From Alphaproteobacteria bacterium (GTDB lineage Bacteria; Pseudomonadota; Alphaproteobacteria; Bin95): 64,000 bases of DNA. The DNA is taken from positions 62,001-126,000 of the forward strand of contig JAJEIH010000049.1 of assembly GCA_022827685.1 (NCBI GenBank). The letters run 5' to 3'. The number at the start of each line of letters is the position of its first letter. Position 1 is the stretch's first letter. The position numbers were made by a program, and so were the translations under genes. Of this stretch, positions 1 through 64,000 are shown in pieces. The notes under the pieces are model-generated. The model worked only from the letters and a program-made list of their open reading frames with translations. It was not told where the DNA came from and did no database searches.

Positions 1-1
1 G

Positions 2-541
2 GGCGAGCCGCCCATGGCCACGATGGGACCGAGCCGTCTGGAGCTCTCCAAGCCGGTCATTGCCGCGGTCGCCGGCCCGGCTGTGGCAGGCGGTATGGAA
101 CTGGCGTTGTGGTGCGACCTCCGGGTGATGGAGGAGACCGCCTTCATGGGCGTCTATTGCCGCCGCTGGGGCATCCCGCTGATCGACGGCGGCACTGTGC
201 GCCTGCCGCGCCTCGTGGGCGAAGGCCGGGCGATGGACCTGGTCCTGACCGCGCGCCGGGTGGATGCGAATGAGGCGCTTGCCATCGGCCTTTGCGAATA
301 TGTGGTGCCGCAAGGCGAAGCCCGGCAAAGGGCCGAGGCGCTGGCCCGCGACATCGCCCGCTTTCCGCAAAGCTGCATGAGGGCCGACCGGCGGTCCGTC
401 CGGGCGCAGCATGGCCTGAGCGAACGTGAGGCGCTGCGCCAGGAGTGGCGGGGGAGCAAGGCCGAAGTCGCCGGGGGCGTCGAGGGCGCGGTGAAATTTG
501 CAGGGGGTAAGGGGCGCGGCGGAGATTTCCGCGACATATGA
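2..541 (+). CDS. Enoyl-CoA hydratase/isomerase (crotonase family), 5' end outside window
   Basis: The open frame runs from the window edge, so the N-terminus is missing and 179 residues are visible. The crotonase oxyanion segment AGPAVAGGMELALWCDLRV is present, followed by the family block GGTVRLPRLVG. The domain ends with the usual basic helix. Crotonases hydrate or isomerise acyl-CoA thioesters in the cytoplasm. The substrate cannot be told from this part. The tail after about residue 160 is Gly/Lys-rich and unlike the family. The ATG at 14 is internal to the conserved fold and is not proposed as the start. Confidence 0.85.
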   Translation, partial: GEPPMATMGPSRLELSKPVIAAVAGPAVAGGMELALWCDLRVMEETAFMGVYCRRWGIPLIDGGTVRLPRLVGEGRAMDLVLTARRVDANEALAIGLCEYVVPQGEARQRAEALARDIARFPQSCMRADRRSVRAQHGLSEREALRQEWRGSKAEVAGGVEGAVKFAGGKGRGGDFRDI

Positions 542-571
542 CCGGCCGCTCTCAGGTCCTCCTGTCCTCGC

Positions 572-736
572 AAGATCCGCCTGCGGGAGAATGCGAGCCA
601 GGCGGTGTTCGCCCGCTACCTCAATGTGACGACGGGCCTTGTGAGCCAGTGGGAGCGGGGCGAGAGACGGCCCCGCGGCGCATCGCTGAAGCTGCTGACC
701 CTGGTCGCCCGGAACGGCCTCGGGGCGGTCGCGTAG
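572..736 (+). pseudogene. 5'-truncated XRE/HigA-type antitoxin remnant
   Basis: Read from 572, this frame gives about 54 residues with a helix-turn-helix, SQAVFARYLNVTTGLVSQWE, then the typical C-terminal half of HigA-like XRE antitoxins, and ends in TAG. There is no ATG, and the same frame is closed upstream by the crotonase stop at 539-541. The N-terminal third of the family is therefore absent and no start or ribosome site is visible. No HigB-like toxin lies nearby. I read it as the decayed end of a toxin-antitoxin locus. Confidence 0.6.
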
Positions 737-825
737 CGCCTGCGGTCGCCTGAAAAGCAGGCGGATCTCCTCGGAACGCCGCGCCGGAGCCGGCGGCGGA
801 ATAGCGGCGGCCCGGCTGCCCCGGC

Positions 826-1203
826 TCAGCCGTCTTCGGAGCCCCGGCCACCGGCGGGCGAAGCAACGACCTCGGCATCCATGCTCACAGGAACCTGTAT
901 GGATAGCCAGGGCTCCTTCACGACCGTGGTGGTGTGGCCCTGTCCGGTGTGGTCCTCCATCAGGCAGAGGTCGCCGGGCCTTATTCGCCGGGTGGTGCCG
1001 TCGCCGAAGCCCAGCTCCGCCTCTCCATGCACGGTGATGACGAACTGGCGCCGGGGGCAATTGTGCCAGCCGGGCATCGGCTCCCGGCGAAACACCAGCT
1101 CCTCCCCCGCAGTCGTGGCGAAGCTGAACGTGCCCGCCGCGTTCATCTCGAACTCCTCGATATGGGACTGCCCGTCGCTGCCGGAATAGACGCGGTATTG
1201 CAT
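826..1203 (-). CDS. Cupin-domain protein
   Basis: A 125-residue protein. A single beta-barrel cupin domain is indicated by the run WHNCPRRQFVITVHGEAELG followed by the second cupin motif, which contains PGDLCLMEDHTGQGH. His residues near 45, 57 and 90 are candidate metal ligands. Its function is unknown; small cupins of this type are often annotated as sugar-binding or dioxygenase-like. A GAGAGGG ribosome site lies just upstream of the ATG. It is a single gene between a toxin-antitoxin relic and the sugar ABC operon, with no evident functional link to either. Confidence 0.75.
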   Translation of the reverse strand: MQYRVYSGSDGQSHIEEFEMNAAGTFSFATTAGEELVFRREPMPGWHNCPRRQFVITVHGEAELGFGDGTTRRIRPGDLCLMEDHTGQGHTTTVVKEPWLSIQVPVSMDAEVVASPAGGRGSEDG

Positions 1204-1416
1204 GCTGTAGCCCTCTCTGCTCTGCCTGCCGATATTCCCGGTTAGTCCGGATAGAGGCCGAAATCGGGGTGGCCCGGGCCCTCCCGCTTGCGGTATGCGC
1301 GCCCGTTCAAGTGCCAGTCCTGCCCGTTATGGGCAAGCGCGCCAGTCGTTCAAGGGAAGGGAAGCGCCTCGCCCCCGGTGAGGAGCCGGCGGCGTCCGGA
1401 ACGCGCCGAAGACCGG

Positions 1417-2514
1417 TCAGTTCAGGCGTTCGCCCGTATCCGGCGCGAAATACGATACCTTGCCGAGATCGAAGGCCAGGGCGAGGGTCGAGCCGGGACG
1501 GGCCTCCGTTTCGGCATGAAGCCGCGCCGTGACCTGCTTGCCGCCGATCAGGGACACGACAAAGGTATCGGCGCCCGCCGGCTCCACCATGTCGATCAGG
1601 CATTCGGCTTCCTGAACGCCGTCGCCGGCGCGGAAGCCCGCCTCGGCTATGTCCTCGGGCCGGAGCCCCACGACCACGTCCCCGGGCAGACCGTCGATGC
1701 GGCCGTCGATCAACACGATCGGCGGGCCCCCGGCCCGTTCGATTTCGATCCTCGTGCCGTTGCCGTGGCGCGACGCCCTGGCCGGGATCAGGTTCATCGC
1801 CGGGCTTCCCATGAAATCGGCCACGAACAGGTTGGTCGGGCGGTTGTATATCTCGGCGGGCGAACCGACCTGCTGCACGACGCCGTCTTTCAGGACCACG
1901 ATCCTGGTCGCGAGCGTCATCGCCTCGATCTGGTCATGGGTCACATAGACCATCGTGGCGCCGAGGTCGCTGTGCAGCTTCTTGATTTCCAGGCGCATCT
2001 CGACGCGCAGCTTGGCGTCGAGATTCGACAGGGGCTCATCGAACAGGAACAGCTGGGGATCGCGCACCAGCGCCCGCCCCATGGCGACCCGCTGGCGCTG
2101 GCCGCCCGAGAGCTGGCTGGGGCGCCGGTCCAGAAGCTGTTCGATCTGGAGCTGCCGGGCCACCTCCTGCAGCTTCCTGGCCCGCACCGCCTTGTCCACC
2201 CCGCGCACTTTCATGCCGAAGGTGATGTTCCCGGCCACGCTCATGGTCGGATAAAGCGCATAGGACTGGAACACCATCGCAATGTTGCGGTCCTTCGGGC
2301 TGACATGGGTCACGTCGCGTCCGCCGATATGAATCGTTCCGCCGGAAATCGGCTCGAGCCCCGCAATGCAGTTCAGCAGGGTGGACTTGCCGCAGCCGGA
2401 CGGCCCCACCAGCACCAGGAAGCCCCCCGGCTCCGCCGACACGTTGATGTCCTTCAGGATTTCCACCGCGCCGAAGTTCTTGCCGAGGTTTCTTATCTCC
2501 AGGATCGGTTCCAT
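1417..2514 (-). CDS. Sugar ABC transporter ATP-binding protein (MalK/UgpC type)
   Basis: A 365-residue ATPase that energises import through the two permeases encoded just upstream. Walker A is GPSGCGKST (about residues 37-45), the signature is LSGGQRQRVAMGRAL, Walker B is LFLFDEPLSNLD and the switch is VTHDQIEAMT. The C-terminal 130 residues form the TOBE/regulatory region of CUT1 ATPases. It starts four bases after the gtsC stop and closes the operon. In Pseudomonas gts operons the equivalent gene serves glucose/mannose uptake. CUT1 ATPases can be shared between transporters, so it may also serve others. Confidence 0.93.
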   Translation of the reverse strand: MEPILEIRNLGKNFGAVEILKDINVSAEPGGFLVLVGPSGCGKSTLLNCIAGLEPISGGTIHIGGRDVTHVSPKDRNIAMVFQSYALYPTMSVAGNITFGMKVRGVDKAVRARKLQEVARQLQIEQLLDRRPSQLSGGQRQRVAMGRALVRDPQLFLFDEPLSNLDAKLRVEMRLEIKKLHSDLGATMVYVTHDQIEAMTLATRIVVLKDGVVQQVGSPAEIYNRPTNLFVADFMGSPAMNLIPARASRHGNGTRIEIERAGGPPIVLIDGRIDGLPGDVVVGLRPEDIAEAGFRAGDGVQEAECLIDMVEPAGADTFVVSLIGGKQVTARLHAETEARPGSTLALAFDLGKVSYFAPDTGERLN

Positions 2515-2518
2515 CGGG

Positions 2519-3409
2519 TCACCCTTTCACGGAGCCTGCGGTCAGTCCGCGGATGAAATACTTGCCGGCGACGGCATAGACGAACAGCGTGGGGAGCGCG
2601 GCGATGATCGCAGCGGCCATATCCACGTTGTATTCCTTCACGCCCGTGGTCGAGTTGACGATATTGTTCAGGGCCACGGTCACGGGTTGCGTTCCCGCCT
2701 GGCTGAAGCTCACGCCAAAGAGGAAGTCGTTCCAGATCTGGGTGAATTGCCAGATTACCGTGACCATCAGTATGGGCAGGCTGAGCGGCATGAAAACGGA
2801 CCAGAAGATGCGGAAGAAACCCGCGCCGTCCACCTTCGCCGCCTTCACCAGTTCGACCGGAATGGTGACGTAGTAGTTCCGGAAAAACAGCGTGGTGAAG
2901 CCGATGCCGTAGATCACGTGAACGAAGACCAGGCCGGAGATGGAGCCCGTCAGGCCCATGAACCCGAGCGTCCGCGCCATCGGCAGCAGCACCACCTGGA
3001 ACGGGATGAAGCAGCCGAACAACATCAGCGAGAAGATCAGGTTTGCGCCGCGGAACCTCCATTGCGCGATCACGTAACCGTTCACGGCGCCGAGCAGGGT
3101 CGAAATTGCCACCGCCGGCACCGACAGCGACACGGAGTTCCAGAAATACGGCCGAAGCCCCTCGCACTGGATGCCGGTGCAGGCGCTGGACCAGGCCGTG
3201 CCCCAGGCTTCGAACGTCACCCGGGCCGGCAGCGCAACCAAGCTTCCCGCCCGGATTTCCTCGAGACTCTTCAGCGACGTTGCGATCATCACGAAAAGCG
3301 GCATCAGGTAGAACAGGGCGAACAACCCCAGGATCGCAAACAACAACCAGCGCAGCGCCGCCTGGCCGGCGCGGGGCGCAGCGGGCAGGCCTCGCGCCGG
3401 ATCAGTCAC
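2519..3409 (-). CDS. gtsC: Carbohydrate ABC transporter permease (GtsC-like)
   Basis: A 296-residue CUT1 inner-membrane permease with about six membrane segments. The EAA loop (VELVKAAKVDGAGFF) contacts the ATPase. The first periplasmic loop contains an unusual Cys-rich stretch, SSACTGIQCEGLRPYFWNS, that I recognise from glucose/mannose GtsC proteins. The C-terminus, GKYFIRGLTAGSVKG, also fits that group. It overlaps the end of gtsB by 8 bp, implying translational coupling. The subfamily assignment rests on recalled sequence resemblance, not on an alignment. Confidence 0.88.
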   Translation of the reverse strand: MTDPARGLPAAPRAGQAALRWLLFAILGLFALFYLMPLFVMIATSLKSLEEIRAGSLVALPARVTFEAWGTAWSSACTGIQCEGLRPYFWNSVSLSVPAVAISTLLGAVNGYVIAQWRFRGANLIFSLMLFGCFIPFQVVLLPMARTLGFMGLTGSISGLVFVHVIYGIGFTTLFFRNYYVTIPVELVKAAKVDGAGFFRIFWSVFMPLSLPILMVTVIWQFTQIWNDFLFGVSFSQAGTQPVTVALNNIVNSTTGVKEYNVDMAAAIIAALPTLFVYAVAGKYFIRGLTAGSVKG

Positions 3410-4274
3410 GCTTCGCCCTCAATTCCGAATAGAGGTAGGGCACGACAATTGCGAACACGACCGCCATCATGACCATCGCCGAACTCGCCGCCTGGCCGAG
3501 GTCGCCGCGCGAGAAGGCCATCGCATACATGTAGGTCGCGGGGAGGTCGGTGGCGTAGCCGGGTCCGCCGCCGGTCAACGCGATGACAAGGTCGAAGCTC
3601 TTGATCGCGAGGTGGGCCAACACGATGAAGGCGGACAGGAAGATCGGCATCATCGAAGGAATGATGATCGCGGAATAGATGCGCCATGTAGGAATGCCGT
3701 CCACCCTGGCCGCCTTGACGATCTCTTCATCCACGCTGCGCAGTCCGGCGAGGAACAGCGCCATGACGAAACCGCTCGCCTGCCAGACGCCGGCGATGAC
3801 AATCGCGTAGATCGCCATGTCGGGGTCGATGACCCAATCGAAGGAAAAGCCCTCGAAGCCCCAGCCGCGCACCGTCGCCTCGATTCCGAGGCCCGGGTTC
3901 ATGATCCATTTCCACGCGGTCCCGGTCACGATCATCGAGAGAGCCATGGGATACAGGTAGATTGTGCGCAGCGCACCCTCGGCCCTGATTTTCTGGTCCA
4001 GGAGAATCGCCAGCAGCAGGCCCAGCAGCATTGAGACCGCGATGAACAATGCGCCGAAGACGAACAGGTTGTTTATGGCCGTATCCCAGCGGGGCGCGGC
4101 GAACAGCCGGTCGTATTGAATGAATCCTTCGATCTCGTATTTCGGCAGAAGGCGCGAGCGCGTCATCGATACCCAGGCCGTCCAGGCGATGAACCCGTAG
4201 ACGAAGACCAGGACAGCGACAAAAGACGGTGCGAGGACCAGTTTCGGGACGTTGCGTTCCAGCCAGGCGGCCAT
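3402..4274 (-). CDS. gtsB: Sugar ABC transporter permease (GtsB-like)
   Basis: A 290-residue CUT1 permease with an N-terminal membrane helix (about 12-32) and five further helices. The EAA motif is VDEEIVKAARVDGIPTW near residue 190. It pairs with the downstream permease to form the membrane channel. Translation begins 64 bp after the binding-protein stop, and that gap holds a strong stem-loop which probably lowers expression of this gene relative to the binding protein. Its length is normal for the family. Confidence 0.9.
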   Translation of the reverse strand: MAAWLERNVPKLVLAPSFVAVLVFVYGFIAWTAWVSMTRSRLLPKYEIEGFIQYDRLFAAPRWDTAINNLFVFGALFIAVSMLLGLLLAILLDQKIRAEGALRTIYLYPMALSMIVTGTAWKWIMNPGLGIEATVRGWGFEGFSFDWVIDPDMAIYAIVIAGVWQASGFVMALFLAGLRSVDEEIVKAARVDGIPTWRIYSAIIIPSMMPIFLSAFIVLAHLAIKSFDLVIALTGGGPGYATDLPATYMYAMAFSRGDLGQAASSAMVMMAVVFAIVVPYLYSELRAKRD

Positions 4275-4290
4275 GAAGACTGACTTCTAC

Positions 4291-4331
4291 GGAAAACGGT
4301 CCCGCGCCCGCCGGGCTGCGGGCGCGGGACC
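4291..4331 (-). terminator. Intercistronic stem-loop between gtsA and gtsB
   Basis: Bases 4298-4310 and 4319-4331 form a perfect 13-bp GC-rich inverted repeat with an 8-nt loop. In the direction of gtsA transcription the stem is followed by GTTTTCC. This looks like a leaky rho-independent terminator or a 3' stabilising hairpin. It would let the periplasmic binding protein be made in excess of the membrane subunits, as is common in ABC operons. Confidence 0.7.
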
Positions 4332-4338
4332 CGCCGGG

Positions 4339-5583
4339 CTACATCGAGTTGGCAATGGCCTCGGCCAGCATTTTCACTGCATCGGCCGACGACATGTCCG
4401 AGTTGAAATGCGCCGTGACCACGTCGGTGATCGCGCCGGATTGCGCGCCGCGCAGCGCCATGCCGTGGGCGTAGCTGGGCAGCAGCGAACCGCTTTCCGA
4501 ACTTGCCGCCATATCCCGGGCGGACAGGTGCGCGCAGCTGTCGAACTCGTCCAGCGCGACGTCCGTACGCGCCGGGATCGAGCCCTTGTTCAGGTTGAAG
4601 ACCTTCTGGAAGTTCTTGCCGACGATCAGCTTGGCCAGCAGCGCCTGGCCGGCCCGCTTGTCCTCTCCGTCCACGTTGAACATCGCGAAGCTGTCCACGT
4701 TGTAGAGGAACCCGTCGCCCGGCGTCGAAGCGCAGAGGAAATCGACCCCGGGCGCCTTCCCGGCAGCCAGGAACTCGCCCTTGGCCCAGTCTCCCATGAT
4801 CTGGAAGGCAGCTTCGCCGTTCATCACCATGGCCGTGGCGAGGTTCCAGTCGCGCCCCGAGAAATTGCGGTCGACATATCCGCGCATGGTGCGCATCTGA
4901 TCGAAGACGGCAACCATCGCGTCCGAAGTCAGGGCATTCTCGTCGAGCTCGACGAACGCCTTCCGGAAGCCGTCGGCGCCCAGAATACCCAGCGCAACCG
5001 CTTCGAACACGGTGGCGTCCTGCCAGGCCTGCCCGCCATGGGCCAGCGGGACGATGCCGGCGGCCTGCAGCTTTTCGGCGGCCGCGTTGAATTCGTCCCA
5101 TGTGCCCGGCATGGCAATGCCATTGGCCGTCAGGATGTCGGCATTGGCCCAGATCCAGTCCACGCGATGAACATTGACGGGCGCGGCGCACCAGGCGCCT
5201 TCGCATTGCATATGGCCGGCAATCGAGGCCGGCAGCACATTGGCCCAGCCTTCGGCCTCGGCCACGGCCGAAATGTCGGCCAATGCGCCTTCTTCATACC
5301 ATTCCTGAATCGCCGGTCCTTTCAACTGAACGGCGGTCGGCGCGTTGCCGGACAGGACGCGCGCGCGCAGGGCGGTCATCGCGGCGTCGCCGCCGCCGCC
5401 GGCCACGGGCATGTCGGTCCAGGTGCCGCCATTGGCGGCAAACTCCTGCTGGAGCACGGCGACGGACTTGGCCTCACCGCCTGAAGTCCACCAGTGCAGA
5501 ACTTCTGCCTGCGGTTCGGCGAAAGCAGAAGATGCGCTAACGAATGCCGCGGCCACCACGGCCGCGAACGCCGGTTTATTCAT
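4339..5583 (-). CDS. gtsA: Glucose/mannose-type ABC transporter substrate-binding protein
   Basis: A 414-residue periplasmic binding protein and first gene of the operon. The start is the ATG at 5583, preceded by GGAGGAA at good spacing and followed by a Sec signal peptide ending near AFA-EP (residue 22). Longer in-frame extensions lack a signal. The mature protein begins VLHWWTSGGEAKSVAVL, typical of CUT1 group 1 binding proteins, and resembles glucose-binding GtsA throughout. The ligand is inferred from family resemblance. The gene is divergent from a small coiled-coil gene across a 238-bp gap. Confidence 0.88.
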   Translation of the reverse strand: MNKPAFAAVVAAAFVSASSAFAEPQAEVLHWWTSGGEAKSVAVLQQEFAANGGTWTDMPVAGGGGDAAMTALRARVLSGNAPTAVQLKGPAIQEWYEEGALADISAVAEAEGWANVLPASIAGHMQCEGAWCAAPVNVHRVDWIWANADILTANGIAMPGTWDEFNAAAEKLQAAGIVPLAHGGQAWQDATVFEAVALGILGADGFRKAFVELDENALTSDAMVAVFDQMRTMRGYVDRNFSGRDWNLATAMVMNGEAAFQIMGDWAKGEFLAAGKAPGVDFLCASTPGDGFLYNVDSFAMFNVDGEDKRAGQALLAKLIVGKNFQKVFNLNKGSIPARTDVALDEFDSCAHLSARDMAASSESGSLLPSYAHGMALRGAQSGAITDVVTAHFNSDMSSADAVKMLAEAIANSM

Positions 5584-5821
5584 CAGGTTTCCTCCCGGTG
5601 TGGTTCGAAACAACTCCGGCCATGTGCGTCCGCGACCGTAGGGGCGCCGGGCCGGGTTGTCTATTGCATGCTCCCGCAGGCTTGCACCGACGGGGAAACC
5701 TCCGCCGGACGGATGCCCCGGCCGGACGCCGGCAGGCGGTGGGCAGGCGCTACAGCAGCTTGACCCGCCGGCCGGAATTGCGCAGGCTCGCTCGCAATCG
5801 CAAGGAAGCGCCTCGTCCCCC

Positions 5822-6076
5822 ATGAGCCCTGAAATGATTGCGATACTGGCGGTCGGCGCAGCCCTGGCCGGGTTGATCTGGCAGAGTCAGCGCGCGCTGC
5901 GCGCCGAACTCACCGGGCGCATGGATCGGATCGAGAGCCGCATGGACCGGATCGAGATCCGCATGGAGCGCATGGAAGGCCGGCTTGCGGAACTGGGCGA
6001 CCGGGTCTCGCGCATCGAAGGCATGCTGCATCTGCATCTCGGCCGCAATGAGGAGCCGACGGCCCCGGCCGAATGA
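5822..6076 (+). CDS. Small one-helix membrane coiled-coil protein (paralogue A)
   Basis: An 84-residue protein. Residues 1-19 form one hydrophobic helix with the motif PEMIAILAVGAALAGL. Residues 33-67 are near-perfect heptads (RMDRIES, RMDRIEI, RMERMEG, RLAELGD, RVSRIEG) predicting a parallel coiled coil. It ends GRNEEPTAPAE. Two relatives share the N-terminal helix and the RN...APAE tail, at 47444-47707 and 51481-51711. Function is unknown. Topology is probably an N-terminal anchor with a cytoplasmic coiled coil. The ribosome site (AAGGAAG) is rather distant, so start confidence is moderate. Confidence 0.72.
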   Translation: MSPEMIAILAVGAALAGLIWQSQRALRAELTGRMDRIESRMDRIEIRMERMEGRLAELGDRVSRIEGMLHLHLGRNEEPTAPAE

Positions 6077-6091
6077 CCGGCGGCGGCCCGC

Positions 6092-7336
6092 CTACCCCGC
6101 CGCCTCGAACCGGACCGGCACTTTCCTCGGCCCGCGCACCTGCCCGCCGGCCCAGGTGACGGCCTCCGCGTCCTCAAGCTCGAACGCGCCGATGCGGTCG
6201 AACCAGGTGCGGAGCGCCACCTGCATTTCCATGCGGGCGAGGTTGGAGCCGGCGCAGCGGTGGATGCCGAGGCCGAAGGCCATGTGGCGGTTGCGCTCGC
6301 GGTCCAGCACCACCTCACCGGCGCGCTCGAACGCCGCCGGGTCGCGGTTGGCGCCGGGGAAGTTGAGCAGCACCCGGTCGCCCTCCTGCATCTCCGCCCC
6401 GTCGATCTCGACCGGCTCCGTCACGATGCGGCCCATGGTGACGGGCGAGTAGAAGCGCAGCAGCTCCTCCACCGCCGTCGGCAGAAGCTCCGGCTCCGCG
6501 CGAAGCCGTGCCTGGTCTTGCGGATGGGTCGCAAAATGGTAGAGCGAGGAGGAAATCGCGCTCCAGGTCGTGTCGATGCCGGCGATCAGCAGCAGCGAGC
6601 ACATGCCGAGAATCCGGTAGTCGGTCAGCTTCTCGCCCTCGGCCTCCGAGTCGATCAGCATGGAGATCGCGTCGCCGCAGGGGTTCCGGCGCCGCTCGGT
6701 CACCATCTCCTGGAAGAAGGCGCGGATGGCGGTCCGGCAGCGCACCATCTCGTCCGGCTCGGTCAGCCCGATCTCCAGCACGCCGCGCACCCAGCCGACG
6801 AACTCCTCGGCGCGCGCGGGGTCGATGCCGAGGATGTGCGCGATGACCCGCGGCGTGATCTGTTCCGCATAGTCCGCCGCCGCATCGGCCCGGCCGTCGG
6901 CGATGAAGCCGTCGATCAGCCGGTTGCAGAGGATGCGCGTGTAGGGGATGTAGCCCTCCACCGCATGCGGGCTGAACAGCGGCATGATGAGGCGCCGGTA
7001 GGGCCGGTGGCGCGGCGGGTCGGAGGTGATCGGCGGGGTGCGGCTGGTCTCGCCGTGCTTCTCCGTCTCCGCTTCCAGGATCTCCATCATCTCCGGCGAG
7101 GGCGGCACCACGAGCGGCGAGGCGGAGGAGAGCGCCGGCACCATCTTCACCATCTGCTGCAGATGCTCGTAGCGGGTCGGCAGCCAGGAGCCGCCCCAGC
7201 GCTCGGTGCGCGCGATCGGGCAGCGGTTCCGGAGCTCGTCCCAGACGGGCGCCGGGTCGCGCACATAGCCCGGGTCGAAGATGTCGTAGTCGCTGGCCCA
7301 GTCATGCACCGGGCAGCGTTGCGGACTGTCGGTCAT
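6092..7336 (-). CDS. Cytochrome P450 (second copy of tandem pair)
   Basis: A 414-residue soluble bacterial P450. The I-helix oxygen-activation motif is AGIDTTWS, the K-helix ExxR lies in EELLRFYSP, and the haem loop is FGLGIHRCAGSN with Cys361 as thiolate ligand. It inserts one O2 atom into an unknown substrate using electrons from a ferredoxin. It is by eye mostly identical to the P450 encoded immediately upstream, from the shared start CPVHDW(A/S)(T/S)DYDIFDP to the C-terminal GGQVRGPR, so the two arose by tandem duplication. It lies last in a ferredoxin-P450-P450 operon. Confidence 0.95.
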   Translation of the reverse strand: MTDSPQRCPVHDWASDYDIFDPGYVRDPAPVWDELRNRCPIARTERWGGSWLPTRYEHLQQMVKMVPALSSASPLVVPPSPEMMEILEAETEKHGETSRTPPITSDPPRHRPYRRLIMPLFSPHAVEGYIPYTRILCNRLIDGFIADGRADAAADYAEQITPRVIAHILGIDPARAEEFVGWVRGVLEIGLTEPDEMVRCRTAIRAFFQEMVTERRRNPCGDAISMLIDSEAEGEKLTDYRILGMCSLLLIAGIDTTWSAISSSLYHFATHPQDQARLRAEPELLPTAVEELLRFYSPVTMGRIVTEPVEIDGAEMQEGDRVLLNFPGANRDPAAFERAGEVVLDRERNRHMAFGLGIHRCAGSNLARMEMQVALRTWFDRIGAFELEDAEAVTWAGGQVRGPRKVPVRFEAAG

Positions 7337-7368
7337 GGGTGTTCTCTCCCGCGGGTCCTGCGCCCGCC

Positions 7369-8604
7369 TCAGGCGGCGGCGAAGCGGACCGGCACCGTGC
7401 GCGGCCCCCGCACCTGCCCGCCGGCCCAGGTGACCGCATCCGGGTCCGCAAGCTCGAACGGGCCGATGCGGTCGAACCAGGTGCGGAGCGCGACCTGCAT
7501 TTCCATCCGCGCGAGGTTGGAGCCGGCGCAGCGGTGGATGCCGAGGCCGAAGGCCATGTGGCGGTTGCGCTTGCGGTCGAGAATCACCTCGTCGGGCTTC
7601 TCGAACGCCGCCGGGTCGCGGTTGGCGCCCGGGAAGTTGAGCAGCACCTTGTCGCCGGGCTTCATCTCGACGCCGCCGACCTCCACGGGCTCCATGACCT
7701 TGCGGCCCATGGTGACCGGGGAATAGAAGCGCAGCAGCTCCTCCACCGCCGTCGGCAGCAGCTCCGGCTCGGCCCTGAGCCGCGCCTGGTCCTCCGGGTG
7801 GGTCGCGAAATGCAGCAGCGAGGCGGAGATCGAGCTCCAGGTGGTGTCGATGCCTGCCACCAGCAGCAGGAAGCAGACGCCGACGACCTTGTAGTCGTCC
7901 AGCTTCTCGCCCTCGACCTCGGCCTCGATGAGGGTCGAGATCGCGTCGCCGCGGGGATTCTTCCGCCGCTCGGTCACCATCTCCTGGAAGAAGTCGCGGA
8001 TGATGCCGCGATACTTGATGCGCATTTCCGGCTGCGTCTGGCCGAGTTCCAGTATGCCGCGCACCCAGGTGACGAAATCACCGGCGCGCGCCGGGTCGAT
8101 GCCGAGCACATGCGCGATGACGCGCGGCGTGATCTGCTGGGCGTAGTCGGCCGCGGCGTCGGCCTCGCCCTTCGCCGCGAAGCCGTCGATCAGGCTGTTG
8201 CAGAGCGCGCGCGTATAGGGGATCTGCTCCTCCACCGCGCGCGGCGAGAAGAAGGGCAGGATCAGCCGCCGGAACGGCTGGTGCTCCGGCGGGTCGGCGG
8301 TGATCGGCGGGTTCTCGCTGCCGTATTTCTTCGCCTCCGCCACCAGCACCTCGCGCAACTCCGGCGAGGGCGGCACCACCACGGCCGAGCGCGAGGAGAG
8401 CGCCGGCACCATCTTGACCAGCTGCTGCAGGTCCTCGTAGCGCGTCGGCATCCAGGAGCCGCCCCAGCGCCCCGTGTGCGCGATCGGGCAGCGTTCGCGC
8501 AGATCGTCCCAGACCGGCGCGGGGTCGCGCACATAATCGGGGTCGAAAATGTCGTAGTCGGTCGCCCAGTCGTGAACCGGACAGGTCTCCGGCGCGTCGG
8601 TCAT
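7369..8604 (-). CDS. Cytochrome P450 (first copy of tandem pair)
   Basis: A 411-residue P450 with AGIDTTWS, the ExxR in EELLR, and FGLGIHRCAGSN with Cys359 as haem ligand. The start at 8604 was chosen because it matches the N-terminus of the sister P450 (MTD...CPVHDW) and lies 14 bp after the ferredoxin stop. A start 54 bp further upstream would overlap the ferredoxin gene. The 32-bp gap to the second P450 implies co-transcription. No ferredoxin reductase gene is seen in the window, so electrons presumably come from one encoded elsewhere. The substrate is unknown. Confidence 0.94.
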   Translation of the reverse strand: MTDAPETCPVHDWATDYDIFDPDYVRDPAPVWDDLRERCPIAHTGRWGGSWMPTRYEDLQQLVKMVPALSSRSAVVVPPSPELREVLVAEAKKYGSENPPITADPPEHQPFRRLILPFFSPRAVEEQIPYTRALCNSLIDGFAAKGEADAAADYAQQITPRVIAHVLGIDPARAGDFVTWVRGILELGQTQPEMRIKYRGIIRDFFQEMVTERRKNPRGDAISTLIEAEVEGEKLDDYKVVGVCFLLLVAGIDTTWSSISASLLHFATHPEDQARLRAEPELLPTAVEELLRFYSPVTMGRKVMEPVEVGGVEMKPGDKVLLNFPGANRDPAAFEKPDEVILDRKRNRHMAFGLGIHRCAGSNLARMEMQVALRTWFDRIGPFELADPDAVTWAGGQVRGPRTVPVRFAAA

Positions 8605-8618
8605 AGGCTTGTCCCCCG

Positions 8619-8819
8619 TCAGTCCTCGTCCACGACCGAGATCGCGAATTCGGGACAATTGTCGATGGCGAGCCGGGCCTGCTCTTCCCGGCCGGGCGGC
8701 ACCGCGCCGTCATTCACCGCGCTGGACAGCCCGTAATCGTCCACCTCGAACAGGTCCGGCGCCAGCGCGAAACAGCGGTTGTGGCCCTCGCACAGATCGG
8801 GATCGACCTTGATTCTCAC
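8619..8819 (-). CDS. P450-type [3Fe-4S] ferredoxin
   Basis: A 66-residue ferredoxin that donates electrons to the adjacent P450s. The cluster ligands are Cys10, Cys16 and Cys55. The motif C-x2-H-x2-C with His13 in the position of the fourth cysteine is characteristic of ferredoxins accompanying bacterial P450s. The C-terminal CPEFAI segment supplies the last cysteine. It is the first gene of the three-gene operon, which supports a role as cognate redox partner. Confidence 0.93.
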   Translation of the reverse strand: MRIKVDPDLCEGHNRCFALAPDLFEVDDYGLSSAVNDGAVPPGREEQARLAIDNCPEFAISVVDED

Positions 8820-8875
8820 GGCCCGCGGCCCTCCGCTTGCGTTCAGGTGTCGGCGCCGATGCTAGCACGCCCGCC

Positions 8876-9061
8876 TCAGTTCCTGAACAGGGCGGCCGCG
8901 CCGCCTATGGCGCTCTTCTTGCGCTCACGCTCCTCATCGACGCGGTCGGCCTCGGCGCGGAGCCGGGCGGCGAGTTCCTCCAGGTCCCCCACCGAGAGCC
9001 GGGAGAGGTCGTCGCCGAGCGTGTAGCCGGGCGGGCGGGGTTTCTCGTCTTCGTCTTGCAT
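8876..9061 (-). CDS. DUF1192 family small protein
   Basis: A 61-residue protein. It begins MQDEDEKPRPPGYTLGDDLS and continues with the charged helix LSVGDLEELAARLRAEADRV, the DUF1192 signature, with a Lys-rich tail. The family is common in Alphaproteobacteria, usually beside a quinone oxidoreductase gene, as here where it is divergent from one across 57 bp. Its biochemical role is not established to my knowledge. The start at 9061 is the only ATG giving a family-length product. Confidence 0.82.
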   Translation of the reverse strand: MQDEDEKPRPPGYTLGDDLSRLSVGDLEELAARLRAEADRVDEERERKKSAIGGAAALFRN

Positions 9062-9118
9062 GGCGGGCCTCCGCTTGCGAATGTCCCCGGCCCTGCCCTT
9101 TACCCGGAATGGACCGAG

Positions 9119-10114
9119 ATGGCCAACGCATTGCCCGCCGAAATGACCGTTATGGAAACCCCGGCGCCCGGCGGCCCGGAGGCGCTGGTGCCCGGACGCC
9201 GCCCCGTGCCGAGGCCCGGCCCCGGCGAGGTGCTCATCCGCATCGCCGCCGCCGGCATCAACCGCGCGGACTGCATGCAGCGCGCGGGCAGCTACCCGCT
9301 GCCGCCCGGCGCCTCCGACATCATCGGGCTGGAATGCTCGGGCACCGTGGCCGGCATCGGCGAGGGCGTCGAGGGCTGGGCGGCGGGCGATCCGGTCTGC
9401 GCGCTGCTCTCCGGCGACGGCTACTGCGAATACACGGCCGTGCCGGCCGCGCAGTGCATGGCGGTGCCCGACGGCGTGGACCTGATCGACGCGGGCGGCC
9501 TGCCGGAGACCTACGCCACCGTCTGGGCCAATGTCTTCCAGACCTGCGCGCTCCAACCCGGCGAGACCTTCCTGGTGCAGGGCGGCTCGAGCGGCATCGG
9601 CACGACCGCGATCCAGCTCGCCAAGGCCTGGGGCTGCACGGTGCTCGCGACCGCCGGCAGCGCGGAGAAAGTGGCGGCCTGCGAGGCGCTTGGCGCCGAC
9701 CGGGCGATCAACTACCGCGAGGAGGATTTCGTGGCGGCCGCACGCAAGGCAGCGGGCGGGGCGGACGTCATTCTCGACATGGTCGGTGGCGACTATATCA
9801 ACCGTCAGCTCGAGCTGCTGAACCATGGCGGGCGGCTCTGCTTCGTGGCCTTCATGCGCGGCTCGGAGGCGGAGGTGAATTTCGGGCTCGTCCAGCGCAA
9901 GCACCTCATCGTGACCGGCTCGATGCTGCGGCCGCGCTCCGTCGAGGAGAAGGGGCAAATCTGCAGGGAGGTCGCCGACTATGCCTGGCCGCGCTTCGCC
10001 TCGGGCGAGTTCCGCGCCGTGACCCATGCGCGCTTCCCGCTCACGCAAGCCGCGGAGGCCCACCGGCTGATGGAATCGAGCGCGCATATCGGCAAGATCC
10101 TGCTCGTGCCCTGA
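9119..10114 (+). CDS. NAD(P)H quinone oxidoreductase (PIG3 family)
   Basis: A 331-residue zinc-independent medium-chain dehydrogenase. The N-terminal GroES-like domain has PRPGPGEVLIRIAAAGINRA and the nucleotide-binding domain has the glycine motif QGGSSGIGTTAIQLAKAWG near residue 150. The family reduces quinones with NADPH and may protect against oxidative stress. The start at 9119 gives a family-like N-terminus (MANALPAEMTVMETP). The zinc-site cysteines of alcohol dehydrogenases are absent, which supports the quinone reductase call. Confidence 0.92.
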   Translation: MANALPAEMTVMETPAPGGPEALVPGRRPVPRPGPGEVLIRIAAAGINRADCMQRAGSYPLPPGASDIIGLECSGTVAGIGEGVEGWAAGDPVCALLSGDGYCEYTAVPAAQCMAVPDGVDLIDAGGLPETYATVWANVFQTCALQPGETFLVQGGSSGIGTTAIQLAKAWGCTVLATAGSAEKVAACEALGADRAINYREEDFVAAARKAAGGADVILDMVGGDYINRQLELLNHGGRLCFVAFMRGSEAEVNFGLVQRKHLIVTGSMLRPRSVEEKGQICREVADYAWPRFASGEFRAVTHARFPLTQAAEAHRLMESSAHIGKILLVP

Positions 10115-10127
10115 CACGGCCCGGCTG

Positions 10128-11120
10128 CTACAGGGGCAGCATCGTCCCGGCGCCGCTCCGCTCGGCCCGTTTCAGGAGCTCGACGGCCGTCGCCAGGTCC
10201 TCGAGCGCAATGCCGAGATTGAACGCCAGAATCCGCTGCGTATCGGAGGTTCTGGCGCCCCTGCCATGCGCCACAAGCTCCGCGAGCGTCGCATCCACGC
10301 GGTCCACCGCCGGGAACTTCCCTTCGTTCAGCCGCGCGTCCTCAATCTGGGCGAAATCGTCGGTCAGCAGCAGGTCCATCGCCCGGACCGCCTCGTCGGT
10401 GACATAGCTGTCATAGTCGATGGTGACGACCAGCGCGCCAGCCCCGATCCAGTCCGGCCGGATGACGGGCCTGCGGTCCTTCTCGATCGGCCCACCGGTC
10501 ACCAGCACATCCGCGCGGCGCGCGACCTCTTCGGGCCCGCCCGCCCCCTCGACGGACGCGAAGCCGAACTTCTCCGTCATCTCCGCGATGAACCGTTCCT
10601 GGCGTTCGGGATGGATGTCGTAGCACAGGCAGCGGTCGAACCCCGGGCGGACGGCGTGGACCGCCTCCAGATGGGCCCGCGCCTGCAGGCCGCAGCCGAG
10701 AATGCCGAGCGTGCGGGCGCCCGCCCTCGCCAGATGCCGGACGACCAGTGCGGAGGCGGCCGCCGTGCGCCGCCCGGTGATCCACTCCGCGTCCATCACC
10801 GCGCACATGCGCCCGGTGGCGTCCTCGGTGAGGATGTAGAGGCCCTGTATGTAGGGCAGGCCGGCGGCGGGGTTGTCCGGGTCGCCGCTCTGCCACTTGC
10901 AGCCGGCATAGCCGAGCGCCGGGCTGGCCGAAACCATCGAACTGTAGAAACGCGGCCCGCCCCGGTGGAAGAAGATCTTGGGCGGCATCGCCACCCCGCC
11001 CGCCGCCTTCGCCCGGAACGCCTCCTCCAGAATGTCCACCAGTTCGCCCATGCCGAGGCCGAGCCCGTCGAGGTCGGCCCCGGAAAGGAAGCGGACGGAC
11101 CGGCGCGCTTCTTCCGCCAC
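10128..11120 (-). CDS. Ornithine cyclodeaminase/mu-crystallin family protein
   Basis: A 330-residue NAD(P)-binding protein. Its motif GILGCGLQARAHLEAVHAV lies in the Rossmann domain, and the N-terminal substrate half carries PPKIFFH. Family members reduce or deaminate small imino/amino acids (ornithine, alanine, ketimines), so the exact reaction is not predictable. A GTG start at 11120 was chosen: it lies 20 bp after the molybdenum hydroxylase stop and leads directly into the conserved RFLSGADLDGL. It closes the coxMSL-like operon, suggesting its product acts in the same catabolic route. Confidence 0.85.
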   Translation of the reverse strand: MAEEARRSVRFLSGADLDGLGLGMGELVDILEEAFRAKAAGGVAMPPKIFFHRGGPRFYSSMVSASPALGYAGCKWQSGDPDNPAAGLPYIQGLYILTEDATGRMCAVMDAEWITGRRTAAASALVVRHLARAGARTLGILGCGLQARAHLEAVHAVRPGFDRCLCYDIHPERQERFIAEMTEKFGFASVEGAGGPEEVARRADVLVTGGPIEKDRRPVIRPDWIGAGALVVTIDYDSYVTDEAVRAMDLLLTDDFAQIEDARLNEGKFPAVDRVDATLAELVAHGRGARTSDTQRILAFNLGIALEDLATAVELLKRAERSGAGTMLPL

Positions 11121-11140
11121 CGGGCTGCCCCGCCGGCCCG

Positions 11141-13498
11141 TCAGGCCGCCGCCGCGATGGCGTTCAGCACGGCCTCGGGCGTGATCGGCAGGCTCGAGAC
11201 CTGCGCGCCGAGCGGCCTGAGCGCGTCGTTCACCGCGAGCAGGACGGCAGCCGGCGCGCCGACCGTCCCGGCCTCGCCCGCCCCCTTGGCGCCGAGCGCG
11301 GTGCCCCTGAGCGGCGTTTCGACATGGCCGACATGGATGTCCGGCAGCTCCGCCGCCATCGGAACCAGGTAATCCGCGAGGCTGCCGTTCAGCAGCTGGC
11401 CGTGCTCGTCGTAGCGGCATTCCTCGAACAGCGCCCCGCCGATGCCCTGCACGACGCCGCCCCGGATCTGCTCTTCCACCAGGAGCGGGTTGACGATCCG
11501 CCCGCAATCCTCGACCACCCAGTGGCCGAGCAGCCGCACCCCGCCGGTCTCTGCATCGACCTCCAGCGACGAGCCCTGCACGCCGTTGGCGAGCGCGAAG
11601 GGCACGTCGTCGGGCGCGTAGTGGCGGGTGACGGCAAGTTCCGGCTGCACGCCCGGCGGCAGGGTGTCCTGGCGGAAATGGCCGATGCGCCCGATTTCGG
11701 CGAGCGTGATCCGGGTCTCTCCCGTCGCCCGGTCGCAGACCGCGCCGCCCGCGAGGTCGAGCCCGGCGGGATCGGCCTGGAGGATCGAGCCGGCGAGTTC
11801 GAGAATGTTCGCGCGCAGCCCCTCCGCCGCGCGCCAGGCGGCCTCGCCGCCTATGGTGAGCCCGCGCGAGGCCCAGGCGCCGCCGCCATAAGGGGCGAGC
11901 GCCGTGTCCCCGCCCACCACGCCGACATCCTCCGGCGCCACGCCCAGGCGGTCGGCGACGATCTGCGCGAGCGCGCTCAGGGTTCCCTGCCCGATCTCGA
12001 TGACGGAGGTGACGCAGCGCACCCTGCCCGACGGCTCCAGCCGCACCGTCGCGCCGTCCTGGGTGCTGATGCGGGCCCCCGCCGGGCCGTAGCGCTCCGC
12101 GCCGATGGCGGTCATTTCGAGGAAGGTCGCGACCCCGATGCCGCGATAGACCCCGCTTCGGCGCAGCGCCGCCTGCTCGGCCCGGAGCGCGTCATAGCCC
12201 ATCATGGCGACCAGCCTGTCAAGGCATTGGCGGAGGCTCAGCCGGTCCATGGCGATGCCGCCGGGCGTCCTCAGCGGAAAGGCGTCCTCGGCCCAGTAGT
12301 TGCGCCGGCGCATCTCCACCGGGTCGATGCCGGCGGCGTGGGCCGCCCGGTCCAGAAGCTGCTCGGTCACCGCGCAGGCGATCGGCTGGCCGACCGCGCG
12401 GTACATGCCGGACGGCGGCTTGTTCTGGAAGGCGATGCGCAGCCGGCCCTCATAGTGCCCGTTGGCGTAGGGCCCGCCGGCCATTGAGATCGTCATCATG
12501 CCTTCATTGACCGGCGCGCGGCCGTAGGAGGCGAACGCGCCGAAGGAGGAGAGCGCGTCCACGGAGAGCCCCCGGATGGCGCCGTCCGCGTCCACGCCCA
12601 TGCGCGCCTCCACCCTCTGGTCGCGGGCCTGGATGTCGCTGATGAAGGATTCCAGGCGGTCGGCGGTGTATTTGACCGGCCGGCCGAGGATCCTGCTGAC
12701 GGCCGAGACCGCGATCTCCTCGCCGTATATGTGCAGCTTGATGCCGAACCCGCCGCCGATATCGGGCGTGACCACGCGGACGAGATGCTCGGGGATGCCG
12801 AGATGGCGCGACAGCGTGTCCTGCTGGTGCCAGGGCGCCTGGTGGCTGCCATGGACGGTGAGCCGGCCCTCGCCCGGGTCGTAGTCGGCGATCACGGTCC
12901 TCGGTTCGAGCGGCACGCCGGTATGGCGCGCGAAGGAGAAGCAGGCCTCCACGACATGCGCGGACCCCGCAAGCGCGGCCTCCGGGTCACCGGCCCGGAT
13001 CGCGGCGGCATAGGCGAGATTGCCGCCGAGTTCCGGGTGGGCCGGCGCGGCGTCCGCGTCCAGCGTGCGGTCGCGGACCGCCGCCGCCGGCAGCGGCTCC
13101 CACTCCACGGCGACTGCGGCGGCGGCGTCCTCGGCGAGCGCGCGGCTGGCGGCGGCGACCGCGGCAACGGGCTCGCCCTGCCAGACCGCGCGGTCCACCG
13201 CGACGGCATGCTGCGGCGGCGAGACCAGGGTCGGCAGATGGTCCATTTTCCCCTGCCAGGGGGTGCAGACCGCCGCGATGTCGGCCCCGGTGAACACCTT
13301 CGCGGCCGGCACGGCGGCGAGCGCCGGCGCCGGGTCGATCTTCACGATCCGGGCATGCGCATGCGGGCTCCGGACAAAGGCGAGGTGGAGGAGGCCGGGG
13401 AAGCGGAGGTCGTCGGCATATCTGCCTCGGCCGGCGGCAAGCCGCCTTGCGCTGCCGCGCGGCAGGGGCCGCCCGGCGGCTTCGGGCCGGTCAGTCAC
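11141..13498 (-). CDS. Molybdenum hydroxylase large subunit (xanthine dehydrogenase/CoxL family)
   Basis: A 785-residue molybdopterin-binding subunit. GGGFG near residues 248-252 and a C-terminal GAKGAGEAGTVGAP with the catalytic Glu are conserved. The loop that reads AYRCSFR in CO dehydrogenase is GMYRAVGQP here (365-372), so the active-site Cys is missing and CO oxidation is unlikely. Hydroxylation of an aldehyde or N-heterocycle is more probable. The GTG start at 13498 overlaps the small-subunit stop by 8 bp. The gene order M-S-L matches aerobic molybdenum hydroxylases. Confidence 0.93.
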   Translation of the reverse strand: MTDRPEAAGRPLPRGSARRLAAGRGRYADDLRFPGLLHLAFVRSPHAHARIVKIDPAPALAAVPAAKVFTGADIAAVCTPWQGKMDHLPTLVSPPQHAVAVDRAVWQGEPVAAVAAASRALAEDAAAAVAVEWEPLPAAAVRDRTLDADAAPAHPELGGNLAYAAAIRAGDPEAALAGSAHVVEACFSFARHTGVPLEPRTVIADYDPGEGRLTVHGSHQAPWHQQDTLSRHLGIPEHLVRVVTPDIGGGFGIKLHIYGEEIAVSAVSRILGRPVKYTADRLESFISDIQARDQRVEARMGVDADGAIRGLSVDALSSFGAFASYGRAPVNEGMMTISMAGGPYANGHYEGRLRIAFQNKPPSGMYRAVGQPIACAVTEQLLDRAAHAAGIDPVEMRRRNYWAEDAFPLRTPGGIAMDRLSLRQCLDRLVAMMGYDALRAEQAALRRSGVYRGIGVATFLEMTAIGAERYGPAGARISTQDGATVRLEPSGRVRCVTSVIEIGQGTLSALAQIVADRLGVAPEDVGVVGGDTALAPYGGGAWASRGLTIGGEAAWRAAEGLRANILELAGSILQADPAGLDLAGGAVCDRATGETRITLAEIGRIGHFRQDTLPPGVQPELAVTRHYAPDDVPFALANGVQGSSLEVDAETGGVRLLGHWVVEDCGRIVNPLLVEEQIRGGVVQGIGGALFEECRYDEHGQLLNGSLADYLVPMAAELPDIHVGHVETPLRGTALGAKGAGEAGTVGAPAAVLLAVNDALRPLGAQVSSLPITPEAVLNAIAAAA

Positions 13499-13970
13499 GG
13501 AAGCGCTCCGCCATGACCGCCTCAATGGCATCGACTATGGCGTGATAGCCGGTGCAGCGGCAGAAATTGCCCGACAGGAACTCACGGATTTCCGGCCGCG
13601 TCATCCTGCGGCCGGCCTTCAGCATCTCCGCCGCGGTCAACAGCATGCCCGGCGTGCAATAGCCGCACTGGAGCGCATTGCGCGCGACGAAGGCGTCCTG
13701 CAGGCCGGCGATCTCGCCCGCGTCCGACAGGCCTTCTATCGTCCACACATCGGCCCCGTCGGCCTGGACGGCCAGCATCAGGCAGCCGCGGACGATGGCC
13801 CCGTCCACCCGGACCGTGCAGGCCCCGCAGACGCCGTGCTCGCAGCCGAGACGGGAGCCGGTGAGGCCGAGATCGAGGCGCAGGAAGTCCACCAGGTGTC
13901 GCCGCGCCTCGACGCGCGCGGAAACCGTTTCGCCGTTGACGGTGAGCGCGATTTCGGCAGCCTCCTCCAT
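13491..13970 (-). CDS. Molybdenum hydroxylase [2Fe-2S] small subunit
   Basis: A 159-residue iron-sulphur subunit carrying electrons from the molybdenum centre to FAD. The plant-type cluster ligands are Cys43, Cys48, Cys51 and Cys63 (GCEHGVCGACT...GC). The second cluster is in CGYCTPGM and NFCRCTGY in the C-terminal half. The ATG at 13970 has a strong GGAGGCGGAGG ribosome site. The next gene overlaps its last codons by 8 bp, which would couple synthesis of the two partners. Confidence 0.95.
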   Translation of the reverse strand: MEEAAEIALTVNGETVSARVEARRHLVDFLRLDLGLTGSRLGCEHGVCGACTVRVDGAIVRGCLMLAVQADGADVWTIEGLSDAGEIAGLQDAFVARNALQCGYCTPGMLLTAAEMLKAGRRMTRPEIREFLSGNFCRCTGYHAIVDAIEAVMAERFRD

Positions 13971-13984
13971 CCCTCCGCCTCCTC

Positions 13985-14845
13985 TCAGCCTGCCGCGAGC
14001 ATGCGGTCCACCGCGCGCGCCGCCAGCACCTGCGCGAGATGCACGCGGGTTTCCGCCGAGGCATGAAAGGTTCCCTCGGGTTCGAGCTCGCCGCCGAGCG
14101 CGGCCTTCACCGCGTCCTTCACCTCCTCCGACCACGCCCTGCCCTCCGCCGCGGCCGAGGCGGCGGCGGCGAACCGGGGCCGGTCCTCGCCGCCGAAACA
14201 GGCCAGGCTGACATCGCGCAGCACGCAGCCCTCGACACGGGCGTGGCAGCAGACGCCGGCGAGCGCGAAGTCGCCATGGCGCCGGGCGAACTCCATGAAG
14301 GCGGACCGGTAGCCCGGAGCGATTGCCGGGATGCGGGCCTCCACCAGAAGCTCGTCCTCGGCGAGCTCCGTTTCGTAGAGCCCGTGGAAGAAGGACCGCG
14401 CCGGCACCGTCCGCCGCCCGCGCGTGCTCGCCAGCACGAAAGAGGCGTTGAGCGCGACCGCGCAGGCCGGCAGCTCGGCGGCGGGGTCCGCGAGCGCGAT
14501 GCTGCCGCCGAACGTGCCGCGGTTGCGGACCGCAACATGGGCGACATGGGGCATGGCGTCCGCAATCAGCGGCAGATGTTCGGCTGCAAGCGGAGACTCC
14601 AGCACCTCGGCATGGCGGGCGAGCGCGCCGATCCTCACCGTTCCGTCCTCCAGCGAGATGCCCTTCAGCGCGTCGATGCGGTTGATGTCGATCAGCAGGC
14701 GCGGCTCGGACAGCCGCATGTTCAGGGTCGGCATCAGGCTCTGGCCGCCGGCGAGGATGCGGGCCTCGCCCTCATGCTCAGCAAGAAGCTCCAGAACGCT
14801 GTCGAGGCTTTCCGGCCGGACGTAGGAGAAGCGCGGCGCCTTCAC
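13985..14845 (-). CDS. Molybdenum hydroxylase FAD-binding subunit
   Basis: A 286-residue FAD subunit of the xanthine dehydrogenase/CoxM family. The flavin motif ILAGGQSLMPTLNMRL sits near residue 33, and the second motif RNRGTFGGSIALADPAAELP is near 105. Start is a GTG at 14845 behind GGAAGGCAGGGA; longer frames upstream run into the divergent gene. It is the first gene of the operon FAD-FeS-Mo-ornithine cyclodeaminase homologue. The opposite strand starts the hydantoinase operon 67 bp away, so both probably share a control region. Confidence 0.94.
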   Translation of the reverse strand: MKAPRFSYVRPESLDSVLELLAEHEGEARILAGGQSLMPTLNMRLSEPRLLIDINRIDALKGISLEDGTVRIGALARHAEVLESPLAAEHLPLIADAMPHVAHVAVRNRGTFGGSIALADPAAELPACAVALNASFVLASTRGRRTVPARSFFHGLYETELAEDELLVEARIPAIAPGYRSAFMEFARRHGDFALAGVCCHARVEGCVLRDVSLACFGGEDRPRFAAAASAAAEGRAWSEEVKDAVKAALGGELEPEGTFHASAETRVHLAQVLAARAVDRMLAAG

Positions 14846-14912
14846 TCCCTGCCTTCCATTTCCGCGTTCGCGAATGCACTTTAGCAGCGGGCGCCGGAGA
14901 CCGGGAGCGGAC

Positions 14913-16934
14913 ATGCGCGTCGGCATTGAAGTAGGCGGGACCTTCACCGACCTTGTGGCGGTCGAGGGCGGGACCGTGCTGACGGCGAAGGTGCCGAGCA
15001 CGCCGGCCAGCCCCGATCTCGGCGCCATGCACGCGCTCGACGCCGCCGGCCTCGACCCGGCCGGGATCGAGGAGCTCGTCCACGGCTCGACCGTGGCGAC
15101 CAATGCGGTGCTCGAACGCAAGGGCGCCGCCGTCTGCCTGTTCGTGACCAGGGGCACCCGCGACCTGCTGCTGCTCCAGCGCCACGACAAGGAGGCGATC
15201 TACGACCTCCGCTACCGCAAGCCCGAGCCGGTCGTGGCGCGGCGCGACACCTTCGAGATCGACGAGCGCATCGCGGCCGACGGCAGGGTGCTCAAGGCGC
15301 CGGACCGCGCCGCCACCGCCCGCCTCGTCCGGCGCGTGCTGGCGGAAGGCGAATATGAGGCGGCGGCGCTCTGTTTCCTGCATGCCTACGCCAATCCCGA
15401 CCACGAACGCGCGGTGGCGGCGATCATCCGCGAGGCGGCGCCGGCGCTGCCGGTCACCTGCTCGAGCGATGTGACGCGGGAGTTCCGCGAGTATGAGCGC
15501 GCCTCGACCGCCGCGCTCGCAGCCTATGTGCAGCCGGTCATGGCGGGCTATGTCAGCCGGTTTTCCGCCGCGCTCGCCGGGCGGGGTTTCGCCGGACGGT
15601 TCTCGATCATGCAGTCCAATGGCGGGCGGATGCCGGCCGAAGCCATGGAGCGCAACGCCATCTCCGCATTGTTCTCCGGCCCCGCGGCGGGCGCGGTCGG
15701 CGCCGTGCGCAGCGTTGCCGGCGCGGGCTTCCGCAACCTGATAACGCTCGACATGGGCGGCACCAGCACCGATGTGGCGCTGATCGCCGACGGCCGGCCC
15801 GAGCTTGCCTCCATGACCCGGATCGACGGCCTGCCGGTGAAGACGCCGGTGATCGACATCGTCTCGGTCGGGGCGGGCGGCGGCTCGCTCGCCTGGGTCG
15901 ATGACGGCGGCCTGCTCAGGGTCGGGCCGCACTCGGCAGGCGCGATGCCGGGGCCGGCCTGCTACGGGCGCGGCGGCGACCGGCCGACGGTGACGGACGC
16001 CCATCTGGTGCGCGGCACGCTCCGGGCGGATGCTTTCCTCGGCGGGCGCATGGCAGTGGACCGCGAGGCGGCCGACCGGGCGCTGGAGCCGCTGGCGGCC
16101 CGGTTCGGGATGGCCCTGGAGGAGCTCGCCGACAGCGTCGTCCGCCTCGCCGAAGTCAGCATCGTGCGCGCCATCCAGAGGGTCTCCACCGAACGCGGGC
16201 GCGACCCGCGCGACTATGTGCTGGTGCCCTATGGCGGCGCGGGGCCGCTGCATGCGGCAAGAGTGGCCGAAGACCTCGCCATCGGGACCGTCGTCGTGCC
16301 GCCCAATGCCGGCGTGCTCTCCGCGTCCGGCCTGCTGCTTTCGGACCATGTGCATTACCGGACCCGGACCCGGCGGCTCGCGGTCTCGGAGGCCAGCATG
16401 GACGCCATCCGCGACACCGTTGAGGCCCTGCAGGCCGAGGCGCGGGACTATCTGGCCGGGCTCGGGATCGAGGCGGCGGCGGATTTCGACCGGGTGCTGG
16501 AGATGCGCTACCTGGGCCAGGCCTTCGAGGTCCCGGTCTCGCTTTCCGGCATGGACCTCGATCGTTTGCAGGCGGAGGAGCTTGCCCGGCTGTTCGGCGA
16601 AGCACACCGGCGGGTGTTCGAGTTCGCGAAGCCGCACGGGGACCCGGTCGAGGTGGTGTCCTTCCGCGTGGGCGTCCGGGCGCCGCCGCCGCCCATGCCG
16701 TCCATGGGCCGGGCGCCGGCGAACGGCCGGGGCGCGCCCCGCACCGCGGCGCTGACCGAACGCGGTGAGGCGCTCGAGGCCGGCCTGCTCGCCCGCGCGG
16801 AACTCGGCCCGGACGCCGTGGCGGGGCCGTTGCTCATCGACGACGGCAGCGCGACGATCTACGCGCCGCCGGGCTGGACGGCCGCGGCCGACGGGCACGG
16901 CAATGCAATCCTGAGGAAAGGGGCACGCCGATGA
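14913..16934 (+). CDS. hyuA: Hydantoinase/oxoprolinase subunit A
   Basis: A 673-residue protein of the HyuA family (N-methylhydantoinase A, oxoprolinase, acetophenone/acetone carboxylase relatives). It has the N-terminal RVGIEVGGTFTDLVAVEGG and the ASKHA-type phosphate loop LDMGGTSTDVALI near residue 280. The family uses ATP to open cyclic amides or to activate ketones. The start at 14913 opens the conserved N-terminus directly. Its stop overlaps hyuB by 4 bp, as expected for subunits of one enzyme. The nearby carbamoyl-amino-acid hydrolase and amidohydrolase fit hydantoin or pyrimidine breakdown, though the substrate is not shown. Confidence 0.92.
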   Translation: MRVGIEVGGTFTDLVAVEGGTVLTAKVPSTPASPDLGAMHALDAAGLDPAGIEELVHGSTVATNAVLERKGAAVCLFVTRGTRDLLLLQRHDKEAIYDLRYRKPEPVVARRDTFEIDERIAADGRVLKAPDRAATARLVRRVLAEGEYEAAALCFLHAYANPDHERAVAAIIREAAPALPVTCSSDVTREFREYERASTAALAAYVQPVMAGYVSRFSAALAGRGFAGRFSIMQSNGGRMPAEAMERNAISALFSGPAAGAVGAVRSVAGAGFRNLITLDMGGTSTDVALIADGRPELASMTRIDGLPVKTPVIDIVSVGAGGGSLAWVDDGGLLRVGPHSAGAMPGPACYGRGGDRPTVTDAHLVRGTLRADAFLGGRMAVDREAADRALEPLAARFGMALEELADSVVRLAEVSIVRAIQRVSTERGRDPRDYVLVPYGGAGPLHAARVAEDLAIGTVVVPPNAGVLSASGLLLSDHVHYRTRTRRLAVSEASMDAIRDTVEALQAEARDYLAGLGIEAAADFDRVLEMRYLGQAFEVPVSLSGMDLDRLQAEELARLFGEAHRRVFEFAKPHGDPVEVVSFRVGVRAPPPPMPSMGRAPANGRGAPRTAALTERGEALEAGLLARAELGPDAVAGPLLIDDGSATIYAPPGWTAAADGHGNAILRKGARR

Positions 16935-18565
16935 AGGTCTCCCCGGTCGATCAGGCCGTCATCACCCAGGCGCTGATCGCGGCCGCCGACGAGATGGGGA
17001 TCAAGCTCATCCGCTCGGCCCATTCCCCGGTGGTGCGCGAAGCGCAGGACTGCTCGGCCGCCATCCTCGACCGCAAGGGGCGGGTCGTGGCCCAGGCGGA
17101 CCTCATCCCGATCCAGCTCGGCTCCGTCACGCACACCTTCCGCGCCTGCCTAGAGCACCACCCGCTGGAGACGCTCCGGGAGGGGGATTTCCTCGTCAAC
17201 AACGACCCCTATTCCGGCGGCCAGCACCTGCCGGACATCTTCCTGTTCTCGCCGATCTTCCTGGAAGGCGCGCTGGTCGGGGTCACGGCGACGGTCGTCC
17301 ACCACATAGACCTCGGCGGCGGCGCGCCCGGCCTCAACCCGGATGCCGGCGACGTGCATGAGGAGGGGATCACCCTGCCGCCGGGCCGTTATTCGGTCGA
17401 GCGGGACTGGAACGGCGGCCCGTTCGAGCGGCTGGTGCGCGCCAATGTGCGCATGCCGGAGGCCACCATCGGCGACATCAACGCGCAGTTCGCCGCCAAT
17501 GCCGTGGGCGGCGAACGGCTCAAGGGCCTCTGCCGCAAATTCGGGCGGGAGACGGTGTTCGCGGCGATGGACGAAATGCTGGACTACTCGGAGCGGCGCA
17601 TCCGGGCCGCGATCGCGGCCGCACCCGATGGCAGCTACCGGGGCGAGGCATGGCTCGACGATGACGGCCGGGGCGAGGACCCCGTGCCGGTCCGCGCCAG
17701 GCTCACCATCGACGGGGATTCGATCACGGTGGATTTCGAGGGCACCGCCCCGCAGGTCGCCACCAACATGAACAGCCCCTTCGCCTCCACCGTCTCCTCG
17801 GCCATCGCCTGCATCAAGGCGGTGCTGACGGACCCCGACATCCCGTTCAATGAGGGCGCGGAACGCGCCATTGCGGTCACCGCCCCCTATGGCTGCCTCG
17901 TCAATCCGCGCCCGCCGGCGCCGGTGCGCGCCCGCCTGCTGCCGAGCTACCGGGTGGTGAACGCGGTGATGAACGCGCTTGCCGGCGCCGTGCCGGAGAA
18001 GGTGATCGCGCCCGGTTTCGACACTACCACGGTGAGCTGCATCAGCCACAAGCATGACGGCGGCTACAACATCTATCTGGAGATCTTCGGCGGCGGCTAC
18101 GGGGCGGGCCCCGGCAATGACGGCTGCGATGCGGTGGACTCGATGCTGTCCAACTGCTCGAACATCCAGATCGAGGCGATGGAGAGCGACTATCCGTTCT
18201 TCCGCGTCGAGGACTACAGCCTGCGCGCGGCCTCGGGCGGCGGCGGGCGCCAGCGCGGCGGTATGGGCTTCCAGCGCATCTACCGGATTCTCGACGACGG
18301 CGTGACCTTCGCGACCTACGGGGACCGCTTCCGCTTCGCCGCGCAGGGCCTGTTCGGCGGCGGCCCCGGGGCGAAGGCGGAAACCCTCGTCGAGCGCGGC
18401 GGCCAGCGGATTCCACTCCGCTCGAAGCAGCAATTCCCGCTCGGCCGCGGCGACCGGCTCATCGTCCGCACCGGCGGCGGGGGCGGCTACGGCCCGGCAG
18501 AGGAACGCGATCCCGGCCTCGCCGAGCGCGACCGGCTGGACGGGTTCGAAAGCAATCCGGGATAG
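16931..18565 (+). CDS. hyuB: Hydantoinase/oxoprolinase subunit B
   Basis: A 544-residue HyuB subunit beginning MKVSPVDQAVITQALIAAADEMG. It carries the family blocks SAAILDRKGRVVAQADLIP, NDPYSGGQHLPDI and DVHEEGITLPP, and a Gly-rich end TGGGGGYGPAEERDP. Length is normal. It partners the upstream HyuA for ATP-dependent cyclic amide hydrolysis or a related carboxylation, through an ATGA start-stop overlap. No third (gamma) subunit of the acetone carboxylase type is visible, favouring a hydantoinase or oxoprolinase reaction. Confidence 0.93.
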   Translation: MKVSPVDQAVITQALIAAADEMGIKLIRSAHSPVVREAQDCSAAILDRKGRVVAQADLIPIQLGSVTHTFRACLEHHPLETLREGDFLVNNDPYSGGQHLPDIFLFSPIFLEGALVGVTATVVHHIDLGGGAPGLNPDAGDVHEEGITLPPGRYSVERDWNGGPFERLVRANVRMPEATIGDINAQFAANAVGGERLKGLCRKFGRETVFAAMDEMLDYSERRIRAAIAAAPDGSYRGEAWLDDDGRGEDPVPVRARLTIDGDSITVDFEGTAPQVATNMNSPFASTVSSAIACIKAVLTDPDIPFNEGAERAIAVTAPYGCLVNPRPPAPVRARLLPSYRVVNAVMNALAGAVPEKVIAPGFDTTTVSCISHKHDGGYNIYLEIFGGGYGAGPGNDGCDAVDSMLSNCSNIQIEAMESDYPFFRVEDYSLRAASGGGGRQRGGMGFQRIYRILDDGVTFATYGDRFRFAAQGLFGGGPGAKAETLVERGGQRIPLRSKQQFPLGRGDRLIVRTGGGGGYGPAEERDPGLAERDRLDGFESNPG

Positions 18566-18588
18566 CGCGCCGAACACGGGAGGCAGGC

Positions 18589-18993
18589 ATGTTCAGGATC
18601 GACCGGCTCGACCATTTCGTGATGCGGGTGAAGGATGTCGAAGCCACTTGCGAGTTCTACGCGAAGGCGCTCGGCATGGAGGTCGTCACCTTCGGGCGCG
18701 ACGGCATCGGCCAGGACGGAATTGTGCGCAAGGCGCTCCGCTTCGGCCGGCACAAGATCAACCTCCACCCCGACGGCACGGACTGGTACCGCGCCCGCGA
18801 CCCGCGCTGCGGCGGCGAGGATTTCTGCCTCATCACGGAAACGCCGCTGGAGGAGGTCGTGGCCCATCTCGAAGCCTGCGGCGTCGGGATCGAAACCCCG
18901 CCCTCGGAGCGCAGCGGCGCGCTCGGCCCCATCCGCTCGGTCTATTTCCGCGACCCGGACGGCAATCTCGTCGAGGTCTCGAACTACCTGTAG
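18589..18993 (+). CDS. VOC family protein (glyoxalase/dioxygenase superfamily)
   Basis: A 134-residue vicinal-oxygen-chelate protein with two beta-alpha-beta modules. Candidate metal ligands are His in RLDHFVMRV, His in KINLHPDG and Glu in the C-terminal NLVEVSNYL. The ATG follows GGGAGGCAGGC at good spacing and lies 23 bp after hyuB, so it is probably the third gene of that operon. Members include lyases, epimerases and ring-cleavage dioxygenases, and no substrate is predicted. It converges on the PQQ dehydrogenase gene 16 bp away. Confidence 0.87.
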   Translation: MFRIDRLDHFVMRVKDVEATCEFYAKALGMEVVTFGRDGIGQDGIVRKALRFGRHKINLHPDGTDWYRARDPRCGGEDFCLITETPLEEVVAHLEACGVGIETPPSERSGALGPIRSVYFRDPDGNLVEVSNYL

Positions 18994-19009
18994 CCCGGCG
19001 CCCGGCCGG

Positions 19010-20962
19010 TCATTCCGGCCGGGCGAAGGCGACGAGCGCGGCATCGGCTTCGCGGCCCGTGGCGACAACGACGAACTGGCGTCCGGACCGGGCGCGGTAG
19101 GTCATCGGGTTGCCGAAGGTCCTGAACGGCGTCGCGCCGCGCCAGAGCTCGGCCCCCGTCGCCCTGTCGAACGCATAGAGGTAGGGCTCGCCGCCGCCGA
19201 GGAAGACGAGGCCTCCCGCGGTCGCGATCGGGCCGGAATTGCCGAGCGTGCCGAGCCGCGCGGGCAGCTCGACGCCGCTCAGCAGCGGATGCGCGCGTAT
19301 CTCAGCGCTGCCCTCGCCGAACGGCACTTTCCACGCAATCTCGCCGGCATTCAGGTCGATCGCCACCAGGTGGGCCCAGGGCGGCCTGGTGAGCGGGATC
19401 GGGCCGAGCCTGCTCTCCGGGGTCTCGGCGGCGCCCGGCCCGTCGGCCTCCCGGAACATGAGCAGCGTGGCTCCGTAGGGACAGTTGTTGCTGTATTCGA
19501 CATCGACCTCCGGGTCGTTGCCCTCGTTCACGCAGACCTGGTTCGTGTCGGCCTCTTCCGATGTGCGCACGAACAGGAGCCCCGTTTCCGGGTCGAAAGC
19601 CGCCCCGCCCCAGTTCGCGCCGCCGCTGGCGCCCGGGCGCTGGAGGGTGCCGCGCAGGCTCGGCGGCGTGAAAAGCGGGCCCAGCCGGAACCGCTTCATC
19701 TCCGCCACCGCGAGCGCGTGGATCTCCGGCGTCAGGTCGTTCGCGTCCTCCAGCGACACGCCCTGCGCGGCGAATGGCGGCGGCTTCGTCGGAAAGGGCT
19801 GCGTCGGATAGAGCGCCTCGCCCGGCACGTCCGTCACGGTATCCACCGCGCGCTCCTCGATGGGCCATACCGGCTCGCCCGTCATCCGGTCGAACACATA
19901 GGTGAAGCCGTGCTTGGAGACCTGCGCCACCGCGTCGATCTCGCGTCCGTCCACATTTATCGTCACGAGGTTCGGCGCCGCGGCCAGGTCATAGTCCCAC
20001 ACGCCGTGATGCACCGTCTGGAAGTGCCATTTCCGCTCGCCCGTGCGCGCATCGAGGCAGACCAGAGACTCGGCGAAGAGGTTCGCGCCGGGCCGGCGGC
20101 CGCCCCAGTAGTCGCTGCTCGGCGTGCTTGTCGGCACGTAGAGGAGGCCGCGTTCGACATCGACCGACATCAATCCCCAAACATTCGCGTGGCCGGTGAA
20201 GCGCCAGGACCCGTTCTCCCAGGTGTCCGCGCCGAACTCGCCGGCCGATTGCGGGACGGTGAAGAACACCCAGCGGCGCTCGCCGGTGCGCGCATCGAAG
20301 GCCTGCACGGTTCCCGGCGGGTCGAACTTTCGCTGCAGGCGGTCGGGAATGCGGCTGCCCACGATCACAAGGTCCTCGAACACGACCGGCGGCGAGGTCT
20401 GGTCGAACTCGAAGCGGGTCACCGGGCGGGCGAAGGCGTCGGTCAGCGACACGCTTCCGCCCTCGCCGAAGCCCTCGTCCGGCCTGCCCGTCGCGGCGTC
20501 TATGGCATAGAGCCGGTCGCGGCTGTTGAGGAAGATGCGGCGCTCGTCCCCGCCGCTCCAGTATGCAACGCCCCGGTGCTTGAAGCCGCTCGGCCCCGCG
20601 CCCTTGGGCCCGCCTTCATAGACCCGGGGATCGAAGCGCCACAACTCGGCTCCCGTCTCCGCGTCGAGTGCCACGACCCGCGAGTACATGGTCGAGAGGT
20701 ATAGGACATTGCCGACCATGACCGGCGTTGCCTGGAACGGGCCCGGCCGGGTGCCGTATTGCGCAAGCGGGACCTCTTTCGGGTCCCACTGCCAGGCGAT
20801 CTCCAGTTCGCCCACATTGGCGGCCGTAATGTCCCCGGCCGTGGAATATTTCGTCTGCGCCTGCCCGCCGCCGACATAAGGCCATTCGATCATGCCGTCT
20901 GACCCCTGGGCCCCGGCATGGGCGGCGACCAGCAGTGCGGCCGCTGCGATCCCTCGTTTCAC
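19010..20962 (-). CDS. PQQ-dependent dehydrogenase (glucose/quinate-type beta-propeller)
   Basis: A 650-residue secreted quinoprotein. The GTG start at 20962 follows GAGGTGG and opens a Sec signal (KRGIAAAALLVAAHAGAQG). The body has repeated propeller W-motifs such as LDAETGAELWRFDP and ATGAELWRG, the segment KHRGVAYWSG, and TSPPVV, as in the glucose/quinate dehydrogenase group. Unlike those it lacks the N-terminal membrane helices, so it is probably periplasmic. It oxidises an alcohol, sugar or aldehyde. No PQQ biosynthesis genes are in the window. Confidence 0.9.
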   Translation of the reverse strand: MKRGIAAAALLVAAHAGAQGSDGMIEWPYVGGGQAQTKYSTAGDITAANVGELEIAWQWDPKEVPLAQYGTRPGPFQATPVMVGNVLYLSTMYSRVVALDAETGAELWRFDPRVYEGGPKGAGPSGFKHRGVAYWSGGDERRIFLNSRDRLYAIDAATGRPDEGFGEGGSVSLTDAFARPVTRFEFDQTSPPVVFEDLVIVGSRIPDRLQRKFDPPGTVQAFDARTGERRWVFFTVPQSAGEFGADTWENGSWRFTGHANVWGLMSVDVERGLLYVPTSTPSSDYWGGRRPGANLFAESLVCLDARTGERKWHFQTVHHGVWDYDLAAAPNLVTINVDGREIDAVAQVSKHGFTYVFDRMTGEPVWPIEERAVDTVTDVPGEALYPTQPFPTKPPPFAAQGVSLEDANDLTPEIHALAVAEMKRFRLGPLFTPPSLRGTLQRPGASGGANWGGAAFDPETGLLFVRTSEEADTNQVCVNEGNDPEVDVEYSNNCPYGATLLMFREADGPGAAETPESRLGPIPLTRPPWAHLVAIDLNAGEIAWKVPFGEGSAEIRAHPLLSGVELPARLGTLGNSGPIATAGGLVFLGGGEPYLYAFDRATGAELWRGATPFRTFGNPMTYRARSGRQFVVVATGREADAALVAFARPE

Positions 20963-20974
20963 AGGAAGAGCCAC

Positions 20975-21002
20975 CTCAATATCGATTGAATGTCTCAATA
21001 TC
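20975..21002. repeat. Direct 9-bp repeat upstream of the PQQ dehydrogenase gene
   Basis: The 9-mer CTCAATATC (GATATTGAG on the coding strand) occurs exactly twice, at 20975-20983 and 20994-21002, start-to-start 19 bp. It lies in an AT-rich island within a GC-rich genome, ending at the ribosome site of the PQQ dehydrogenase gene. It may be a regulator binding site or overlap a promoter; no protein is proposed. Confidence 0.5.
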
Positions 21003-21068
21003 ATTGTGAAATGAGCCCGTGAAAATTCAACCGCTCCTGTCGAAGGCGGCAAGCGGCATCGTCGTGTC

Positions 21069-22313
21069 CTACCGGTCGGCGCGGGCGAGAACGGCGTCGA
21101 GCAGCACATTGACCGCCTCGACCGTCGGCTCCCAGGGGATGTCTTCGGCCTCGTTGTGGGTGATGCCGCCGATGCAGGGGCTGAACACCAGCGTCGTGGG
21201 GGCAATGCGCGATATGTAATAGGCGTCGTGCCCGGCGATGCTGCGCATGTCCATGCAGGAGGTGCCGCGCGCCCGGGCCGCCCGGCGCACCAGGTCGCTG
21301 CACTCGGGATCGAACGCCTCGTCGCCGAAGGTCCATTCGGCGGTGATTTCGGCCTCGACCTGCGCCCTTTCCGCCGCCCGGTCCAGCGCCGCGCGCGTCT
21401 TCTCCACCATCTCGTCGGTGACCGCGCGCTCCGTGTGGCGCATATCGACGGTGACCTCGGCATATTCCGGCAGGATGCCGAAGCGGTTCGGCCAGAGTTG
21501 CATGCGCGAGGCCGAAGTGCGGCCGACGGGCTCGTAGTCCCAGCCGATGTCGTTGACGGCGGCGAGGAAATAGGCCGCGCCCATCATCGCGTTCCGGCGC
21601 AGCTTCATCTCGGTCGGCCCGGTATGGGCGCACTCGCCGCGGAAGACGCAGTTGAGCGCATGGCTGTAATAACCGCCGGTCACCACGCCGACCGACACGC
21701 CCTCTTCCTCCAGCAGCGAGTCCTGCTCGATATGCAGCTCGAAATAGGAATCGAGCGCCCGTCCCCCGACCGGCGCCGCGCCCAGATAGCCGATCCGCCG
21801 GAGCTCGTCGCCGTAGCGGATGCCGTCATCGTCCTTGAGGTCGTGCAGCCACTCGACGGTCGCGAGCCCGGCGAAGACGCGCGAGGCCGCCATCGGCGGG
21901 GCAAAGCGCGCGCCCTCCTCATTGGTCCAGTTGACCACCTCTATGGGCCGCTTCGTGGCGATGCCGTTGTCGTCGAGCGTACGCAATATCTCCAGCCCCG
22001 CCAGCACGCCCAGAATGCCGTCGAAGCGCCCGCCGGCCGCCTGGGTGTCGAGGTGGCTGCCGATGACGACCGGCGGCAGGCCGTCCTCCCCGCCTGCGCG
22101 CCGGGCGAAGATGCTGCCCGCTTCATCGACCGTCACCCCGCAGCCGATGGCCTTGCACCACTCGACGAATTGGTCGCGCATCTCCCCGTCGCTGTCCGAG
22201 AGCGCGAGCCGGCGCAACCCGCCTTTGGGGCCGGCGCCGATCTCCGAGGAGCGGTCGAGCGCGGCCCGGAGGCGTTCGGCGTTGATGGAGAGGTTGGGAA
22301 GCTGAGTCGGCAT
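21069..22313 (-). CDS. Zn-dependent M20 hydrolase, N-carbamoyl-L-amino-acid/allantoate amidohydrolase type
   Basis: A 414-residue dinuclear metallohydrolase. GSHLDTQAAGGRFDGILGVL supplies the first metal His and the bridging Asp, and NWTNEEGARF the catalytic Glu and metal Glu. ELHIEQ and the C-terminal GHDAYYISR complete the site. The family cleaves N-carbamoyl amino acids, ureidopropionate or allantoate. With hyuAB nearby, the third step of a hydantoin or reductive pyrimidine route is attractive but inferred. It lies 23 bp after an amidohydrolase gene in the same operon. Confidence 0.92.
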   Translation of the reverse strand: MPTQLPNLSINAERLRAALDRSSEIGAGPKGGLRRLALSDSDGEMRDQFVEWCKAIGCGVTVDEAGSIFARRAGGEDGLPPVVIGSHLDTQAAGGRFDGILGVLAGLEILRTLDDNGIATKRPIEVVNWTNEEGARFAPPMAASRVFAGLATVEWLHDLKDDDGIRYGDELRRIGYLGAAPVGGRALDSYFELHIEQDSLLEEEGVSVGVVTGGYYSHALNCVFRGECAHTGPTEMKLRRNAMMGAAYFLAAVNDIGWDYEPVGRTSASRMQLWPNRFGILPEYAEVTVDMRHTERAVTDEMVEKTRAALDRAAERAQVEAEITAEWTFGDEAFDPECSDLVRRAARARGTSCMDMRSIAGHDAYYISRIAPTTLVFSPCIGGITHNEAEDIPWEPTVEAVNVLLDAVLARADR

Positions 22314-22336
22314 GGCGGCAGTCCTGCTGCGAGGGG

Positions 22337-23767
22337 TCAGAGGGGGAGCGAATGGGGCGCGATCTCGTCGCCGGCGCGGCCCAGGAAGTCGCGCCCGGGG
22401 GCCTCCGCCAGCATCCGCGCCTGCGACTCTTCGAGCTGCGCCGCGGCGCCCTCCGGGTCGAGATGGAGCGGCCGGCCGTTCTCGACCACGGCCCGGCCGT
22501 CCACGAAGACCTCGCGGACGGCCCGGTCCGCCGCCTCGAACACGAAAGTCCGCAGCGGGTCCCGCGCCGGGCGCATGGCGGGGTGGTCGAGGTCGAGCAG
22601 CACGATGTCCGCCTTCGCGCCCGGTGCCAGCCTGCCGAGATCGGCGCGCCCGAGCGCGTCCGCCCCGCCCACGGTGGCGGCGCGGAACATCTCGCATGTA
22701 TCCACCGCGCGGTAATCGGCCGCCATCACGCGGGCCAGCAGGATGGCGAGGCGCATCTCCTCGACGAGATTGTGGGGCGCCACATCGGTGCCGAGCCCGA
22801 CATTGACGCCGCGCGCCCGGTAGCGGCCGAAATGGTCCATCGCCTGTCCGTAGCGGGCGAAGGGCGACGGGCAATGCGCTACCGATGCCCCGGACTCGGC
22901 CAGGCGGCCGAGATCGGCGGCGCCGCGCCAGCGGATGTCGGGGTGCTCGTCGATGAATATGGCGTGTCCGAGGATGGCGTCGGGCCCGAGAAAGCCGATG
23001 TCGGCGGCGTATTCGAGCGGCGTCCTGCCGTGCCGGCGGACGATCTCGTGGAATTCCACCTTGGACTGCGAAATGTGGGTGGTGAGCGGGCGCCCCGTCT
23101 CGCGCGCGAAGGCGGCCGCGTCGCGCAGGGTCGATTCCGTGCAGGTCTCGATCTGTCCGGGAAAGACGATGCCGCGCAGCCGCCCGCCCGGGTGCCGCTC
23201 GGCCTCCTCCATGACGCGGCGGGCCGCCTCGAAGGCGCGGCGCCCCCCGGCTTCGTCCCACTCGAAGCGAAGGCGGCGGCGCTCGTCGATCCTCCAGCCG
23301 GCATCGGCGAAATAGGGGCCGATATAGTAGCGAAGACCGCTGCGGCCCGCGCATTCCAGCCACCCCTCCACCGGCCCGGAGAGATCGACCACGGTGGTGA
23401 CGCCGGAGAGCAGCAGCTCGGCATAGGCCATCTCCATCCCCGCCCGCCGGCCGGCCGCGTCCAGGACGAAGGCGCACATGCGCTCATAGAGCCCGGTGTC
23501 GTACATCTCGGGCACGCCGTGGTCCTCGCGGACCCCCTTGTAGGCGGGCTCGGTGTGGGGGTGCGAATGCAGGTTGACGAGGCCCGGCATGGCGAAGCGG
23601 CGCGAACCGTCCAGGACCCGGTCGGCCGCGCCGTCGTAGCGCCCGCCCACCTGGGTGATGCTGTCCCCCGCAAAGGCGATGTCCCCGCCCTGCAGATAGC
23701 GGTGTCCGCTGCCGTCCCAGGCCGCGATCCAGGCCGCATTGCGGATGACGGTGATCTCGCTGCTCAT
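22337..23767 (-). CDS. Amidohydrolase (cytosine deaminase/ATZ-TRZ superfamily)
   Basis: A 476-residue TIM-barrel metal hydrolase. NLHSHPHTEP gives the HxH pair, HISQSKVEFHE the third His region, GHAIFID the fourth, and GTDVAPHN the catalytic Asp. The N- and C-terminal beta-sandwich lobes are present. The subgroup deaminates or dechlorinates amino-heterocycles (adenosine derivatives, guanine, triazines), so the substrate is open. The ATG at 23767 overlaps the end of the ParD-like gene by 4 bp, an unusual coupling of an antitoxin gene to a metabolic enzyme. Confidence 0.9.
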   Translation of the reverse strand: MSSEITVIRNAAWIAAWDGSGHRYLQGGDIAFAGDSITQVGGRYDGAADRVLDGSRRFAMPGLVNLHSHPHTEPAYKGVREDHGVPEMYDTGLYERMCAFVLDAAGRRAGMEMAYAELLLSGVTTVVDLSGPVEGWLECAGRSGLRYYIGPYFADAGWRIDERRRLRFEWDEAGGRRAFEAARRVMEEAERHPGGRLRGIVFPGQIETCTESTLRDAAAFARETGRPLTTHISQSKVEFHEIVRRHGRTPLEYAADIGFLGPDAILGHAIFIDEHPDIRWRGAADLGRLAESGASVAHCPSPFARYGQAMDHFGRYRARGVNVGLGTDVAPHNLVEEMRLAILLARVMAADYRAVDTCEMFRAATVGGADALGRADLGRLAPGAKADIVLLDLDHPAMRPARDPLRTFVFEAADRAVREVFVDGRAVVENGRPLHLDPEGAAAQLEESQARMLAEAPGRDFLGRAGDEIAPHSLPL

Positions 23768-24027
23768 GTCGGTGCCTCCGGCCGCGCCCGCTTCCCGGCC
23801 GCCCGGCGAATCGGCTTGCGCACCCCGTCGAAGAAATCCGCATCTGCCGTAACCGCCAGTGGCGATGCCGCTCCTTCGAGGATCATGCTGCGCAGGCTCT
23901 GGCGGTCCCGTTCCCTGCAGATCAACTCGCGGGCATATTCGCTTGAATTGCCGTAGCCGCGCGCGCCGGCCTGGTCTTCCACGAACGCCTTCAGGGTGTC
24001 CGGAAGCGATATGGTCATCGTTCTCAT
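23764..24027 (-). CDS. Orphan ParD-like ribbon-helix-helix antitoxin
   Basis: An 87-residue protein. The N-terminal ribbon-helix-helix is MRTMTISLPDTLKAFVEDQ, and the middle GYGNSSEYARELICRERDRQ is the typical ParD segment. The C-terminal toxin-binding half is Lys/Arg-rich and looks altered. ParD neutralises ParE and represses its own operon by dimeric DNA binding. ParE normally follows directly, but here the next gene, overlapping by 4 bp, is an amidohydrolase and no ParE is seen on either side. It may be a relic or a captured regulator of the downstream operon. Confidence 0.8.
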   Translation of the reverse strand: MRTMTISLPDTLKAFVEDQAGARGYGNSSEYARELICRERDRQSLRSMILEGAASPLAVTADADFFDGVRKPIRRAAGKRARPEAPT

Positions 24028-24125
24028 GGCTCGACGCTAGCGGCAACCGGCAGGGACTGGCAAGGAACGGCCCCGCCGGCTCCCGTTTGCGCTATGCTCG
24101 CCGCCATTCCGCCGGGAGGACCGAC

Positions 24126-24998
24126 ATGACCCTGGGACGCTGCCTTTGCGGGACCGTGCGCTTCGCCGTGGACGCCGTGCGCGACCTCTCCCATTGCCAT
24201 TGCTCGATGTGCCGCAAGCATCACGGCGCCGCCTTCGCCACCATGGCGCGGGTCCGGGAGGAGGCCTTCCGGTGGACGGCCGGAGAGGAGACGATCCGGC
24301 GCTACGAGTCCTCACCGGGCTTCCACCGCTCCTTCTGCGGCACCTGCGGCTCCTCCCTGCCGGGGCGCTCGCCGGCCGGCGGCTGGTTCGTGCCGGCGGG
24401 CCTCTTCGCGGACGATCCCGGAAAGCGCCCGAACGCCCACATCTTCGCCGCCTCGACGCCGCCCTGGGACAGGATTTCCGACGACCTCATCCGCTTCGAC
24501 GGCTGGCCGCCGAACAAGGGGCTGCCGGAAATCCCGCGTGCCCGGCCGGAGGGCGTGGAGGGGCTCGCCGGAAGCTGCCTTTGCGGCGGGATCGTCTGGG
24601 AGGTGCTGGAGCCCTTCGGGCGCGTCCACAATTGCCATTGCTCGCGCTGCCAGCGGGCGCGCGCGGCCGCCCATGCCACCAACGGCTTCACCTCCGCCGA
24701 CGGGCTGCGTTTCGTCCGGGGCGGGGACCTCGCGGTCGACTGGAAGCTGCCGGAAGCGCAATTCTTCGCTGTCGCCTTCTGCAGCGTCTGCGGTTCCGGC
24801 GTCCCCCGGCGTTCCCGGGAGCGCGGGCTCGCCGTCACGCCGATGGCCGGGCTGGACGACGATCCGGGGCGCGGCGTGGACCGGCACATCTACACCGGCT
24901 CGATGGCGCCCTGGCACACAATTACGGACGATCTTCCGCAGTTCGACGAGGCCGCTCCCGGGCCGACCCTGCCGCCCCGGCCTTTGCAACCGGAGTGA
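24126..24998 (+). CDS. Tandem GFA-domain zinc protein
   Basis: A 290-residue protein made of two complete GFA (glutathione-dependent formaldehyde-activating, CENP-V-like) domains. Domain 1 has Cys6, Cys8, Cys24, Cys26, Cys29, Cys71 and Cys74. Domain 2 repeats the pattern at Cys152, Cys154, Cys171, Cys173, Cys176, Cys220 and Cys223. Each set can hold two zinc ions. The two halves are clearly related (RCLCGTV versus SCLCGGI, CHCSMC versus CHCSRC), pointing to internal duplication. Formaldehyde conjugation is known only for some members. It is divergent from the ParD-like gene. Confidence 0.9.
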   Translation: MTLGRCLCGTVRFAVDAVRDLSHCHCSMCRKHHGAAFATMARVREEAFRWTAGEETIRRYESSPGFHRSFCGTCGSSLPGRSPAGGWFVPAGLFADDPGKRPNAHIFAASTPPWDRISDDLIRFDGWPPNKGLPEIPRARPEGVEGLAGSCLCGGIVWEVLEPFGRVHNCHCSRCQRARAAAHATNGFTSADGLRFVRGGDLAVDWKLPEAQFFAVAFCSVCGSGVPRRSRERGLAVTPMAGLDDDPGRGVDRHIYTGSMAPWHTITDDLPQFDEAAPGPTLPPRPLQPE

Positions 24999-25050
24999 AA
25001 CACCCTAAATCTGGCTTTAGTCCTCTCCTGAAATCGAAAGCGCCTCTCCC

Positions 25051-25662
25051 ATGGACATGCCCCTTATGCCGAAGGCGACCGCGGTCTGGCTGATCGACAA
25101 CACGCGCCTCACCTTCGAGCAGATCGGCGCGTTTTGCGGCCTTCACATGCTGGAAGTGCAAGCGCTGGCGGACGGCGATATCGGCGCCGGCATCAACGGC
25201 CGCGACCCGATTACGCATGATGAACTCACCCGCGAGGAGATCGCCCGCTGCGAAGCCCTGCCCGATGAGAGGCTCGTCATGGCCCGGCGCGACTCGCCGC
25301 GCGCCACGGCGCGAAGCGGCGGCCCGCGCTACACGCCCGTCTCCAAGCGCCAGGACAAGCCGGACGGCATCGCCTGGCTGCTCCGCAACCGGGCAGAACT
25401 CTCGGACGCGCAGATCAGCAAGCTGATCGGCACGACCAAGAACACGATCACCGCCGTGCGTGAGCGCACGCACTGGAACACCAGCAATATCCGCCCGCAG
25501 CACCCGGTCGATCTCGGCCTCTGTACCTATATCGACCTGGCCGAGGAAACCGCCAAGGCGCGCGCCAAGCTGCCCCCGGAGGAGCGCGAGGCGCTTGAGG
25601 CCGCGGAGCGGCCCCAGCTCGACCCCGAGCCCGTCGAGGACGAGTCCCCGCTATTCGGCTGA
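25051..25662 (+). CDS. trcR: Cell-cycle transcriptional regulator TrcR (DUF1013)
   Basis: A 203-residue alphaproteobacterial DUF1013 protein. The N-terminal PKATAVWLIDNTRLTFEQIG and the central DGIAWLLRNRAELSDAQISKLIGTTKNT, which looks like a helix-turn-helix, are diagnostic. TrcR acts in the CtrA cell-cycle network of Caulobacter-like bacteria and is otherwise of limited distribution, which makes it a good lineage marker. Starts at 25051, 25057 and 25066 are all ATG; the last gives MPKATAVW as in most relatives. Confidence 0.92.
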   Translation: MDMPLMPKATAVWLIDNTRLTFEQIGAFCGLHMLEVQALADGDIGAGINGRDPITHDELTREEIARCEALPDERLVMARRDSPRATARSGGPRYTPVSKRQDKPDGIAWLLRNRAELSDAQISKLIGTTKNTITAVRERTHWNTSNIRPQHPVDLGLCTYIDLAEETAKARAKLPPEEREALEAAERPQLDPEPVEDESPLFG

Positions 25663-25712
25663 TCCCGGCCTGGAACGGCCTGCCGGCCCTCGCCCGGGCC
25701 GGCATTCTCGCC

Positions 25713-26555
25713 ATGGCGGCGATGGCCGCCTTCACGGGCATGAGCGTGTGCATCCGCTTCGCCTCGACCGAGCTTCACCCGTTCCAGATCGTCTTCTTCC
25801 GCAACCTGCTGGTGCTGGCCTTCATGGCCCCGTTCTTCCGACGGCTGGACCTCTCGGCGCTCCGGCGGCCGGGCTTCCCCTGGCACCTCTACGCGATGCG
25901 CGGCGCGTTCGGCACGGTCGGCATGATCTGCGGCTTCTGGGCGGTCATCGTCATGCCGCTCGCCGATGTCACGGCGCTCTCCTTCACCATGCCGCTCTTC
26001 GCGACGGCGGGCGCGGCGCTGGTGCTGGGCGAGACCGTGCGCGCGCGGCGCTGGACCGCCATCGTGGTCGGCTTCCTCGGCTCCATGCTGGTGCTGCGCC
26101 CGGATTTCTCGGGCCTCAATGCGGGCGCTGGCCTCGCCTTCGCCAACGCGGTGATGATCGCGGCCTCGACGCTCGTCATCAAGCGCCTCGCGCACCGGGA
26201 GCCGGTGGAGCGCATCGTGTTCCTCGCCTCCGCCATCATCGCGGCGCTGTCGCTCCCGCCGGCGCTGTTCGTCTGGCGTTGGCCGGGCCTGGAGACCTGG
26301 GTGTGGCTGTTCGCGCTCGCCGGCGTCGCCTCGCTCGGGCATGTGGCGTTCGTCCGCGCGCTCGCGCTCGCCGACCTGACCGTGGTGATGCCCTGGGAGT
26401 TCACCCGGCTGCCGATGATGGTGCTGGTCGCCATGCTGATCTTCGACGAGACGCCCTCGGTCTGGGCGCTGGCGGGCGGCGCGGTGATCTTCGCGTCCAC
26501 CTTCTACATCGTCCGGCGCGAGGCTCAGCTCGCCCGCCGGCCCGAGTCCAGATAG
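25713..26555 (+). CDS. EamA/DMT-superfamily transporter
   Basis: A protein of at least 280 residues with about ten membrane helices in two EamA repeats, for example FGTVGMICGFWAVIVMPLAD and WALAGGAVIFASTFYIV. The family exports small metabolites such as amino acids. The ATG at 25713 sits inside the first helix, while the frame stays open back to the trcR stop (PALARAGILAMAAMAAF). The true start may therefore be a non-ATG codon, such as CTG at 25659 or 25680, giving a complete first helix. It overlaps the convergent phosphodiesterase gene by 31 bp. Confidence 0.85.
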   Translation: MAAMAAFTGMSVCIRFASTELHPFQIVFFRNLLVLAFMAPFFRRLDLSALRRPGFPWHLYAMRGAFGTVGMICGFWAVIVMPLADVTALSFTMPLFATAGAALVLGETVRARRWTAIVVGFLGSMLVLRPDFSGLNAGAGLAFANAVMIAASTLVIKRLAHREPVERIVFLASAIIAALSLPPALFVWRWPGLETWVWLFALAGVASLGHVAFVRALALADLTVVMPWEFTRLPMMVLVAMLIFDETPSVWALAGGAVIFASTFYIVRREAQLARRPESR

Positions 26556-27970
26556 CGCCGGGCGCCGATTTCCAGCATGTCGATGCGCGCCGCATAGCCG
26601 CCCGCGCCGGCCTCGAACGCCCGGCGCTCCGGGATACCCGGGCGGACCAGCGGCCCGCCGGCGACCGTTTCCGCCGGTGCGATGCCGAAGCCCGCGAGCA
26701 CGGTCGGCGCGATGTCGATGGGGCCGACCGCGGCCTCCGCGCATGCGGCCGCGGGAAAGTGCGGTCCCCGCGCCGCCAGCAGGCAGGAAAGTTCCTTCGG
26801 GTGCAGCCCGCCATGGATGCCGCCGAACGCCGCCGGCGGCGAGTCGCCCGTGCCTGCGACCGCGCCGCCGGCGAAGCCCCAGCGGTTGGGGCCGTCGTCC
26901 TGGCCGAGCGTATAGACGAGATGCGGCGTGCGCTCATGGTCGAGGCCCACCAGCCCCAGGGAGAAGCTGCCGGCGACATGGCCCTCCACCTCGTTCACGC
27001 CGCGCGTGAACAGGAGTCCCGTCCAGGGCTGCTCGCGCATCCAGTCCGCCAGCTTCGCGATCCGGCCGTCGCGGCTCACGACATTGCCGCAGGAGGACGA
27101 CACCACCGCATAGTCGGTGTCGGCGTCGAGCCGCGGCCCGGCGCGGAAGCCCGCGGCGCGCATTTCCGCCGCCACATCGACCTTCTCACGGATCGTCACC
27201 TGCCCGTGGTCGGAGAGCAGGATGACATTCCAGGCGGCGGCGTCGGGCCTGGCCTGCAGCGCCGCGAGCACTTGCGCGAACTCCGCGTCCACGCAGGCCA
27301 GCGCCTCCCGGCTGGCGTCCGAGCCGATGCCGGCATAATGCATGGCGATGTCGGGCTCGGAATACCAGATGACCGCGACATGGGGGTCGTGCTTTGGCAG
27401 CATCTCCTCCAGGAGCACGCGCGTCGCATAGCGGCATCGCGCATTGTTGGGCAATGCCTGCGCCGGCACGGGCCCCAGCCGTTCCTCGATCCCGGCATGG
27501 TCGGCTGCGGGCGTGCTGATCTCCGGTCCCTGCACCGAGAAGGTCGCCTGTTCCCGTCCCCGCGCCCGCGGGTTCAGGCAATAGGCATTGCCGGCTGTGC
27601 CGGACGAGACGACGACATAGCGCTTGCCCGCCGCCGCCAGCCGGTCGCCCAGCGCCGGCGCCGCGACCAACGCATCGCCGAAATGCTCCACCGCTGCCAG
27701 CAGGCCGTCCACCGGCGCGGTATTGATGAGCGGACCGCCGCCCGGCGCGGAGAAGGTGTTGGCGATCTGCCCGTGACATGCGGGCCACGCTCCGGTCGCG
27801 ACGGTCGGCGTGACGACCCGGGTCTCGCTCGGAAACACCGTCCGCGCGTTCGGCCACACACAGCCCTCGGCCATGAAGCGCGCCACGGCCGGGCAGGCCT
27901 CCTCCGAGATCATGTCGGGCCGGAGCCCGTCCATCGCCACGATCAGGAAACGCGGTTCGTCAACGGCCAT
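26525..27970 (-). CDS. Alkaline-phosphatase-superfamily phosphodiesterase/pyrophosphatase
   Basis: A 481-residue protein of the type I phosphodiesterase/nucleotide pyrophosphatase fold. FLIVAMDGLRPDM gives the first metal Asp, TVFPSETRVVTPTVATG the nucleophile region (Ser/Thr), WYSEPDIAMHYAG the next metal residues, and LLSDHGQVTI the Asp-His pair. It cleaves phosphodiester or phosphonate bonds of unknown substrates. There is no clear signal peptide, so it may be cytoplasmic. It is a single gene, divergent from the ArsR operon. Confidence 0.87.
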   Translation of the reverse strand: MAVDEPRFLIVAMDGLRPDMISEEACPAVARFMAEGCVWPNARTVFPSETRVVTPTVATGAWPACHGQIANTFSAPGGGPLINTAPVDGLLAAVEHFGDALVAAPALGDRLAAAGKRYVVVSSGTAGNAYCLNPRARGREQATFSVQGPEISTPAADHAGIEERLGPVPAQALPNNARCRYATRVLLEEMLPKHDPHVAVIWYSEPDIAMHYAGIGSDASREALACVDAEFAQVLAALQARPDAAAWNVILLSDHGQVTIREKVDVAAEMRAAGFRAGPRLDADTDYAVVSSSCGNVVSRDGRIAKLADWMREQPWTGLLFTRGVNEVEGHVAGSFSLGLVGLDHERTPHLVYTLGQDDGPNRWGFAGGAVAGTGDSPPAAFGGIHGGLHPKELSCLLAARGPHFPAAACAEAAVGPIDIAPTVLAGFGIAPAETVAGGPLVRPGIPERRAFEAGAGGYAARIDMLEIGARRYLDSGRRAS

Positions 27971-28110
27971 GCGATGTCTCCGGCTTCTCCGGAATCCGGC
28001 CTTCCCGCTACCATGCGGCTGCGGCGGCCCGCAAGGCGGCTTTCCGGTTCTGGCCCGAGTCCGGCCATTATTCCACCACCCGGTTGAACATCGGCCGGTA
28101 TGCCCATATG

Positions 28111-28128
28111 CTCAACCGGATGGTTGAG
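28111..28128. promoter_or_regulatory. Palindromic ArsR-type operator overlapping the arsR-like start codon
   Basis: CTCAACC-GGAT-GGTTGAG is a perfect 7-bp inverted repeat with a 4-bp spacer (28111-28117 and 28122-28128). It covers the ATG at 28120. A further half-site, GGTTGAACAT, lies upstream at 28082-28091. A repressor bound here would block its own operon, as is usual for ArsR-family autoregulation. The binding protein is inferred from position. Confidence 0.65.
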
Positions 28129-28461
28129 CAAAACCTCGATCTCGTCTTCCATGCGCTCGGCGACCCCACCCGCCGCGCCATCCTCGACCGCCTGGCCGCG
28201 GGGGAGGCAACCGTCGGCCATCTTTCCCGGCCTTTCGACCTCTCGTTCGCCGCCGTGTCGAAACATCTCGGCGTGCTCGAACGCGCCGGCCTCGTGACAC
28301 GCGAAGCGCGGGGGCGGGAACGGGTCTGCCGGCTCAACCCTGCCGCCCTAGACGATGCCCGCGCCTGGCTCGAATTCCACGAGCGCTTCTGGGCGGACCG
28401 CCTGGACGCGCTGGAGGCGCTTGTCGGGACCGGCTCCCGCAACATGGACGAATCGCGATGA
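28120..28461 (+). CDS. ArsR-family winged-helix repressor
   Basis: A 113-residue transcription factor. DLVFHALGDPTRRAILDRLA opens the winged helix and the recognition helix is in LSFAAVSKHLGVLERAGLV. No Cys-rich metal site (ELCVCDL type) is seen, so it is not a metal sensor of the classical kind. ATG 28120 was chosen because it gives the standard N-terminus MVEQNLDLVFHAL and places the palindromic operator over the start. ATGs at 28084 and 28108 are possible. It overlaps the SRPBCC gene by 4 bp, the familiar ArsR-SRPBCC arrangement. Confidence 0.88.
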   Translation: MVEQNLDLVFHALGDPTRRAILDRLAAGEATVGHLSRPFDLSFAAVSKHLGVLERAGLVTREARGRERVCRLNPAALDDARAWLEFHERFWADRLDALEALVGTGSRNMDESR

Positions 28462-28919
28462 CCGGACTCAAACCGGCGGCGGGCGCCGCCAAACGGAACA
28501 TCTATCTGACGCTCCGTCGCACGATCAACGCGCCGGTCGAGGCGGTCTATGCGGCGTGGACCGAGCCGGAAATGTTGCGCAGATGGCTGGCGCCGGGCGA
28601 CGCCACGGTCAAGCGTGCGGTCGCCGAGGTCGCGGTCGATGGAATGTTCCTGGTCGAGATGCAGGGAGCGGACGGGCGGCGCTGGCTCGTGCGCGGCGAG
28701 TATCGGGACGTCGTGCCCTGCCGCCGGCTGGTTTACACTTGGCGTTGGGAGGGCAGCGATGTCGAGACGCTTCTCACCGTCGAATTCGAGCCGGAGACGA
28801 CCGGCAGGACGCGCCTGACCCTGACCCATTCCCGGTTTGCGGAGGACGAGGCCCGCGATCTGCATGTGAGAGGATGGACCGGATGCCTCGCGAAGCTGGA
28901 GGCATTGTGGGCGGAATGA
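28458..28919 (+). CDS. SRPBCC/AHSA1-domain protein
   Basis: A 153-residue START-like protein of the activator-of-Hsp90-ATPase homologue family. It has the first-strand motif RRTINAPVEAVYAAWTEPEMLRRWL in its N-terminal third and RTRLTLTHSRF near the end. The fold makes a hydrophobic cavity for small ligands. It is translationally coupled to the ArsR-like repressor (ATGA) and to the dehalogenase-like gene (ATGA), so all three form one operon. Its role is probably ligand binding or modification of the inducer, which is not proven for the family. Confidence 0.87.
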   Translation: MTGLKPAAGAAKRNIYLTLRRTINAPVEAVYAAWTEPEMLRRWLAPGDATVKRAVAEVAVDGMFLVEMQGADGRRWLVRGEYRDVVPCRRLVYTWRWEGSDVETLLTVEFEPETTGRTRLTLTHSRFAEDEARDLHVRGWTGCLAKLEALWAE

Positions 28920-29809
28920 GCGGAGGTGTGCCGACAGGCCGCCCGGACTGGGTTTCGGACGACCTCTATCCTTTCGAGAGCCGTTTCTTCGCCGCGCCTC
29001 CCGACCACCGGATGCACTATATCGACGAGGGCGCGGGCGATCCCCTCGTCTTCGTGCATGGCAATCCGGCCTGGTCGTTCGAATTCCGTCATGTAATCCG
29101 GGAGCTTCGTTCGGAGTTCCGCTGCATCGCGCCCGACCATGTCGGCTTCGGCCTATCCTCACGCAGCGCCCGGCGCGAGGACCATCACCCGGAGAGTCAC
29201 GCGCACCGGTTCGCCGCCCTGCTTGACCATCTCGATCTTCGCGGCATCACGCTCTTCATGAATGACTGGGGCGGGCCGATCGGCCTCGACTTCGCGCGCC
29301 GGTATCCGGAGCGGGTCCGCCGTCTCGTCATCGCCAATACCTGGTGCTGGCCGGTCGGCGGCGATTTCCATTTCAGGTCGTTCAGCTTCCTGATGTCGAG
29401 CCGGATCGGCCAGTATCTGATCCGGCGCCGCAACATGTTCGTCAACAGGGTTATGCCGATGGCCGTCGGCGACCGGAGCATCCTGACGCCGGAGGTCATG
29501 GCGCATTACCGCAATGCCCAGCCCTCGCCCGCCGCGCGTGCAGCCAATGCCGCACTGCCGGGCTACATCACCAGCGCGAGCGACTGGCTGTGCTCCATCT
29601 GGGACGACCGCGCGGTCTTTGCGGACAAGCCGGCGCTTCTTCTCTGGGGCCTGAAGGACATTGCGTTCCGCAGGAAGGAACTGGAACGGTGGAGGTCGGC
29701 GCTGCCAAACCACGAGTTGCACGAGTTCGAGGATTGCGGTCACTTTCTGGCCGAAGAGGCGCCCGACCGGGTCATGTCCGCGCTTCGGGCTTTCATGAAG
29801 CGCCGGTAG
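28916..29809 (+). CDS. Haloalkane dehalogenase-like alpha/beta hydrolase
   Basis: A 297-residue alpha/beta hydrolase. HGNP at 48-51 gives the halide-binding Asn50; Asp117-Trp118 in MNDWGGPIG are the nucleophile and halide Trp of haloalkane dehalogenases; Asp248 in WGLKDIAF and His276 in DCGHFLAEEAPD complete the triad. A serine nucleophile is absent, which separates it from esterases. The acid after strand 7 resembles the DhlA and HLD-III types. The substrate is unknown. It is the third gene of the ArsR-SRPBCC operon and converges on hemJ, 12 bp away. Confidence 0.83.
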   Translation: MSGGVPTGRPDWVSDDLYPFESRFFAAPPDHRMHYIDEGAGDPLVFVHGNPAWSFEFRHVIRELRSEFRCIAPDHVGFGLSSRSARREDHHPESHAHRFAALLDHLDLRGITLFMNDWGGPIGLDFARRYPERVRRLVIANTWCWPVGGDFHFRSFSFLMSSRIGQYLIRRRNMFVNRVMPMAVGDRSILTPEVMAHYRNAQPSPAARAANAALPGYITSASDWLCSIWDDRAVFADKPALLLWGLKDIAFRRKELERWRSALPNHELHEFEDCGHFLAEEAPDRVMSALRAFMKRR

Positions 29810-29821
29810 GAACGCCGGGGC

Positions 29822-30268
29822 TCAGAACGGCTTGACGACGACCAGCACGACGACGGCCAGGGTCAGCAGCGCCGGGGCTTCGTTGGCGAGGCGGCAGCGC
29901 CGCGCGGAAAGGCTCCTGCCGTCTTCGTCGAGATGCTTGCGCCAGCGCGCGAAGAGGTGGTGCAGCCAGGCCATGACGGCGACGGCGGCGAGCTTGCCCC
30001 AGAGCCAGCCGGAGCCCCAGTCCATGTTCGGCGAGACCCAGAGCAGGAGCCCGCCGAACAGGAAGGCCGCGACCATCGCCGGATTGATGATGACCCTGAG
30101 CAGACGCCGTTCCATCTGCTTGAAGCGCTCGCTGTCCGCCGCGCCCGGCTCGGTCTCCAGATGGTAGATGAAGAGGCGCGGCAGATAGAGCATTCCGGCC
30201 ATCCAGAAGACAACGGCCGCGATATGCAGCGCCTTGATCCAGGGATAGAGGGCGAAGAGCCAGTCCAT
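29822..30268 (-). CDS. hemJ: Protoporphyrinogen IX oxidase HemJ
   Basis: A 148-residue four-helix membrane protein. The first helix carries WIKALHIAAVVFWMAGMLYLPRLF with the conserved His (residue 15), and KVWGK-like Lys/Trp appear in SGWLWGKLAAVAVMAW. HemJ oxidises protoporphyrinogen IX in the penultimate step of haem synthesis in bacteria without HemG/HemY. Its start overlaps the hemH stop by one base (TGATG), so hemE-hemH-hemJ form one transcript. In many relatives rho follows; here a dehalogenase operon converges instead. Confidence 0.92.
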   Translation of the reverse strand: MDWLFALYPWIKALHIAAVVFWMAGMLYLPRLFIYHLETEPGAADSERFKQMERRLLRVIINPAMVAAFLFGGLLLWVSPNMDWGSGWLWGKLAAVAVMAWLHHLFARWRKHLDEDGRSLSARRCRLANEAPALLTLAVVVLVVVKPF

Positions 30269-31281
30269 CAGGCGGCGACCGGGCAGCCGGTGCAGGAGGC
30301 CGGGCAAAGCCGCTTTCGCGGCCGGCGGTCGAGCACCAGCTCCGCCAGGCCCTCGATATAGGAGGGCGCCGCACCCGGTGTCGCCACACGCTCCCAGGCC
30401 GCGGCGCCGGCCCGCTCCGCCACGGCCCGGTATTCGATGTCGAGTTCCACCAGTGTCTCGGAATGTTCGGAGACGAACGCGATCGGCGCCAGCACCAGCG
30501 CCAGACCCTCGCTTGCGCCCGCCTCGACCTCTGCTTCCGTATCGGGCTCGAGCCATTTTTCCGGCGTGGCCCGGCTTTGCCAGGTCACACGCCAGTCGAT
30601 GTCGTCGAGTTCGCCCAGCCTTGTCTCGGCCGCAGCGCGGAGTGCTTCGGCCGTGCGCGCGACCTGCCACGCATAGGGGTCTCCCTTCGCAATCACCCGC
30701 TCCGGCAGGCCGTGCGCGGTGAACAGCACGCGGACAGGGCCCGCGGCGCGCGCCCGCCGGACAGCCTCGGCAAGCGGTTCCGCCCAGGCTTCGACCAGTC
30801 CCTCCAGCAGCGGATGGCAGCACAACACCCGCAGTCCTGCATCCGCGCCCGCCAATTTCCGCCATTCGGCGAGCGACGAGCCCGAAGTGGTGGTCGAGAA
30901 CTGCGGATAGAGCGGCAGGGCCACGATTTCGTCCGGACGGTAGTCGCGGACCGCCGGAAGCGCCGCCGCCGCGCGCGGATGCCAGTAGCGCATCGCAATG
31001 AAGCAGCGCGCCTCCTGCCCCCGCGCCGCCAGTGCGGCTTCGAGCGCCCGAGCCTGCACCTTGGTCTGCGCCAGTAGCGGCGAGGCCCCGCCCAGCTGTT
31101 CATAGGCCGCACGCGCCGGGGCTTCCCGCCGGCCGGCGATGTAGCGCGACAGGAAAAATCGGACGGGAGCCGGGACCGTCAGGATGGCGGGGTCGGAAAA
31201 CAGGTTGCGCAGGAAGGGTCTGACGGCTTCCGGGCTGTCCGGCCCGCCCAGATTGAAGAGGATGACGGCCAGCCGGCTCAC
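30268..31281 (-). CDS. hemH: Ferrochelatase
   Basis: A 337-residue enzyme inserting Fe2+ into protoporphyrin IX, the last step of haem b synthesis. LAVILFNLGGPDSPEAVRPFL opens the protein, LFTAHGLPERV holds the catalytic His, and FVSEHSETLVELDIEY is the second signature. The GTG start at 31281 has a near-perfect AGGAGGTGCC ribosome site and overlaps the hemE stop by 4 bp. C-terminal CPASCTGCP resembles the Cys cluster of [2Fe-2S] ferrochelatases. Confidence 0.95.
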   Translation of the reverse strand: MSRLAVILFNLGGPDSPEAVRPFLRNLFSDPAILTVPAPVRFFLSRYIAGRREAPARAAYEQLGGASPLLAQTKVQARALEAALAARGQEARCFIAMRYWHPRAAAALPAVRDYRPDEIVALPLYPQFSTTTSGSSLAEWRKLAGADAGLRVLCCHPLLEGLVEAWAEPLAEAVRRARAAGPVRVLFTAHGLPERVIAKGDPYAWQVARTAEALRAAAETRLGELDDIDWRVTWQSRATPEKWLEPDTEAEVEAGASEGLALVLAPIAFVSEHSETLVELDIEYRAVAERAGAAAWERVATPGAAPSYIEGLAELVLDRRPRKRLCPASCTGCPVAA

Positions 31282-32282
31282 GGCACCTCCTGTACGAGCC
31301 GTCGCAGGGCGGTGACATGCTCGGGCGGCGTGACCGGCAGCACCCCGTGGCCGAGATTGAAGATATGCGGGCCCCGGCAAAGTGCGGAAAGGATCTCCCG
31401 GGCTGCCTGTTCCATCGTATCGCCGCCGATAACCAGAAGCATGGGATCGAGATTGCCCTGAACGGCCGCGTCAGCCTGAATGGCTTGCGCTGCCCAAGCC
31501 GGGTCCATGCTCGTATCGAGGCCAACGCAATCTCCGACTTCAGCGAACTCGGCGGCAAGCACGCCGGCACCGCGCGGAAAGAGAATCAGCGGCACGGAGG
31601 GATAGCGATCCTTCAACGCCGCCGCGATCCGCCGCGCCGGCTCCAGGCACCAGCGTCTCATGGCTGTAGGCGGCAACAGGCCCGCCCAGCTGTCGAACAG
31701 CTGCAGCGCCTCTGCCCCGGCCGCTGCCTGCGCCGCCAAATGATCGACCGTGGCGTCCACAAGACGGTCGATCAGCGCTGCGAAACCCTCAGGATCGCCA
31801 AATGCCATCTGCCGGACCTTGAGCCAGTCGCGGCTGGAGCCTCCTTCGACCATATAGGCCGCTACCGTCCAAGGCGCGCCCGCAAAGCCGATCAGCGCCG
31901 TTTCGCCGGGCAGGCCCGCGCGTGTCAGGCTGACCGCTTCGTAAACAGCATCCAGCCGGTCTCCCACGGGGCGCAGTGCGGCAGGATCGAAGGGTCCGAG
32001 GACAGGCCCCTTTCCTTCAACGAAACGAACCTCCTGGCCCATGGCGTGCGGGATCGTCAGGATGTCCGAGAACAGGATCGCGGCATCGGTATCGAAGCGG
32101 CGCACCGGCTGCAGCGTGATCTCCGCCGCGAGCGCCGGGGTGAAGCAGAGGTCGAGAAAGCTGTCCGCCGAGGCGCGCAGCTTGCGGTATTCCGGCAGGT
32201 AGCGGCCGGCCTGACGCATCAGCCAGAACGGCGCCGGGCGCACAACCTCGCCTGCAAGGGCTCTCAGGAGGGGTTTGACCAT
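31278..32282 (-). CDS. hemE: Uroporphyrinogen decarboxylase
   Basis: A 334-residue enzyme converting uroporphyrinogen III to coproporphyrinogen III in the cytoplasm. PFWLMRQAGRYLPEYR is the N-terminal signature with the substrate-binding Arg, and the motif GFAGAPWTVAAYMVEGG follows near residue 130. ATG 32282 gives the usual start MVKPLLRAL. It is the first gene of the haem operon and lies directly beside the proposed origin of replication, the same position it occupies in Caulobacter, Rickettsia and Sinorhizobium. Confidence 0.95.
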   Translation of the reverse strand: MVKPLLRALAGEVVRPAPFWLMRQAGRYLPEYRKLRASADSFLDLCFTPALAAEITLQPVRRFDTDAAILFSDILTIPHAMGQEVRFVEGKGPVLGPFDPAALRPVGDRLDAVYEAVSLTRAGLPGETALIGFAGAPWTVAAYMVEGGSSRDWLKVRQMAFGDPEGFAALIDRLVDATVDHLAAQAAAGAEALQLFDSWAGLLPPTAMRRWCLEPARRIAAALKDRYPSVPLILFPRGAGVLAAEFAEVGDCVGLDTSMDPAWAAQAIQADAAVQGNLDPMLLVIGGDTMEQAAREILSALCRGPHIFNLGHGVLPVTPPEHVTALRRLVQEVP

Positions 32283-32540
32283 GCCGGCCGGTCGCACTTC
32301 CTTAACCGGATAGAAGAGGTTCTGAATTCTTGTTTTTTCTATATAGCCGCTCCCGGCTGTGGAAACAGGCATTATCCCCCACCGGCCGTTCGGGAAAGCT
32401 GCGCCGGGATGCGCCTGCTCCTGTTATCCACGGGATTGAAGTTGTTCCTTTCCGGCTGGGGAAGGTTTTGGGGCGCGGCGGGAGAGTCGGGTGTGTTATC
32501 AGTGGCCTCCGGTTCTGCACCGCTTTTCCCCGGAGGTTGC
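32283..32540. other. Putative chromosomal origin of replication (hemE-ppsR gap)
   Basis: This 258-bp non-coding gap lies between divergent hemE and ppsR, the conserved oriC position in several Alphaproteobacteria. Visible DnaA-box-like 9-mers are TTATCCCCC (32372-32380), TTATCCACG (32424-32432), its reverse complement CGTGGATAA (32540-32548, crossing the ppsR start) and TGTGGAAAC (32358-32366). An AT-rich tract at 32321-32345, a candidate unwinding element, stands out from the GC-rich surroundings. The hemE promoter must also be here. The box count is low, so the assignment rests mainly on synteny. Confidence 0.65.
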
Positions 32541-33371
32541 GTGGATAATCCGGTCGTTCACCTGCATCTGGTCTCCGATGCGACCGGAGAGACCGTACGC
32601 ACACTCGGCCGGGCCTGCGTCAGCCAGTTCGACGGCATAGCGGTCCGGGAGCATTTCTGGGTCCTCATCCGCAATACGGACCAGTTGCTGGGAGTGATCG
32701 AAGGCATTCGCGCCACCCCGGGCGTGGTGCTTGCGACGGTCGTCAACGATAAGCTACGCCACCTGCTCGAAGTCGCCTGCCGGGAGGCCGGCGCGCCTTT
32801 CGTCTCGCTGCTTGACGAGCCGGTGACGGCCATCAGCGAATGGGCCGGCCGGCGGGCCCATCACCGTCCCGGCCGGCGCCAGAGGCTCGATGACAGATAT
32901 TTCGACCGCATCGACGCCATGCAGTTCACCATGGTGCATGATGACGGCCAGATGAGCGACGACCTGGACGAAGCGGATGTCGTCGTGATCGGCGTTTCCC
33001 GCAGTTCCAAGACGCCGACCTGCATCTACCTCGCCAATCTTGGCTACAAGGCGGCGAATGTGCCCTTCGTGCCGGAAGTGCCGCTTCCGGAACAGGTGAT
33101 GCAATTGACACGCCCGCTGGTGGTAGGCCTCACGGTCGACCCGGGCCGGCTGGTGCAGGTGCGGCGCAACCGCTTGCGCACATTGCACGAGCAGCGCGAG
33201 ACCAACTATGTGGACCTTGACCGGGTGCGGACCGAAGTCGCCGCCTCGCGCCGCCTCTTCTCCGAAAAGGGCTGGCCGTCCATCGATGTCACCCGGCGGT
33301 CCATCGAGGAAACGGCGGCCGGCATCATCCGCCTGCTGGAAGAGCGCACCCATGGCAGCGCGGCCGGGTGA
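32541..33371 (+). CDS. ppsR: Pyruvate phosphate dikinase/PEP synthetase regulatory protein (DUF299)
   Basis: A 276-residue bifunctional kinase/pyrophosphorylase that switches PEP synthetase or pyruvate phosphate dikinase on and off by phosphorylating a Thr. VVHLHLVSDATGETVRTLGR opens the protein and VIGVSRSSKTPTCIYLAN is the P-loop of the family. The GTG start at 32541 follows GGAGG at a 4-nt spacing, and a DnaA-box-like sequence overlaps it. It begins a rightward operon in which each gene overlaps the next; it overlaps maf by 20 bp. Confidence 0.94.
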   Translation: MDNPVVHLHLVSDATGETVRTLGRACVSQFDGIAVREHFWVLIRNTDQLLGVIEGIRATPGVVLATVVNDKLRHLLEVACREAGAPFVSLLDEPVTAISEWAGRRAHHRPGRRQRLDDRYFDRIDAMQFTMVHDDGQMSDDLDEADVVVIGVSRSSKTPTCIYLANLGYKAANVPFVPEVPLPEQVMQLTRPLVVGLTVDPGRLVQVRRNRLRTLHEQRETNYVDLDRVRTEVAASRRLFSEKGWPSIDVTRRSIEETAAGIIRLLEERTHGSAAG

Positions 33372-33963
33372 ACCGCCGATCCTGGCCTCGGCCAGTGCGG
33401 TGCGGGCCCGCCTGCTCGCCTCCGCCGGAGTTCCGGTCGAGCAGATCGCCTCCGGCGTTGACGAAGACCGGGTTAAGGCGGCGTTCGACAAGCTCGATCA
33501 CGATTCCCTTGCGCTGGCTCTTGCGGAAGCCAAGGCGGCGGCCGTCGCGGCGGCGCATCCCGGCCGGCTGGTGCTCGGCGCGGACCAATTGCTCGTCATG
33601 GGCGACCAGCGTTTCGACAAGCCGCGGGATCTGGCCGACGCGGCCGCCCATCTCGCAGCCTTCTCGGGGCGCGAGCACGAACTGGTGACGGCCGCCGTGG
33701 CGCTCAGGGACGGGGTCGTTCTCTGGAAACGGACGGAACGCGCCCGGCTCGCCGTGCGGTCTCTGACCCCGGCGACCATCGACGCCTATCTGGCGGTCGT
33801 CGGGCCGGGGGCGCTCGCGTCGGTCGGCGCCTATCAATTGGAGGGGCCGGGGGCGCAGTTGTTCGAGCGCGTTGAGGGAGATTTCTTCACCGTGCTGGGG
33901 CTGCCGCTGCTGCCGTTGCTGGAATTCCTGCGCGGTGAGGGAGTGCCGGCATGGGCATGCTGA
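33352..33963 (+). CDS. maf: Maf family nucleotide pyrophosphatase
   Basis: A 203-residue Maf/HAM1-fold protein that hydrolyses modified or non-canonical nucleoside triphosphates. The N-terminal ILASASAVRARLLASAGVP is the family nucleotide site (canonical S-x-S-P-R-R is degenerate here: SASAVRAR), and GADQLLVMGDQRFDKP holds the catalytic Asp. The C-terminal GAYQLEGPGAQLFERVEGDF is typical. It lies between ppsR and aroE in the conserved origin-proximal order. The altered first motif may affect substrate range. Confidence 0.9.
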   Translation: MAARPGEPPILASASAVRARLLASAGVPVEQIASGVDEDRVKAAFDKLDHDSLALALAEAKAAAVAAAHPGRLVLGADQLLVMGDQRFDKPRDLADAAAHLAAFSGREHELVTAAVALRDGVVLWKRTERARLAVRSLTPATIDAYLAVVGPGALASVGAYQLEGPGAQLFERVEGDFFTVLGLPLLPLLEFLRGEGVPAWAC

Positions 33964-34790
33964 CCGGGGCGGCGAAGGTGGCCGGCATCATGGGCTGGCC
34001 GGTCTCGCATTCGCGTTCGCCGGCGATTCACGGCCACTGGCTCGCGCGCTATGGCATAGACGGCGCCTATATCCCCTATTCCGTGCGGCCCGAAGACGGC
34101 TACGACGCCATCCGCATGCTGCCGCGGCTGGGCTTCTCCGGCACCAATGTCACCCTGCCGCACAAGGAAACCGCGCTCCGGGCGGTGGACGAGGCGGACC
34201 CGGTCGCCCGGCGGATCGGCGCGGTCAACACGGTCGTGGCGCGCGGGGACGGCTCGCTGCATGGCAGCAACACGGACGCCTATGGCTTCCTGGAGCATCT
34301 GCGCGCATCCGCGCCGGACTGGCGGCCGGGCGTGGCGGTGGTGCTGGGCGCGGGCGGCTCGGCGCGCGCGGTGGCGGCGGCGCTGGTCGATGCAGGCGCG
34401 CCGGAAGTGCGGCTCGCCAATCGCACGGCGGCGCGGGCCGAAACGGTCGTGGAGGAGATCGGCGGGCCGCTGACAGCGGTCGCCTGGGAGGAGCGGGATG
34501 CGGCGCTCGACGGCGCGGGCCTTCTCGTCAACACCACAAGCCTCGGCATGACCGGCAGCCCGCCGCTGGAGATTTCCCTCGACGCGTTGCCGGAAGGCGC
34601 GGTCGTGAATGACATCGTCTATGTGCCGCTCGAGACGCCGCTGCTCGCCGCCGCGCGCCGGCGCCGCCTCGCCGCGGTGGACGGGCTCGGCATGCTGCTG
34701 CACCAGGCCCGGCCCGGTTTCGCGGCGTGGTTCGGCACCGACCCGGAAGTGGACGACGCGCTCCGCGAAAGCGTGCTGGCCGGGCTGTGA
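33951..34790 (+). CDS. aroE: Shikimate dehydrogenase
   Basis: A 279-residue NADPH enzyme reducing 3-dehydroshikimate to shikimate in aromatic amino acid synthesis. GWPVSHSRSPAIHG binds shikimate, TLPHKE carries the catalytic Lys, NTDAYGF the catalytic Asp, and VVLGAGGSARAVAAAL is the nucleotide loop. Overlap with maf is 13 bp and with coaE 4 bp. The ATG at 33951 could be replaced by the second Met (MLTGAAKVAG) without loss of conserved residues. Confidence 0.95.
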   Translation: MGMLTGAAKVAGIMGWPVSHSRSPAIHGHWLARYGIDGAYIPYSVRPEDGYDAIRMLPRLGFSGTNVTLPHKETALRAVDEADPVARRIGAVNTVVARGDGSLHGSNTDAYGFLEHLRASAPDWRPGVAVVLGAGGSARAVAAALVDAGAPEVRLANRTAARAETVVEEIGGPLTAVAWEERDAALDGAGLLVNTTSLGMTGSPPLEISLDALPEGAVVNDIVYVPLETPLLAAARRRRLAAVDGLGMLLHQARPGFAAWFGTDPEVDDALRESVLAGL

Positions 34791-35416
34791 GGCGCCGGCG
34801 CACCCTGCCCCGCGTGATCGGCCTCACCGGCTCCATCGGCATGGGCAAGAGCACTGCCGCCGCCATGTTGCGCGAGGCCGGGCTGCCCGTGTTCGATGCC
34901 GATGCCGCGGTGCATCGCATGATGGCGGCCGGCGGGGCGGCCGTGGCGCCCATCGAAGCAGCCTTTCCGGGCGCGGTCAGCGATGGCGCGGTCAACCGGC
35001 GCGCGCTCGGAGACGTCGTGTTCGCGGACGCGGACGCGCTCCGGCGGCTGGAGCGCATCGTGCATCCTTTGGTCGGGCGGGCCGAACGCGCCTTCCTGCG
35101 CCGGGCCGCACGCGAGCGCCGGCGGGCGGTGGTGCGCGATGTGCCGCTGCTGTTCGAGACGGGCGGCGAGAAGCGCTGCGACTGGACCGTTGTGGTCTCG
35201 GCCCCGGCGCACATACAGGCCGCCCGCGTACTGGCCCGCCCCGGCGTCACAAGGGAGCTGCTCGACTCCGTGCGGGCGAAACAGATGGCGGATGCGGAAA
35301 AGCGCAAGCGCGCCGATACCGTGGTGCCGACCGGCGCCGGCCGGCGGCTGACCCGCGACCGGCTGAGGGCCATGCTGCGCCGGCGGCGCCACAAGGGAGT
35401 AAAACGGGATGCGTGA
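34787..35416 (+). CDS. coaE: Dephospho-CoA kinase
   Basis: A 209-residue P-loop kinase making coenzyme A from dephospho-CoA. GLTGSIGMGKSTAAAML is Walker A, and DADAAVHRMM and RDVPLLFETGGEKRCDW are CoaE signatures. The GTG start at 34787 overlaps the aroE stop (GTGA). The short basic leader VRRRRTLPR precedes the P-loop strand. An alternative GTG nine codons later would also open the fold. Confidence 0.94.
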   Translation: MRRRRTLPRVIGLTGSIGMGKSTAAAMLREAGLPVFDADAAVHRMMAAGGAAVAPIEAAFPGAVSDGAVNRRALGDVVFADADALRRLERIVHPLVGRAERAFLRRAARERRRAVVRDVPLLFETGGEKRCDWTVVVSAPAHIQAARVLARPGVTRELLDSVRAKQMADAEKRKRADTVVPTGAGRRLTRDRLRAMLRRRRHKGVKRDA

Positions 35417-36089
35417 GATCGTCCTCGACACCGAGACGACCGGGCTTGACCCGTCGGACGGGCACCGCGTCGTGGAAATCGGCGCGCTGGAGCTCGTGAA
35501 CCGCGTTCCGACGGGCTCGCACTGGCACAGCTACATCAATCCCGAGCGCGACATGCCGGAGGAAGCCTACCGCATCCATGAGCTGTCGGAAGAGTTCCTC
35601 CGGGACAAGCCGCGTTTCGCCGAGGTCGCGGACGGCTTCCTGGAATATGTCGGCGATGCGCCGCTGGTGATCCACAACGCGCCCTTCGACGCCGGCTTCC
35701 TCAATGCCGAATTCGCCCGGCTCGACCTGCCGCCGCTCGCCGGAGAGCGGCTGGTCGATACGCTGCAGATAGCCCGCAGCCGCTTCCAGGGTGCGCCGAA
35801 CAGTCTGGATGCGCTCTGCAAGCGGTTCGAGATCGACCTCTCGGTCCGCGCTCTGCACGGCGCGCTGGTGGACTGCCGCCTGCTGGCGGAGGTTTATCTG
35901 CACCTGACCGGCGGCCGCCAGCCGGACCTGGCCTTCCAGGCCGGCGCCGGCGGCAATGCCAAAACCGTGGGGAAGACGCAGGCGAGCAGCCCCTTCCGGC
36001 CGCCCCGGCCGCATGCGCCGACGGCGGAGGAGCTTGCCGCCCACAAGGCGTTCGTCGCCGGCCTGAAAGACCCGGTCTGGCTGGAGTGA
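35409..36089 (+). CDS. dnaQ: DNA polymerase III epsilon subunit (proofreading exonuclease)
   Basis: A 226-residue 3'-5' exonuclease of the replicative polymerase. Exo I is VLDTETTGLDP (Asp/Glu metal ligands), Exo II is IHNAPFDAGFLNAEF, and Exo III-epsilon is HGALVDCRLLAEVY with the catalytic His. The C-terminal tail (about residues 180-226) is the alpha-subunit-binding linker. It overlaps coaE by 8 bp. In Caulobacter-like genomes secB commonly comes next; here a nucleotidyltransferase-like gene is coupled to dnaQ instead. Confidence 0.95.
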   Translation: MREIVLDTETTGLDPSDGHRVVEIGALELVNRVPTGSHWHSYINPERDMPEEAYRIHELSEEFLRDKPRFAEVADGFLEYVGDAPLVIHNAPFDAGFLNAEFARLDLPPLAGERLVDTLQIARSRFQGAPNSLDALCKRFEIDLSVRALHGALVDCRLLAEVYLHLTGGRQPDLAFQAGAGGNAKTVGKTQASSPFRPPRPHAPTAEELAAHKAFVAGLKDPVWLE

Positions 36090-36697
36090 TGGCGCCGCGG
36101 CCGACATCGCGCGCCGGCATCGAGGAGCAGAACCGGCTTCTGCTGGACCGCTACCGCCAGTTCCGCATTGCCGCCGACGCCGTGGCGGCTGTCTTGCGGT
36201 CCCATCCTCATGTACTGGCGGTTTCGCTAATCGGCTCGGTCGCGCGCGACCCGTGGAAGGAGGTGCCGCGCTTTACCCCTTACAGGCGCGCGCGGATCGA
36301 ACTCTGGCACGAATGCAAGGATCTCGACCTGGCGCTCTGGCTCTCCGACTTGTCAGACCTGAACGGCCTGCGCCGGAAAAGCGCGGCGGCGCTCAGGGAG
36401 CTGATGGACCGCCGGCGAATCGGCGTCGGGGCCCACCAGGTGGATGTTTTCATCCTGGAACCCGGAACCGACCGTTATCTAGGGCGGCTTTGCAGTTTCA
36501 ACACCTGCCCGAAAGGCAAGCGCGAGTGCCTCGTTCCCGGTTGCGGCGAGACGCCGTTTCTGCGTCAGCACGAGGAGTTCGAGTGGTGGGCGGATACGCT
36601 TGCGCCCGCCAAGGCGGTTCGCCTCTTCGACCGGGCGTCGGGGGCGGTCGCAGAGGCCGGCGGCCTGCCCTTGCCGGAGACAGCCGAAAGCAGCTAA
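36089..36697 (+). CDS. Nucleotidyltransferase-like protein with Cys4 motif
   Basis: A 202-residue protein that I do not recognise as a named family. Residues 44-50 (AVSLIGS), the pair Asp78/Asp80 in CKDLDLALWL, and Asp119 in HQVDVFIL follow the GS...DxD...D plan of minimal nucleotidyltransferases. A distinctive C-x4-C-x6-C-x4-C (Cys135, 140, 147, 152) follows and could bind zinc. ATG 36089 shares its A with the dnaQ stop (TGATG); GTG at 36086 is possible. Coupling to dnaQ suggests co-expression, though a role in replication or repair is only a guess. Confidence 0.7.
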   Translation: MAPRPTSRAGIEEQNRLLLDRYRQFRIAADAVAAVLRSHPHVLAVSLIGSVARDPWKEVPRFTPYRRARIELWHECKDLDLALWLSDLSDLNGLRRKSAAALRELMDRRRIGVGAHQVDVFILEPGTDRYLGRLCSFNTCPKGKRECLVPGCGETPFLRQHEEFEWWADTLAPAKAVRLFDRASGAVAEAGGLPLPETAESS

Positions 36698-36803
36698 TTT
36701 CATTCCCATGGTTCGCTGGCTCCGACGACGACGCAGCTGAACCGGCCGGACACGGCTCCGGCCGGCACTGCCGCCGCTTTGTCCGTCCGGGAGCCGTCCG
36801 ACC

Positions 36804-37334
36804 ATGTGCCCTTTACAGATTTCTCCACTTGAATTCGCCGACCGGCCCGCAGTGGAAGCGCTGCTCGACCTTGTGTTCGGGCGGGACCGCCGAGACAGGT
36901 CCTCCTACCACCTCCGCGCCGGCAACCCGCCCCGCCCGGAGCTTTCCTTCGCCGCGCGGATGGACGGACGCCTGGTCGGCAGCGTGCAGCAGACGCCGGT
37001 TGCGGTCGGGGACAAGGGCTCCCGCGCCCTGCTGCTCGGCCCGCTGGCGGTTGAGCCGGCGCTTCGCGGGCAGGGGATCGGCCGGGCGCTGCTCCGCCAT
37101 TCCCTCGATGCGGCGCGCGCCGCCGGCTGGCTGCATGTCTTCCTCGTCGGCGAGCGGGACTATTACGCGCCGCTCGGCTTCGGCCCGGCAGCGGCGGCAG
37201 GCGTCCGGGTCGCGGGCGAACCGGCGGACCGGGTCCACCACATGGCGCTTGCCCCGGACATTCCCCCGCCGTGTGGAGAGCTCGGCCCGTGGCTGCAGCC
37301 GCGCAGCGGCGGGGACACAGGGGCGGCGCGATAG
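36804..37334 (+). CDS. GNAT-family N-acetyltransferase
   Basis: A 176-residue acetyl-CoA-dependent acetyltransferase. LGPLAVEPALRGQGIGRALLRHSL is the acetyl-CoA pyrophosphate loop (R/Q-x-x-G-x-G/A), and YYAPLGFGPA is the C-terminal strand seen in YhbS-like members. The substrate is unknown. A 106-bp gap separates it from the nucleotidyltransferase-like gene, with no obvious terminator. It is followed 19 bp on by the VWA gene, so they may be co-transcribed. Confidence 0.9.
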   Translation: MCPLQISPLEFADRPAVEALLDLVFGRDRRDRSSYHLRAGNPPRPELSFAARMDGRLVGSVQQTPVAVGDKGSRALLLGPLAVEPALRGQGIGRALLRHSLDAARAAGWLHVFLVGERDYYAPLGFGPAAAAGVRVAGEPADRVHHMALAPDIPPPCGELGPWLQPRSGGDTGAAR

Positions 37335-37353
37335 TGTATGTTTCCGCGCAGCC

Positions 37354-38067
37354 ATGGCCGGAACGCCGACACGCTTCTCGCCTGAGGGCGATATCGACGC
37401 CTTCCTCAAAAAGGCCGCCCGGACGCCGCGCCCGGGCGGCGGCGGACGGCTGATCTTCGCGCTCGACGCCACCGCCAGCCGCGAGCCGACCTGGGACCGC
37501 GCGAGCCACCTCCAGGCCGAGATGTTCCAGACCGCAGCGGCGCTGGGCGGGCTCGAAGTGCAGCTCGTCTTCTATCGCGGCTTTCGCGAATGCAAGGCGA
37601 GCGGCTGGGTGCGCAATGCCAACGACCTGCTGAAACGCATGCTGCAGATCCGCTGCTATGGCGGCCTGACGCAGATCGGCCGCGTGCTGGCCCATGCCGC
37701 CAAGGAGACGGACAAGCGCAAGGTGGACGCGCTGGTCTTTGTCGGCGATGCCTTCGAGGAGGATATCGACCGCGTCTCGCATGAGGCCGGGCGGCTCGGC
37801 ATGCTCGGCACGCCGGCCTTCCTGTTTCAGGAGGGCGGCGACCCGCTGGCGACGCGCGGCTTCAACGAGATCGCCCGGCTGACCGGCGGCGCCTGCTGTC
37901 GGTTCGACACGGGCAGCGCCGAGCAACTGCGCGCCCTGCTGCGGGCCGTGGCGGCGTTCGCGGCCGGCGGCCGCGCCGCGCTGACGTCGCTTCCCGGCAG
38001 CGCGGCGAAGCAATTGGCCGGGCAGATGAAGGCCCTGCCGGGCGGCGGGAGGAGCCGGCGGCGGTGA
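37354..38067 (+). CDS. VWA-like domain protein
   Basis: A 237-residue protein with a von Willebrand A-like Rossmann fold: LIFALDATASREPTWDRAS replaces the classical DxSxS metal site with DATAS, and VDALVFVGDAFEEDID supplies a downstream Asp. There is no signal peptide or membrane helix, so it should be cytosolic. Function is not established. Its stop overlaps the start of a membrane J-domain gene by 4 bp (GTGA), which points to a functional pair. Confidence 0.78.
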   Translation: MAGTPTRFSPEGDIDAFLKKAARTPRPGGGGRLIFALDATASREPTWDRASHLQAEMFQTAAALGGLEVQLVFYRGFRECKASGWVRNANDLLKRMLQIRCYGGLTQIGRVLAHAAKETDKRKVDALVFVGDAFEEDIDRVSHEAGRLGMLGTPAFLFQEGGDPLATRGFNEIARLTGGACCRFDTGSAEQLRALLRAVAAFAAGGRAALTSLPGSAAKQLAGQMKALPGGGRSRRR

Positions 38068-38762
38068 TCGGCGTCGTCGTCCTGGTCCTGGCGCTGCTGG
38101 TCTGCCTGCCGCTGCTTGCGCGCTGGGCCGCCAATGCCGACCCCAGGGTGCTCCTGCGCGTGCTCAGGCTGGCGGCCGTGCTGGTCATGGGCGCCGCCGT
38201 GCTCCTGCTGCTGGTGTTCGGGCGCGGCCTCGTGCTGGGCCTGCTGGCGCCGCTGCTGTTCGGCCTGTTCATGCAGTGGCGGCGCGCGCGCAACATGGCG
38301 AAGACCGCGAGAGGCCCCACGCCCGGCAAGGGATCGGAGGTCCAGACCCGTTTCCTTTCCATGCGCCTCGACCATGATTCCGGGGCCATGCACGGGCGGG
38401 TGATCGACGGCCCGCATACCGGCGCGAGCCTCTCCGACCTCGCCGAGGACCGGCTGTTCGATCTCCTGCGCTTCTACACCGGCAACGACCCGCGCTCGGC
38501 CCAGCTTCTGGAAAGCTGGCTGGACCGCGAGGGACCGGAGAACTGGCGCGACAGGGCCGCCTATGAGGCGCCGGCCGCGGGCGGTGCGGGCATGAGCCGC
38601 AGCGAGGCCTACAAGGTTCTGGGTCTGGCGCCGGGGGCGGCCGCGGCCGAAATCCGCGCCGCGCACCGCCGGCTGATGCGGGAATACCACCCGGACCGGG
38701 GCGGCTCGACATTCTTCGCCGCGCAAATAAACCAGGCGAAGGATATATTGCTTGGGTCCTGA
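38064..38762 (+). CDS. Membrane-anchored J-domain protein
   Basis: A 232-residue protein with two N-terminal membrane segments (about 2-19 and 33-66), a cytoplasmic linker and a C-terminal J domain starting at SRSEAYKVLGLAPGA. The HPD tripeptide at 209-211 (YHPDRGG) is intact, so it should stimulate an Hsp70 (DnaK) ATPase at the membrane. No zinc-finger or client-binding region of DnaJ is present. The anchor-then-J-domain plan resembles mitochondrial Pam18/Tim14. It starts with GTG, coupled to the VWA gene. Confidence 0.85.
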   Translation: MIGVVVLVLALLVCLPLLARWAANADPRVLLRVLRLAAVLVMGAAVLLLLVFGRGLVLGLLAPLLFGLFMQWRRARNMAKTARGPTPGKGSEVQTRFLSMRLDHDSGAMHGRVIDGPHTGASLSDLAEDRLFDLLRFYTGNDPRSAQLLESWLDREGPENWRDRAAYEAPAAGGAGMSRSEAYKVLGLAPGAAAAEIRAAHRRLMREYHPDRGGSTFFAAQINQAKDILLGS

Positions 38763-38805
38763 AGCGCAGGACTCGCGCATGCGGGGAAAGAAGGGACGTT
38801 CATCC

Positions 38806-39675
38806 ATGACGCGACCGGTGAAGACGGCGGTCATCCCTGCCGGCGGGCTCGGCACGCGCTTCCTGCCTGCCACCAAGGCCGTGCCGAAGGAAATGCTGCC
38901 GGTCGTGGACAAGCCGCTGATCCAGTATGCGGTCGAGGAAGCATGGGCCGCAGGCGTCGAGACCGTCGTGTTCGTGACTTCGCGCGGCAAGGCGGCGATG
39001 GAGGACCATTTCGACCTCGCGGCGGAGCTCGACGAGGCGCTGGCGGCGGGCGGCAAAGAGGAATTGCGGGCCGCAGCATCGGAGATGGTGCCGGCGGCGG
39101 GCGCGGTCGTGCATGTCCGGCAGCAGGCGCCGCTCGGCCTCGGCCATGCGGTCTGGTGCGCGCGCCATGTCGTGGGCGCCGCACCTTTCGCCGTGCTCCT
39201 GCCGGACGACCTCGTGCTCTCGGAGCGGCCCTGCCTCGGCCAGCTTCTCGACATCCACCGCGAGCATGGCGGCAATGTCGTCGCGGTCATGGACGTGCCG
39301 CGGGAGGAAACCGGCCGCTACGGCGTGCTGGACGTTGTGGAAGATGACGGACGGCTCGCCTCGGTCCGGGGCCTTGTGGAGAAGCCGCCCCCGGCGGACG
39401 CCCCTTCGACGCTCGCCATTGTCGGGCGCTATGTGCTCGATCCCTCGGTGCTGACGGCGCTCGACGCGCACGAGACGGGCGCGGGCGGCGAAATCCAGTT
39501 GACCGACGCCATGGCGCGAACGGTCGGCGATGTGCCCTTCCACGGCCTGCGCTTCGAGGGCCGGCGGTTCGACTGCGGCGACAAGATGGGCTTCCTCGAA
39601 GCCAATATCGCCTGCGCGCTCGCAAGGCCCGAGCTCGCGCCGGCGGCAAGGGAAATCCTGGCCCGCTTCGCCTGA
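38806..39675 (+). CDS. galU: UTP-glucose-1-phosphate uridylyltransferase
   Basis: A 289-residue enzyme making UDP-glucose. IPAGGLGTRFLPATKAVPKE is the nucleotide-binding signature and EKPPPADAPS with FDCGDKMGFLEANI are typical GalU blocks. It opens a sugar-nucleotide cluster: galU (UDP-glucose), ugd (UDP-glucuronate), phosphomannomutase. ATG 38806 gives the family N-terminus MTRPVKTAVIPAGG; an upstream ATG at 38779 also has a ribosome-like GCAGGA and cannot be excluded. Confidence 0.95.
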   Translation: MTRPVKTAVIPAGGLGTRFLPATKAVPKEMLPVVDKPLIQYAVEEAWAAGVETVVFVTSRGKAAMEDHFDLAAELDEALAAGGKEELRAAASEMVPAAGAVVHVRQQAPLGLGHAVWCARHVVGAAPFAVLLPDDLVLSERPCLGQLLDIHREHGGNVVAVMDVPREETGRYGVLDVVEDDGRLASVRGLVEKPPPADAPSTLAIVGRYVLDPSVLTALDAHETGAGGEIQLTDAMARTVGDVPFHGLRFEGRRFDCGDKMGFLEANIACALARPELAPAAREILARFA

Positions 39676-39714
39676 AGCAGGGGCCGGCGCGGGACAGGCG
39701 GCGGGGGACCGGAT

Positions 39715-41028
39715 ATGCGCATTGCGATGGTGGGCGCGGGCTATGTCGGCCTGGTGACGGGCGCCTGTTTGACCGAGTTCGGCACGGATGCGGTCTGCGT
39801 GGACAGGGACGCGGAGCGGATCGAAAGGCTTCGGCAGGGCGAGATGCCGATCTACGAGCCGGGCCTCGCCGGCCTTGTGGCGCGCAATGTCGAGGCCGGG
39901 CGGCTGACCTTCTCCACCGACCTCGCGGCTGCTGTTGCCGGGGCGGATATCGTGTTCATCGCCGTCGGCACGCCGAGCCGGCGCGGCGACGGCCATGCGG
40001 ACCTCAGCTTCGTCTTCGACGCGGCGCGCGAGGTCGTGGCGGCGGTCCGGGGCTATACCGTGCTGGTGACGAAATCGACGGTGCCGGTGGGAACGGGCGC
40101 CCGCGTCGCCGGGATCGCCGCCGAACTGCGCCCGGACGCCGAGATCGATGTCGTCTCCAACCCGGAATTCCTGCGCGAGGGCGCGGCGATCGAGGACTTC
40201 ATGCACCCCGACCGGGTGGTGATCGGGGCCGAGACCGACCGCGCCCGCGCTGCGATGCAGGAGCTTTACCGGCCGCTCTTCCTGCGCGAGACGCCGATCC
40301 TGTTCACCGACCGCGAGACGGCGGAGCTCACCAAATACGCCGCCAACGCCTTCCTCGCGGTCAAGATCACTTTCATCAACGAGATCGCGGACCTCTGCGA
40401 GCGCGTGGGCGCGGATGTGCAGGACGTGGCGCGCGGCATGGGGCTCGACCGGCGGATCGGCGACAAGTTCCTGCATCCCGGGCCCGGCTATGGCGGCTCC
40501 TGCTTCCCGAAGGACACGCTGGCGCTGACCCGGACGGCCAGCGATGCCGGATCTCCGGTGCGCCTGGTGGAAACGGCCGCCGCCGTCAACGACGCCCGCA
40601 AGAGCGCCATGGCCGGGCGCGTGCTGGAGGCGCTCGGCGGCGATGTGGCAGGCAAGACTGTCGCGGTGCTGGGCCTCGCCTTCAAGCCCAACACGGACGA
40701 CATGCGCGAGGCGCCGAGCCTCGAGCTGGTGCCGGCGCTGCAGGCGGCCGGGGCGAAGGTGCGCGCCTATGACCCGCAGGCGATGGAGACCGCACGCCCG
40801 CTGCTGCCGGATGTCGCCTGGTGCAGCGATGTCTATGACGCCGCCGAAGGCGCTGACTGCGCCGTGCTGGTGACCGAATGGAACGAGTTCCGCGCGGTGG
40901 ACATGGGGCGCCTTCGCAGAGCCATGGCCGCGCCCGTGCTTCTGGACCTGCGCAATGTGTACAAGCCCGCCGAAATGGCGGCGGCCGGCTTTTCCTATCG
41001 CGGCGTCGGCAAGGGGCGGGCGCCGTGA
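39715..41028 (+). CDS. ugd: UDP-glucose 6-dehydrogenase
   Basis: A 437-residue NAD enzyme oxidising UDP-glucose twice to UDP-glucuronate. RIAMVGAGYVGLVTGACLTE is the NAD fold, GYGGSCFPKDTLAL carries the catalytic Cys, and VLGLAFKPNTDDMREAPS is the C-terminal UDP-binding domain. It follows galU by 39 bp, so product and substrate are made by neighbours. UDP-glucuronate feeds capsule, exopolysaccharide or lipopolysaccharide sugars. Its stop overlaps the mutase start (GTGA). Confidence 0.96.
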   Translation: MRIAMVGAGYVGLVTGACLTEFGTDAVCVDRDAERIERLRQGEMPIYEPGLAGLVARNVEAGRLTFSTDLAAAVAGADIVFIAVGTPSRRGDGHADLSFVFDAAREVVAAVRGYTVLVTKSTVPVGTGARVAGIAAELRPDAEIDVVSNPEFLREGAAIEDFMHPDRVVIGAETDRARAAMQELYRPLFLRETPILFTDRETAELTKYAANAFLAVKITFINEIADLCERVGADVQDVARGMGLDRRIGDKFLHPGPGYGGSCFPKDTLALTRTASDAGSPVRLVETAAAVNDARKSAMAGRVLEALGGDVAGKTVAVLGLAFKPNTDDMREAPSLELVPALQAAGAKVRAYDPQAMETARPLLPDVAWCSDVYDAAEGADCAVLVTEWNEFRAVDMGRLRRAMAAPVLLDLRNVYKPAEMAAAGFSYRGVGKGRAP

Positions 41029-42413
41029 CCGGGCATGTTTTCCACCCGAGTTTCCTCCGGGAATACGACGCGCGCGGCATTGTTGGCGAGACCCTGTCGG
41101 AGGCGGATGCGCTGGCGCTCGGCCGCGCTTTCGGCACCGTGCTGGCGCGGGCCGGACGGGGGCGCGCAGCGGTGGGCCATGACGGCCGGCTGAGCTCTCC
41201 CGCCCTCGAGGCGGCTCTGGTCGAAGGGCTTTCCGCCGCCGGCATCGACGTGACCCGCATCGGGCTCGGACCGACGCCGATGCTCTATTTCGCCATGTAC
41301 CATCTGGGCCTCGACGCGGGCGTCATGGTCACCGGCTCGCACAACCCGCCCGACTACAACGGTTTCAAGATGGTAGTGGCGGGCGAGGCGTTCTTCGGCG
41401 AGCGCATCCGGGCGCTCGGGCCGCTCGCCGCCGCAGGCGGGTTCGCCGAGGGGCGGGGCGCGGTTTCCGGGGTTGCTGTCGAGGATGCCTATGTCGCGCG
41501 CCTCGCCGAGGAGGCGGGCGACGGGCCGGGACTCCGCGTCGGCTGGGACGCCGGCAACGGGTCTGCCGGGCAGGTCATGGCGCGCCTCGCCGCCCGGCTG
41601 CCGGGCGAACATTTCTTGCTGAACGAAGAGATCGACGGGACCTTTCCCGCGCACCATCCGGACCCGACCGTGCCGGAAAACCTGGTCCAGCTCGTCGATC
41701 TGGTGCGCCGCGAGGGCCTCGACCTCGGCTTTGCGCTCGACGGCGACGGCGACCGCTTGGGCGCGGTGGACGGCGAAGGGGAAGTGCTCTGGGCGGACCA
41801 GCTGCTCATCCTGCTCGCGCGCGACCTGCTCGCCGAGCGGCCGGGCGCAGGCGTGATCGCCGATGTGAAGGCGAGTCAGGCGCTGTTCGACGCCGTGGCC
41901 GAGGCCGGCGGGCGGCCCGAGATGTGGAAGACGGGCCACACCCTCATCAAGAGCCGCATGGCCGAGACCGGGACGCCGCTCGCAGGCGAGATGAGCGGCC
42001 ATATTTTCTTCGCCGACCGCTGGTACGGCTTCGACGACGGGCTCTACGCCGCGCTCCGGCTCCTGAAGGCCCTGGAGCGGTCCGGCCTCACGCTCGCGGA
42101 GTTCCGCCGCTCGCTGCCCGTGTGGATCAACACGCCGGAGTTGCGCTTTCCCTGTCCGGAGACGCGCAAATTCGCGGTTCCGGGCGAAGTTGCCCGGCGG
42201 CTGGCCGCGGCCGGCGCCGATGTGAACGCGACGGACGGCGTGCGCGTCGCCACCGAAGACGGCTGGTGGCTGCTGCGCGCCTCCAACACGCAGGATGCGC
42301 TCGTCGCGCGCTGCGAGGCGCATGCGGGGGCGGGAGAGGCCGGGCTCGACCGGCTCAAGGCCGCGCTCACAGCCGAACTGCGCGCCTCGGGCGTCGAACC
42401 GCCGGAGATCTGA
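41025..42413 (+). CDS. Phosphomannomutase/phosphoglucomutase (AlgC type)
   Basis: A 462-residue alpha-D-phosphohexomutase interconverting hexose 6- and 1-phosphates. VTGSHNPPDYNGFK contains the phosphoserine, LDGDGDRLGAV is the metal loop, GEMSGHIFF the sugar loop and RASNTQDAL the phosphate-binding C-terminus. The N-terminal FLREYDARGIVGETL resembles the dual-specificity AlgC group. It starts with GTG overlapping the ugd stop. It would supply glucose-1-phosphate to GalU and mannose-1-phosphate to GDP-mannose synthesis. Confidence 0.94.
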   Translation: MTGHVFHPSFLREYDARGIVGETLSEADALALGRAFGTVLARAGRGRAAVGHDGRLSSPALEAALVEGLSAAGIDVTRIGLGPTPMLYFAMYHLGLDAGVMVTGSHNPPDYNGFKMVVAGEAFFGERIRALGPLAAAGGFAEGRGAVSGVAVEDAYVARLAEEAGDGPGLRVGWDAGNGSAGQVMARLAARLPGEHFLLNEEIDGTFPAHHPDPTVPENLVQLVDLVRREGLDLGFALDGDGDRLGAVDGEGEVLWADQLLILLARDLLAERPGAGVIADVKASQALFDAVAEAGGRPEMWKTGHTLIKSRMAETGTPLAGEMSGHIFFADRWYGFDDGLYAALRLLKALERSGLTLAEFRRSLPVWINTPELRFPCPETRKFAVPGEVARRLAAAGADVNATDGVRVATEDGWWLLRASNTQDALVARCEAHAGAGEAGLDRLKAALTAELRASGVEPPEI

Positions 42414-42421
42414 GACAGCCC

Positions 42422-42769
42422 ATGCCCGAAGCCCGTCCCAACCCGCTCAAGCTCAACCGCCTGCAGTGCAAGACGCTCGCGCTGCTGCAGGCGCTCGCCG
42501 AACTGCCGCGCTACGCGACGCCGGGGCCCGAGGAGGGCGAGACCGTGATCGCTTCCATGCCGCCCGCCCACGGCAACCACTTCCACCTCGGGCCCTATAT
42601 CGTGTTCGCGAGCGACGCGACCGGGCTCGCCAACCGCTCCGTATTCGTTGCGCTGACCCGGCGGGGACTGGTGCGCGACGCCGGCGGGCGCACCGTGCTG
42701 ACGGTTGCCGGCAGGGACTACGAAACCGGCATCGCCGGCTCTATCCTGCACCGCAGCGACCACGATTGA
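42422..42769 (+). CDS. Conserved small protein of unknown function
   Basis: A 115-residue protein that I can name only as conserved in Alphaproteobacteria. The pattern is NRLQCKTLALLQALAE, then a conserved-looking block with HGNHFHLGPYIVF (about residues 52-64), then ALTRRGLVRDA and TVLTVAGRDYETG. The order helix, strand pair, LTRRGLV, basic turn suggests a winged-helix fold. The NHFH histidines could bind metal. It lies 8 bp after the mutase gene and 41 bp before the next gene, in the same direction. Confidence 0.75.
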   Translation: MPEARPNPLKLNRLQCKTLALLQALAELPRYATPGPEEGETVIASMPPAHGNHFHLGPYIVFASDATGLANRSVFVALTRRGLVRDAGGRTVLTVAGRDYETGIAGSILHRSDHD

Positions 42770-42810
42770 GACAGGGCGGCCGGCACCGGCCGCCCGACGG
42801 GAGGGGGAAA

Positions 42811-43731
42811 GTGCATATCGGATTCATCGGCCTCGGCACCATGGGCGGGCCCATGGCGCTCAATATCCGCAGGGCGGGTTTCGAGATGACCGTCCACGAC
42901 CTGAACCGCCAGGCGGCGAGTGCGCTGGAGGCGGCCGGCGCGACATGGGCGGCGAGCGCGCGCGCCGTGGCCGAGGCCTCGGACGTTGTGCTGACCTCGC
43001 TGCCGGGCCCGCCCGAGGTGGAGGCGGTTGCGCCGGAGCTTCTGGCGGGCTTCGCGCGCGGCAAGGTCTGGTTCGACCTCACCACCAACTCCCCGGTGCT
43101 GATCCGCCGCCTGCATCCGGCCTTCGCGGAAATCGGCGCGGAGCTGTTCGATGCGCCGGTGAGCGGCGGCCCGCGCGGGGCGCAGTCGGGCAAGCTCGCC
43201 GTGCTGGTCGGCGGCGACAAGGCGGTGTTCGAGGCGAACCGCGCCCCGCTCGACGCCATGGGCGACCAGGTGCGCCATGTCGGGCCGCTCGGCGCGGGCG
43301 CGGTCACCAAGCTCGTCCACAACGCCTCCGCCTATGCGATGCAGGCTGCGGTCGTCGAGATGTTCACCGCCGGCGTCAAGGCCGGGGTGGAGCCGCTCGC
43401 GCTCTGGGAGGCGATCCGCCAGGGCGTGCGCGGGCGCCAGCGCGGCTTCGACAGCCTCGCGGACCATTTCCTGCCCAACGACTACGACCCGCCGGACTTC
43501 GCGCTGCGCCTCGCGCACAAGGACGTCTCGCTCGCCGCCGAGCTCGGCCGCGACATGGGCGTGCCGATGCGGCTCATCGACATGACCCGCGCCGAGATGA
43601 GCGAGGCGCTGGGCCGCGGCTGGGGCGACCGCGACTCCCGCGCCTTCCTCCTCCTCCAGCAGGAGCGCGCCGGCGTGGAGATCGAGGTGGACAAGGCCGC
43701 CATCGACGCCGTGCTGAAGGCGGACCAGTAG
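42811..43731 (+). CDS. NAD(P)-dependent beta-hydroxyacid dehydrogenase (HIBADH family)
   Basis: A 306-residue dehydrogenase. IGFIGLGTMGGPMALNIRRAG is the nucleotide loop, FDAPVSGGPRGAQSGKLAVLVGG is the substrate signature, and GAGAVTKLVHNASAYAM contains the catalytic Lys. Members reduce tartronate semialdehyde, 3-hydroxyisobutyrate or succinic semialdehyde, and the substrate is not decided. GTG 42811 has a strong GGGAGGGGGAAA ribosome site. It shares the rightward unit with the sugar-nucleotide genes. Confidence 0.92.
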   Translation: MHIGFIGLGTMGGPMALNIRRAGFEMTVHDLNRQAASALEAAGATWAASARAVAEASDVVLTSLPGPPEVEAVAPELLAGFARGKVWFDLTTNSPVLIRRLHPAFAEIGAELFDAPVSGGPRGAQSGKLAVLVGGDKAVFEANRAPLDAMGDQVRHVGPLGAGAVTKLVHNASAYAMQAAVVEMFTAGVKAGVEPLALWEAIRQGVRGRQRGFDSLADHFLPNDYDPPDFALRLAHKDVSLAAELGRDMGVPMRLIDMTRAEMSEALGRGWGDRDSRAFLLLQQERAGVEIEVDKAAIDAVLKADQ

Positions 43732-43747
43732 GGGCGGAGACGCAACG

Positions 43748-44431
43748 GTGACAGCCCCCGCGATTCCGCCCGCGCTGTTCGATTTCCTGCGCGAACTGAA
43801 AGAGAACAACGACCGGGCGTGGTTCGAGGCGAACCGGGCGCGCTATATCGGCGACGTGCGCGACCCGATGCTGGACTTCATCGCCGCCTTCGGCGAGCCG
43901 CTGGCGGCGATCAGCCCGCATTTCCGCGCCGACCCGAGGGCGAATGGCGGCTCGCTGTTCCGCATCTACCGCGACACGCGCTTCTCGCGCGACAAGACGC
44001 CCTACAAGACCAATGTCGGCGCGCATTTCCGCCATGCGGCCGGCAGGGACGCGCATGCGCCCGGCTTCTACCTGCATCTGGAGCCGGGCCGCTGCTTCGC
44101 GGGCTGCGGCATCTGGCGCCCCGGCGGCGAGGCGGTGGGGCATATCAGGGACGCCATAGTCGCCCGGCCCCGGGTGTGGAAGCGGATCACCGGCGCTTCG
44201 TTCTGCGAGACCTTCGCGCTGATGGGAGAGTCGCTCAAGCGCCCGCCGCGCGGCTACGACGCCGACCACCCGCTGATCGGGGACCTGAAGCGCAAGGACT
44301 TCATCGCGCGGGCCGAGGTTTCGGAGGCCGACGCCGTAGCGCCCAACTTCCTCGACCGCTTCGCCGGCATCGCGCGCTCCGGCGGCCCCTTCGTCCGCTT
44401 CCTCTCCGAGGCCCTCCGCGTCCCGTTCTGA
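43748..44431 (+). CDS. DUF2461 family protein (TIGR02453)
   Basis: A 227-residue protein. LFDFLRELKENNDRAWFEANR opens it and FRIYRDTRFSRDKTPYKTNVG is the diagnostic DUF2461 block; GFYLHLEPGRCFAGCGIWRP follows. The family is widespread and its biochemical function is not established as far as I know. The start is a GTG at 43748 behind GGGGCGGAGACGCAAC. It is the last rightward gene before the convergent amidase gene. Confidence 0.9.
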   Translation: MTAPAIPPALFDFLRELKENNDRAWFEANRARYIGDVRDPMLDFIAAFGEPLAAISPHFRADPRANGGSLFRIYRDTRFSRDKTPYKTNVGAHFRHAAGRDAHAPGFYLHLEPGRCFAGCGIWRPGGEAVGHIRDAIVARPRVWKRITGASFCETFALMGESLKRPPRGYDADHPLIGDLKRKDFIARAEVSEADAVAPNFLDRFAGIARSGGPFVRFLSEALRVPF

Positions 44432-44437
44432 GAAGCG

Positions 44438-45328
44438 CTACCCCGCCTCCATGTCGTGGACGGCCCAGCAGACCCATGTGGTCCACCAGCCGTTGACCTC
44501 GAGGCCGGCGGCGGCCTGGAGGGCGCGGAGCGCGGCGTCGGAGCGCGGGCCCCAGACGCCGTCCACGGGGCCCGGAGCGAAGCCGAGCCGGGCGAGCGCG
44601 CGCTGGCGGCCCTCCGGCATCCACACATCCGACCACACATCCGGAATCTCCGGGTCGTCGTAGATCGCGCGCAGCACCCGGGCGAAGGGGAAGCCCAGCA
44701 CGTCCTGCTTGTATGCGGGGCAGAGGTCGTGGTGGCCGTGATGGTCGCGCGGCCCGATCCCCGGCCAGCGCGCGACGATCTCGCGGCCGACCGCCGCCAT
44801 CATGGCGATCTGCTCCTCCGTCCACGGCTCCACCCTGAAGATGCGCCGGCCGTCGGGCGTTGCGGCCCCGATCCAGTCCGGACCCGCCGGCACGCCCTCG
44901 CGCGCATAGCCGATAGTCACCGTCTCGATGCCGATGCAGGCGCGCGCGCCCTTGGTGCGGGCGGTCGAGGGCCGGCCGTCCCAGCGCAATTTCTGCTCGA
45001 CGCCGGCATGCCAGGAGCGGTTGGCGAGCGAGACATAGCGCGACACGCCCTCGGCGAAGCTGCGCCCGACGGCGTAATGGGCCGAGGCCTGCCCCTTGCG
45101 CTCGGGCGCCGCGCCGCCGAGCAGGCGGTCGCAGGCGGCAAGGTCGTATGTCGCGGTCCAGTGCCATGTGACGCCCATCGGCCGCCCGCCCGTCGCCTTC
45201 GTCCAGCCCCGCGAGACCGCATGGCCCCTGCCGAGCGGGATGCGGGGACCTGCGTGGATGCGGAAATCCTCTGGCAGCGGCGCCGGCCGCGTATCGAGGG
45301 ACGCCGGCGATGTGTCATGAAATGTCAT
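44438..45328 (-). CDS. N-acetylmuramoyl-L-alanine amidase with peptidoglycan-binding domain
   Basis: A 296-residue cell-wall hydrolase. The PGRP/amidase_2 domain (about 45-215) has His56 in VTWHWTATYD and the zinc region DHHGHHDLCPAYKQD. A PG_binding_1 domain follows with LGFAPGPVDGVWGPRSDAAL. There is no signal peptide, as in phage endolysins or domesticated lysins, so export must rely on another system. It overlaps by 4 bp a 27-codon leader ORF and lies downstream of a strong sigma-70-like promoter. No other phage genes are seen. Confidence 0.87.
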   Translation of the reverse strand: MTFHDTSPASLDTRPAPLPEDFRIHAGPRIPLGRGHAVSRGWTKATGGRPMGVTWHWTATYDLAACDRLLGGAAPERKGQASAHYAVGRSFAEGVSRYVSLANRSWHAGVEQKLRWDGRPSTARTKGARACIGIETVTIGYAREGVPAGPDWIGAATPDGRRIFRVEPWTEEQIAMMAAVGREIVARWPGIGPRDHHGHHDLCPAYKQDVLGFPFARVLRAIYDDPEIPDVWSDVWMPEGRQRALARLGFAPGPVDGVWGPRSDAALRALQAAAGLEVNGWWTTWVCWAVHDMEAG

Positions 45329-45408
45329 GTTTTGTCATGCAGGGCTGTTTCCGCGAGCCTGCGCGGCCAGCGTCGCCGCCGGTGCGGTGCGGGGTCGGTT
45401 GCGGTCAT
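45325..45408 (-). CDS. 27-residue Arg-rich leader ORF coupled to the amidase
   Basis: ATG 45408 follows an AAGGAG ribosome site at 5-nt spacing and encodes MTATDPAPHRRRRWPRRLAE plus seven residues. Its TGA overlaps the amidase ATG (ATGA). The amidase itself has no clear ribosome site, so translation probably reaches it by coupling through this ORF. The product is very basic and may be non-functional in itself. It is too short for homology to help. Confidence 0.5.
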   Translation of the reverse strand: MTATDPAPHRRRRWPRRLAETALHDKT

Positions 45409-45839
45409 CTCGTCTCCTTCCGGTCGGGGAGGGCGGTCCCTGTTTTGCGCGTATCGCGCGCGGGTGCGGGCGCGCGTTTGCGCCGGCGCGGTTCGCGCGC
45501 CTGATTGCGCGCGCGAGACGGCGAACACACCTCTCCCGTCGGTTCTGCGGGTATTTTTTCGGATCCGGGGGAAGCGGCTCCGGATGCCCCTTCCCTCTGA
45601 TGACAGCATACTACACGATCGGTCAGAGTCAAGCCCCTTTGGAACAAAAAGAGGGCATAGAGGAGATTTTTCATGAAACGCCGGCAGTCTTCGGTGGCTT
45701 CGCAACGCATGCTCCCCAACCATCGCCCCAGCCTCCGAGTCGGGGATGGACCTCGGCTCCCCCGCTCGAAGGCGGGGACAGGCGGGGAAGGAGACTTCCG
45801 GCTGCAACCGGCGACGACACCGATCGGCAGGCGCGGGAC
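45409..45839. other. Non-coding leader and intergenic region between the amidase leader ORF and lysK
   Basis: The left part (45420-45560) is a low-complexity GCGC-rich tract with many short inverted repeats and would be the 5' untranslated region of the amidase transcript. A sigma-70-like promoter lies at 45605-45632. On the plus strand, ATG 45673 has a good AGGAG site, but its 75-codon frame is GC-biased filler that runs into the end of lysK antisense. Bases 45745-45795 contain GGAGCC/GGGGA-type repeats of unclear origin. No RNA gene is recognised. Confidence 0.55.
45605..45632 (-). promoter_or_regulatory. Sigma-70-type promoter for the amidase transcript
   Basis: On the minus strand TTGACT (45632-45627) and TATGCT (45610-45605) are separated by 16 bp, close to the TTGACA/TATAAT consensus, in one of the few AT-rich patches here. 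Transcription would begin near 45597 and run about 190 nt before the leader ORF. No operator palindrome is evident. Confidence 0.6.
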
Positions 45840-47411
45840 TCACGCGGCGGTCCGGGCGAGCGCGCTCCGGATCATCGCCTCGGTCTCGGCCAGCCCGTAA
45901 AGCGCGGCGAAGGAGCCGAAGCGCGGCCCCTGCTTGCGCCCCAGCAGGACTTCGTAGAGGGCGGCGAACCATGTCCTGAGCGGCTCGAAGCCATACGCCT
46001 TGCCGACCGCATAGACTTCGGCCTGCACGGTCTCCCCGTCGGCATCGCGCGGCAACGCCGCCAGCCGGTCGGCGAGGTCCGCCAGCGCCGCCGCTTCCTT
46101 GGCGTCCGGGTCGCGCCAGACCTTCTGCGGGGCGACGAAATCGCGGCAATAGGCAACGGCGAAATCCGCCAGCCGGTCCAGTTGCGGCCGCGTTTCCGGC
46201 GACGTCCCCGGGTCGTAGCGCGAGATGAAGCCCCAGAGCGTGTCCTTGTCCCGCGCGTCGCTGGCCGCCGCCAGGTTGAGCAGCAGCGAGAAGGAAATGC
46301 CTTCCTCCGGCGGCGGCGGCGCGCCGTCATGGATATGCCAGGCCGGGTTTTCCAGCCGCTTCTCCTCTTCCTCGCCCACGGCGCGGGCGAGGAAGGCGCG
46401 GTAGTCGTCCACGGCGCGCGGGATGACGTCGAAATAGAGCCGCTTCGCCGCCTTCGGCTTCTGGAACATGAAGAGTGCCAGGCTTTCTTCCGGCGCGTAG
46501 GTCAGCCACTCCTCGATGGAGAGGCCGTTGCCCCGGGACTTGGAAATCTTCTCGCCGCGCTCGTCGAGGAAGAGCTCGTAGATGAAACCCTCCGGCGGCC
46601 GGCCGCCGAGCGCGCGGCAGATGCGCCCGGAAAGGCGGACGGAGTCGATCAGGTCCTTGCCGGCCATCTCGTAGTCCACGTCGAGCGCGCGCCAGCGCAT
46701 CGCCCAGTCGGCCTTCCATTGCAGCTTGCACCCGCCGCCCGTGACCGGCCGTTCAACCCGTGCGCCGCTCTCGTCTTCATAGACGACGGTGCCGGCGTCC
46801 GGGTCGCGGTGGAGGATGGGCACCTGCAGCACGACGCCCGTCTTCGGGCAGACCGGCAGGAAGGGGCTGTAGGTCTCCCGGCGCTCGGGCCCGAGCGTCG
46901 GCAGCACGATTTCCATGACCGCGTCATAGGCCCGCAGCACGCCGAGCAGCGTCCCGTCGAACCGGCCGGAGCGATAGCACTCGGTCGCGCTCACAAATTC
47001 GTAGTCGAAGCCGAAACGGTCGAGGAAGGCGCAAAGCCGGGCGTTGTTGTGGGCGCCGAAGCTCTCATGCGTGCCGAAGGGGTCGGGCACCGAGGTCAGC
47101 GGCTTGCCGAGATGGGCCGCGAGCGCTTCGCCGTTCGGCACATTGTCGGGCACCCGGCGCAGGCCGTCCATGTCGTCGGAAAAGGCGAAGAGCCGGGTGG
47201 GCACGTCGGAGAGTTCGGCGAAGGCGCGGCGCACCATGGCCGTGCGAGCGACCTCGCCGAACGTGCCGATATGCGGCAGGCCGGAGGGGCCGTAGCCGGT
47301 CTCGAACAGCGCATAGCCCTTGTCCGGAACGCCTCCGCCGAGGCGCGCCAGCAGCTTGCGCGCTTCCTCGAACGGCCAGGCGCGGGCGGAGCTTGCAGCA
47401 TTGTTGGGCAT
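45840..47411 (-). CDS. lysK: Lysyl-tRNA synthetase, class I
   Basis: A 523-residue class I LysRS, the archaeal-type enzyme with a Rossmann catalytic core, unrelated to the class II LysS of most bacteria. LPHIGT (45-50) is the HIGH signature and [13 protein letters not shown] the KMSKS loop. The C-terminal third is the helical anticodon-binding region. It charges tRNA-Lys in the cytoplasm. Several Alphaproteobacteria use this class. ATG 47411 begins [14 protein letters not shown]. No lysS is seen in the window. Confidence 0.95.
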
Positions 47412-47443
47412 CGGCGGAGGCGTGCCGGACAAGGGCGTGTTCG

Positions 47444-47707
47444 TTACTCGGCGGCCGGGGCGGGGTCGTTGCGGCGCATGATGTAGTCGCGCAGGATATC
47501 GACTTTGCCTTCCAGCCGGGCAAGCCGGTCCCGCACCTCCCGCAGTTCCGCCTGGATGCCGTCGATGCGCGCGTTCAGACTGCTCTCCACGCGGTCGATG
47601 CGCGCGCTCAGACTGCTCTCCACACGGTCGATGCGCGCGTTCAGCCGCAGGAGCAGGCCGGCGAGTGCAATGCCGACGCCCAGTATGGCGATGAGTTCGG
47701 GGCTCAA
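47444..47707 (-). CDS. Small one-helix membrane coiled-coil protein (paralogue B)
   Basis: An 87-residue protein with a TTG start at 47707 and a GGAGAG ribosome site. Residues 1-21 are a hydrophobic helix with [19 protein letters not shown]. Residues 24-56 are three hendecads ([33 protein letters not shown]) that also read as a 33-bp DNA repeat. It ends [10 protein letters not shown]. It is the same family as the genes at 5822 and 51481. The eleven-residue period differs from the heptads of paralogue A. Function is unknown. It lies 32 bp upstream of lysK. Confidence 0.72.
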
Positions 47708-47860
47708 GAGCAGGGTCTCTCCGCTGGCGCAGTGCCGCTGTCCGGGAGGAAGATGCGCCGTCGGCGGCCGGCATGCAAGGGAATTGCGCCGCCGGCCCTG
47801 TTTCGCTCTTTCGCGGAACCGCTCTACAAACCCGGCATGGCGTCGGAGAGAAGCATCGTC

Positions 47861-50575
47861 ATGCCGCGCGCGCCGGCCCTGGTCGCGAGCCCGGCGCGGG
47901 CCGTCTGGCTGGAACCGGACAGTCCGCCCGAGACGCTTGCGCCCACGGAGGCGGCGGTGCGCGCGCGCGGCCGCCCGCCGCTTGCCGTTCACGGGCCGGC
48001 GACCTCCCGGCGGCTGGACGCCGAGGCCCGGCCCTTCCGCAGCTACGACCTGCTGGAGCTGTTCGCCTTCGTGCGCCCGGCGCAATTCTGCCTGCCGACG
48101 CCCAACGGCCTCGCCGACGCTGCCGGCCTGCCCCGCCCGGCGACGCTGGAGCGCGCGGCGGAGACGCTGTTCGGCGCCGCGCGGGCGCTGCTCGCCGAGC
48201 TCGCCCGCATGGAGGATCCGGGCGGGGCCGCGGCCGACCTTGCGAGCGATGCGGCGGAAGCCGGCTGGCTCTGGGGGCCGTTCGTGCTGGCGGCGCTCGG
48301 CGTATCGGAGCGGCGCCCGGCCGGCGGCGCCGGCTTCGCCGTCTGGGACCGGTTGCCGCTCTGGGCCGAATTCGCGCCGGAACCGCAGCCGTCCAACCGA
48401 CCGGTCGAGCCGGAGGAGGCCCGCCGCCGGCTCGCGGAGATGCTGGGCCCGGATGCCGAGGACCGGCCGGGCCAGGCGGACTACGCATCGGCCGCCACGG
48501 GCGCCTTCCAGCCGCGCGAGCGGGCCGGCGAGCCGCATATGGTGGTGGCCGAGGCCGGCACCGGGGTCGGCAAGACGCTGGGCTACCTTGCACCGGCGAG
48601 CCTCTGGGCGGAGGCGAACGAGGCGCCCGTCTGGGTCTCGACCTACACCCGCAACCTCCAGCACCAGATCGACGGCGAGCTGGATCGGCTGATCCCCGAG
48701 CCGGCCGCCAAGCGCCGCCGCGTCGTGCTGCGCAAGGGCCGGGAGAACTATCTCTGCCTGCTCAACCTGGAGGAAGCGGTGCGGACGGCCCGGCTGACGT
48801 CGAACGAGACCGTGCCGCTGGCGCTCGCCGCGCGCTGGGCGGACGCGACCCGCGACGGCGACATGACCGGCGGCGACTTTCCCTCCTGGCTCCCGGACCT
48901 GGAGGGGGCGGCGCGCATACGCGGGCTCGGCGACCGGCGGGGCGAGTGCCTCTATTCCGCCTGCGGCCACTACCAGCGCTGCTTCATCGAGCGGGGCATA
49001 AGGCGCGCGCGGCGCGCGGACCTCGTCATCGCCAACCATGCGCTCGTCATGGTGCAGGCGGCGCTGGGCGGGCTCGACGATTCCTGGCTGCCGACCCGCT
49101 ATGTGTTCGACGAGGGCCACCATCTCTTCGATGCCGCCGACAGCGCCTTCTCGGCCGAGCTTTCCGGGCTGGAGACGGCGGAGCTGCGCCGCTGGCTGCT
49201 GGGGGCGGAAGGCGGCGGCTCGCGCGCAAGGGGGCTGAGGCGCCGCGCCGAGGACCTGGTGCCGGACGGGGGCGAGGCGGCCGGGGCGCTCGCCGAGGCC
49301 GGCCGGGCGGCGACCGCGCTTCCGGCGGAGGGCTGGCTCGGCCGCCTCGCCGCGGGCGCGCCGCAGGGGGCGGTGGAACGCTTCCTCGCCATCGTCCGCC
49401 AGCAGGTGCTGGCCCGGGCGCCCGGGCGCGCAAACGGCGCCTACGGCCTCGAATGCGAGTGCCGGCCGCCGGTCGAGGGGCTGGTCGAGGCCGCCCGCGC
49501 GCTCGGGCAGGCCCTGGAGGCGCTGCGCAAGCCGCTCGGCGTGCTGCGCCGCGCGCTGCTGGCCCGGCTGGCGGACGAGGCCGAAGACCTCGAGAGCCGC
49601 GAGCGCATCCGCATCGAGGCGCTGGCGCGCAGCCTCCACCGCCGCGCCGAGACGCAGCTTGCGGCCTGGTCGGCCATGCTGGAGGCGCTCGACGCCGAGC
49701 CGCCGGAAGCGTTCGTGGACTGGTTCGGGCTGGAGCGCGCGCAGGGCCGCGAGCGCGATGTCGGCATGCACCGGCGCTGGATCGATCCGACGACGCCCTT
49801 CGCCGCCGAGGTGGCGGAACCCGCCCACGGCCTGCTCGTCACCTCCGCGACGCTCCGCGACAGCGCGCGGGAGCCGGAGGAGGCCTGGCAGGCGGCGGAA
49901 ATGCGCACCGGGGCCCGGCATCTCGCAGCCCCCGCCGTACGCGCCGCCGCGCCCTCCCCCTTCGACTATCCGGCCCAGACGCGCGCGCTGGTGGTGACGG
50001 ATGTGCGCCGGGACTCGGCCGCGCAGGTGGCGGCGGCCTGCCGCAGCCTGTTCCTGGCGGCGGGCGGCGGCGCGCTCGGGCTCTTCACCGCCGTCGCGCG
50101 GCTTCGCGCCGTTCACGCGCAACTGGCGGGGCCGCTGGACGCGGCGGGCATCCCGCTCATCGCCCAGCATGTGGACCGGATGGATGTCGCGACGCTTATC
50201 GAGATTTTCCGCGCCGAGCCGGATTCGTGCCTGCTCGGCACGGACGCGGTGCGCGACGGCGTGGACGTGCCGGGCCGCGCGCTCCGCCTGATCGCGTTCG
50301 ATCGCGTGCCCTGGCCGCGGCCGACCATCCTGCACAAGGCGAGGCGCACGCATTTCGGCGCCGGCTATGACGACATGCTGACCCGCCTCCGGCTCAGGCA
50401 GGCCTTCGGCCGCCTCGTGCGCCGCCGCGACGACAGGGGCGTCTTCGTGCTGCTCGACCCGGGAATGCCGACGCGCCTCGCCGGCGCCTTCCCCGAAGGC
50501 GTCGCACTGGAGCGCGTCGGGCTGGCGGAGGCTTGCCGGATCGTCAGCGGGTTTGTGGGGGAAAGCGGGGCGTAG
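47861..50575 (+). CDS. DinG/Rad3-family ATP-dependent DNA helicase (XPD-like, Fe-S)
   Basis: A 904-residue superfamily 2 helicase. Walker A is GTGVGKT (233-239) and Walker B is DEGH (417-420). Cys299, Cys363, Cys368 and Cys374 between them are positioned as the [4Fe-4S] ligands of XPD/DinG helicases. The C-terminal helicase lobe includes GLFTAVARLRAVHAQL and a final Arg finger region RQAFGRLVRR. About 225 residues precede Walker A, longer than in DinG. ATG 47861 has a GGAGAG site; ATG 47837 lacks one. Likely roles are unwinding of R-loops, G-quadruplexes or damaged forks. Confidence 0.92.
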   Translation: MPRAPALVASPARAVWLEPDSPPETLAPTEAAVRARGRPPLAVHGPATSRRLDAEARPFRSYDLLELFAFVRPAQFCLPTPNGLADAAGLPRPATLERAAETLFGAARALLAELARMEDPGGAAADLASDAAEAGWLWGPFVLAALGVSERRPAGGAGFAVWDRLPLWAEFAPEPQPSNRPVEPEEARRRLAEMLGPDAEDRPGQADYASAATGAFQPRERAGEPHMVVAEAGTGVGKTLGYLAPASLWAEANEAPVWVSTYTRNLQHQIDGELDRLIPEPAAKRRRVVLRKGRENYLCLLNLEEAVRTARLTSNETVPLALAARWADATRDGDMTGGDFPSWLPDLEGAARIRGLGDRRGECLYSACGHYQRCFIERGIRRARRADLVIANHALVMVQAALGGLDDSWLPTRYVFDEGHHLFDAADSAFSAELSGLETAELRRWLLGAEGGGSRARGLRRRAEDLVPDGGEAAGALAEAGRAATALPAEGWLGRLAAGAPQGAVERFLAIVRQQVLARAPGRANGAYGLECECRPPVEGLVEAARALGQALEALRKPLGVLRRALLARLADEAEDLESRERIRIEALARSLHRRAETQLAAWSAMLEALDAEPPEAFVDWFGLERAQGRERDVGMHRRWIDPTTPFAAEVAEPAHGLLVTSATLRDSAREPEEAWQAAEMRTGARHLAAPAVRAAAPSPFDYPAQTRALVVTDVRRDSAAQVAAACRSLFLAAGGGALGLFTAVARLRAVHAQLAGPLDAAGIPLIAQHVDRMDVATLIEIFRAEPDSCLLGTDAVRDGVDVPGRALRLIAFDRVPWPRPTILHKARRTHFGAGYDDMLTRLRLRQAFGRLVRRRDDRGVFVLLDPGMPTRLAGAFPEGVALERVGLAEACRIVSGFVGESGA

Positions 50576-50634
50576 ACGGGCGCAAACTTCGTTCGCCTCC
50601 TTGCCAGGAGGCCTCGCGGACGATTGCTCTCCGC

Positions 50635-51123
50635 CTAATCCGGCCCCGCGGAATCGAAGAGCGGCGTCAGAATATCCCTGATTCGCATGACGCTGGCGAT
50701 TTCCCCATTGTCATCCGCAAAGAAAAATTTGCCGCTACCATAGGCGATTTCTTTGCCGATGAATTGAAAATCATGTTCCCGATAGGTTTCAAATCTTCCC
50801 AGCACGATGGTCAAACTGTTTATTTTCCCGGCTTTCCTGCGAGCGATCAGGGAGAATTCTTCGCATGAATAACAATCGACGATAATGTTACGAATGTCGT
50901 CGATCGGGAAATGAATTTTCTCACCGGTGCTAACGTAATCCGTGTCGAGATACTGCCTAAGCTCCGAATCGTCTTCGTCCACGGAAAGATGGTCCGAGGA
51001 AAACGAGATGCAACAGGCTTGTTTCTCGTTTGCTGCCACGTATTCATGACCCAATGCGCTGTCCGGGTCGGTCAACTTGTACAGTGTGAATTCGGACGAA
51101 GGGGCAGGGTTTTTCACAGTCAT
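50635..51123 (-). CDS. Low-GC orphan protein of unknown function
   Basis: A 162-residue acidic protein I do not recognise. It is predicted mostly beta with a final helix: EFTLYKLTD, CISFSSDHLSV, KIHFPIDDIRNIIVDC, FSLIARRKAGKINSLTIVLG, SGKFFFADDNGEIASVM, then RIRDILTPLF. Such alternation with hydrophobic strands is compatible with a PH-like barrel, but that is speculation. Base composition is strikingly low: 50701-50820 has 51 G+C in 120 bases by hand count, against 46 in 60 at 50401-50460. This points to recent acquisition. No signal peptide or membrane helix is seen. Confidence 0.7.
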   Translation of the reverse strand: MTVKNPAPSSEFTLYKLTDPDSALGHEYVAANEKQACCISFSSDHLSVDEDDSELRQYLDTDYVSTGEKIHFPIDDIRNIIVDCYSCEEFSLIARRKAGKINSLTIVLGRFETYREHDFQFIGKEIAYGSGKFFFADDNGEIASVMRIRDILTPLFDSAGPD

Positions 51124-51480
51124 AACTGCTCCCGGAATTTCTTAGTCGGCCAAGGAGAGCTCTTCAAACGTCTGGACGAATCCGAAATTATGTCGACCGC
51201 TGCGCCGAATCAAGCCGGATACAAAGCGGGGGTAGCAGCGGCGCGACACGCCACGGACGCCCGACGGCCGGACATAATTCGTGCGGGCGAGCCTCCAGGC
51301 CGTCTGCGGCCCGCGGGCTCGACGCCTTTGTGTTGGCGACGGGCTCCGGATCGCCCCGGGTGGACCTTGTGCCGCAGCCGGTCCCTGTCCTTGGGACCGG
51401 ATGACAGCCGGCGCCGGGGCTGTTACCGTCCGCCCGAACCGCATTAGGGGCTCGATCCGGAGCCGCCGCGAGGGACGGGC
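51124..51480. other. Intergenic region beside the low-GC gene
   Basis: This 357-bp gap has no gene I can support. Its left end (to about 51200) continues the lower GC content of the orphan gene and probably holds its promoter. The right half is GC-rich and includes GGGCTCGACGCCTTTG, which recurs at 51869 inside the decarboxylase-family gene; I take this as chance or a scar. A 285-codon minus-strand frame crosses the gap, but it is the antisense shadow of the decarboxylase-family gene. Confidence 0.5.
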
Positions 51481-51711
51481 ATGGACATCAGTTCCGAACT
51501 GGTTGCAATCCTCGGCGTCGGAATCGCTCTGGCCGGGTTGATGCTGGCCGGGCAGCAGAGGACCGACAAGCGCATGGACCGGCTCGAAGACCGCCTGATC
51601 GCCGTCGAAAAGGGCCAGGCGCGAATGGAAGGCAAGCTGGGGTTCATCGAAAACTATATCCTGGGCCGGAACGCCGCCCCGGACGAACGGGCGGAGGCCC
51701 CGGCGGAATAG
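51481..51711 (+). CDS. Small one-helix membrane coiled-coil protein (paralogue C)
   Basis: A 76-residue protein: hydrophobic helix [20 protein letters not shown] (4-23), then a short charged coiled-coil QRTDKRMDRLEDRLIAVEKG, and the tail ILGRNAAPDERAEAPAE. The N-terminal motif and RN...APAE ending match paralogues A (5822-6076) and B (47444-47707). The coil is the shortest of the three, with about three heptads and no clear internal DNA repeat. Function is unknown. It sits between the low-GC orphan gene and the decarboxylase-family gene. Confidence 0.72.
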   Translation: MDISSELVAILGVGIALAGLMLAGQQRTDKRMDRLEDRLIAVEKGQARMEGKLGFIENYILGRNAAPDERAEAPAE

Positions 51712-51775
51712 TCCTGCTCGAACTCGCTTTCTCACAAACGAAAATGCCTTCCGGGCTTCCGGAGGAGGAATCGCC

Positions 51776-52534
51776 ATGACCGAATCCAATGACCGCACGG
51801 AACTGCGCGAAACCGGGGCGCGGCTTGCGGAAGAACTGGGCCTGCCGGTGCCTTCGGGGGCGCCGGGGCTCGACGCCTTTGCGCTGGAAGCGGGCTTCGG
51901 CTCGCTGCTGGCGGACCCGGCGCTGGCGCCGGCCGACCGCATGGTGGCGGTGCTCTCTGCGCTCGCGCAGAAGGACCGGCAGGGAGACATTGCCGCGCAC
52001 ATAAGGCCGGCGGTGAAGGCCGGGCTGGAGGCGCGCGAGATCCGCGAGATTTTCGTGCAATGCGGCCTCTATGGCGGGCTGCCGATGGCGGCGCATGCGC
52101 TCGGTACGCTGAACGCGCAGCTGGGCTATCCGGACCGGGAGGAGGAAGATACGCGCGACCTCGCCGCGCTGGAGGCGGACGGGCGCGCCACGATGCACAA
52201 GCTGCACGGCGAGCGCGCCGAGACGGGCTATGCCGCGCCCGGCAATGCGGGCTCGGCCGGCCTCTACCGCATCGCGATCCTCTACGGCTACGGCGCGATC
52301 TGGCACCGGCCGGGCCTCTCGCACCGGCGGCGCATGATCGTGGCGCTGGCGAGCATGGCGGTGCTCGGCCTGCATGACACGCTGGCGAAGTTCGCGGCCT
52401 CCGCGCGCGCCATGGGCCTCGCGCCGGCCGAGATCGCCGCCGCCATCGCCCAGACCGCGCCCTATGCCGGTTTCCCGCCCGCCCTCAACGCGCTGGGCCG
52501 CCTCGCCGACGTGCTGGCGGAGCCGGGCGGTTGA
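51776..52534 (+). CDS. Carboxymuconolactone decarboxylase-family protein (two-domain)
   Basis: A 252-residue all-helical protein with two CMD-like repeats. Domain 1 contains EIREIFVQCGLYGGLPMAAHALG; domain 2 has LSHRRRMIVALASMAVLG and a matching EIAAAIAQTAPYAGFPPALNA. The CxxC of AhpD peroxidases is missing, so a thiol peroxidase role is unlikely; a lactone decarboxylase or isomerase role is possible. GGAGGAGGAATC gives a good ribosome site. It converges on the MFS transporter gene. Confidence 0.85.
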   Translation: MTESNDRTELRETGARLAEELGLPVPSGAPGLDAFALEAGFGSLLADPALAPADRMVAVLSALAQKDRQGDIAAHIRPAVKAGLEAREIREIFVQCGLYGGLPMAAHALGTLNAQLGYPDREEEDTRDLAALEADGRATMHKLHGERAETGYAAPGNAGSAGLYRIAILYGYGAIWHRPGLSHRRRMIVALASMAVLGLHDTLAKFAASARAMGLAPAEIAAAIAQTAPYAGFPPALNALGRLADVLAEPGG

Positions 52535-52549
52535 CGGACTGCGCCGCGC

Positions 52550-53782
52550 TCAGACGGCCCGCGGGCTGAGGCCGAGGCTGCGGGAGCGCAGGTGGAGCAT
52601 GGCGATCAGCATGAAATTCATGGCGTTGAAGGCGACGCCCGAAAGGAAGGCCGGCGCATAGGAGCCGGTCACGTCGAATATGTATCCGGCAAGCGTACCG
52701 CCGATCGCCATGCCGGCGCCCGCGAACATGTATTGCGCGCCGACCCGCCAGCCGATCTCGGAAACCGGGAACCAGAGGCGCAGCAGCAGCGGGTAGCAGG
52801 GCATGATGCCGGCGAAACCGAGCCCGAACAGGAGCGCGGCGACGTAAAGCCCCGTCAGGCTCTCGACCATGGAAAAGACAACCATCATGACAAGCTGGCA
52901 CACGGACCCGATCAGGAGCGTCGGCGCCGCACCGATGCGGTCTGACAGCATGCCGAAGGCGATCCGGCTGAAGAAGCCCGCCACCATCAGCACCGACAGG
53001 ATTTCCGCCCCCCGCTCCTCCGCATAGCCGAGGTCGGAGGTGTGGGCCACCAGATGGACGATGGGCATGGACATCGCCCCGCAGCAGCCGATCACGGCCA
53101 GCCAGAGCGCGCCCTGCACCATTTCCGGCGGCCAGTCCAGCACCTTGCCGCCCCGGGCGGCCGCGAGGCGGACCGGCCCGGGCGGCGGGGCCGGCGGTTT
53201 CGGGCGGATGAGCCAGCAGAGCGGCAGCATCGTCACCGCCGCGAAAACGGCGTAGTAGAAATAGGTTTCCTGCCAGCCGACCGTCCGCTCGAAATGGCCG
53301 AAGACCGTCGGCCAGACGGCGCCGGCCAGCCCCTGCCCCGATGCAATGATGGCGATGGCGAGCCCGCGCCGCCGGTCGAACCAGCGCGTCGCATTGGCGA
53401 CGAGCGGCGCGATCATGGCCGACTTGCCGAGCAGGCCGATCAGGAGACCGTTCGCGATCCAGAACCCCCAGCGGTCGTCCGACTGGCTCGCCACAAGGCT
53501 GCCGAGGCAGATCATGACGGAGCCGAACAGGATCGGCTGGAGGATGCCGCGCTTGTCCATCCACCAGCCCATCGCGACGCCGCCGATGCCGGTGCCGACC
53601 ATGAGCAGCGAATAGGCGAATGAGGGCACCCAGCGCTCGCCGCCGAGGTCGGCGGCAATGGGCTTGAGCGCGACGAAGAGCAATGTCGGCGCGCCGAGCG
53701 CGATGGCGTTCAGGATGAGCGACGCCCAGACGACCGCCCAGCCATAGCGCACCTCGACGCTGGAAGAGGAACTGTCGGGCAT
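52550..53782 (-). CDS. MFS transporter (monocarboxylate/oxalate-formate antiporter-like)
   Basis: A 410-residue twelve-helix major facilitator with a charged central loop (about residues 185-215, KPPAPPPGPVRLAAARGGK). The helix 4-5 motif NATRWFDRRRGLAIAIIASG and GMLSDRIG after helix 8 are typical of the monocarboxylate/oxalate-formate group. It probably moves an organic acid by proton symport or antiport. It is convergent with the decarboxylase-family gene, whose product might act on the same compound, though that is only proximity. Confidence 0.87.
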   Translation of the reverse strand: MPDSSSSSVEVRYGWAVVWASLILNAIALGAPTLLFVALKPIAADLGGERWVPSFAYSLLMVGTGIGGVAMGWWMDKRGILQPILFGSVMICLGSLVASQSDDRWGFWIANGLLIGLLGKSAMIAPLVANATRWFDRRRGLAIAIIASGQGLAGAVWPTVFGHFERTVGWQETYFYYAVFAAVTMLPLCWLIRPKPPAPPPGPVRLAAARGGKVLDWPPEMVQGALWLAVIGCCGAMSMPIVHLVAHTSDLGYAEERGAEILSVLMVAGFFSRIAFGMLSDRIGAAPTLLIGSVCQLVMMVVFSMVESLTGLYVAALLFGLGFAGIMPCYPLLLRLWFPVSEIGWRVGAQYMFAGAGMAIGGTLAGYIFDVTGSYAPAFLSGVAFNAMNFMLIAMLHLRSRSLGLSPRAV

Positions 53783-53865
53783 GAGAGCGGGGCGCTCCCT
53801 CGGCTTCCGGACCGGCGGTCGCGCTGCGGCGCCTGCCGGCCGTCAGCCCGTCTCGGGAGCCGGCA

Positions 53866-54435
53866 TCAGGCGCGGCCGGCGAAGGAGGAGAGCATGGAGG
53901 CGTCCACGCCGAGCTTGGCGATGGCGCGCGACCATTTCGACTCGAGCGCGTCGTCGAACAGGATGGCGTCGTCGGCCGGCGCCGTCAGCCAGCCATTGTC
54001 CTGGATCTCGCCCTCGAGCTGCCCCGGCGCCCAGCCGGCATAGCCGAGCGCCAGCAGGCGCTTCTGCGGGCCGTCGCCGACGGCGATGGCCTTCAGCACG
54101 TCGATCGTCGCGGTCAGCCGGATATCCTCCGATACGGCAAGCGAGCCGTCCCGGTCGTAGTCGGAGGAGTGGAGCACGAAGCCGCGCCCGGTCTCGACCG
54201 GCCCGCCGGACAGGATCGACATGTCGGCCTCGCTGTCCTCGACCCCCAACTGCTCCATCAGGTCCGTGAAGGAGAGCGATTCTAACGATTTGTTGATGAC
54301 GAGGCCCATTGCGCCCTCATCGCCGTGGGCGCACATATAGATGACCGTGCGTTCGAAGCGCGGGTCGCTCATGCTGGGCATGGCGATCAGGAATTGGCCG
54401 GTCAGCCAGCCTTCTCCGGGGCGGTCTTGCGTCAT
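53866..54435 (-). CDS. yqgE: YqgE/AlgH family protein (UPF0301)
   Basis: A 189-residue protein. LTGQFLIAMPSMSDPRFERTVIYMCAHGDEGAMGLVINK is the diagnostic N-terminal half (positions about 11-49), followed by LSGGPVETGRGFVLH and LGYAGWAPGQLEGEI. The family is widely conserved and its function is poorly defined; AlgH has been linked to alginate regulation in Pseudomonas. It is a single gene divergent from the thiol-reductase gene across a 77-bp gap, which must hold both promoters. Confidence 0.93.
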   Translation of the reverse strand: MTQDRPGEGWLTGQFLIAMPSMSDPRFERTVIYMCAHGDEGAMGLVINKSLESLSFTDLMEQLGVEDSEADMSILSGGPVETGRGFVLHSSDYDRDGSLAVSEDIRLTATIDVLKAIAVGDGPQKRLLALGYAGWAPGQLEGEIQDNGWLTAPADDAILFDDALESKWSRAIAKLGVDASMLSSFAGRA

Positions 54436-54512
54436 GGCTTCGAGTGTAGCACAGCACGGACGGGTGTGAAGGCGGACGGTGCCCGGATGACAGGCGGCGA
54501 ACGGAGCGGCAG

Positions 54513-56522
54513 ATGGGCATGACGGCGGCCGGGCGGGCGCTGCGATTCCTCGCCCTGGCTCTGGCGTTGACCGCGGTTGCCGGAGAGGCGCGCTCGGCCG
54601 CCTCGCCCTGGGCGCGCACGCCGGAGGCCGCGGTGCGGCTCGTGTCGGCGAGCGAGGCCGTGGGCGATCTCGACCGGCTGCGCCTCGGGCTCGAATTCGA
54701 GCTCGCGCCCGGATGGAAGACCTATTGGCGCAGCCCCGGAGAGGGCGGCCTGCCGCCGGCGCTCGACTGGAGCGGAAGCGGCAATCTGGGCGAGGCCAGC
54801 CTCTACTGGCCGGCGCCGGCGCGCTTCACCATTCTCGGCATAGACAGCGTCGGCTATGAGGACGGCCTGCTGCTGCCCATGGACGTGCAGGTCCCCCGGC
54901 CGGGAGAGCCGGTGCAGGCCTCGCTCCGGGTGGACTATCTCACCTGTTCGGACATCTGCGTGCCGCAAAGCGCGGAGCTGGCCCTGGCCCTGCCCGCCGG
55001 CCCGGCCCGGCCCTCGGCGGAGGCCTTCGCCATTGACCGCTGGCGCGGCCGCGCGCCCCGGCCGGACCCGGCCGCGGGCCGGGCGGAACTGGCCGCCGGG
55101 GGAGACGGAGCGGTCCTCCATGTCGCCCTGCCCGGCATTGAGGCGGAGGACATATTCATCGAGGCGGAGGGCTTCGCCGCCTTCGGCCGGCCGACGCCCG
55201 CTGCGGGCGGGCTGGCGGTGCCGGTGGCCTGGGCGAAGGGCGGCCCGGACGCGCTGCTCGGCCGCGAGCTGGTGGCGACCGTCACCGGCGGCGGCGAGGC
55301 GCTGGAGCAGCGCCTGCGGGTGGCCCCGGCGGGCGAGAGGGCCTCATACGGCCTCGCCATAATCCTGGCGCTGGCGCTTGCCGGCGGCGTCATTCTCAAC
55401 CTCATGCCCTGCGTGCTGCCGGTGCTCGGCATCAAGCTCATGCATTTCGCGGGGCTCGGCGGGGCCGGGCGGGGCCGGGCGCGGGTGGAGTTCCTGGCCG
55501 TTGCCGCGGGCGTCGTCTTTTCGTTCTGGCTCCTGGCCGGGGCGGCGATTGCGGCGGCGGCGGCCGGCATGGCGGTCGGCTGGGGCGTCCAGTTCCAGCA
55601 GCCGGTTTTCCTGGCGGCGATGCTGTTCCTGCTGCTCTTGTTCGCGGCCAATCTCTGGGGCGCCTTCGAGATTCCGACGCCGCGCTTCGCCGGCGGGCTG
55701 CGTGGCGGCCCGTTCCTCACCGGCATGTTCGCGACCTTGCTGGCGACGCCGTGCTCCGCCCCCTTCGTCGGCACGGCGGTCGGCTTCGCGCTCACGCGGG
55801 GGCCGGCGGAGATCGCGCTCATCTTCACGGCGCTCGGCCTCGGCCTGGCGCTGCCCTATCTGGGCGTGGCGGCCTTTCCGGGCCTGGCGGCGGCGCTGCC
55901 GAAGCCGGGCCGCTGGATGGCGCGGCTGCGCTTCCTGCTGGGCCTGGCGCTGGCGGGCACGGCCGTGTGGCTGCTGACGGTGCTTGCGGCGCAACTCGGC
56001 TGGGCGGCCGGCCTGGGGGCGCTGCTGGCGGCCGCCTTGCCGGCGGCGCTGGTGGCGGCATGGGCGCGGCTGCGCGGCCGCCTTCTCGCGGCCGGGGCCG
56101 TGGCGGCGGCTGCGGCGGGCCTCGCGGCGGTGGTCGTCCTTCCCGCGGCGATGGACAAGGCGGCGCCCGGAGGCCGCTGGCAGGCGTTCGACGAAGCGCG
56201 GATCGGGCTGCTGGTGTCCGAGGGGCGCACGGTCTTTGTCGATGTGACCGCTGACTGGTGCATCACCTGCAGGTTCAACAAGGCGGCGGTGCTGGACCGG
56301 GGCCCGGTCGCGGCCCGGCTCGCCGGCGATGTGGTGGCGATGCGCGCCGACTGGACCCGCCCCGACCCGGCGATCTCGGCCTATCTCGCCCGTTTCGCCC
56401 GCTACGGCATCCCCTTCAACGCGGTCTATGGCCCGGGCGCGCCCGCCGGCATCGCGCTGCCGGAACTGCTGACGGGCGGCGCGGTCCTGGAGGCGATGGA
56501 CAAGGCCGGCCGGAAGGGCTGA
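54513..56522 (+). CDS. DsbD/ScsB-type thiol:disulfide interchange protein
   Basis: A 669-residue inner-membrane protein moving reducing equivalents from cytoplasmic thioredoxin to the periplasm. Order: signal peptide (1-29), N-terminal periplasmic domain with Cys pair LTCSDICVP, eight-helix core with NLMPCVLPVLG and ATPCSAPFVGTAVG (redox Cys pair), and C-terminal thioredoxin domain with DWCITCRFNK. The N-terminal domain is the long ScsB type, not the short DsbD type. It converges on the nos operon, so it may support copper-centre or cytochrome maturation; that is inference. Confidence 0.93.
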   Translation: MGMTAAGRALRFLALALALTAVAGEARSAASPWARTPEAAVRLVSASEAVGDLDRLRLGLEFELAPGWKTYWRSPGEGGLPPALDWSGSGNLGEASLYWPAPARFTILGIDSVGYEDGLLLPMDVQVPRPGEPVQASLRVDYLTCSDICVPQSAELALALPAGPARPSAEAFAIDRWRGRAPRPDPAAGRAELAAGGDGAVLHVALPGIEAEDIFIEAEGFAAFGRPTPAAGGLAVPVAWAKGGPDALLGRELVATVTGGGEALEQRLRVAPAGERASYGLAIILALALAGGVILNLMPCVLPVLGIKLMHFAGLGGAGRGRARVEFLAVAAGVVFSFWLLAGAAIAAAAAGMAVGWGVQFQQPVFLAAMLFLLLLFAANLWGAFEIPTPRFAGGLRGGPFLTGMFATLLATPCSAPFVGTAVGFALTRGPAEIALIFTALGLGLALPYLGVAAFPGLAAALPKPGRWMARLRFLLGLALAGTAVWLLTVLAAQLGWAAGLGALLAAALPAALVAAWARLRGRLLAAGAVAAAAAGLAAVVVLPAAMDKAAPGGRWQAFDEARIGLLVSEGRTVFVDVTADWCITCRFNKAAVLDRGPVAARLAGDVVAMRADWTRPDPAISAYLARFARYGIPFNAVYGPGAPAGIALPELLTGGAVLEAMDKAGRKG

Positions 56523-56536
56523 AGCGGCCGCCGGCC

Positions 56537-56917
56537 TTATTCGAAGGTCTGCAGATAGGCGATCACGTTCGCCCGGTCCTTTTCCTTGCGCAGGCCCGCA
56601 AAGCTCATCTTGCTGCCCTTGATGAGCTTCCTCGGCTTGGCCAGGTAGGTGTCGAGCACCTCGACCGTCCACACGAACCCTTCTTCCTTCTTCGCCAGGA
56701 AGGCCCTGGAATATTTGAAGCCCTCCACGGAGGCGATCTCGTTGTCGATGATCCCGTTCAGCACGGGCCCGATCTTGTTTTTGGCCTTTTCGCCGACGGT
56801 GTGGCAGGCCTTGCATTTGCGGAAGACCTTCTTGCCCTTGGCAGGATCGCCCTCGGCGAAGGCGGGCAGGGCAAGGCCGATGCCGAGGGCCACGATGAGC
56901 AGGCGGGCGAAGTTCAT
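56537..56917 (-). CDS. Class I c-type cytochrome
   Basis: A 126-residue periplasmic mono-haem cytochrome. Sec signal ends at about AFA (residue 21). CKACH (35-39) binds haem and Met104 in KMSFAGL is the axial ligand. The Lys-rich surface suits docking with acidic partners. It is the last gene of the nos operon, 23 bp after nosX, with a GGAGGAGAAACCG ribosome site, so it is a plausible electron donor to NosZ. Cytochrome c-550-like relatives also serve other oxidases. Confidence 0.92.
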   Translation of the reverse strand: MNFARLLIVALGIGLALPAFAEGDPAKGKKVFRKCKACHTVGEKAKNKIGPVLNGIIDNEIASVEGFKYSRAFLAKKEEGFVWTVEVLDTYLAKPRKLIKGSKMSFAGLRKEKDRANVIAYLQTFE

Positions 56918-56940
56918 CGGTTTCTCCTCCTTCGACGGGC

Positions 56941-57870
56941 TCACGAGACAAGCGCCTCCAGCGCCGCCCCGGGGTGGCGCGCGAGCGCGGCGTCCATGGC
57001 GGGGCGGTCCATGAGGCAGAACGCGGTCGAGAGCGCATCCGCGAGCGCGGCGCGGGGCGCGGATACCGAGGCAAGACGCCAGCGCGCAGCCGGCTCTCCG
57101 GTCCGGGGATCGAGAATGTGGCCCGCTCCCCTGGCGGCGTCCACAAGCGTCGCCAGCGGGGCGGAGGTGGCAAGCGCCCGCCCGGACAGCGTCTTGCGGG
57201 CGACGGGCGTTCCGTCGGGCATGACGATCCCCGCGCGCCAGGGCGTCCCGTCCGCGCGCCGGCCGAGCGCCTTCGTCTCGCCGGTATCGACCAGCACATC
57301 GACCAGCCCGCGCCCGCGCAGCAAAGCGGCCACCCGGTCGGCGATATAGCCTTGCGCGATTCCGTTCAGCGTAAGCGCCATGCCGGGCCGGCCGAGTTGG
57401 ATGAGGCCGGGCCCGAGCCGCACATGGCGCCAGCCCGAGGCGCGCAGCGCGGCGCGCATTTCGTCGCCCGCCGGCGCCCGGCTTTCGGCGGCCGCCCTTG
57501 CGTGCAGCCGCCAGAATGGCTGCACCGTCGGGTCGAACGCGCCGCCCGTGGTCCCGTTCACGAGCCGCGCAAGGTCGAGCAGTTCCAGCATTTCGTGCGA
57601 GGGGTGTTCGAGCCGCCCGGCGCGGTTCAGCCGGGAGAGTTCGGAATCGGCGCGGTAGAGGCTGAAAATGCCCTCCATGCGTGAAATCTCGTCCTCGACC
57701 CGCCCGGCGAGCGCGGCTGCCGCGGCGCGGTCCAGGCCTGCAAGCGTCATCGAGGCCGGGGCTCCGAGCGCGACGCCCCGCCACCGGAATGTCCCGGCCC
57801 GGGCCGGAGCGCTCCAGGCGAGGCCGGCGGCGGCCGAAACGGCGAGGAAACGGCGCCGGGAGAGTTTCAT
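56941..57870 (-). CDS. nosX: FAD:protein FMN transferase (NosX/ApbE)
   Basis: A 309-residue ApbE-family enzyme that attaches FMN covalently to a Thr of NosR. The N-terminal twin-arginine signal SRRRFLAVSAAAG sends it to the periplasm. Family blocks are LVNGTTGGAFDPTVQPFW, LTLNGIAQGYIADRVAALL and DVLVDTGETKALG, with TSAPLATLV in the C-terminal part. It overlaps nosL by 4 bp. The location inside the nos operon supports the NosX rather than general ApbE role. Confidence 0.93.
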   Translation of the reverse strand: MKLSRRRFLAVSAAAGLAWSAPARAGTFRWRGVALGAPASMTLAGLDRAAAAALAGRVEDEISRMEGIFSLYRADSELSRLNRAGRLEHPSHEMLELLDLARLVNGTTGGAFDPTVQPFWRLHARAAAESRAPAGDEMRAALRASGWRHVRLGPGLIQLGRPGMALTLNGIAQGYIADRVAALLRGRGLVDVLVDTGETKALGRRADGTPWRAGIVMPDGTPVARKTLSGRALATSAPLATLVDAARGAGHILDPRTGEPAARWRLASVSAPRAALADALSTAFCLMDRPAMDAALARHPGAALEALVS

Positions 57871-58379
57871 TGCCGGTCTCCATCGGCAAGCTTGACCTCG
57901 ACGGGCGCCAGAACGGCGCCGACCGGAATGTCGGCGAAGGCGCGCACCTCGCCGCCATGCCGGGCGGCGAAGCGGGCGGCGGCCTCGGCCGAGTAGAAGG
58001 GCACGATCTCCGGCGCCCCCATGCCGCCCCGGACCTCCCCGCCGACCACGAAGCTGGCGCCCTCGGCAAGGACCCAGTTGTCCGGACCGGGCTCGGCCCA
58101 GCTCGGCGCCGCGCCCATATCCGAGACATAGATGGCGAGCAGGTCGGCGCTCCGCTCCGGGCCTTTCGCATAGGCGAGCGCATCGCGGACCTGCACGAAG
58201 AAAATCGGCTCGGGGACGCCCTCGAGATGGATCTGGGCCTTGGGTCCGTCATGGTCGAGGACCGTCATCATGCAGTAGTGGCCGAGGGCCTCGGCCGTCA
58301 GGCGCACGGGCTCGGGCAGCGCGGCTTCCTCCTCGCCGCAGCCTGCCAGAAGCAGGAGGACGAGCGCCAGACGCCTCAC
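57867..58379 (-). CDS. nosL: Copper chaperone lipoprotein NosL
   Basis: A 170-residue outer lipoprotein delivering Cu(I) to apo-NosZ with NosDFY. The lipobox is LAGC near residue 14, followed by an acidic linker. YCMMTVLDHDGPKAQIHLEG carries the Cys-Met-Met copper site, and the C-terminal GGMGAPEIVPFYSAEAA is the second conserved region. The GTG start at 58379 overlaps the nosY stop by 4 bp. Its position after nosY is standard. Confidence 0.93.
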   Translation of the reverse strand: MRRLALVLLLLAGCGEEEAALPEPVRLTAEALGHYCMMTVLDHDGPKAQIHLEGVPEPIFFVQVRDALAYAKGPERSADLLAIYVSDMGAAPSWAEPGPDNWVLAEGASFVVGGEVRGGMGAPEIVPFYSAEAAARFAARHGGEVRAFADIPVGAVLAPVEVKLADGDRQ

Positions 58380-59200
58380 GGCGCGGTCCTCGAAATGGCA
58401 AGCCGGGCGAGAGCGAACGCCGCGACCGGCCAGAGAAGGAGCGAGGCGAGCGGCGCTCCGCCCGGCAGCGCCCCGGCGGCCCCGGTCATGCCGCTCGCCA
58501 GCGCGACCTGCCCGGAGGCGGCCACGTTCCAGAGCCGGAATGCGTCGGCCGGGTTGAGCGCGAGCAGCCACGGGAACAGCGCCTGCGTGAAGAAGCCACC
58601 TTCGTCCGCCACCACGGCGCCGAGAAGACCCAGATCGTAGAGCACGACCAGCACCAGCCAGATCCCGACCGCCATCCCGGCGCTGCCGGCCGTGCTGCCG
58701 GCAAGGGCGGAGACCGCATAGCCGAGCGCGAGGAAGGTGGCGCCGAGAAGGATCGAGGAGCCGATCAGACGGATGAGCGCGGCAAGGCTCTCGGGCCCTG
58801 CGCCGCCGGCCGCCGCCGCCGCGAGCCCGGCCGCGCCGAACCCCGCCGCCATGGCGAGCGCCAGCACCGCCAGATGCGCAGCCAGCTTGCCGGCAAGCAG
58901 TTCCCCCCGCGTCAGGCGGTGGCTCAGCAGCAGCGCGAGGCTGCCCCGCTCGCGTTCGCCGGCAACTGCATCGAAAGACAGCAGCAGCGCCAGCAGCGGC
59001 GTCAGATAGACGGCCAGCGTCGTCATCGAGGCGACCGACACGGTGAGCAGATCGACGCCGAGCGAACCCGTCGGCGCGGAGCCGGCGAATGTGAGCGCAA
59101 GCGCGAACAGCAGCATCAGCACCGCCGCCGTCAGCGCCCAGCGGTTGCGCCGCGCGATGCGGAACTCCGCCCCGGCAACGGCGAGCATGCGGGCGATCAC
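58376..59200 (-). CDS. nosY: NosY ABC permease for NosZ copper-site assembly
   Basis: A 274-residue six-helix permease of the NosY/GldF type. Helices include ALTAAVLMLLFALALTFAG and MTTLAVYLTPLLALLLSF, with the FDAVAGERERGSLALLLSHR loop diagnostic of the family. It forms the NosDFY transporter with NosF ATPase and periplasmic NosD. The GTG start at 59200 overlaps the nosF stop by 4 bp; a longer frame upstream would run through nosF antisense-free sequence but lacks conserved residues. Confidence 0.92.
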   Translation of the reverse strand: MIARMLAVAGAEFRIARRNRWALTAAVLMLLFALALTFAGSAPTGSLGVDLLTVSVASMTTLAVYLTPLLALLLSFDAVAGERERGSLALLLSHRLTRGELLAGKLAAHLAVLALAMAAGFGAAGLAAAAAGGAGPESLAALIRLIGSSILLGATFLALGYAVSALAGSTAGSAGMAVGIWLVLVVLYDLGLLGAVVADEGGFFTQALFPWLLALNPADAFRLWNVAASGQVALASGMTGAAGALPGGAPLASLLLWPVAAFALARLAISRTAP

Positions 59201-60096
59201 GGCGACGCCCCCTCGGAGTAATGCCGGTAGATGTCCTCCAGGCTCGGCTGCGCAACGTCCAGGTCCGCGATGAGCCCGCCGAGGCCGGCGATCTCGGCAA
59301 GCCGCGCCATCTTCTCCGAGGGCGGGCACAGGACTTCGACCGAGGCGCCGTTCAGGCGCTCGCCGCCGATGCGGGCCTGGAGGTCGGCGGCGCGCTCTCC
59401 GCTTGCCGTGACCCGGAGGCGGACCGGCAGCCCCGCCTCGTCCCTCAGGCGGGCAAGCGCGTCGCAGGCGACCATGCGGCCCTCGCGCAGGATCGCGATC
59501 CGGTCGGTGCGGGCCTCCAGTTCGGTGAGCGCATGGCTTGCGACCAGGACGGCGGTCCCCTGCCCGGCCATCTCGTCGATAATCGCGTAGAGCTCGTGGC
59601 GCGAAACCGGGTCGAGGCCGCTTGTCGGCTCATCCAGCAGGGCCAGGGCCGGGCGGCCGAGCAGCATCTGGGCGAGGCCGAGCCGCTGGCGCATGCCCTT
59701 GGACCAGGCGCCGATGCGCCGGTCGGCCGCATCCCCGAGGCCGACGCGGTCGAGCAGGCCCGGGACAGCCGCCCGCGAAACGCCGGCGAGGCGCGCGAAC
59801 AGGGCCAGCTGCTCGCGCCCGGTGAGCGCCGGATGAAAGGCGAGCGCTTCCGGCAGATAGGCCGCCGCCTCCCGTGCGGCGGCGCTTCCGGCGGCGGCGC
59901 CCCCGACCGAGACCGATCCGCCGTCTGCCGCAACGAGCCCGAGCGCAAGCTTCATCAGCGTCGTCTTGCCGGCGCCGTTATGGCCGAGCAGCGCGACCCG
60001 CTCGCCGGCGTCGACCTCCAGCGACACCTCCCGCAGCACCGGGCGGGATCCGTAGGCCTTGCTGACGGCCGAGACGGAAAGCGCGCTAACCGCCAT
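59197..60096 (-). CDS. nosF: NosF ABC ATPase
   Basis: A 299-residue ATPase that powers NosDFY. Walker A is GHNGAGKTT (about 37-45), the signature is WSKGMRQRLGLAQML, and Walker B is LALLDEPTSGLDP. The C-terminal 80 residues are the regulatory tail of the family. It overlaps nosD by 11 bp and nosY by 4 bp. A generic multidrug-type exporter would look similar, but the neighbours fix the assignment. Confidence 0.94.
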   Translation of the reverse strand: MAVSALSVSAVSKAYGSRPVLREVSLEVDAGERVALLGHNGAGKTTLMKLALGLVAADGGSVSVGGAAAGSAAAREAAAYLPEALAFHPALTGREQLALFARLAGVSRAAVPGLLDRVGLGDAADRRIGAWSKGMRQRLGLAQMLLGRPALALLDEPTSGLDPVSRHELYAIIDEMAGQGTAVLVASHALTELEARTDRIAILREGRMVACDALARLRDEAGLPVRLRVTASGERAADLQARIGGERLNGASVEVLCPPSEKMARLAEIAGLGGLIADLDVAQPSLEDIYRHYSEGASP

Positions 60097-61345
60097 CGCC
60101 CCCTCCCCAGCCGGGAACCCGGACCTCGACGGGCCGCATCAGCGGGTGGCTGTCGATGACGCCGCCCGGCAGGAGCGCGGGAAAGGCCGCCTGCGCCCAG
60201 CGCACGAGCTGCACCGCCGGCGCGCCGAGCAGCCATTTCGCCGCCGGCTGGCGCCACAGCACGTGGTCCATCGCATCGTTCGGGCGGTAGGGGGCGTCGG
60301 CGATGCCGTCGCCGTCGAGGTCGAAGGCGGCGAAGTCGGACCAGTGGTTGCCGCGGCCCTTCTCGGACCAGTCCATCCACCGGGTGCCGGCATATTTCAC
60401 CTGCGTGCGGTTGGCGATGAAGGCATTGCCGGAGATTGCGTTGCGCTCGGAGCCTGCGGTGAAGTGGATGCCGATGGCGCAACCCTCGAACCGGTTGTCC
60501 TCGATCCGGTTCTTGTGCGCGTTGTAGATGAAGGCACAGCGATTGGCCCCGTCCAGCACGAGATTGCCGCGAACCTTCGAGCTGTTGGCGTAGTTCAGCA
60601 TGATGCCGTGCTCGGCGTCGCCGACAGAGGCGTTGCCGAGCACCTTCACGCGCTTGGAATACATGATCGCGTAGCCGAGGTCGTTGCCGATGGAGAGGTT
60701 GCCCTCGACCGTGCTGCTGTGGGCGTACATGTAGTGGACCGCGAAGCGCAGGTCGCGGAACCGGTTGTTCCGGAAGATGTTTTTCTTCGAGGTATTGACG
60801 AAGATGCCGTCCCGGCCCCAGCGGATGTCGTTGCCCTCCACGACCGCGCCGGGCGCGTTCCAGACATAGACGCCGTTGCCGCGGGCATTGACGCGATGGT
60901 CCCGGCGCCCCTCGATGACATTGCCGGCGACGCGGGCATTGCGCGCGCCGTGGATATCGACGCCGTGGAGATTGCCGAGGAGCCGGTTGCCCCGGACCAG
61001 GGCGCGGGCGGCTTTCCGGCCGAGCCGGATGCCGGAATCGATGGTCTCGTGCGAGGAGCCGGAGCCGCGTATCTCCAGCCCGCCGATCTCGACATCCGGC
61101 GCGAGCACGGAAATGACGCTGCCGGTTCCGGGGCCGGCGATGACGGCGCCGGCCCGGCCCCGCAGCACGAGCGGCCGGTCGATCTCCACGCCGCCTTCAT
61201 GGGTGCCGGGAGCAAGGAGGAGCACATCCCCCGTCCCGGCGGCTTCGATGGCGGCGGCCAGCGCGCCGGGCCGCGCGGGCACCTCCCGCTCCGCCGCGAG
61301 CGCGGGCGAAGCGATAAGGGCCAGCGCGAGCCCGGCGCGGAGCAT
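60086..61345 (-). CDS. nosD: NosD periplasmic copper-site assembly protein
   Basis: A 419-residue right-handed beta-helix protein (CASH/PbH1 repeats) that moves copper from NosL to NosZ. Signal peptide [17 protein letters not shown] (1-17). Repeats contain characteristic N-x-I/V turns, such as VRGNRLLGNLHGVDIHGA, VEGNDIRWGRDGIFVNTS and VEGNLSIGNDLGYAIMYS. Start ATG 61345 shares its A with the nosZ stop (TGATG), so translation is coupled to the reductase. Length is normal for the family. Confidence 0.94.
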   Translation of the reverse strand: MLRAGLALALIASPALAAEREVPARPGALAAAIEAAGTGDVLLLAPGTHEGGVEIDRPLVLRGRAGAVIAGPGTGSVISVLAPDVEIGGLEIRGSGSSHETIDSGIRLGRKAARALVRGNRLLGNLHGVDIHGARNARVAGNVIEGRRDHRVNARGNGVYVWNAPGAVVEGNDIRWGRDGIFVNTSKKNIFRNNRFRDLRFAVHYMYAHSSTVEGNLSIGNDLGYAIMYSKRVKVLGNASVGDAEHGIMLNYANSSKVRGNLVLDGANRCAFIYNAHKNRIEDNRFEGCAIGIHFTAGSERNAISGNAFIANRTQVKYAGTRWMDWSEKGRGNHWSDFAAFDLDGDGIADAPYRPNDAMDHVLWRQPAAKWLLGAPAVQLVRWAQAAFPALLPGGVIDSHPLMRPVEVRVPGWGGGDGG

Positions 61346-63249
61346 CACGCGGCTCTCGGCTCGACGAACATCCGCCCGCGCATCTCCATGTGGAGCGCAT
61401 GGCAGAACCACTGGCAGTAGAACCAGTGGACCCCCGGGCGGTCGGCGGTGAAGGTGACCGAGGCCGTCGCCTGCGGCGCGATCTCGAAGGCGATGCCGTA
61501 ATTCGACAGGCAGAAGCCGTGGGTCACGTCGTCCACATCGTCGAGATTGGTGATGTAGATCGTCACCTCGTCGCCCTGCCGGACCGTGAACTTCTCCATC
61601 GAGAACTCGGGCGCGACCGAATACATGTAGATGCGCACCTTGTTGCCGTCGCGGATCGGCTCCTCGGCGCCGTCCTCCAGATCGACGCCGTCCGCCGCCG
61701 CCTGCCTGACGGCGTCGGAGAAGATCGGGTCGTCCCGGTCCCATATGGTCTTCGGGTTCACGATGTCCCGGCGCACGATGATGCAGTCATGCGGCTCGGC
61801 GAAGGTCGCCCCGTCATGGACCACCTTCATCTCGTCCGACGAGATGTCGATGAGCTGCTCGTTCTCGGGCTTCAGCGGCCCGACATTGATGAAGCGGTCC
61901 TTGGAGAACTTGTTCATCGAAACGAGCCACTTGCCGTCCGCCTCGGCCGTCTCGCCCATCGTGGTGTGGTTGTGTCCGGGCTGGTACTGGACATCGACCT
62001 TGGAGATGATCGGGTCCACGTCCTCGCCCGCATAGGCGCGCACGGCCTTTTCCAGGTCCCACTTCACCACCTGGCTGTCGAGGAAGAGCGTGGTGAAGGC
62101 GCCGCCCTTGCCGTCGAAGGCGGTGTGGAGCGGCCCCAGGCCCAGCTGCGGCTCGGCGACGATGCAGGACCGCGGATCGGCGTTCTCGGAGAACAGCGCA
62201 TCCACCTTCGTCACGTCGATGACCGAGACCGTGGGCGAGAGCTTGCCGTTGATGACGACATGGCGCTTGTCCGGGGCGGTGTTGCAGCCGTGCGGGCTGT
62301 TGGGAATCGGCACGTAGCGCGTGTATTTCGAGCCCTTGCGCCCGTCGAGCACGCGCACCCCGTTCAGCACCTGCCCGTCGCCGGCCGCCACGCCCGCCTC
62401 GATGGCCTTGATGTCGAAGATGACGCAGTGGTCGGTCTCGCTCTCGGTCATTTCGGCCAGCGTCATCCCCATCTCGGAGTTGTAGCTGGTGGCGAAGGCG
62501 TATTTGCCCTGGTAGTCGGCGTCGCAATTGTCGAGATTGCCGGAGACCATCACCTGCCAGGAGACCGTCATCGTGTCGCCGTCTATGGCGGTGAAGATGT
62601 TGACGTAGTCCTCCGGGCTGTCGAGGATCTTGCCGTCATTGACGAGCGGCGTCTCGTGCTCGCCATTGGCGAAGACATAGCCTGTGCGCGGGTATTTCTG
62701 CGGGCGCAGGCCGTGGATGTCCGCCGCGTTCGGGATCTCGATGACCTTGTCGCACTTCATGATGTCGCAGCGCACCCGCGCGACCCGCGTGTTGGCCTTG
62801 TCGTTCATGAACAGGTAGCGGCCGTCATAGGTGCCGTCGGTGAACGACATATGCGGGTGGTGGAGGTCGCCATTGTCGTAGGTGAGGCGGCCCCTGGCGG
62901 CGAGGAACGCCTTGGTTTCCGGCAGGAGGCCCTCGGTCAGCACCTTGAGGCTCTCATTGGTCTGGCCCCAGCCCGACGCCGAGCAGCGGTTGAAGACCGG
63001 CACGCGCATCAGCTCGCGCATGGACGGGATGCCCAGAATGCGCAGCTCGCCCGTCTGGCCGGACGACCAGAAGCCGTAATAGTCGTCGAGCTGGCCGGGC
63101 GCGAGCGCGTGGCTGCCCGCGGCGGCGTGTGCGCGCGGCGGGTTTGCGACGCCCGCAGCGGCCGTCGCCGCCGCCGCCACCGCCCCGCTTGCGGTCGCCC
63201 GCATGAGGCCGCGCCGGGTGACGCGGAGTTTATTCGCTTTGCCTGTCAT
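61345..63249 (-). CDS. nosZ: Nitrous-oxide reductase, TAT-exported (clade I type)
   Basis: A 634-residue periplasmic enzyme reducing N2O to N2. Twin-arginine signal TRRGLMRAT (Arg12-Arg13). CuZ histidines are visible in [41 protein letters not shown] and EPHDCII. CuA is C612-x3-C616-x3-H620-x2-M623 in the cupredoxin domain. The TAT signal and the nosR/nosX neighbours mark clade I. The nosZ ATG overlaps the nosR stop by 4 bp, closer than the separate promoter-bearing gap often found before nosZ. Confidence 0.97.
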
Positions 63250-64000
63250 GGACTTCCCTCCTTCCGGGATGTGGGTGGATTGGGCGCCCCGGCGAGCGCG
63301 GCGCTGAGCGCGCCGGCGCTGCGGGCGAGGCGTTCCCGGCTCCGTTGCCGCTTGATGCAGACCGGGCATTTGGCCGTGGACTGGTAGAGCACCTGGCAGT
63401 GCAGGCAGTTCACGCATTCGTTCGGGTTGATCTCGCCCGTCGGGTGGATGGCCTGGACGGGGCACTCGTTCGCGCAGAGCTGGCAGGGATGGCCGCACTC
63501 GTGGTAGCGCCGCAGCCAGGCGAACATGCGGACCCGCGCGGGGATCGCGAGCGCGGCGCCGAGCGGGCAGAGATAGCGGCAGAAGAAACGCTCGACGAAG
63601 AGCCCGGCGGCCAGCAGCGAAACGGCGAACAGCACGAACGGCCATTCGCGGGCGAATTTCAGCACGATGGCGGTCTTGAACGGCTCGACCTCGGCGAAGG
63701 TCTCGGCCAGCGGAATCGAGGCGAGCGAGATGCCGAACAGGCCGAGGAACAGCACATACTTCACCGGCCAGAGCCGTTCGTGCAGGCCCCAGGGAAGCTC
63801 CCATTGCGGCACGCGGAGCGCGCGCGCCGCCTTGTTGGTGAGTTCCTGCAGGGCGCCGAAGGGGCACAGCCAGCCGCAATAGGCGCCCCGCCCCCAGAAG
63901 ATCAGCGCCGCCGCCACCGAGAACCAGAGGATGAAGACCAGCGGGTCGAGCAGGAACGCATCCCAGGCGAAGCCCGTGCGCAGGCTGCCGAACAGCGCCA
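63246..64000 (-). CDS. nosR: NosR flavo/iron-sulphur membrane protein, C-terminal part (gene continues beyond window)
   Basis: About 250 C-terminal residues are visible; the FMN-binding periplasmic domain lies outside the window. [20 protein letters not shown] is the NosR/NapH signature, repeated as [14 protein letters not shown]. Two [4Fe-4S] ferredoxin motifs follow, [14 protein letters not shown] and [10 protein letters not shown], ending KCPVCIKRQ. NosR feeds quinol electrons to NosZ and is needed for nos expression. It is the first recognisable nos gene here and upstream of nosZ. Confidence 0.95.

Follow-up and report, generated by a model that had tools for sequence, protein, structure and literature searches.

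The gene examined here lies on a contig of 145,205 bp, within an analysed stretch of 64 kb that is referred to as the window (positions are those of the window unless the contig is named). It occupies the minus strand between a helicase gene, which we take to be DinG-like, and a small coiled-coil-like gene designated paralogue C, beyond which a carboxymuconolactone decarboxylase (CMD) family gene follows (Table 1). An earlier sequence-only reading had given the same coordinates, strand and length for the ORF, which is called the ORFan below, and had named the same two neighbours, and all of these were borne out. Paralogue C had no Pfam match above cut-off, and its DNA similarity to two other sites of the window is weak (E 0.005 each). 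The repeats within 50400-51800 comprise one GC-rich direct repeat of 10 nt and three inverted pairs of 12-18 nt, none of which bounds the slot in which the ORFan lies. A search with 51100-51420 against 15 genomes at E <= 0.001, in which scoring was limited to 40 first-look candidates per genome, returned nothing beyond the query itself and the CMD-like fragment, a decayed copy of 68 nt that is perhaps left over from an earlier duplication or exchange. The slot has no recognised mobility gene; its other ORFs, with weaker coding signal, lay outside the family scan.

Table 1. Features of the ORFan locus in window coordinates.
Feature	Start	End	Strand	Remarks
Helicase (Helicase_C_2) stretch, left flank	47900	50575	+	Syntenic in the genus; start putative
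Variable slot	50577	51397		821 bp; no DNA match to the corresponding interval of five congeners
Perfect 6-bp hairpin, GCCTCC-ttgcca-GGAGGC	50595	50612		Between the convergent helicase and ORFan stops; lacks a T-run
ORFan gene	50635	51123	-	ATG ORF; 162 aa; 48.7% G+C; pI 4.6
GGGAG, Shine-Dalgarno-like	51129	51133	-	Precedes the ATG by 5 nt; identified by inspection of the sequence
Degenerate copy of CMD gene stretch 51850-51917	51299	51366	+	75% of 68 nt; right side of the slot, upstream of paralogue C
Small coiled-coil-like gene (paralogue C), right flank	51481	51711	+	76 aa; no Pfam match above cut-off
CMD family gene, right flank	51776	52534	+	Syntenic in the genus

The G+C content of the ORFan (48.7%) compares with 76% in the helicase stretch 47900-50575 and 73% in the CMD gene. 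By codon position the values are 50/37/59% for the ORFan, 80/56/92% for the helicase stretch and 77/53/89% for the CMD gene, which amounts to a GC3 of 59% against 89-92% in the two flanking genes. The sequence-only reading had pointed to this anomaly from hand counts, which proved exact (51 G+C in 120 bases at 50701-50820; 46 in 60 at 50401-50460). The lowest 489-bp segment of the window starts at 50701 (47.2%) and is overlapped by the ORFan, and the next lowest elsewhere has 57.5%. On the whole contig, which has 68.9% G+C, the ORFan lies about 4 SD under the mean of 296 non-overlapping segments, five of which fall below 55%, and there are lower spots at contig positions 4401 (36.8%) and 40371 (46.2%). 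The low-GC ORFan is thus striking locally, yet it is one among a few such islets on the contig. Three of these islets, all outside the window, carry ORFs of their own. An ORF of 428 aa (C47 3940-5226, in L072) with no Pfam family at E <= 0.01 covers the G+C minimum of the contig (36.8% at 4401). The stretch at 40371 is overlapped by a minus-strand DUF433 ORF (E 1.2e-12; C47 40385-41338, L074 385-1338), DUF433 having, as we understand it, an antitoxin role, and an ORF over a third stretch (52.8% at 17721; C47 17260-18399, in L072) shows a weak NurA-domain match below cut-off (E 0.003).

The coding potential of the ORFan was assessed with a codon model trained on 43 genes of E. coli K-12, whose G+C content, near 50%, is similar to that of the ORFan and was the reason for the choice. 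The ORFan frame scores +0.09 bits per codon, the best of the six frames, the other five ranging from -0.15 to -0.54 with the in-register antisense frame at -0.15, and it stands above all of 1000 shuffles (-0.40 +/- 0.09, maximum -0.10). For calibration, the 32 of the 43 training genes with at least 600 nt were trimmed to the length of the ORFan; they score 0.25 +/- 0.10 with a minimum of -0.02, values that are biased high by training-set membership. In each of the 32 the sense frame exceeds the antisense frame, by at least 0.15 (0.33 +/- 0.11), and the difference for the ORFan is 0.25. The ORFan also shows periodicity (chi-square p = 1.4e-6), and the adjacent 51124-51397 shows none (p = 0.96), with codon-model scores of -0.31 to -0.60. 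An ORF of at least 162 aa occurs in 8.9% of 2000 dinucleotide shuffles of 50577-51397; therefore, ORF length by itself is weak evidence of coding, and codon content is counted as the stronger.

That frequency of long ORFs among the shuffles would also fit a different reading, in which the ORFan is not a gene but a frame that either arose by chance in low-GC DNA, imported or non-coding, or was held open through coding on the opposite strand. The in-register antisense frame has one stop only, and the plus-strand ORF 50533-50868, which starts within the helicase gene and runs antisense to the ORFan, reaches -0.01, a value at the low end of the range for real genes (another plus-strand ORF, 50911-51447, scores -0.31). 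Moreover, a promoter and terminator scan around the slot detected no promoter-like site and no terminator. However, the codon model favours the minus strand in register, just as it favours the true strand in every known gene of the calibration, and a Shine-Dalgarno-like GGGAG precedes the ATG. We therefore consider a spurious frame very unlikely. Judged by composition, that is, by codon model and periodicity, the ORFan is probably a real protein-coding gene.

As the sequence-only reading had suspected, the product belongs to no family recognisable in Pfam, NCBIfam, PHROGs or PADLOC. No match was found in plasmids or phages by tblastn, nor in viral contigs or genome contigs, where the scans require an exact stretch of eight residues and would show close relatives while missing distant ones. 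The gene is present once in its own genome and is absent, at E <= 0.01, from the seven other genomes of the genus and from six other genomes of the same family that belong to other genera (completeness 75-100%). Wider samples of 95 relatives, 385 genomes of the class and 398 of the phylum, which overlap and include the own genome, yielded no accepted relative; in the phylum sample only the own genome was returned at E <= 0.001. Two marginal hits with E of about 0.005, one in genome G053 (in the 95- and 385-genome samples) and one in G247 (in the 385-genome sample), were taken for chance matches, as they stand at noise level and the ORFs concerned resemble, by eye, a leucyl aminopeptidase and an ABC ATPase. 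The gene is thus an ORFan in the sense that it has no detectable homologue in the databases searched, a set to which metagenome collections did not belong. Nothing marks it as a phage gene, since no homologue appeared in phage or viral collections (with viral scans that detect close relatives only), or as an anti-phage defence gene, for which a PADLOC model match was sought and not obtained.

With a pI of 4.6 and a net charge of about -13, the product is acidic; it contains no strongly hydrophobic stretch (19-residue hydropathy maximum 0.7) and is therefore probably cytosolic. The compact beta-rich domain proposed in the sequence-only reading did not find confirmation: a single-sequence AlphaFold model has pLDDT 38 and pTM 0.31 and is unusable, and Foldseek with this model gave no match at E <= 0.001. 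The possibility was weighed that the protein is a remote member of a known fold, such as the cyclic-nucleotide-binding domain or another beta-barrel regulator domain. A phmmer search against the PDB matched residues 82-162 to PrfA chains, with E values from 0.05, and even the failed model contains nine strands and two helices. However, the best E for the reversed sequence is 0.2, which places 0.05 near noise, and the likeness to PrfA was rejected; together with the lack of a Foldseek match at the threshold just given, this leaves a remote known fold most improbable.

The place of the ORFan was then compared across the genus by locating the 3' part of the helicase gene and the CMD gene in the relatives. 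Among eight genus genomes, including the own one (G000), the two genes lie on one contig in six (G000, G002, G003, G004, G005 and G007). Other genes follow the helicase in G001, and the G006 contig breaks off within the CMD gene. The flanks are syntenic in the five congeners, with 89-94% DNA identity. On the left, similarity to the window is lost at the helicase stop codon or beside it (50560-50584, but 50544 in G003). On the right, it returns at 51398-51420, immediately ahead of paralogue C; in G003, which also lacks paralogue C, it returns at 51762. Between these limits G000 has 821 bp with the ORFan, G005 has 715 bp with a gene named here after its motif RHAxxRxxQRG, G004 has 488 bp with the same gene, and G002 has 1747 bp with a 332-aa helix-turn-helix (HTH) gene followed by the RHAxxRxxQRG gene. 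G007 has 619 bp there, with no recognisable gene and three ORFs of at least 50 aa, and G003 about 13 bp. When the five longer slots were compared with one another, that of G000 matched none of the rest. The slots of G002, G004 and G005 match mutually over the RHAxxRxxQRG gene (88-93%) and over little else (short edge matches), and that of G007 shares just 24 nt at its edge, with G004. The locus is therefore a turnover slot, with conserved syntenic flanks and content that differs between relatives. The description of the gene as isolated, made in the sequence-only reading, holds for the gene itself, but its place is a variable slot common to the relatives.

In four contig comparisons (about 9-19 kb each, confined to plus-strand pieces of at least 150 bp) the longest of the breaks in collinearity falls at the slot every time, and other breaks are present. 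A shorter one near 45683-45840 recurs in all four, G002 carries an insert at window position 44430 (1095 bp, 45% G+C, with a 321-aa ORF; L047, contig C458 about 519-1613) where the window has 12 bp, and G005 carries an insert of 688 bp after the CMD gene. Because of these breaks and inserts, turnover is not confined to the slot. Just after the CMD gene (window position 52537), where the window has about 2 bp, there is an ORF that appears lipoprotein-like by eye, of 218 aa in G005 and 205 aa in G006; most of the G005 ORF was scanned, and no Pfam match was obtained.

One copy of the RHAxxRxxQRG gene is present in each of G002, G004 and G005, and at E <= 1e-5 it was found in none of the 17 other genomes searched, G000 included. 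Its pairwise dN/dS values of 0.21, 0.64 and 0.48 on 116 codons are compatible with purifying selection; the ORFan itself, being a single sequence, allows no such estimate. The proteins have no significant match in Pfam, NCBIfam or PADLOC, no plasmid match and no viral match, and the structure predicted for them, three helices with a hairpin, is a weak model at pLDDT 57. We presume a resemblance of this small gene to DUF4258-type proteins, for which Pfam and NCBIfam gave no confirmation. The HTH gene of G002 is the only one among the other slot genes examined to have family matches: HTH_3 above cut-off, phage_RstR and the Y4mF antitoxin below cut-off, and PADLOC capH at E 2.6e-7, all lying over the HTH domain.

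Since the 821 bp match none of the five congeners while the flanks are syntenic, we regard the ORFan as a lineage-specific gene in a turnover slot. The suggestion of a recent import, made in the sequence-only reading, gains support from this comparison: the gene is lacking in the genus and family genomes, the content of all five other slots differs, and same-place low-GC orthologues, which would have pointed to long residence had most relatives carried them, were sought and none was found. We consider it quite probable that the ORFan is a real gene of foreign composition, gained after the split from the sequenced congeners in a slot of gene turnover. By composition and distribution it was probably acquired horizontally, and its entry would date from after the divergence of the lineage from these congeners. 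The likely route would be homologous recombination in the conserved flanks, which would swap the content of the slot.

Differential loss from the congeners, instead of gain, is possible. In its fuller form this alternative makes the ORFan an old resident of the genus that was lost or replaced in the other lineages and owes its composition to function or low expression rather than to import. The other assembled slots number only five, which leaves room for parallel loss. However, the GC3 gap to the CMD and helicase genes, the absence of the ORFan from all seven congeners and the presence of another slot occupant common to three of them speak against long residence, and we judge it decidedly unlikely. 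A local assembly error at the slot is, strictly speaking, also possible (the genome consists of 167 contigs).

With respect to function, the proposal of an immunity protein, anti-defence factor or effector in the sequence-only reading found no support in family, partner gene or usable fold, and nothing contradicted it either. No family match and no partner gene were recognised that would make the ORFan an immunity or antitoxin gene (the other ORFs of the slot lay outside the family scan), and the part of the neighbourhood examined for a defence-island context consists of its immediate flanks, the helicase and CMD genes. Cargo proteins that are small, acidic and cytosolic often act as inhibitors by binding a partner. 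The product may accordingly be a small acidic accessory protein that binds a partner, of the inhibitor, immunity, antitoxin, or anti-phage or anti-defence type, its gene travelling as stand-alone cargo. This assignment is a guess from context and charge, made because the product is small, acidic and apparently cytosolic and because an HTH gene stands beside a small gene in the slot of G002; we hold it tentatively and think it somewhat doubtful. That pair is a toxin-antitoxin-like cargo in the same slot of a congener; however, the ORFan DNA matches neither of its genes, and the ORFan stands alone, on the other strand. A bolder version seems to us unlikely: in this probably sponge-associated genus the slot would serve specifically for the exchange of small conflict genes (toxin-antitoxin, immunity, anti-defence), and the ORFan, acting alone by partner binding, would be the first member to be seen of a new protein family of that type.

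In the portions of the literature consulted, ORFans of E. coli are described as genes without database homologues that are AT-richer, short and lineage-restricted (PMC2275313; PMC1559721), and the origin of bacterial ORFans is presented as debated (PMC1559721). The ORFan of the window resembles those portrayed in the part of PMC2275313 considered here in all these respects, and nothing essential differs, with the addition that the relatives' occupants of the same slot are known as well. The slot is also comparable to the HGT hotspots between core genes outlined in PMC5635113, in that it has conserved flanks, turnover of content and no recognised mobile element; however, it is tiny (0 to 1.7 kb), and the likeness is drawn without applying the definition of a hotspot used in that paper. 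The relatives G002 to G007 are metagenome-assembled genomes labelled 'Alphaproteobacteria bacterium', four of which have 'jk18' isolate names. As jk18-named bins appear in a study of Ircinia sponge microbiomes, according to the part of it considered (PMC9531527), a sponge origin for the genus is likely by inference.

A lone, recently acquired gene of this sort is ordinary in bacterial genomes. If the preferred reading of a gained, foreign-composition gene is true, the locus would add to the instances in which a single ORFan has entered a genome through a small slot and no mobile element is visible. The slot comes with a natural comparison set of six genomes, and it would be a place in which to seek new small accessory genes in this genus.
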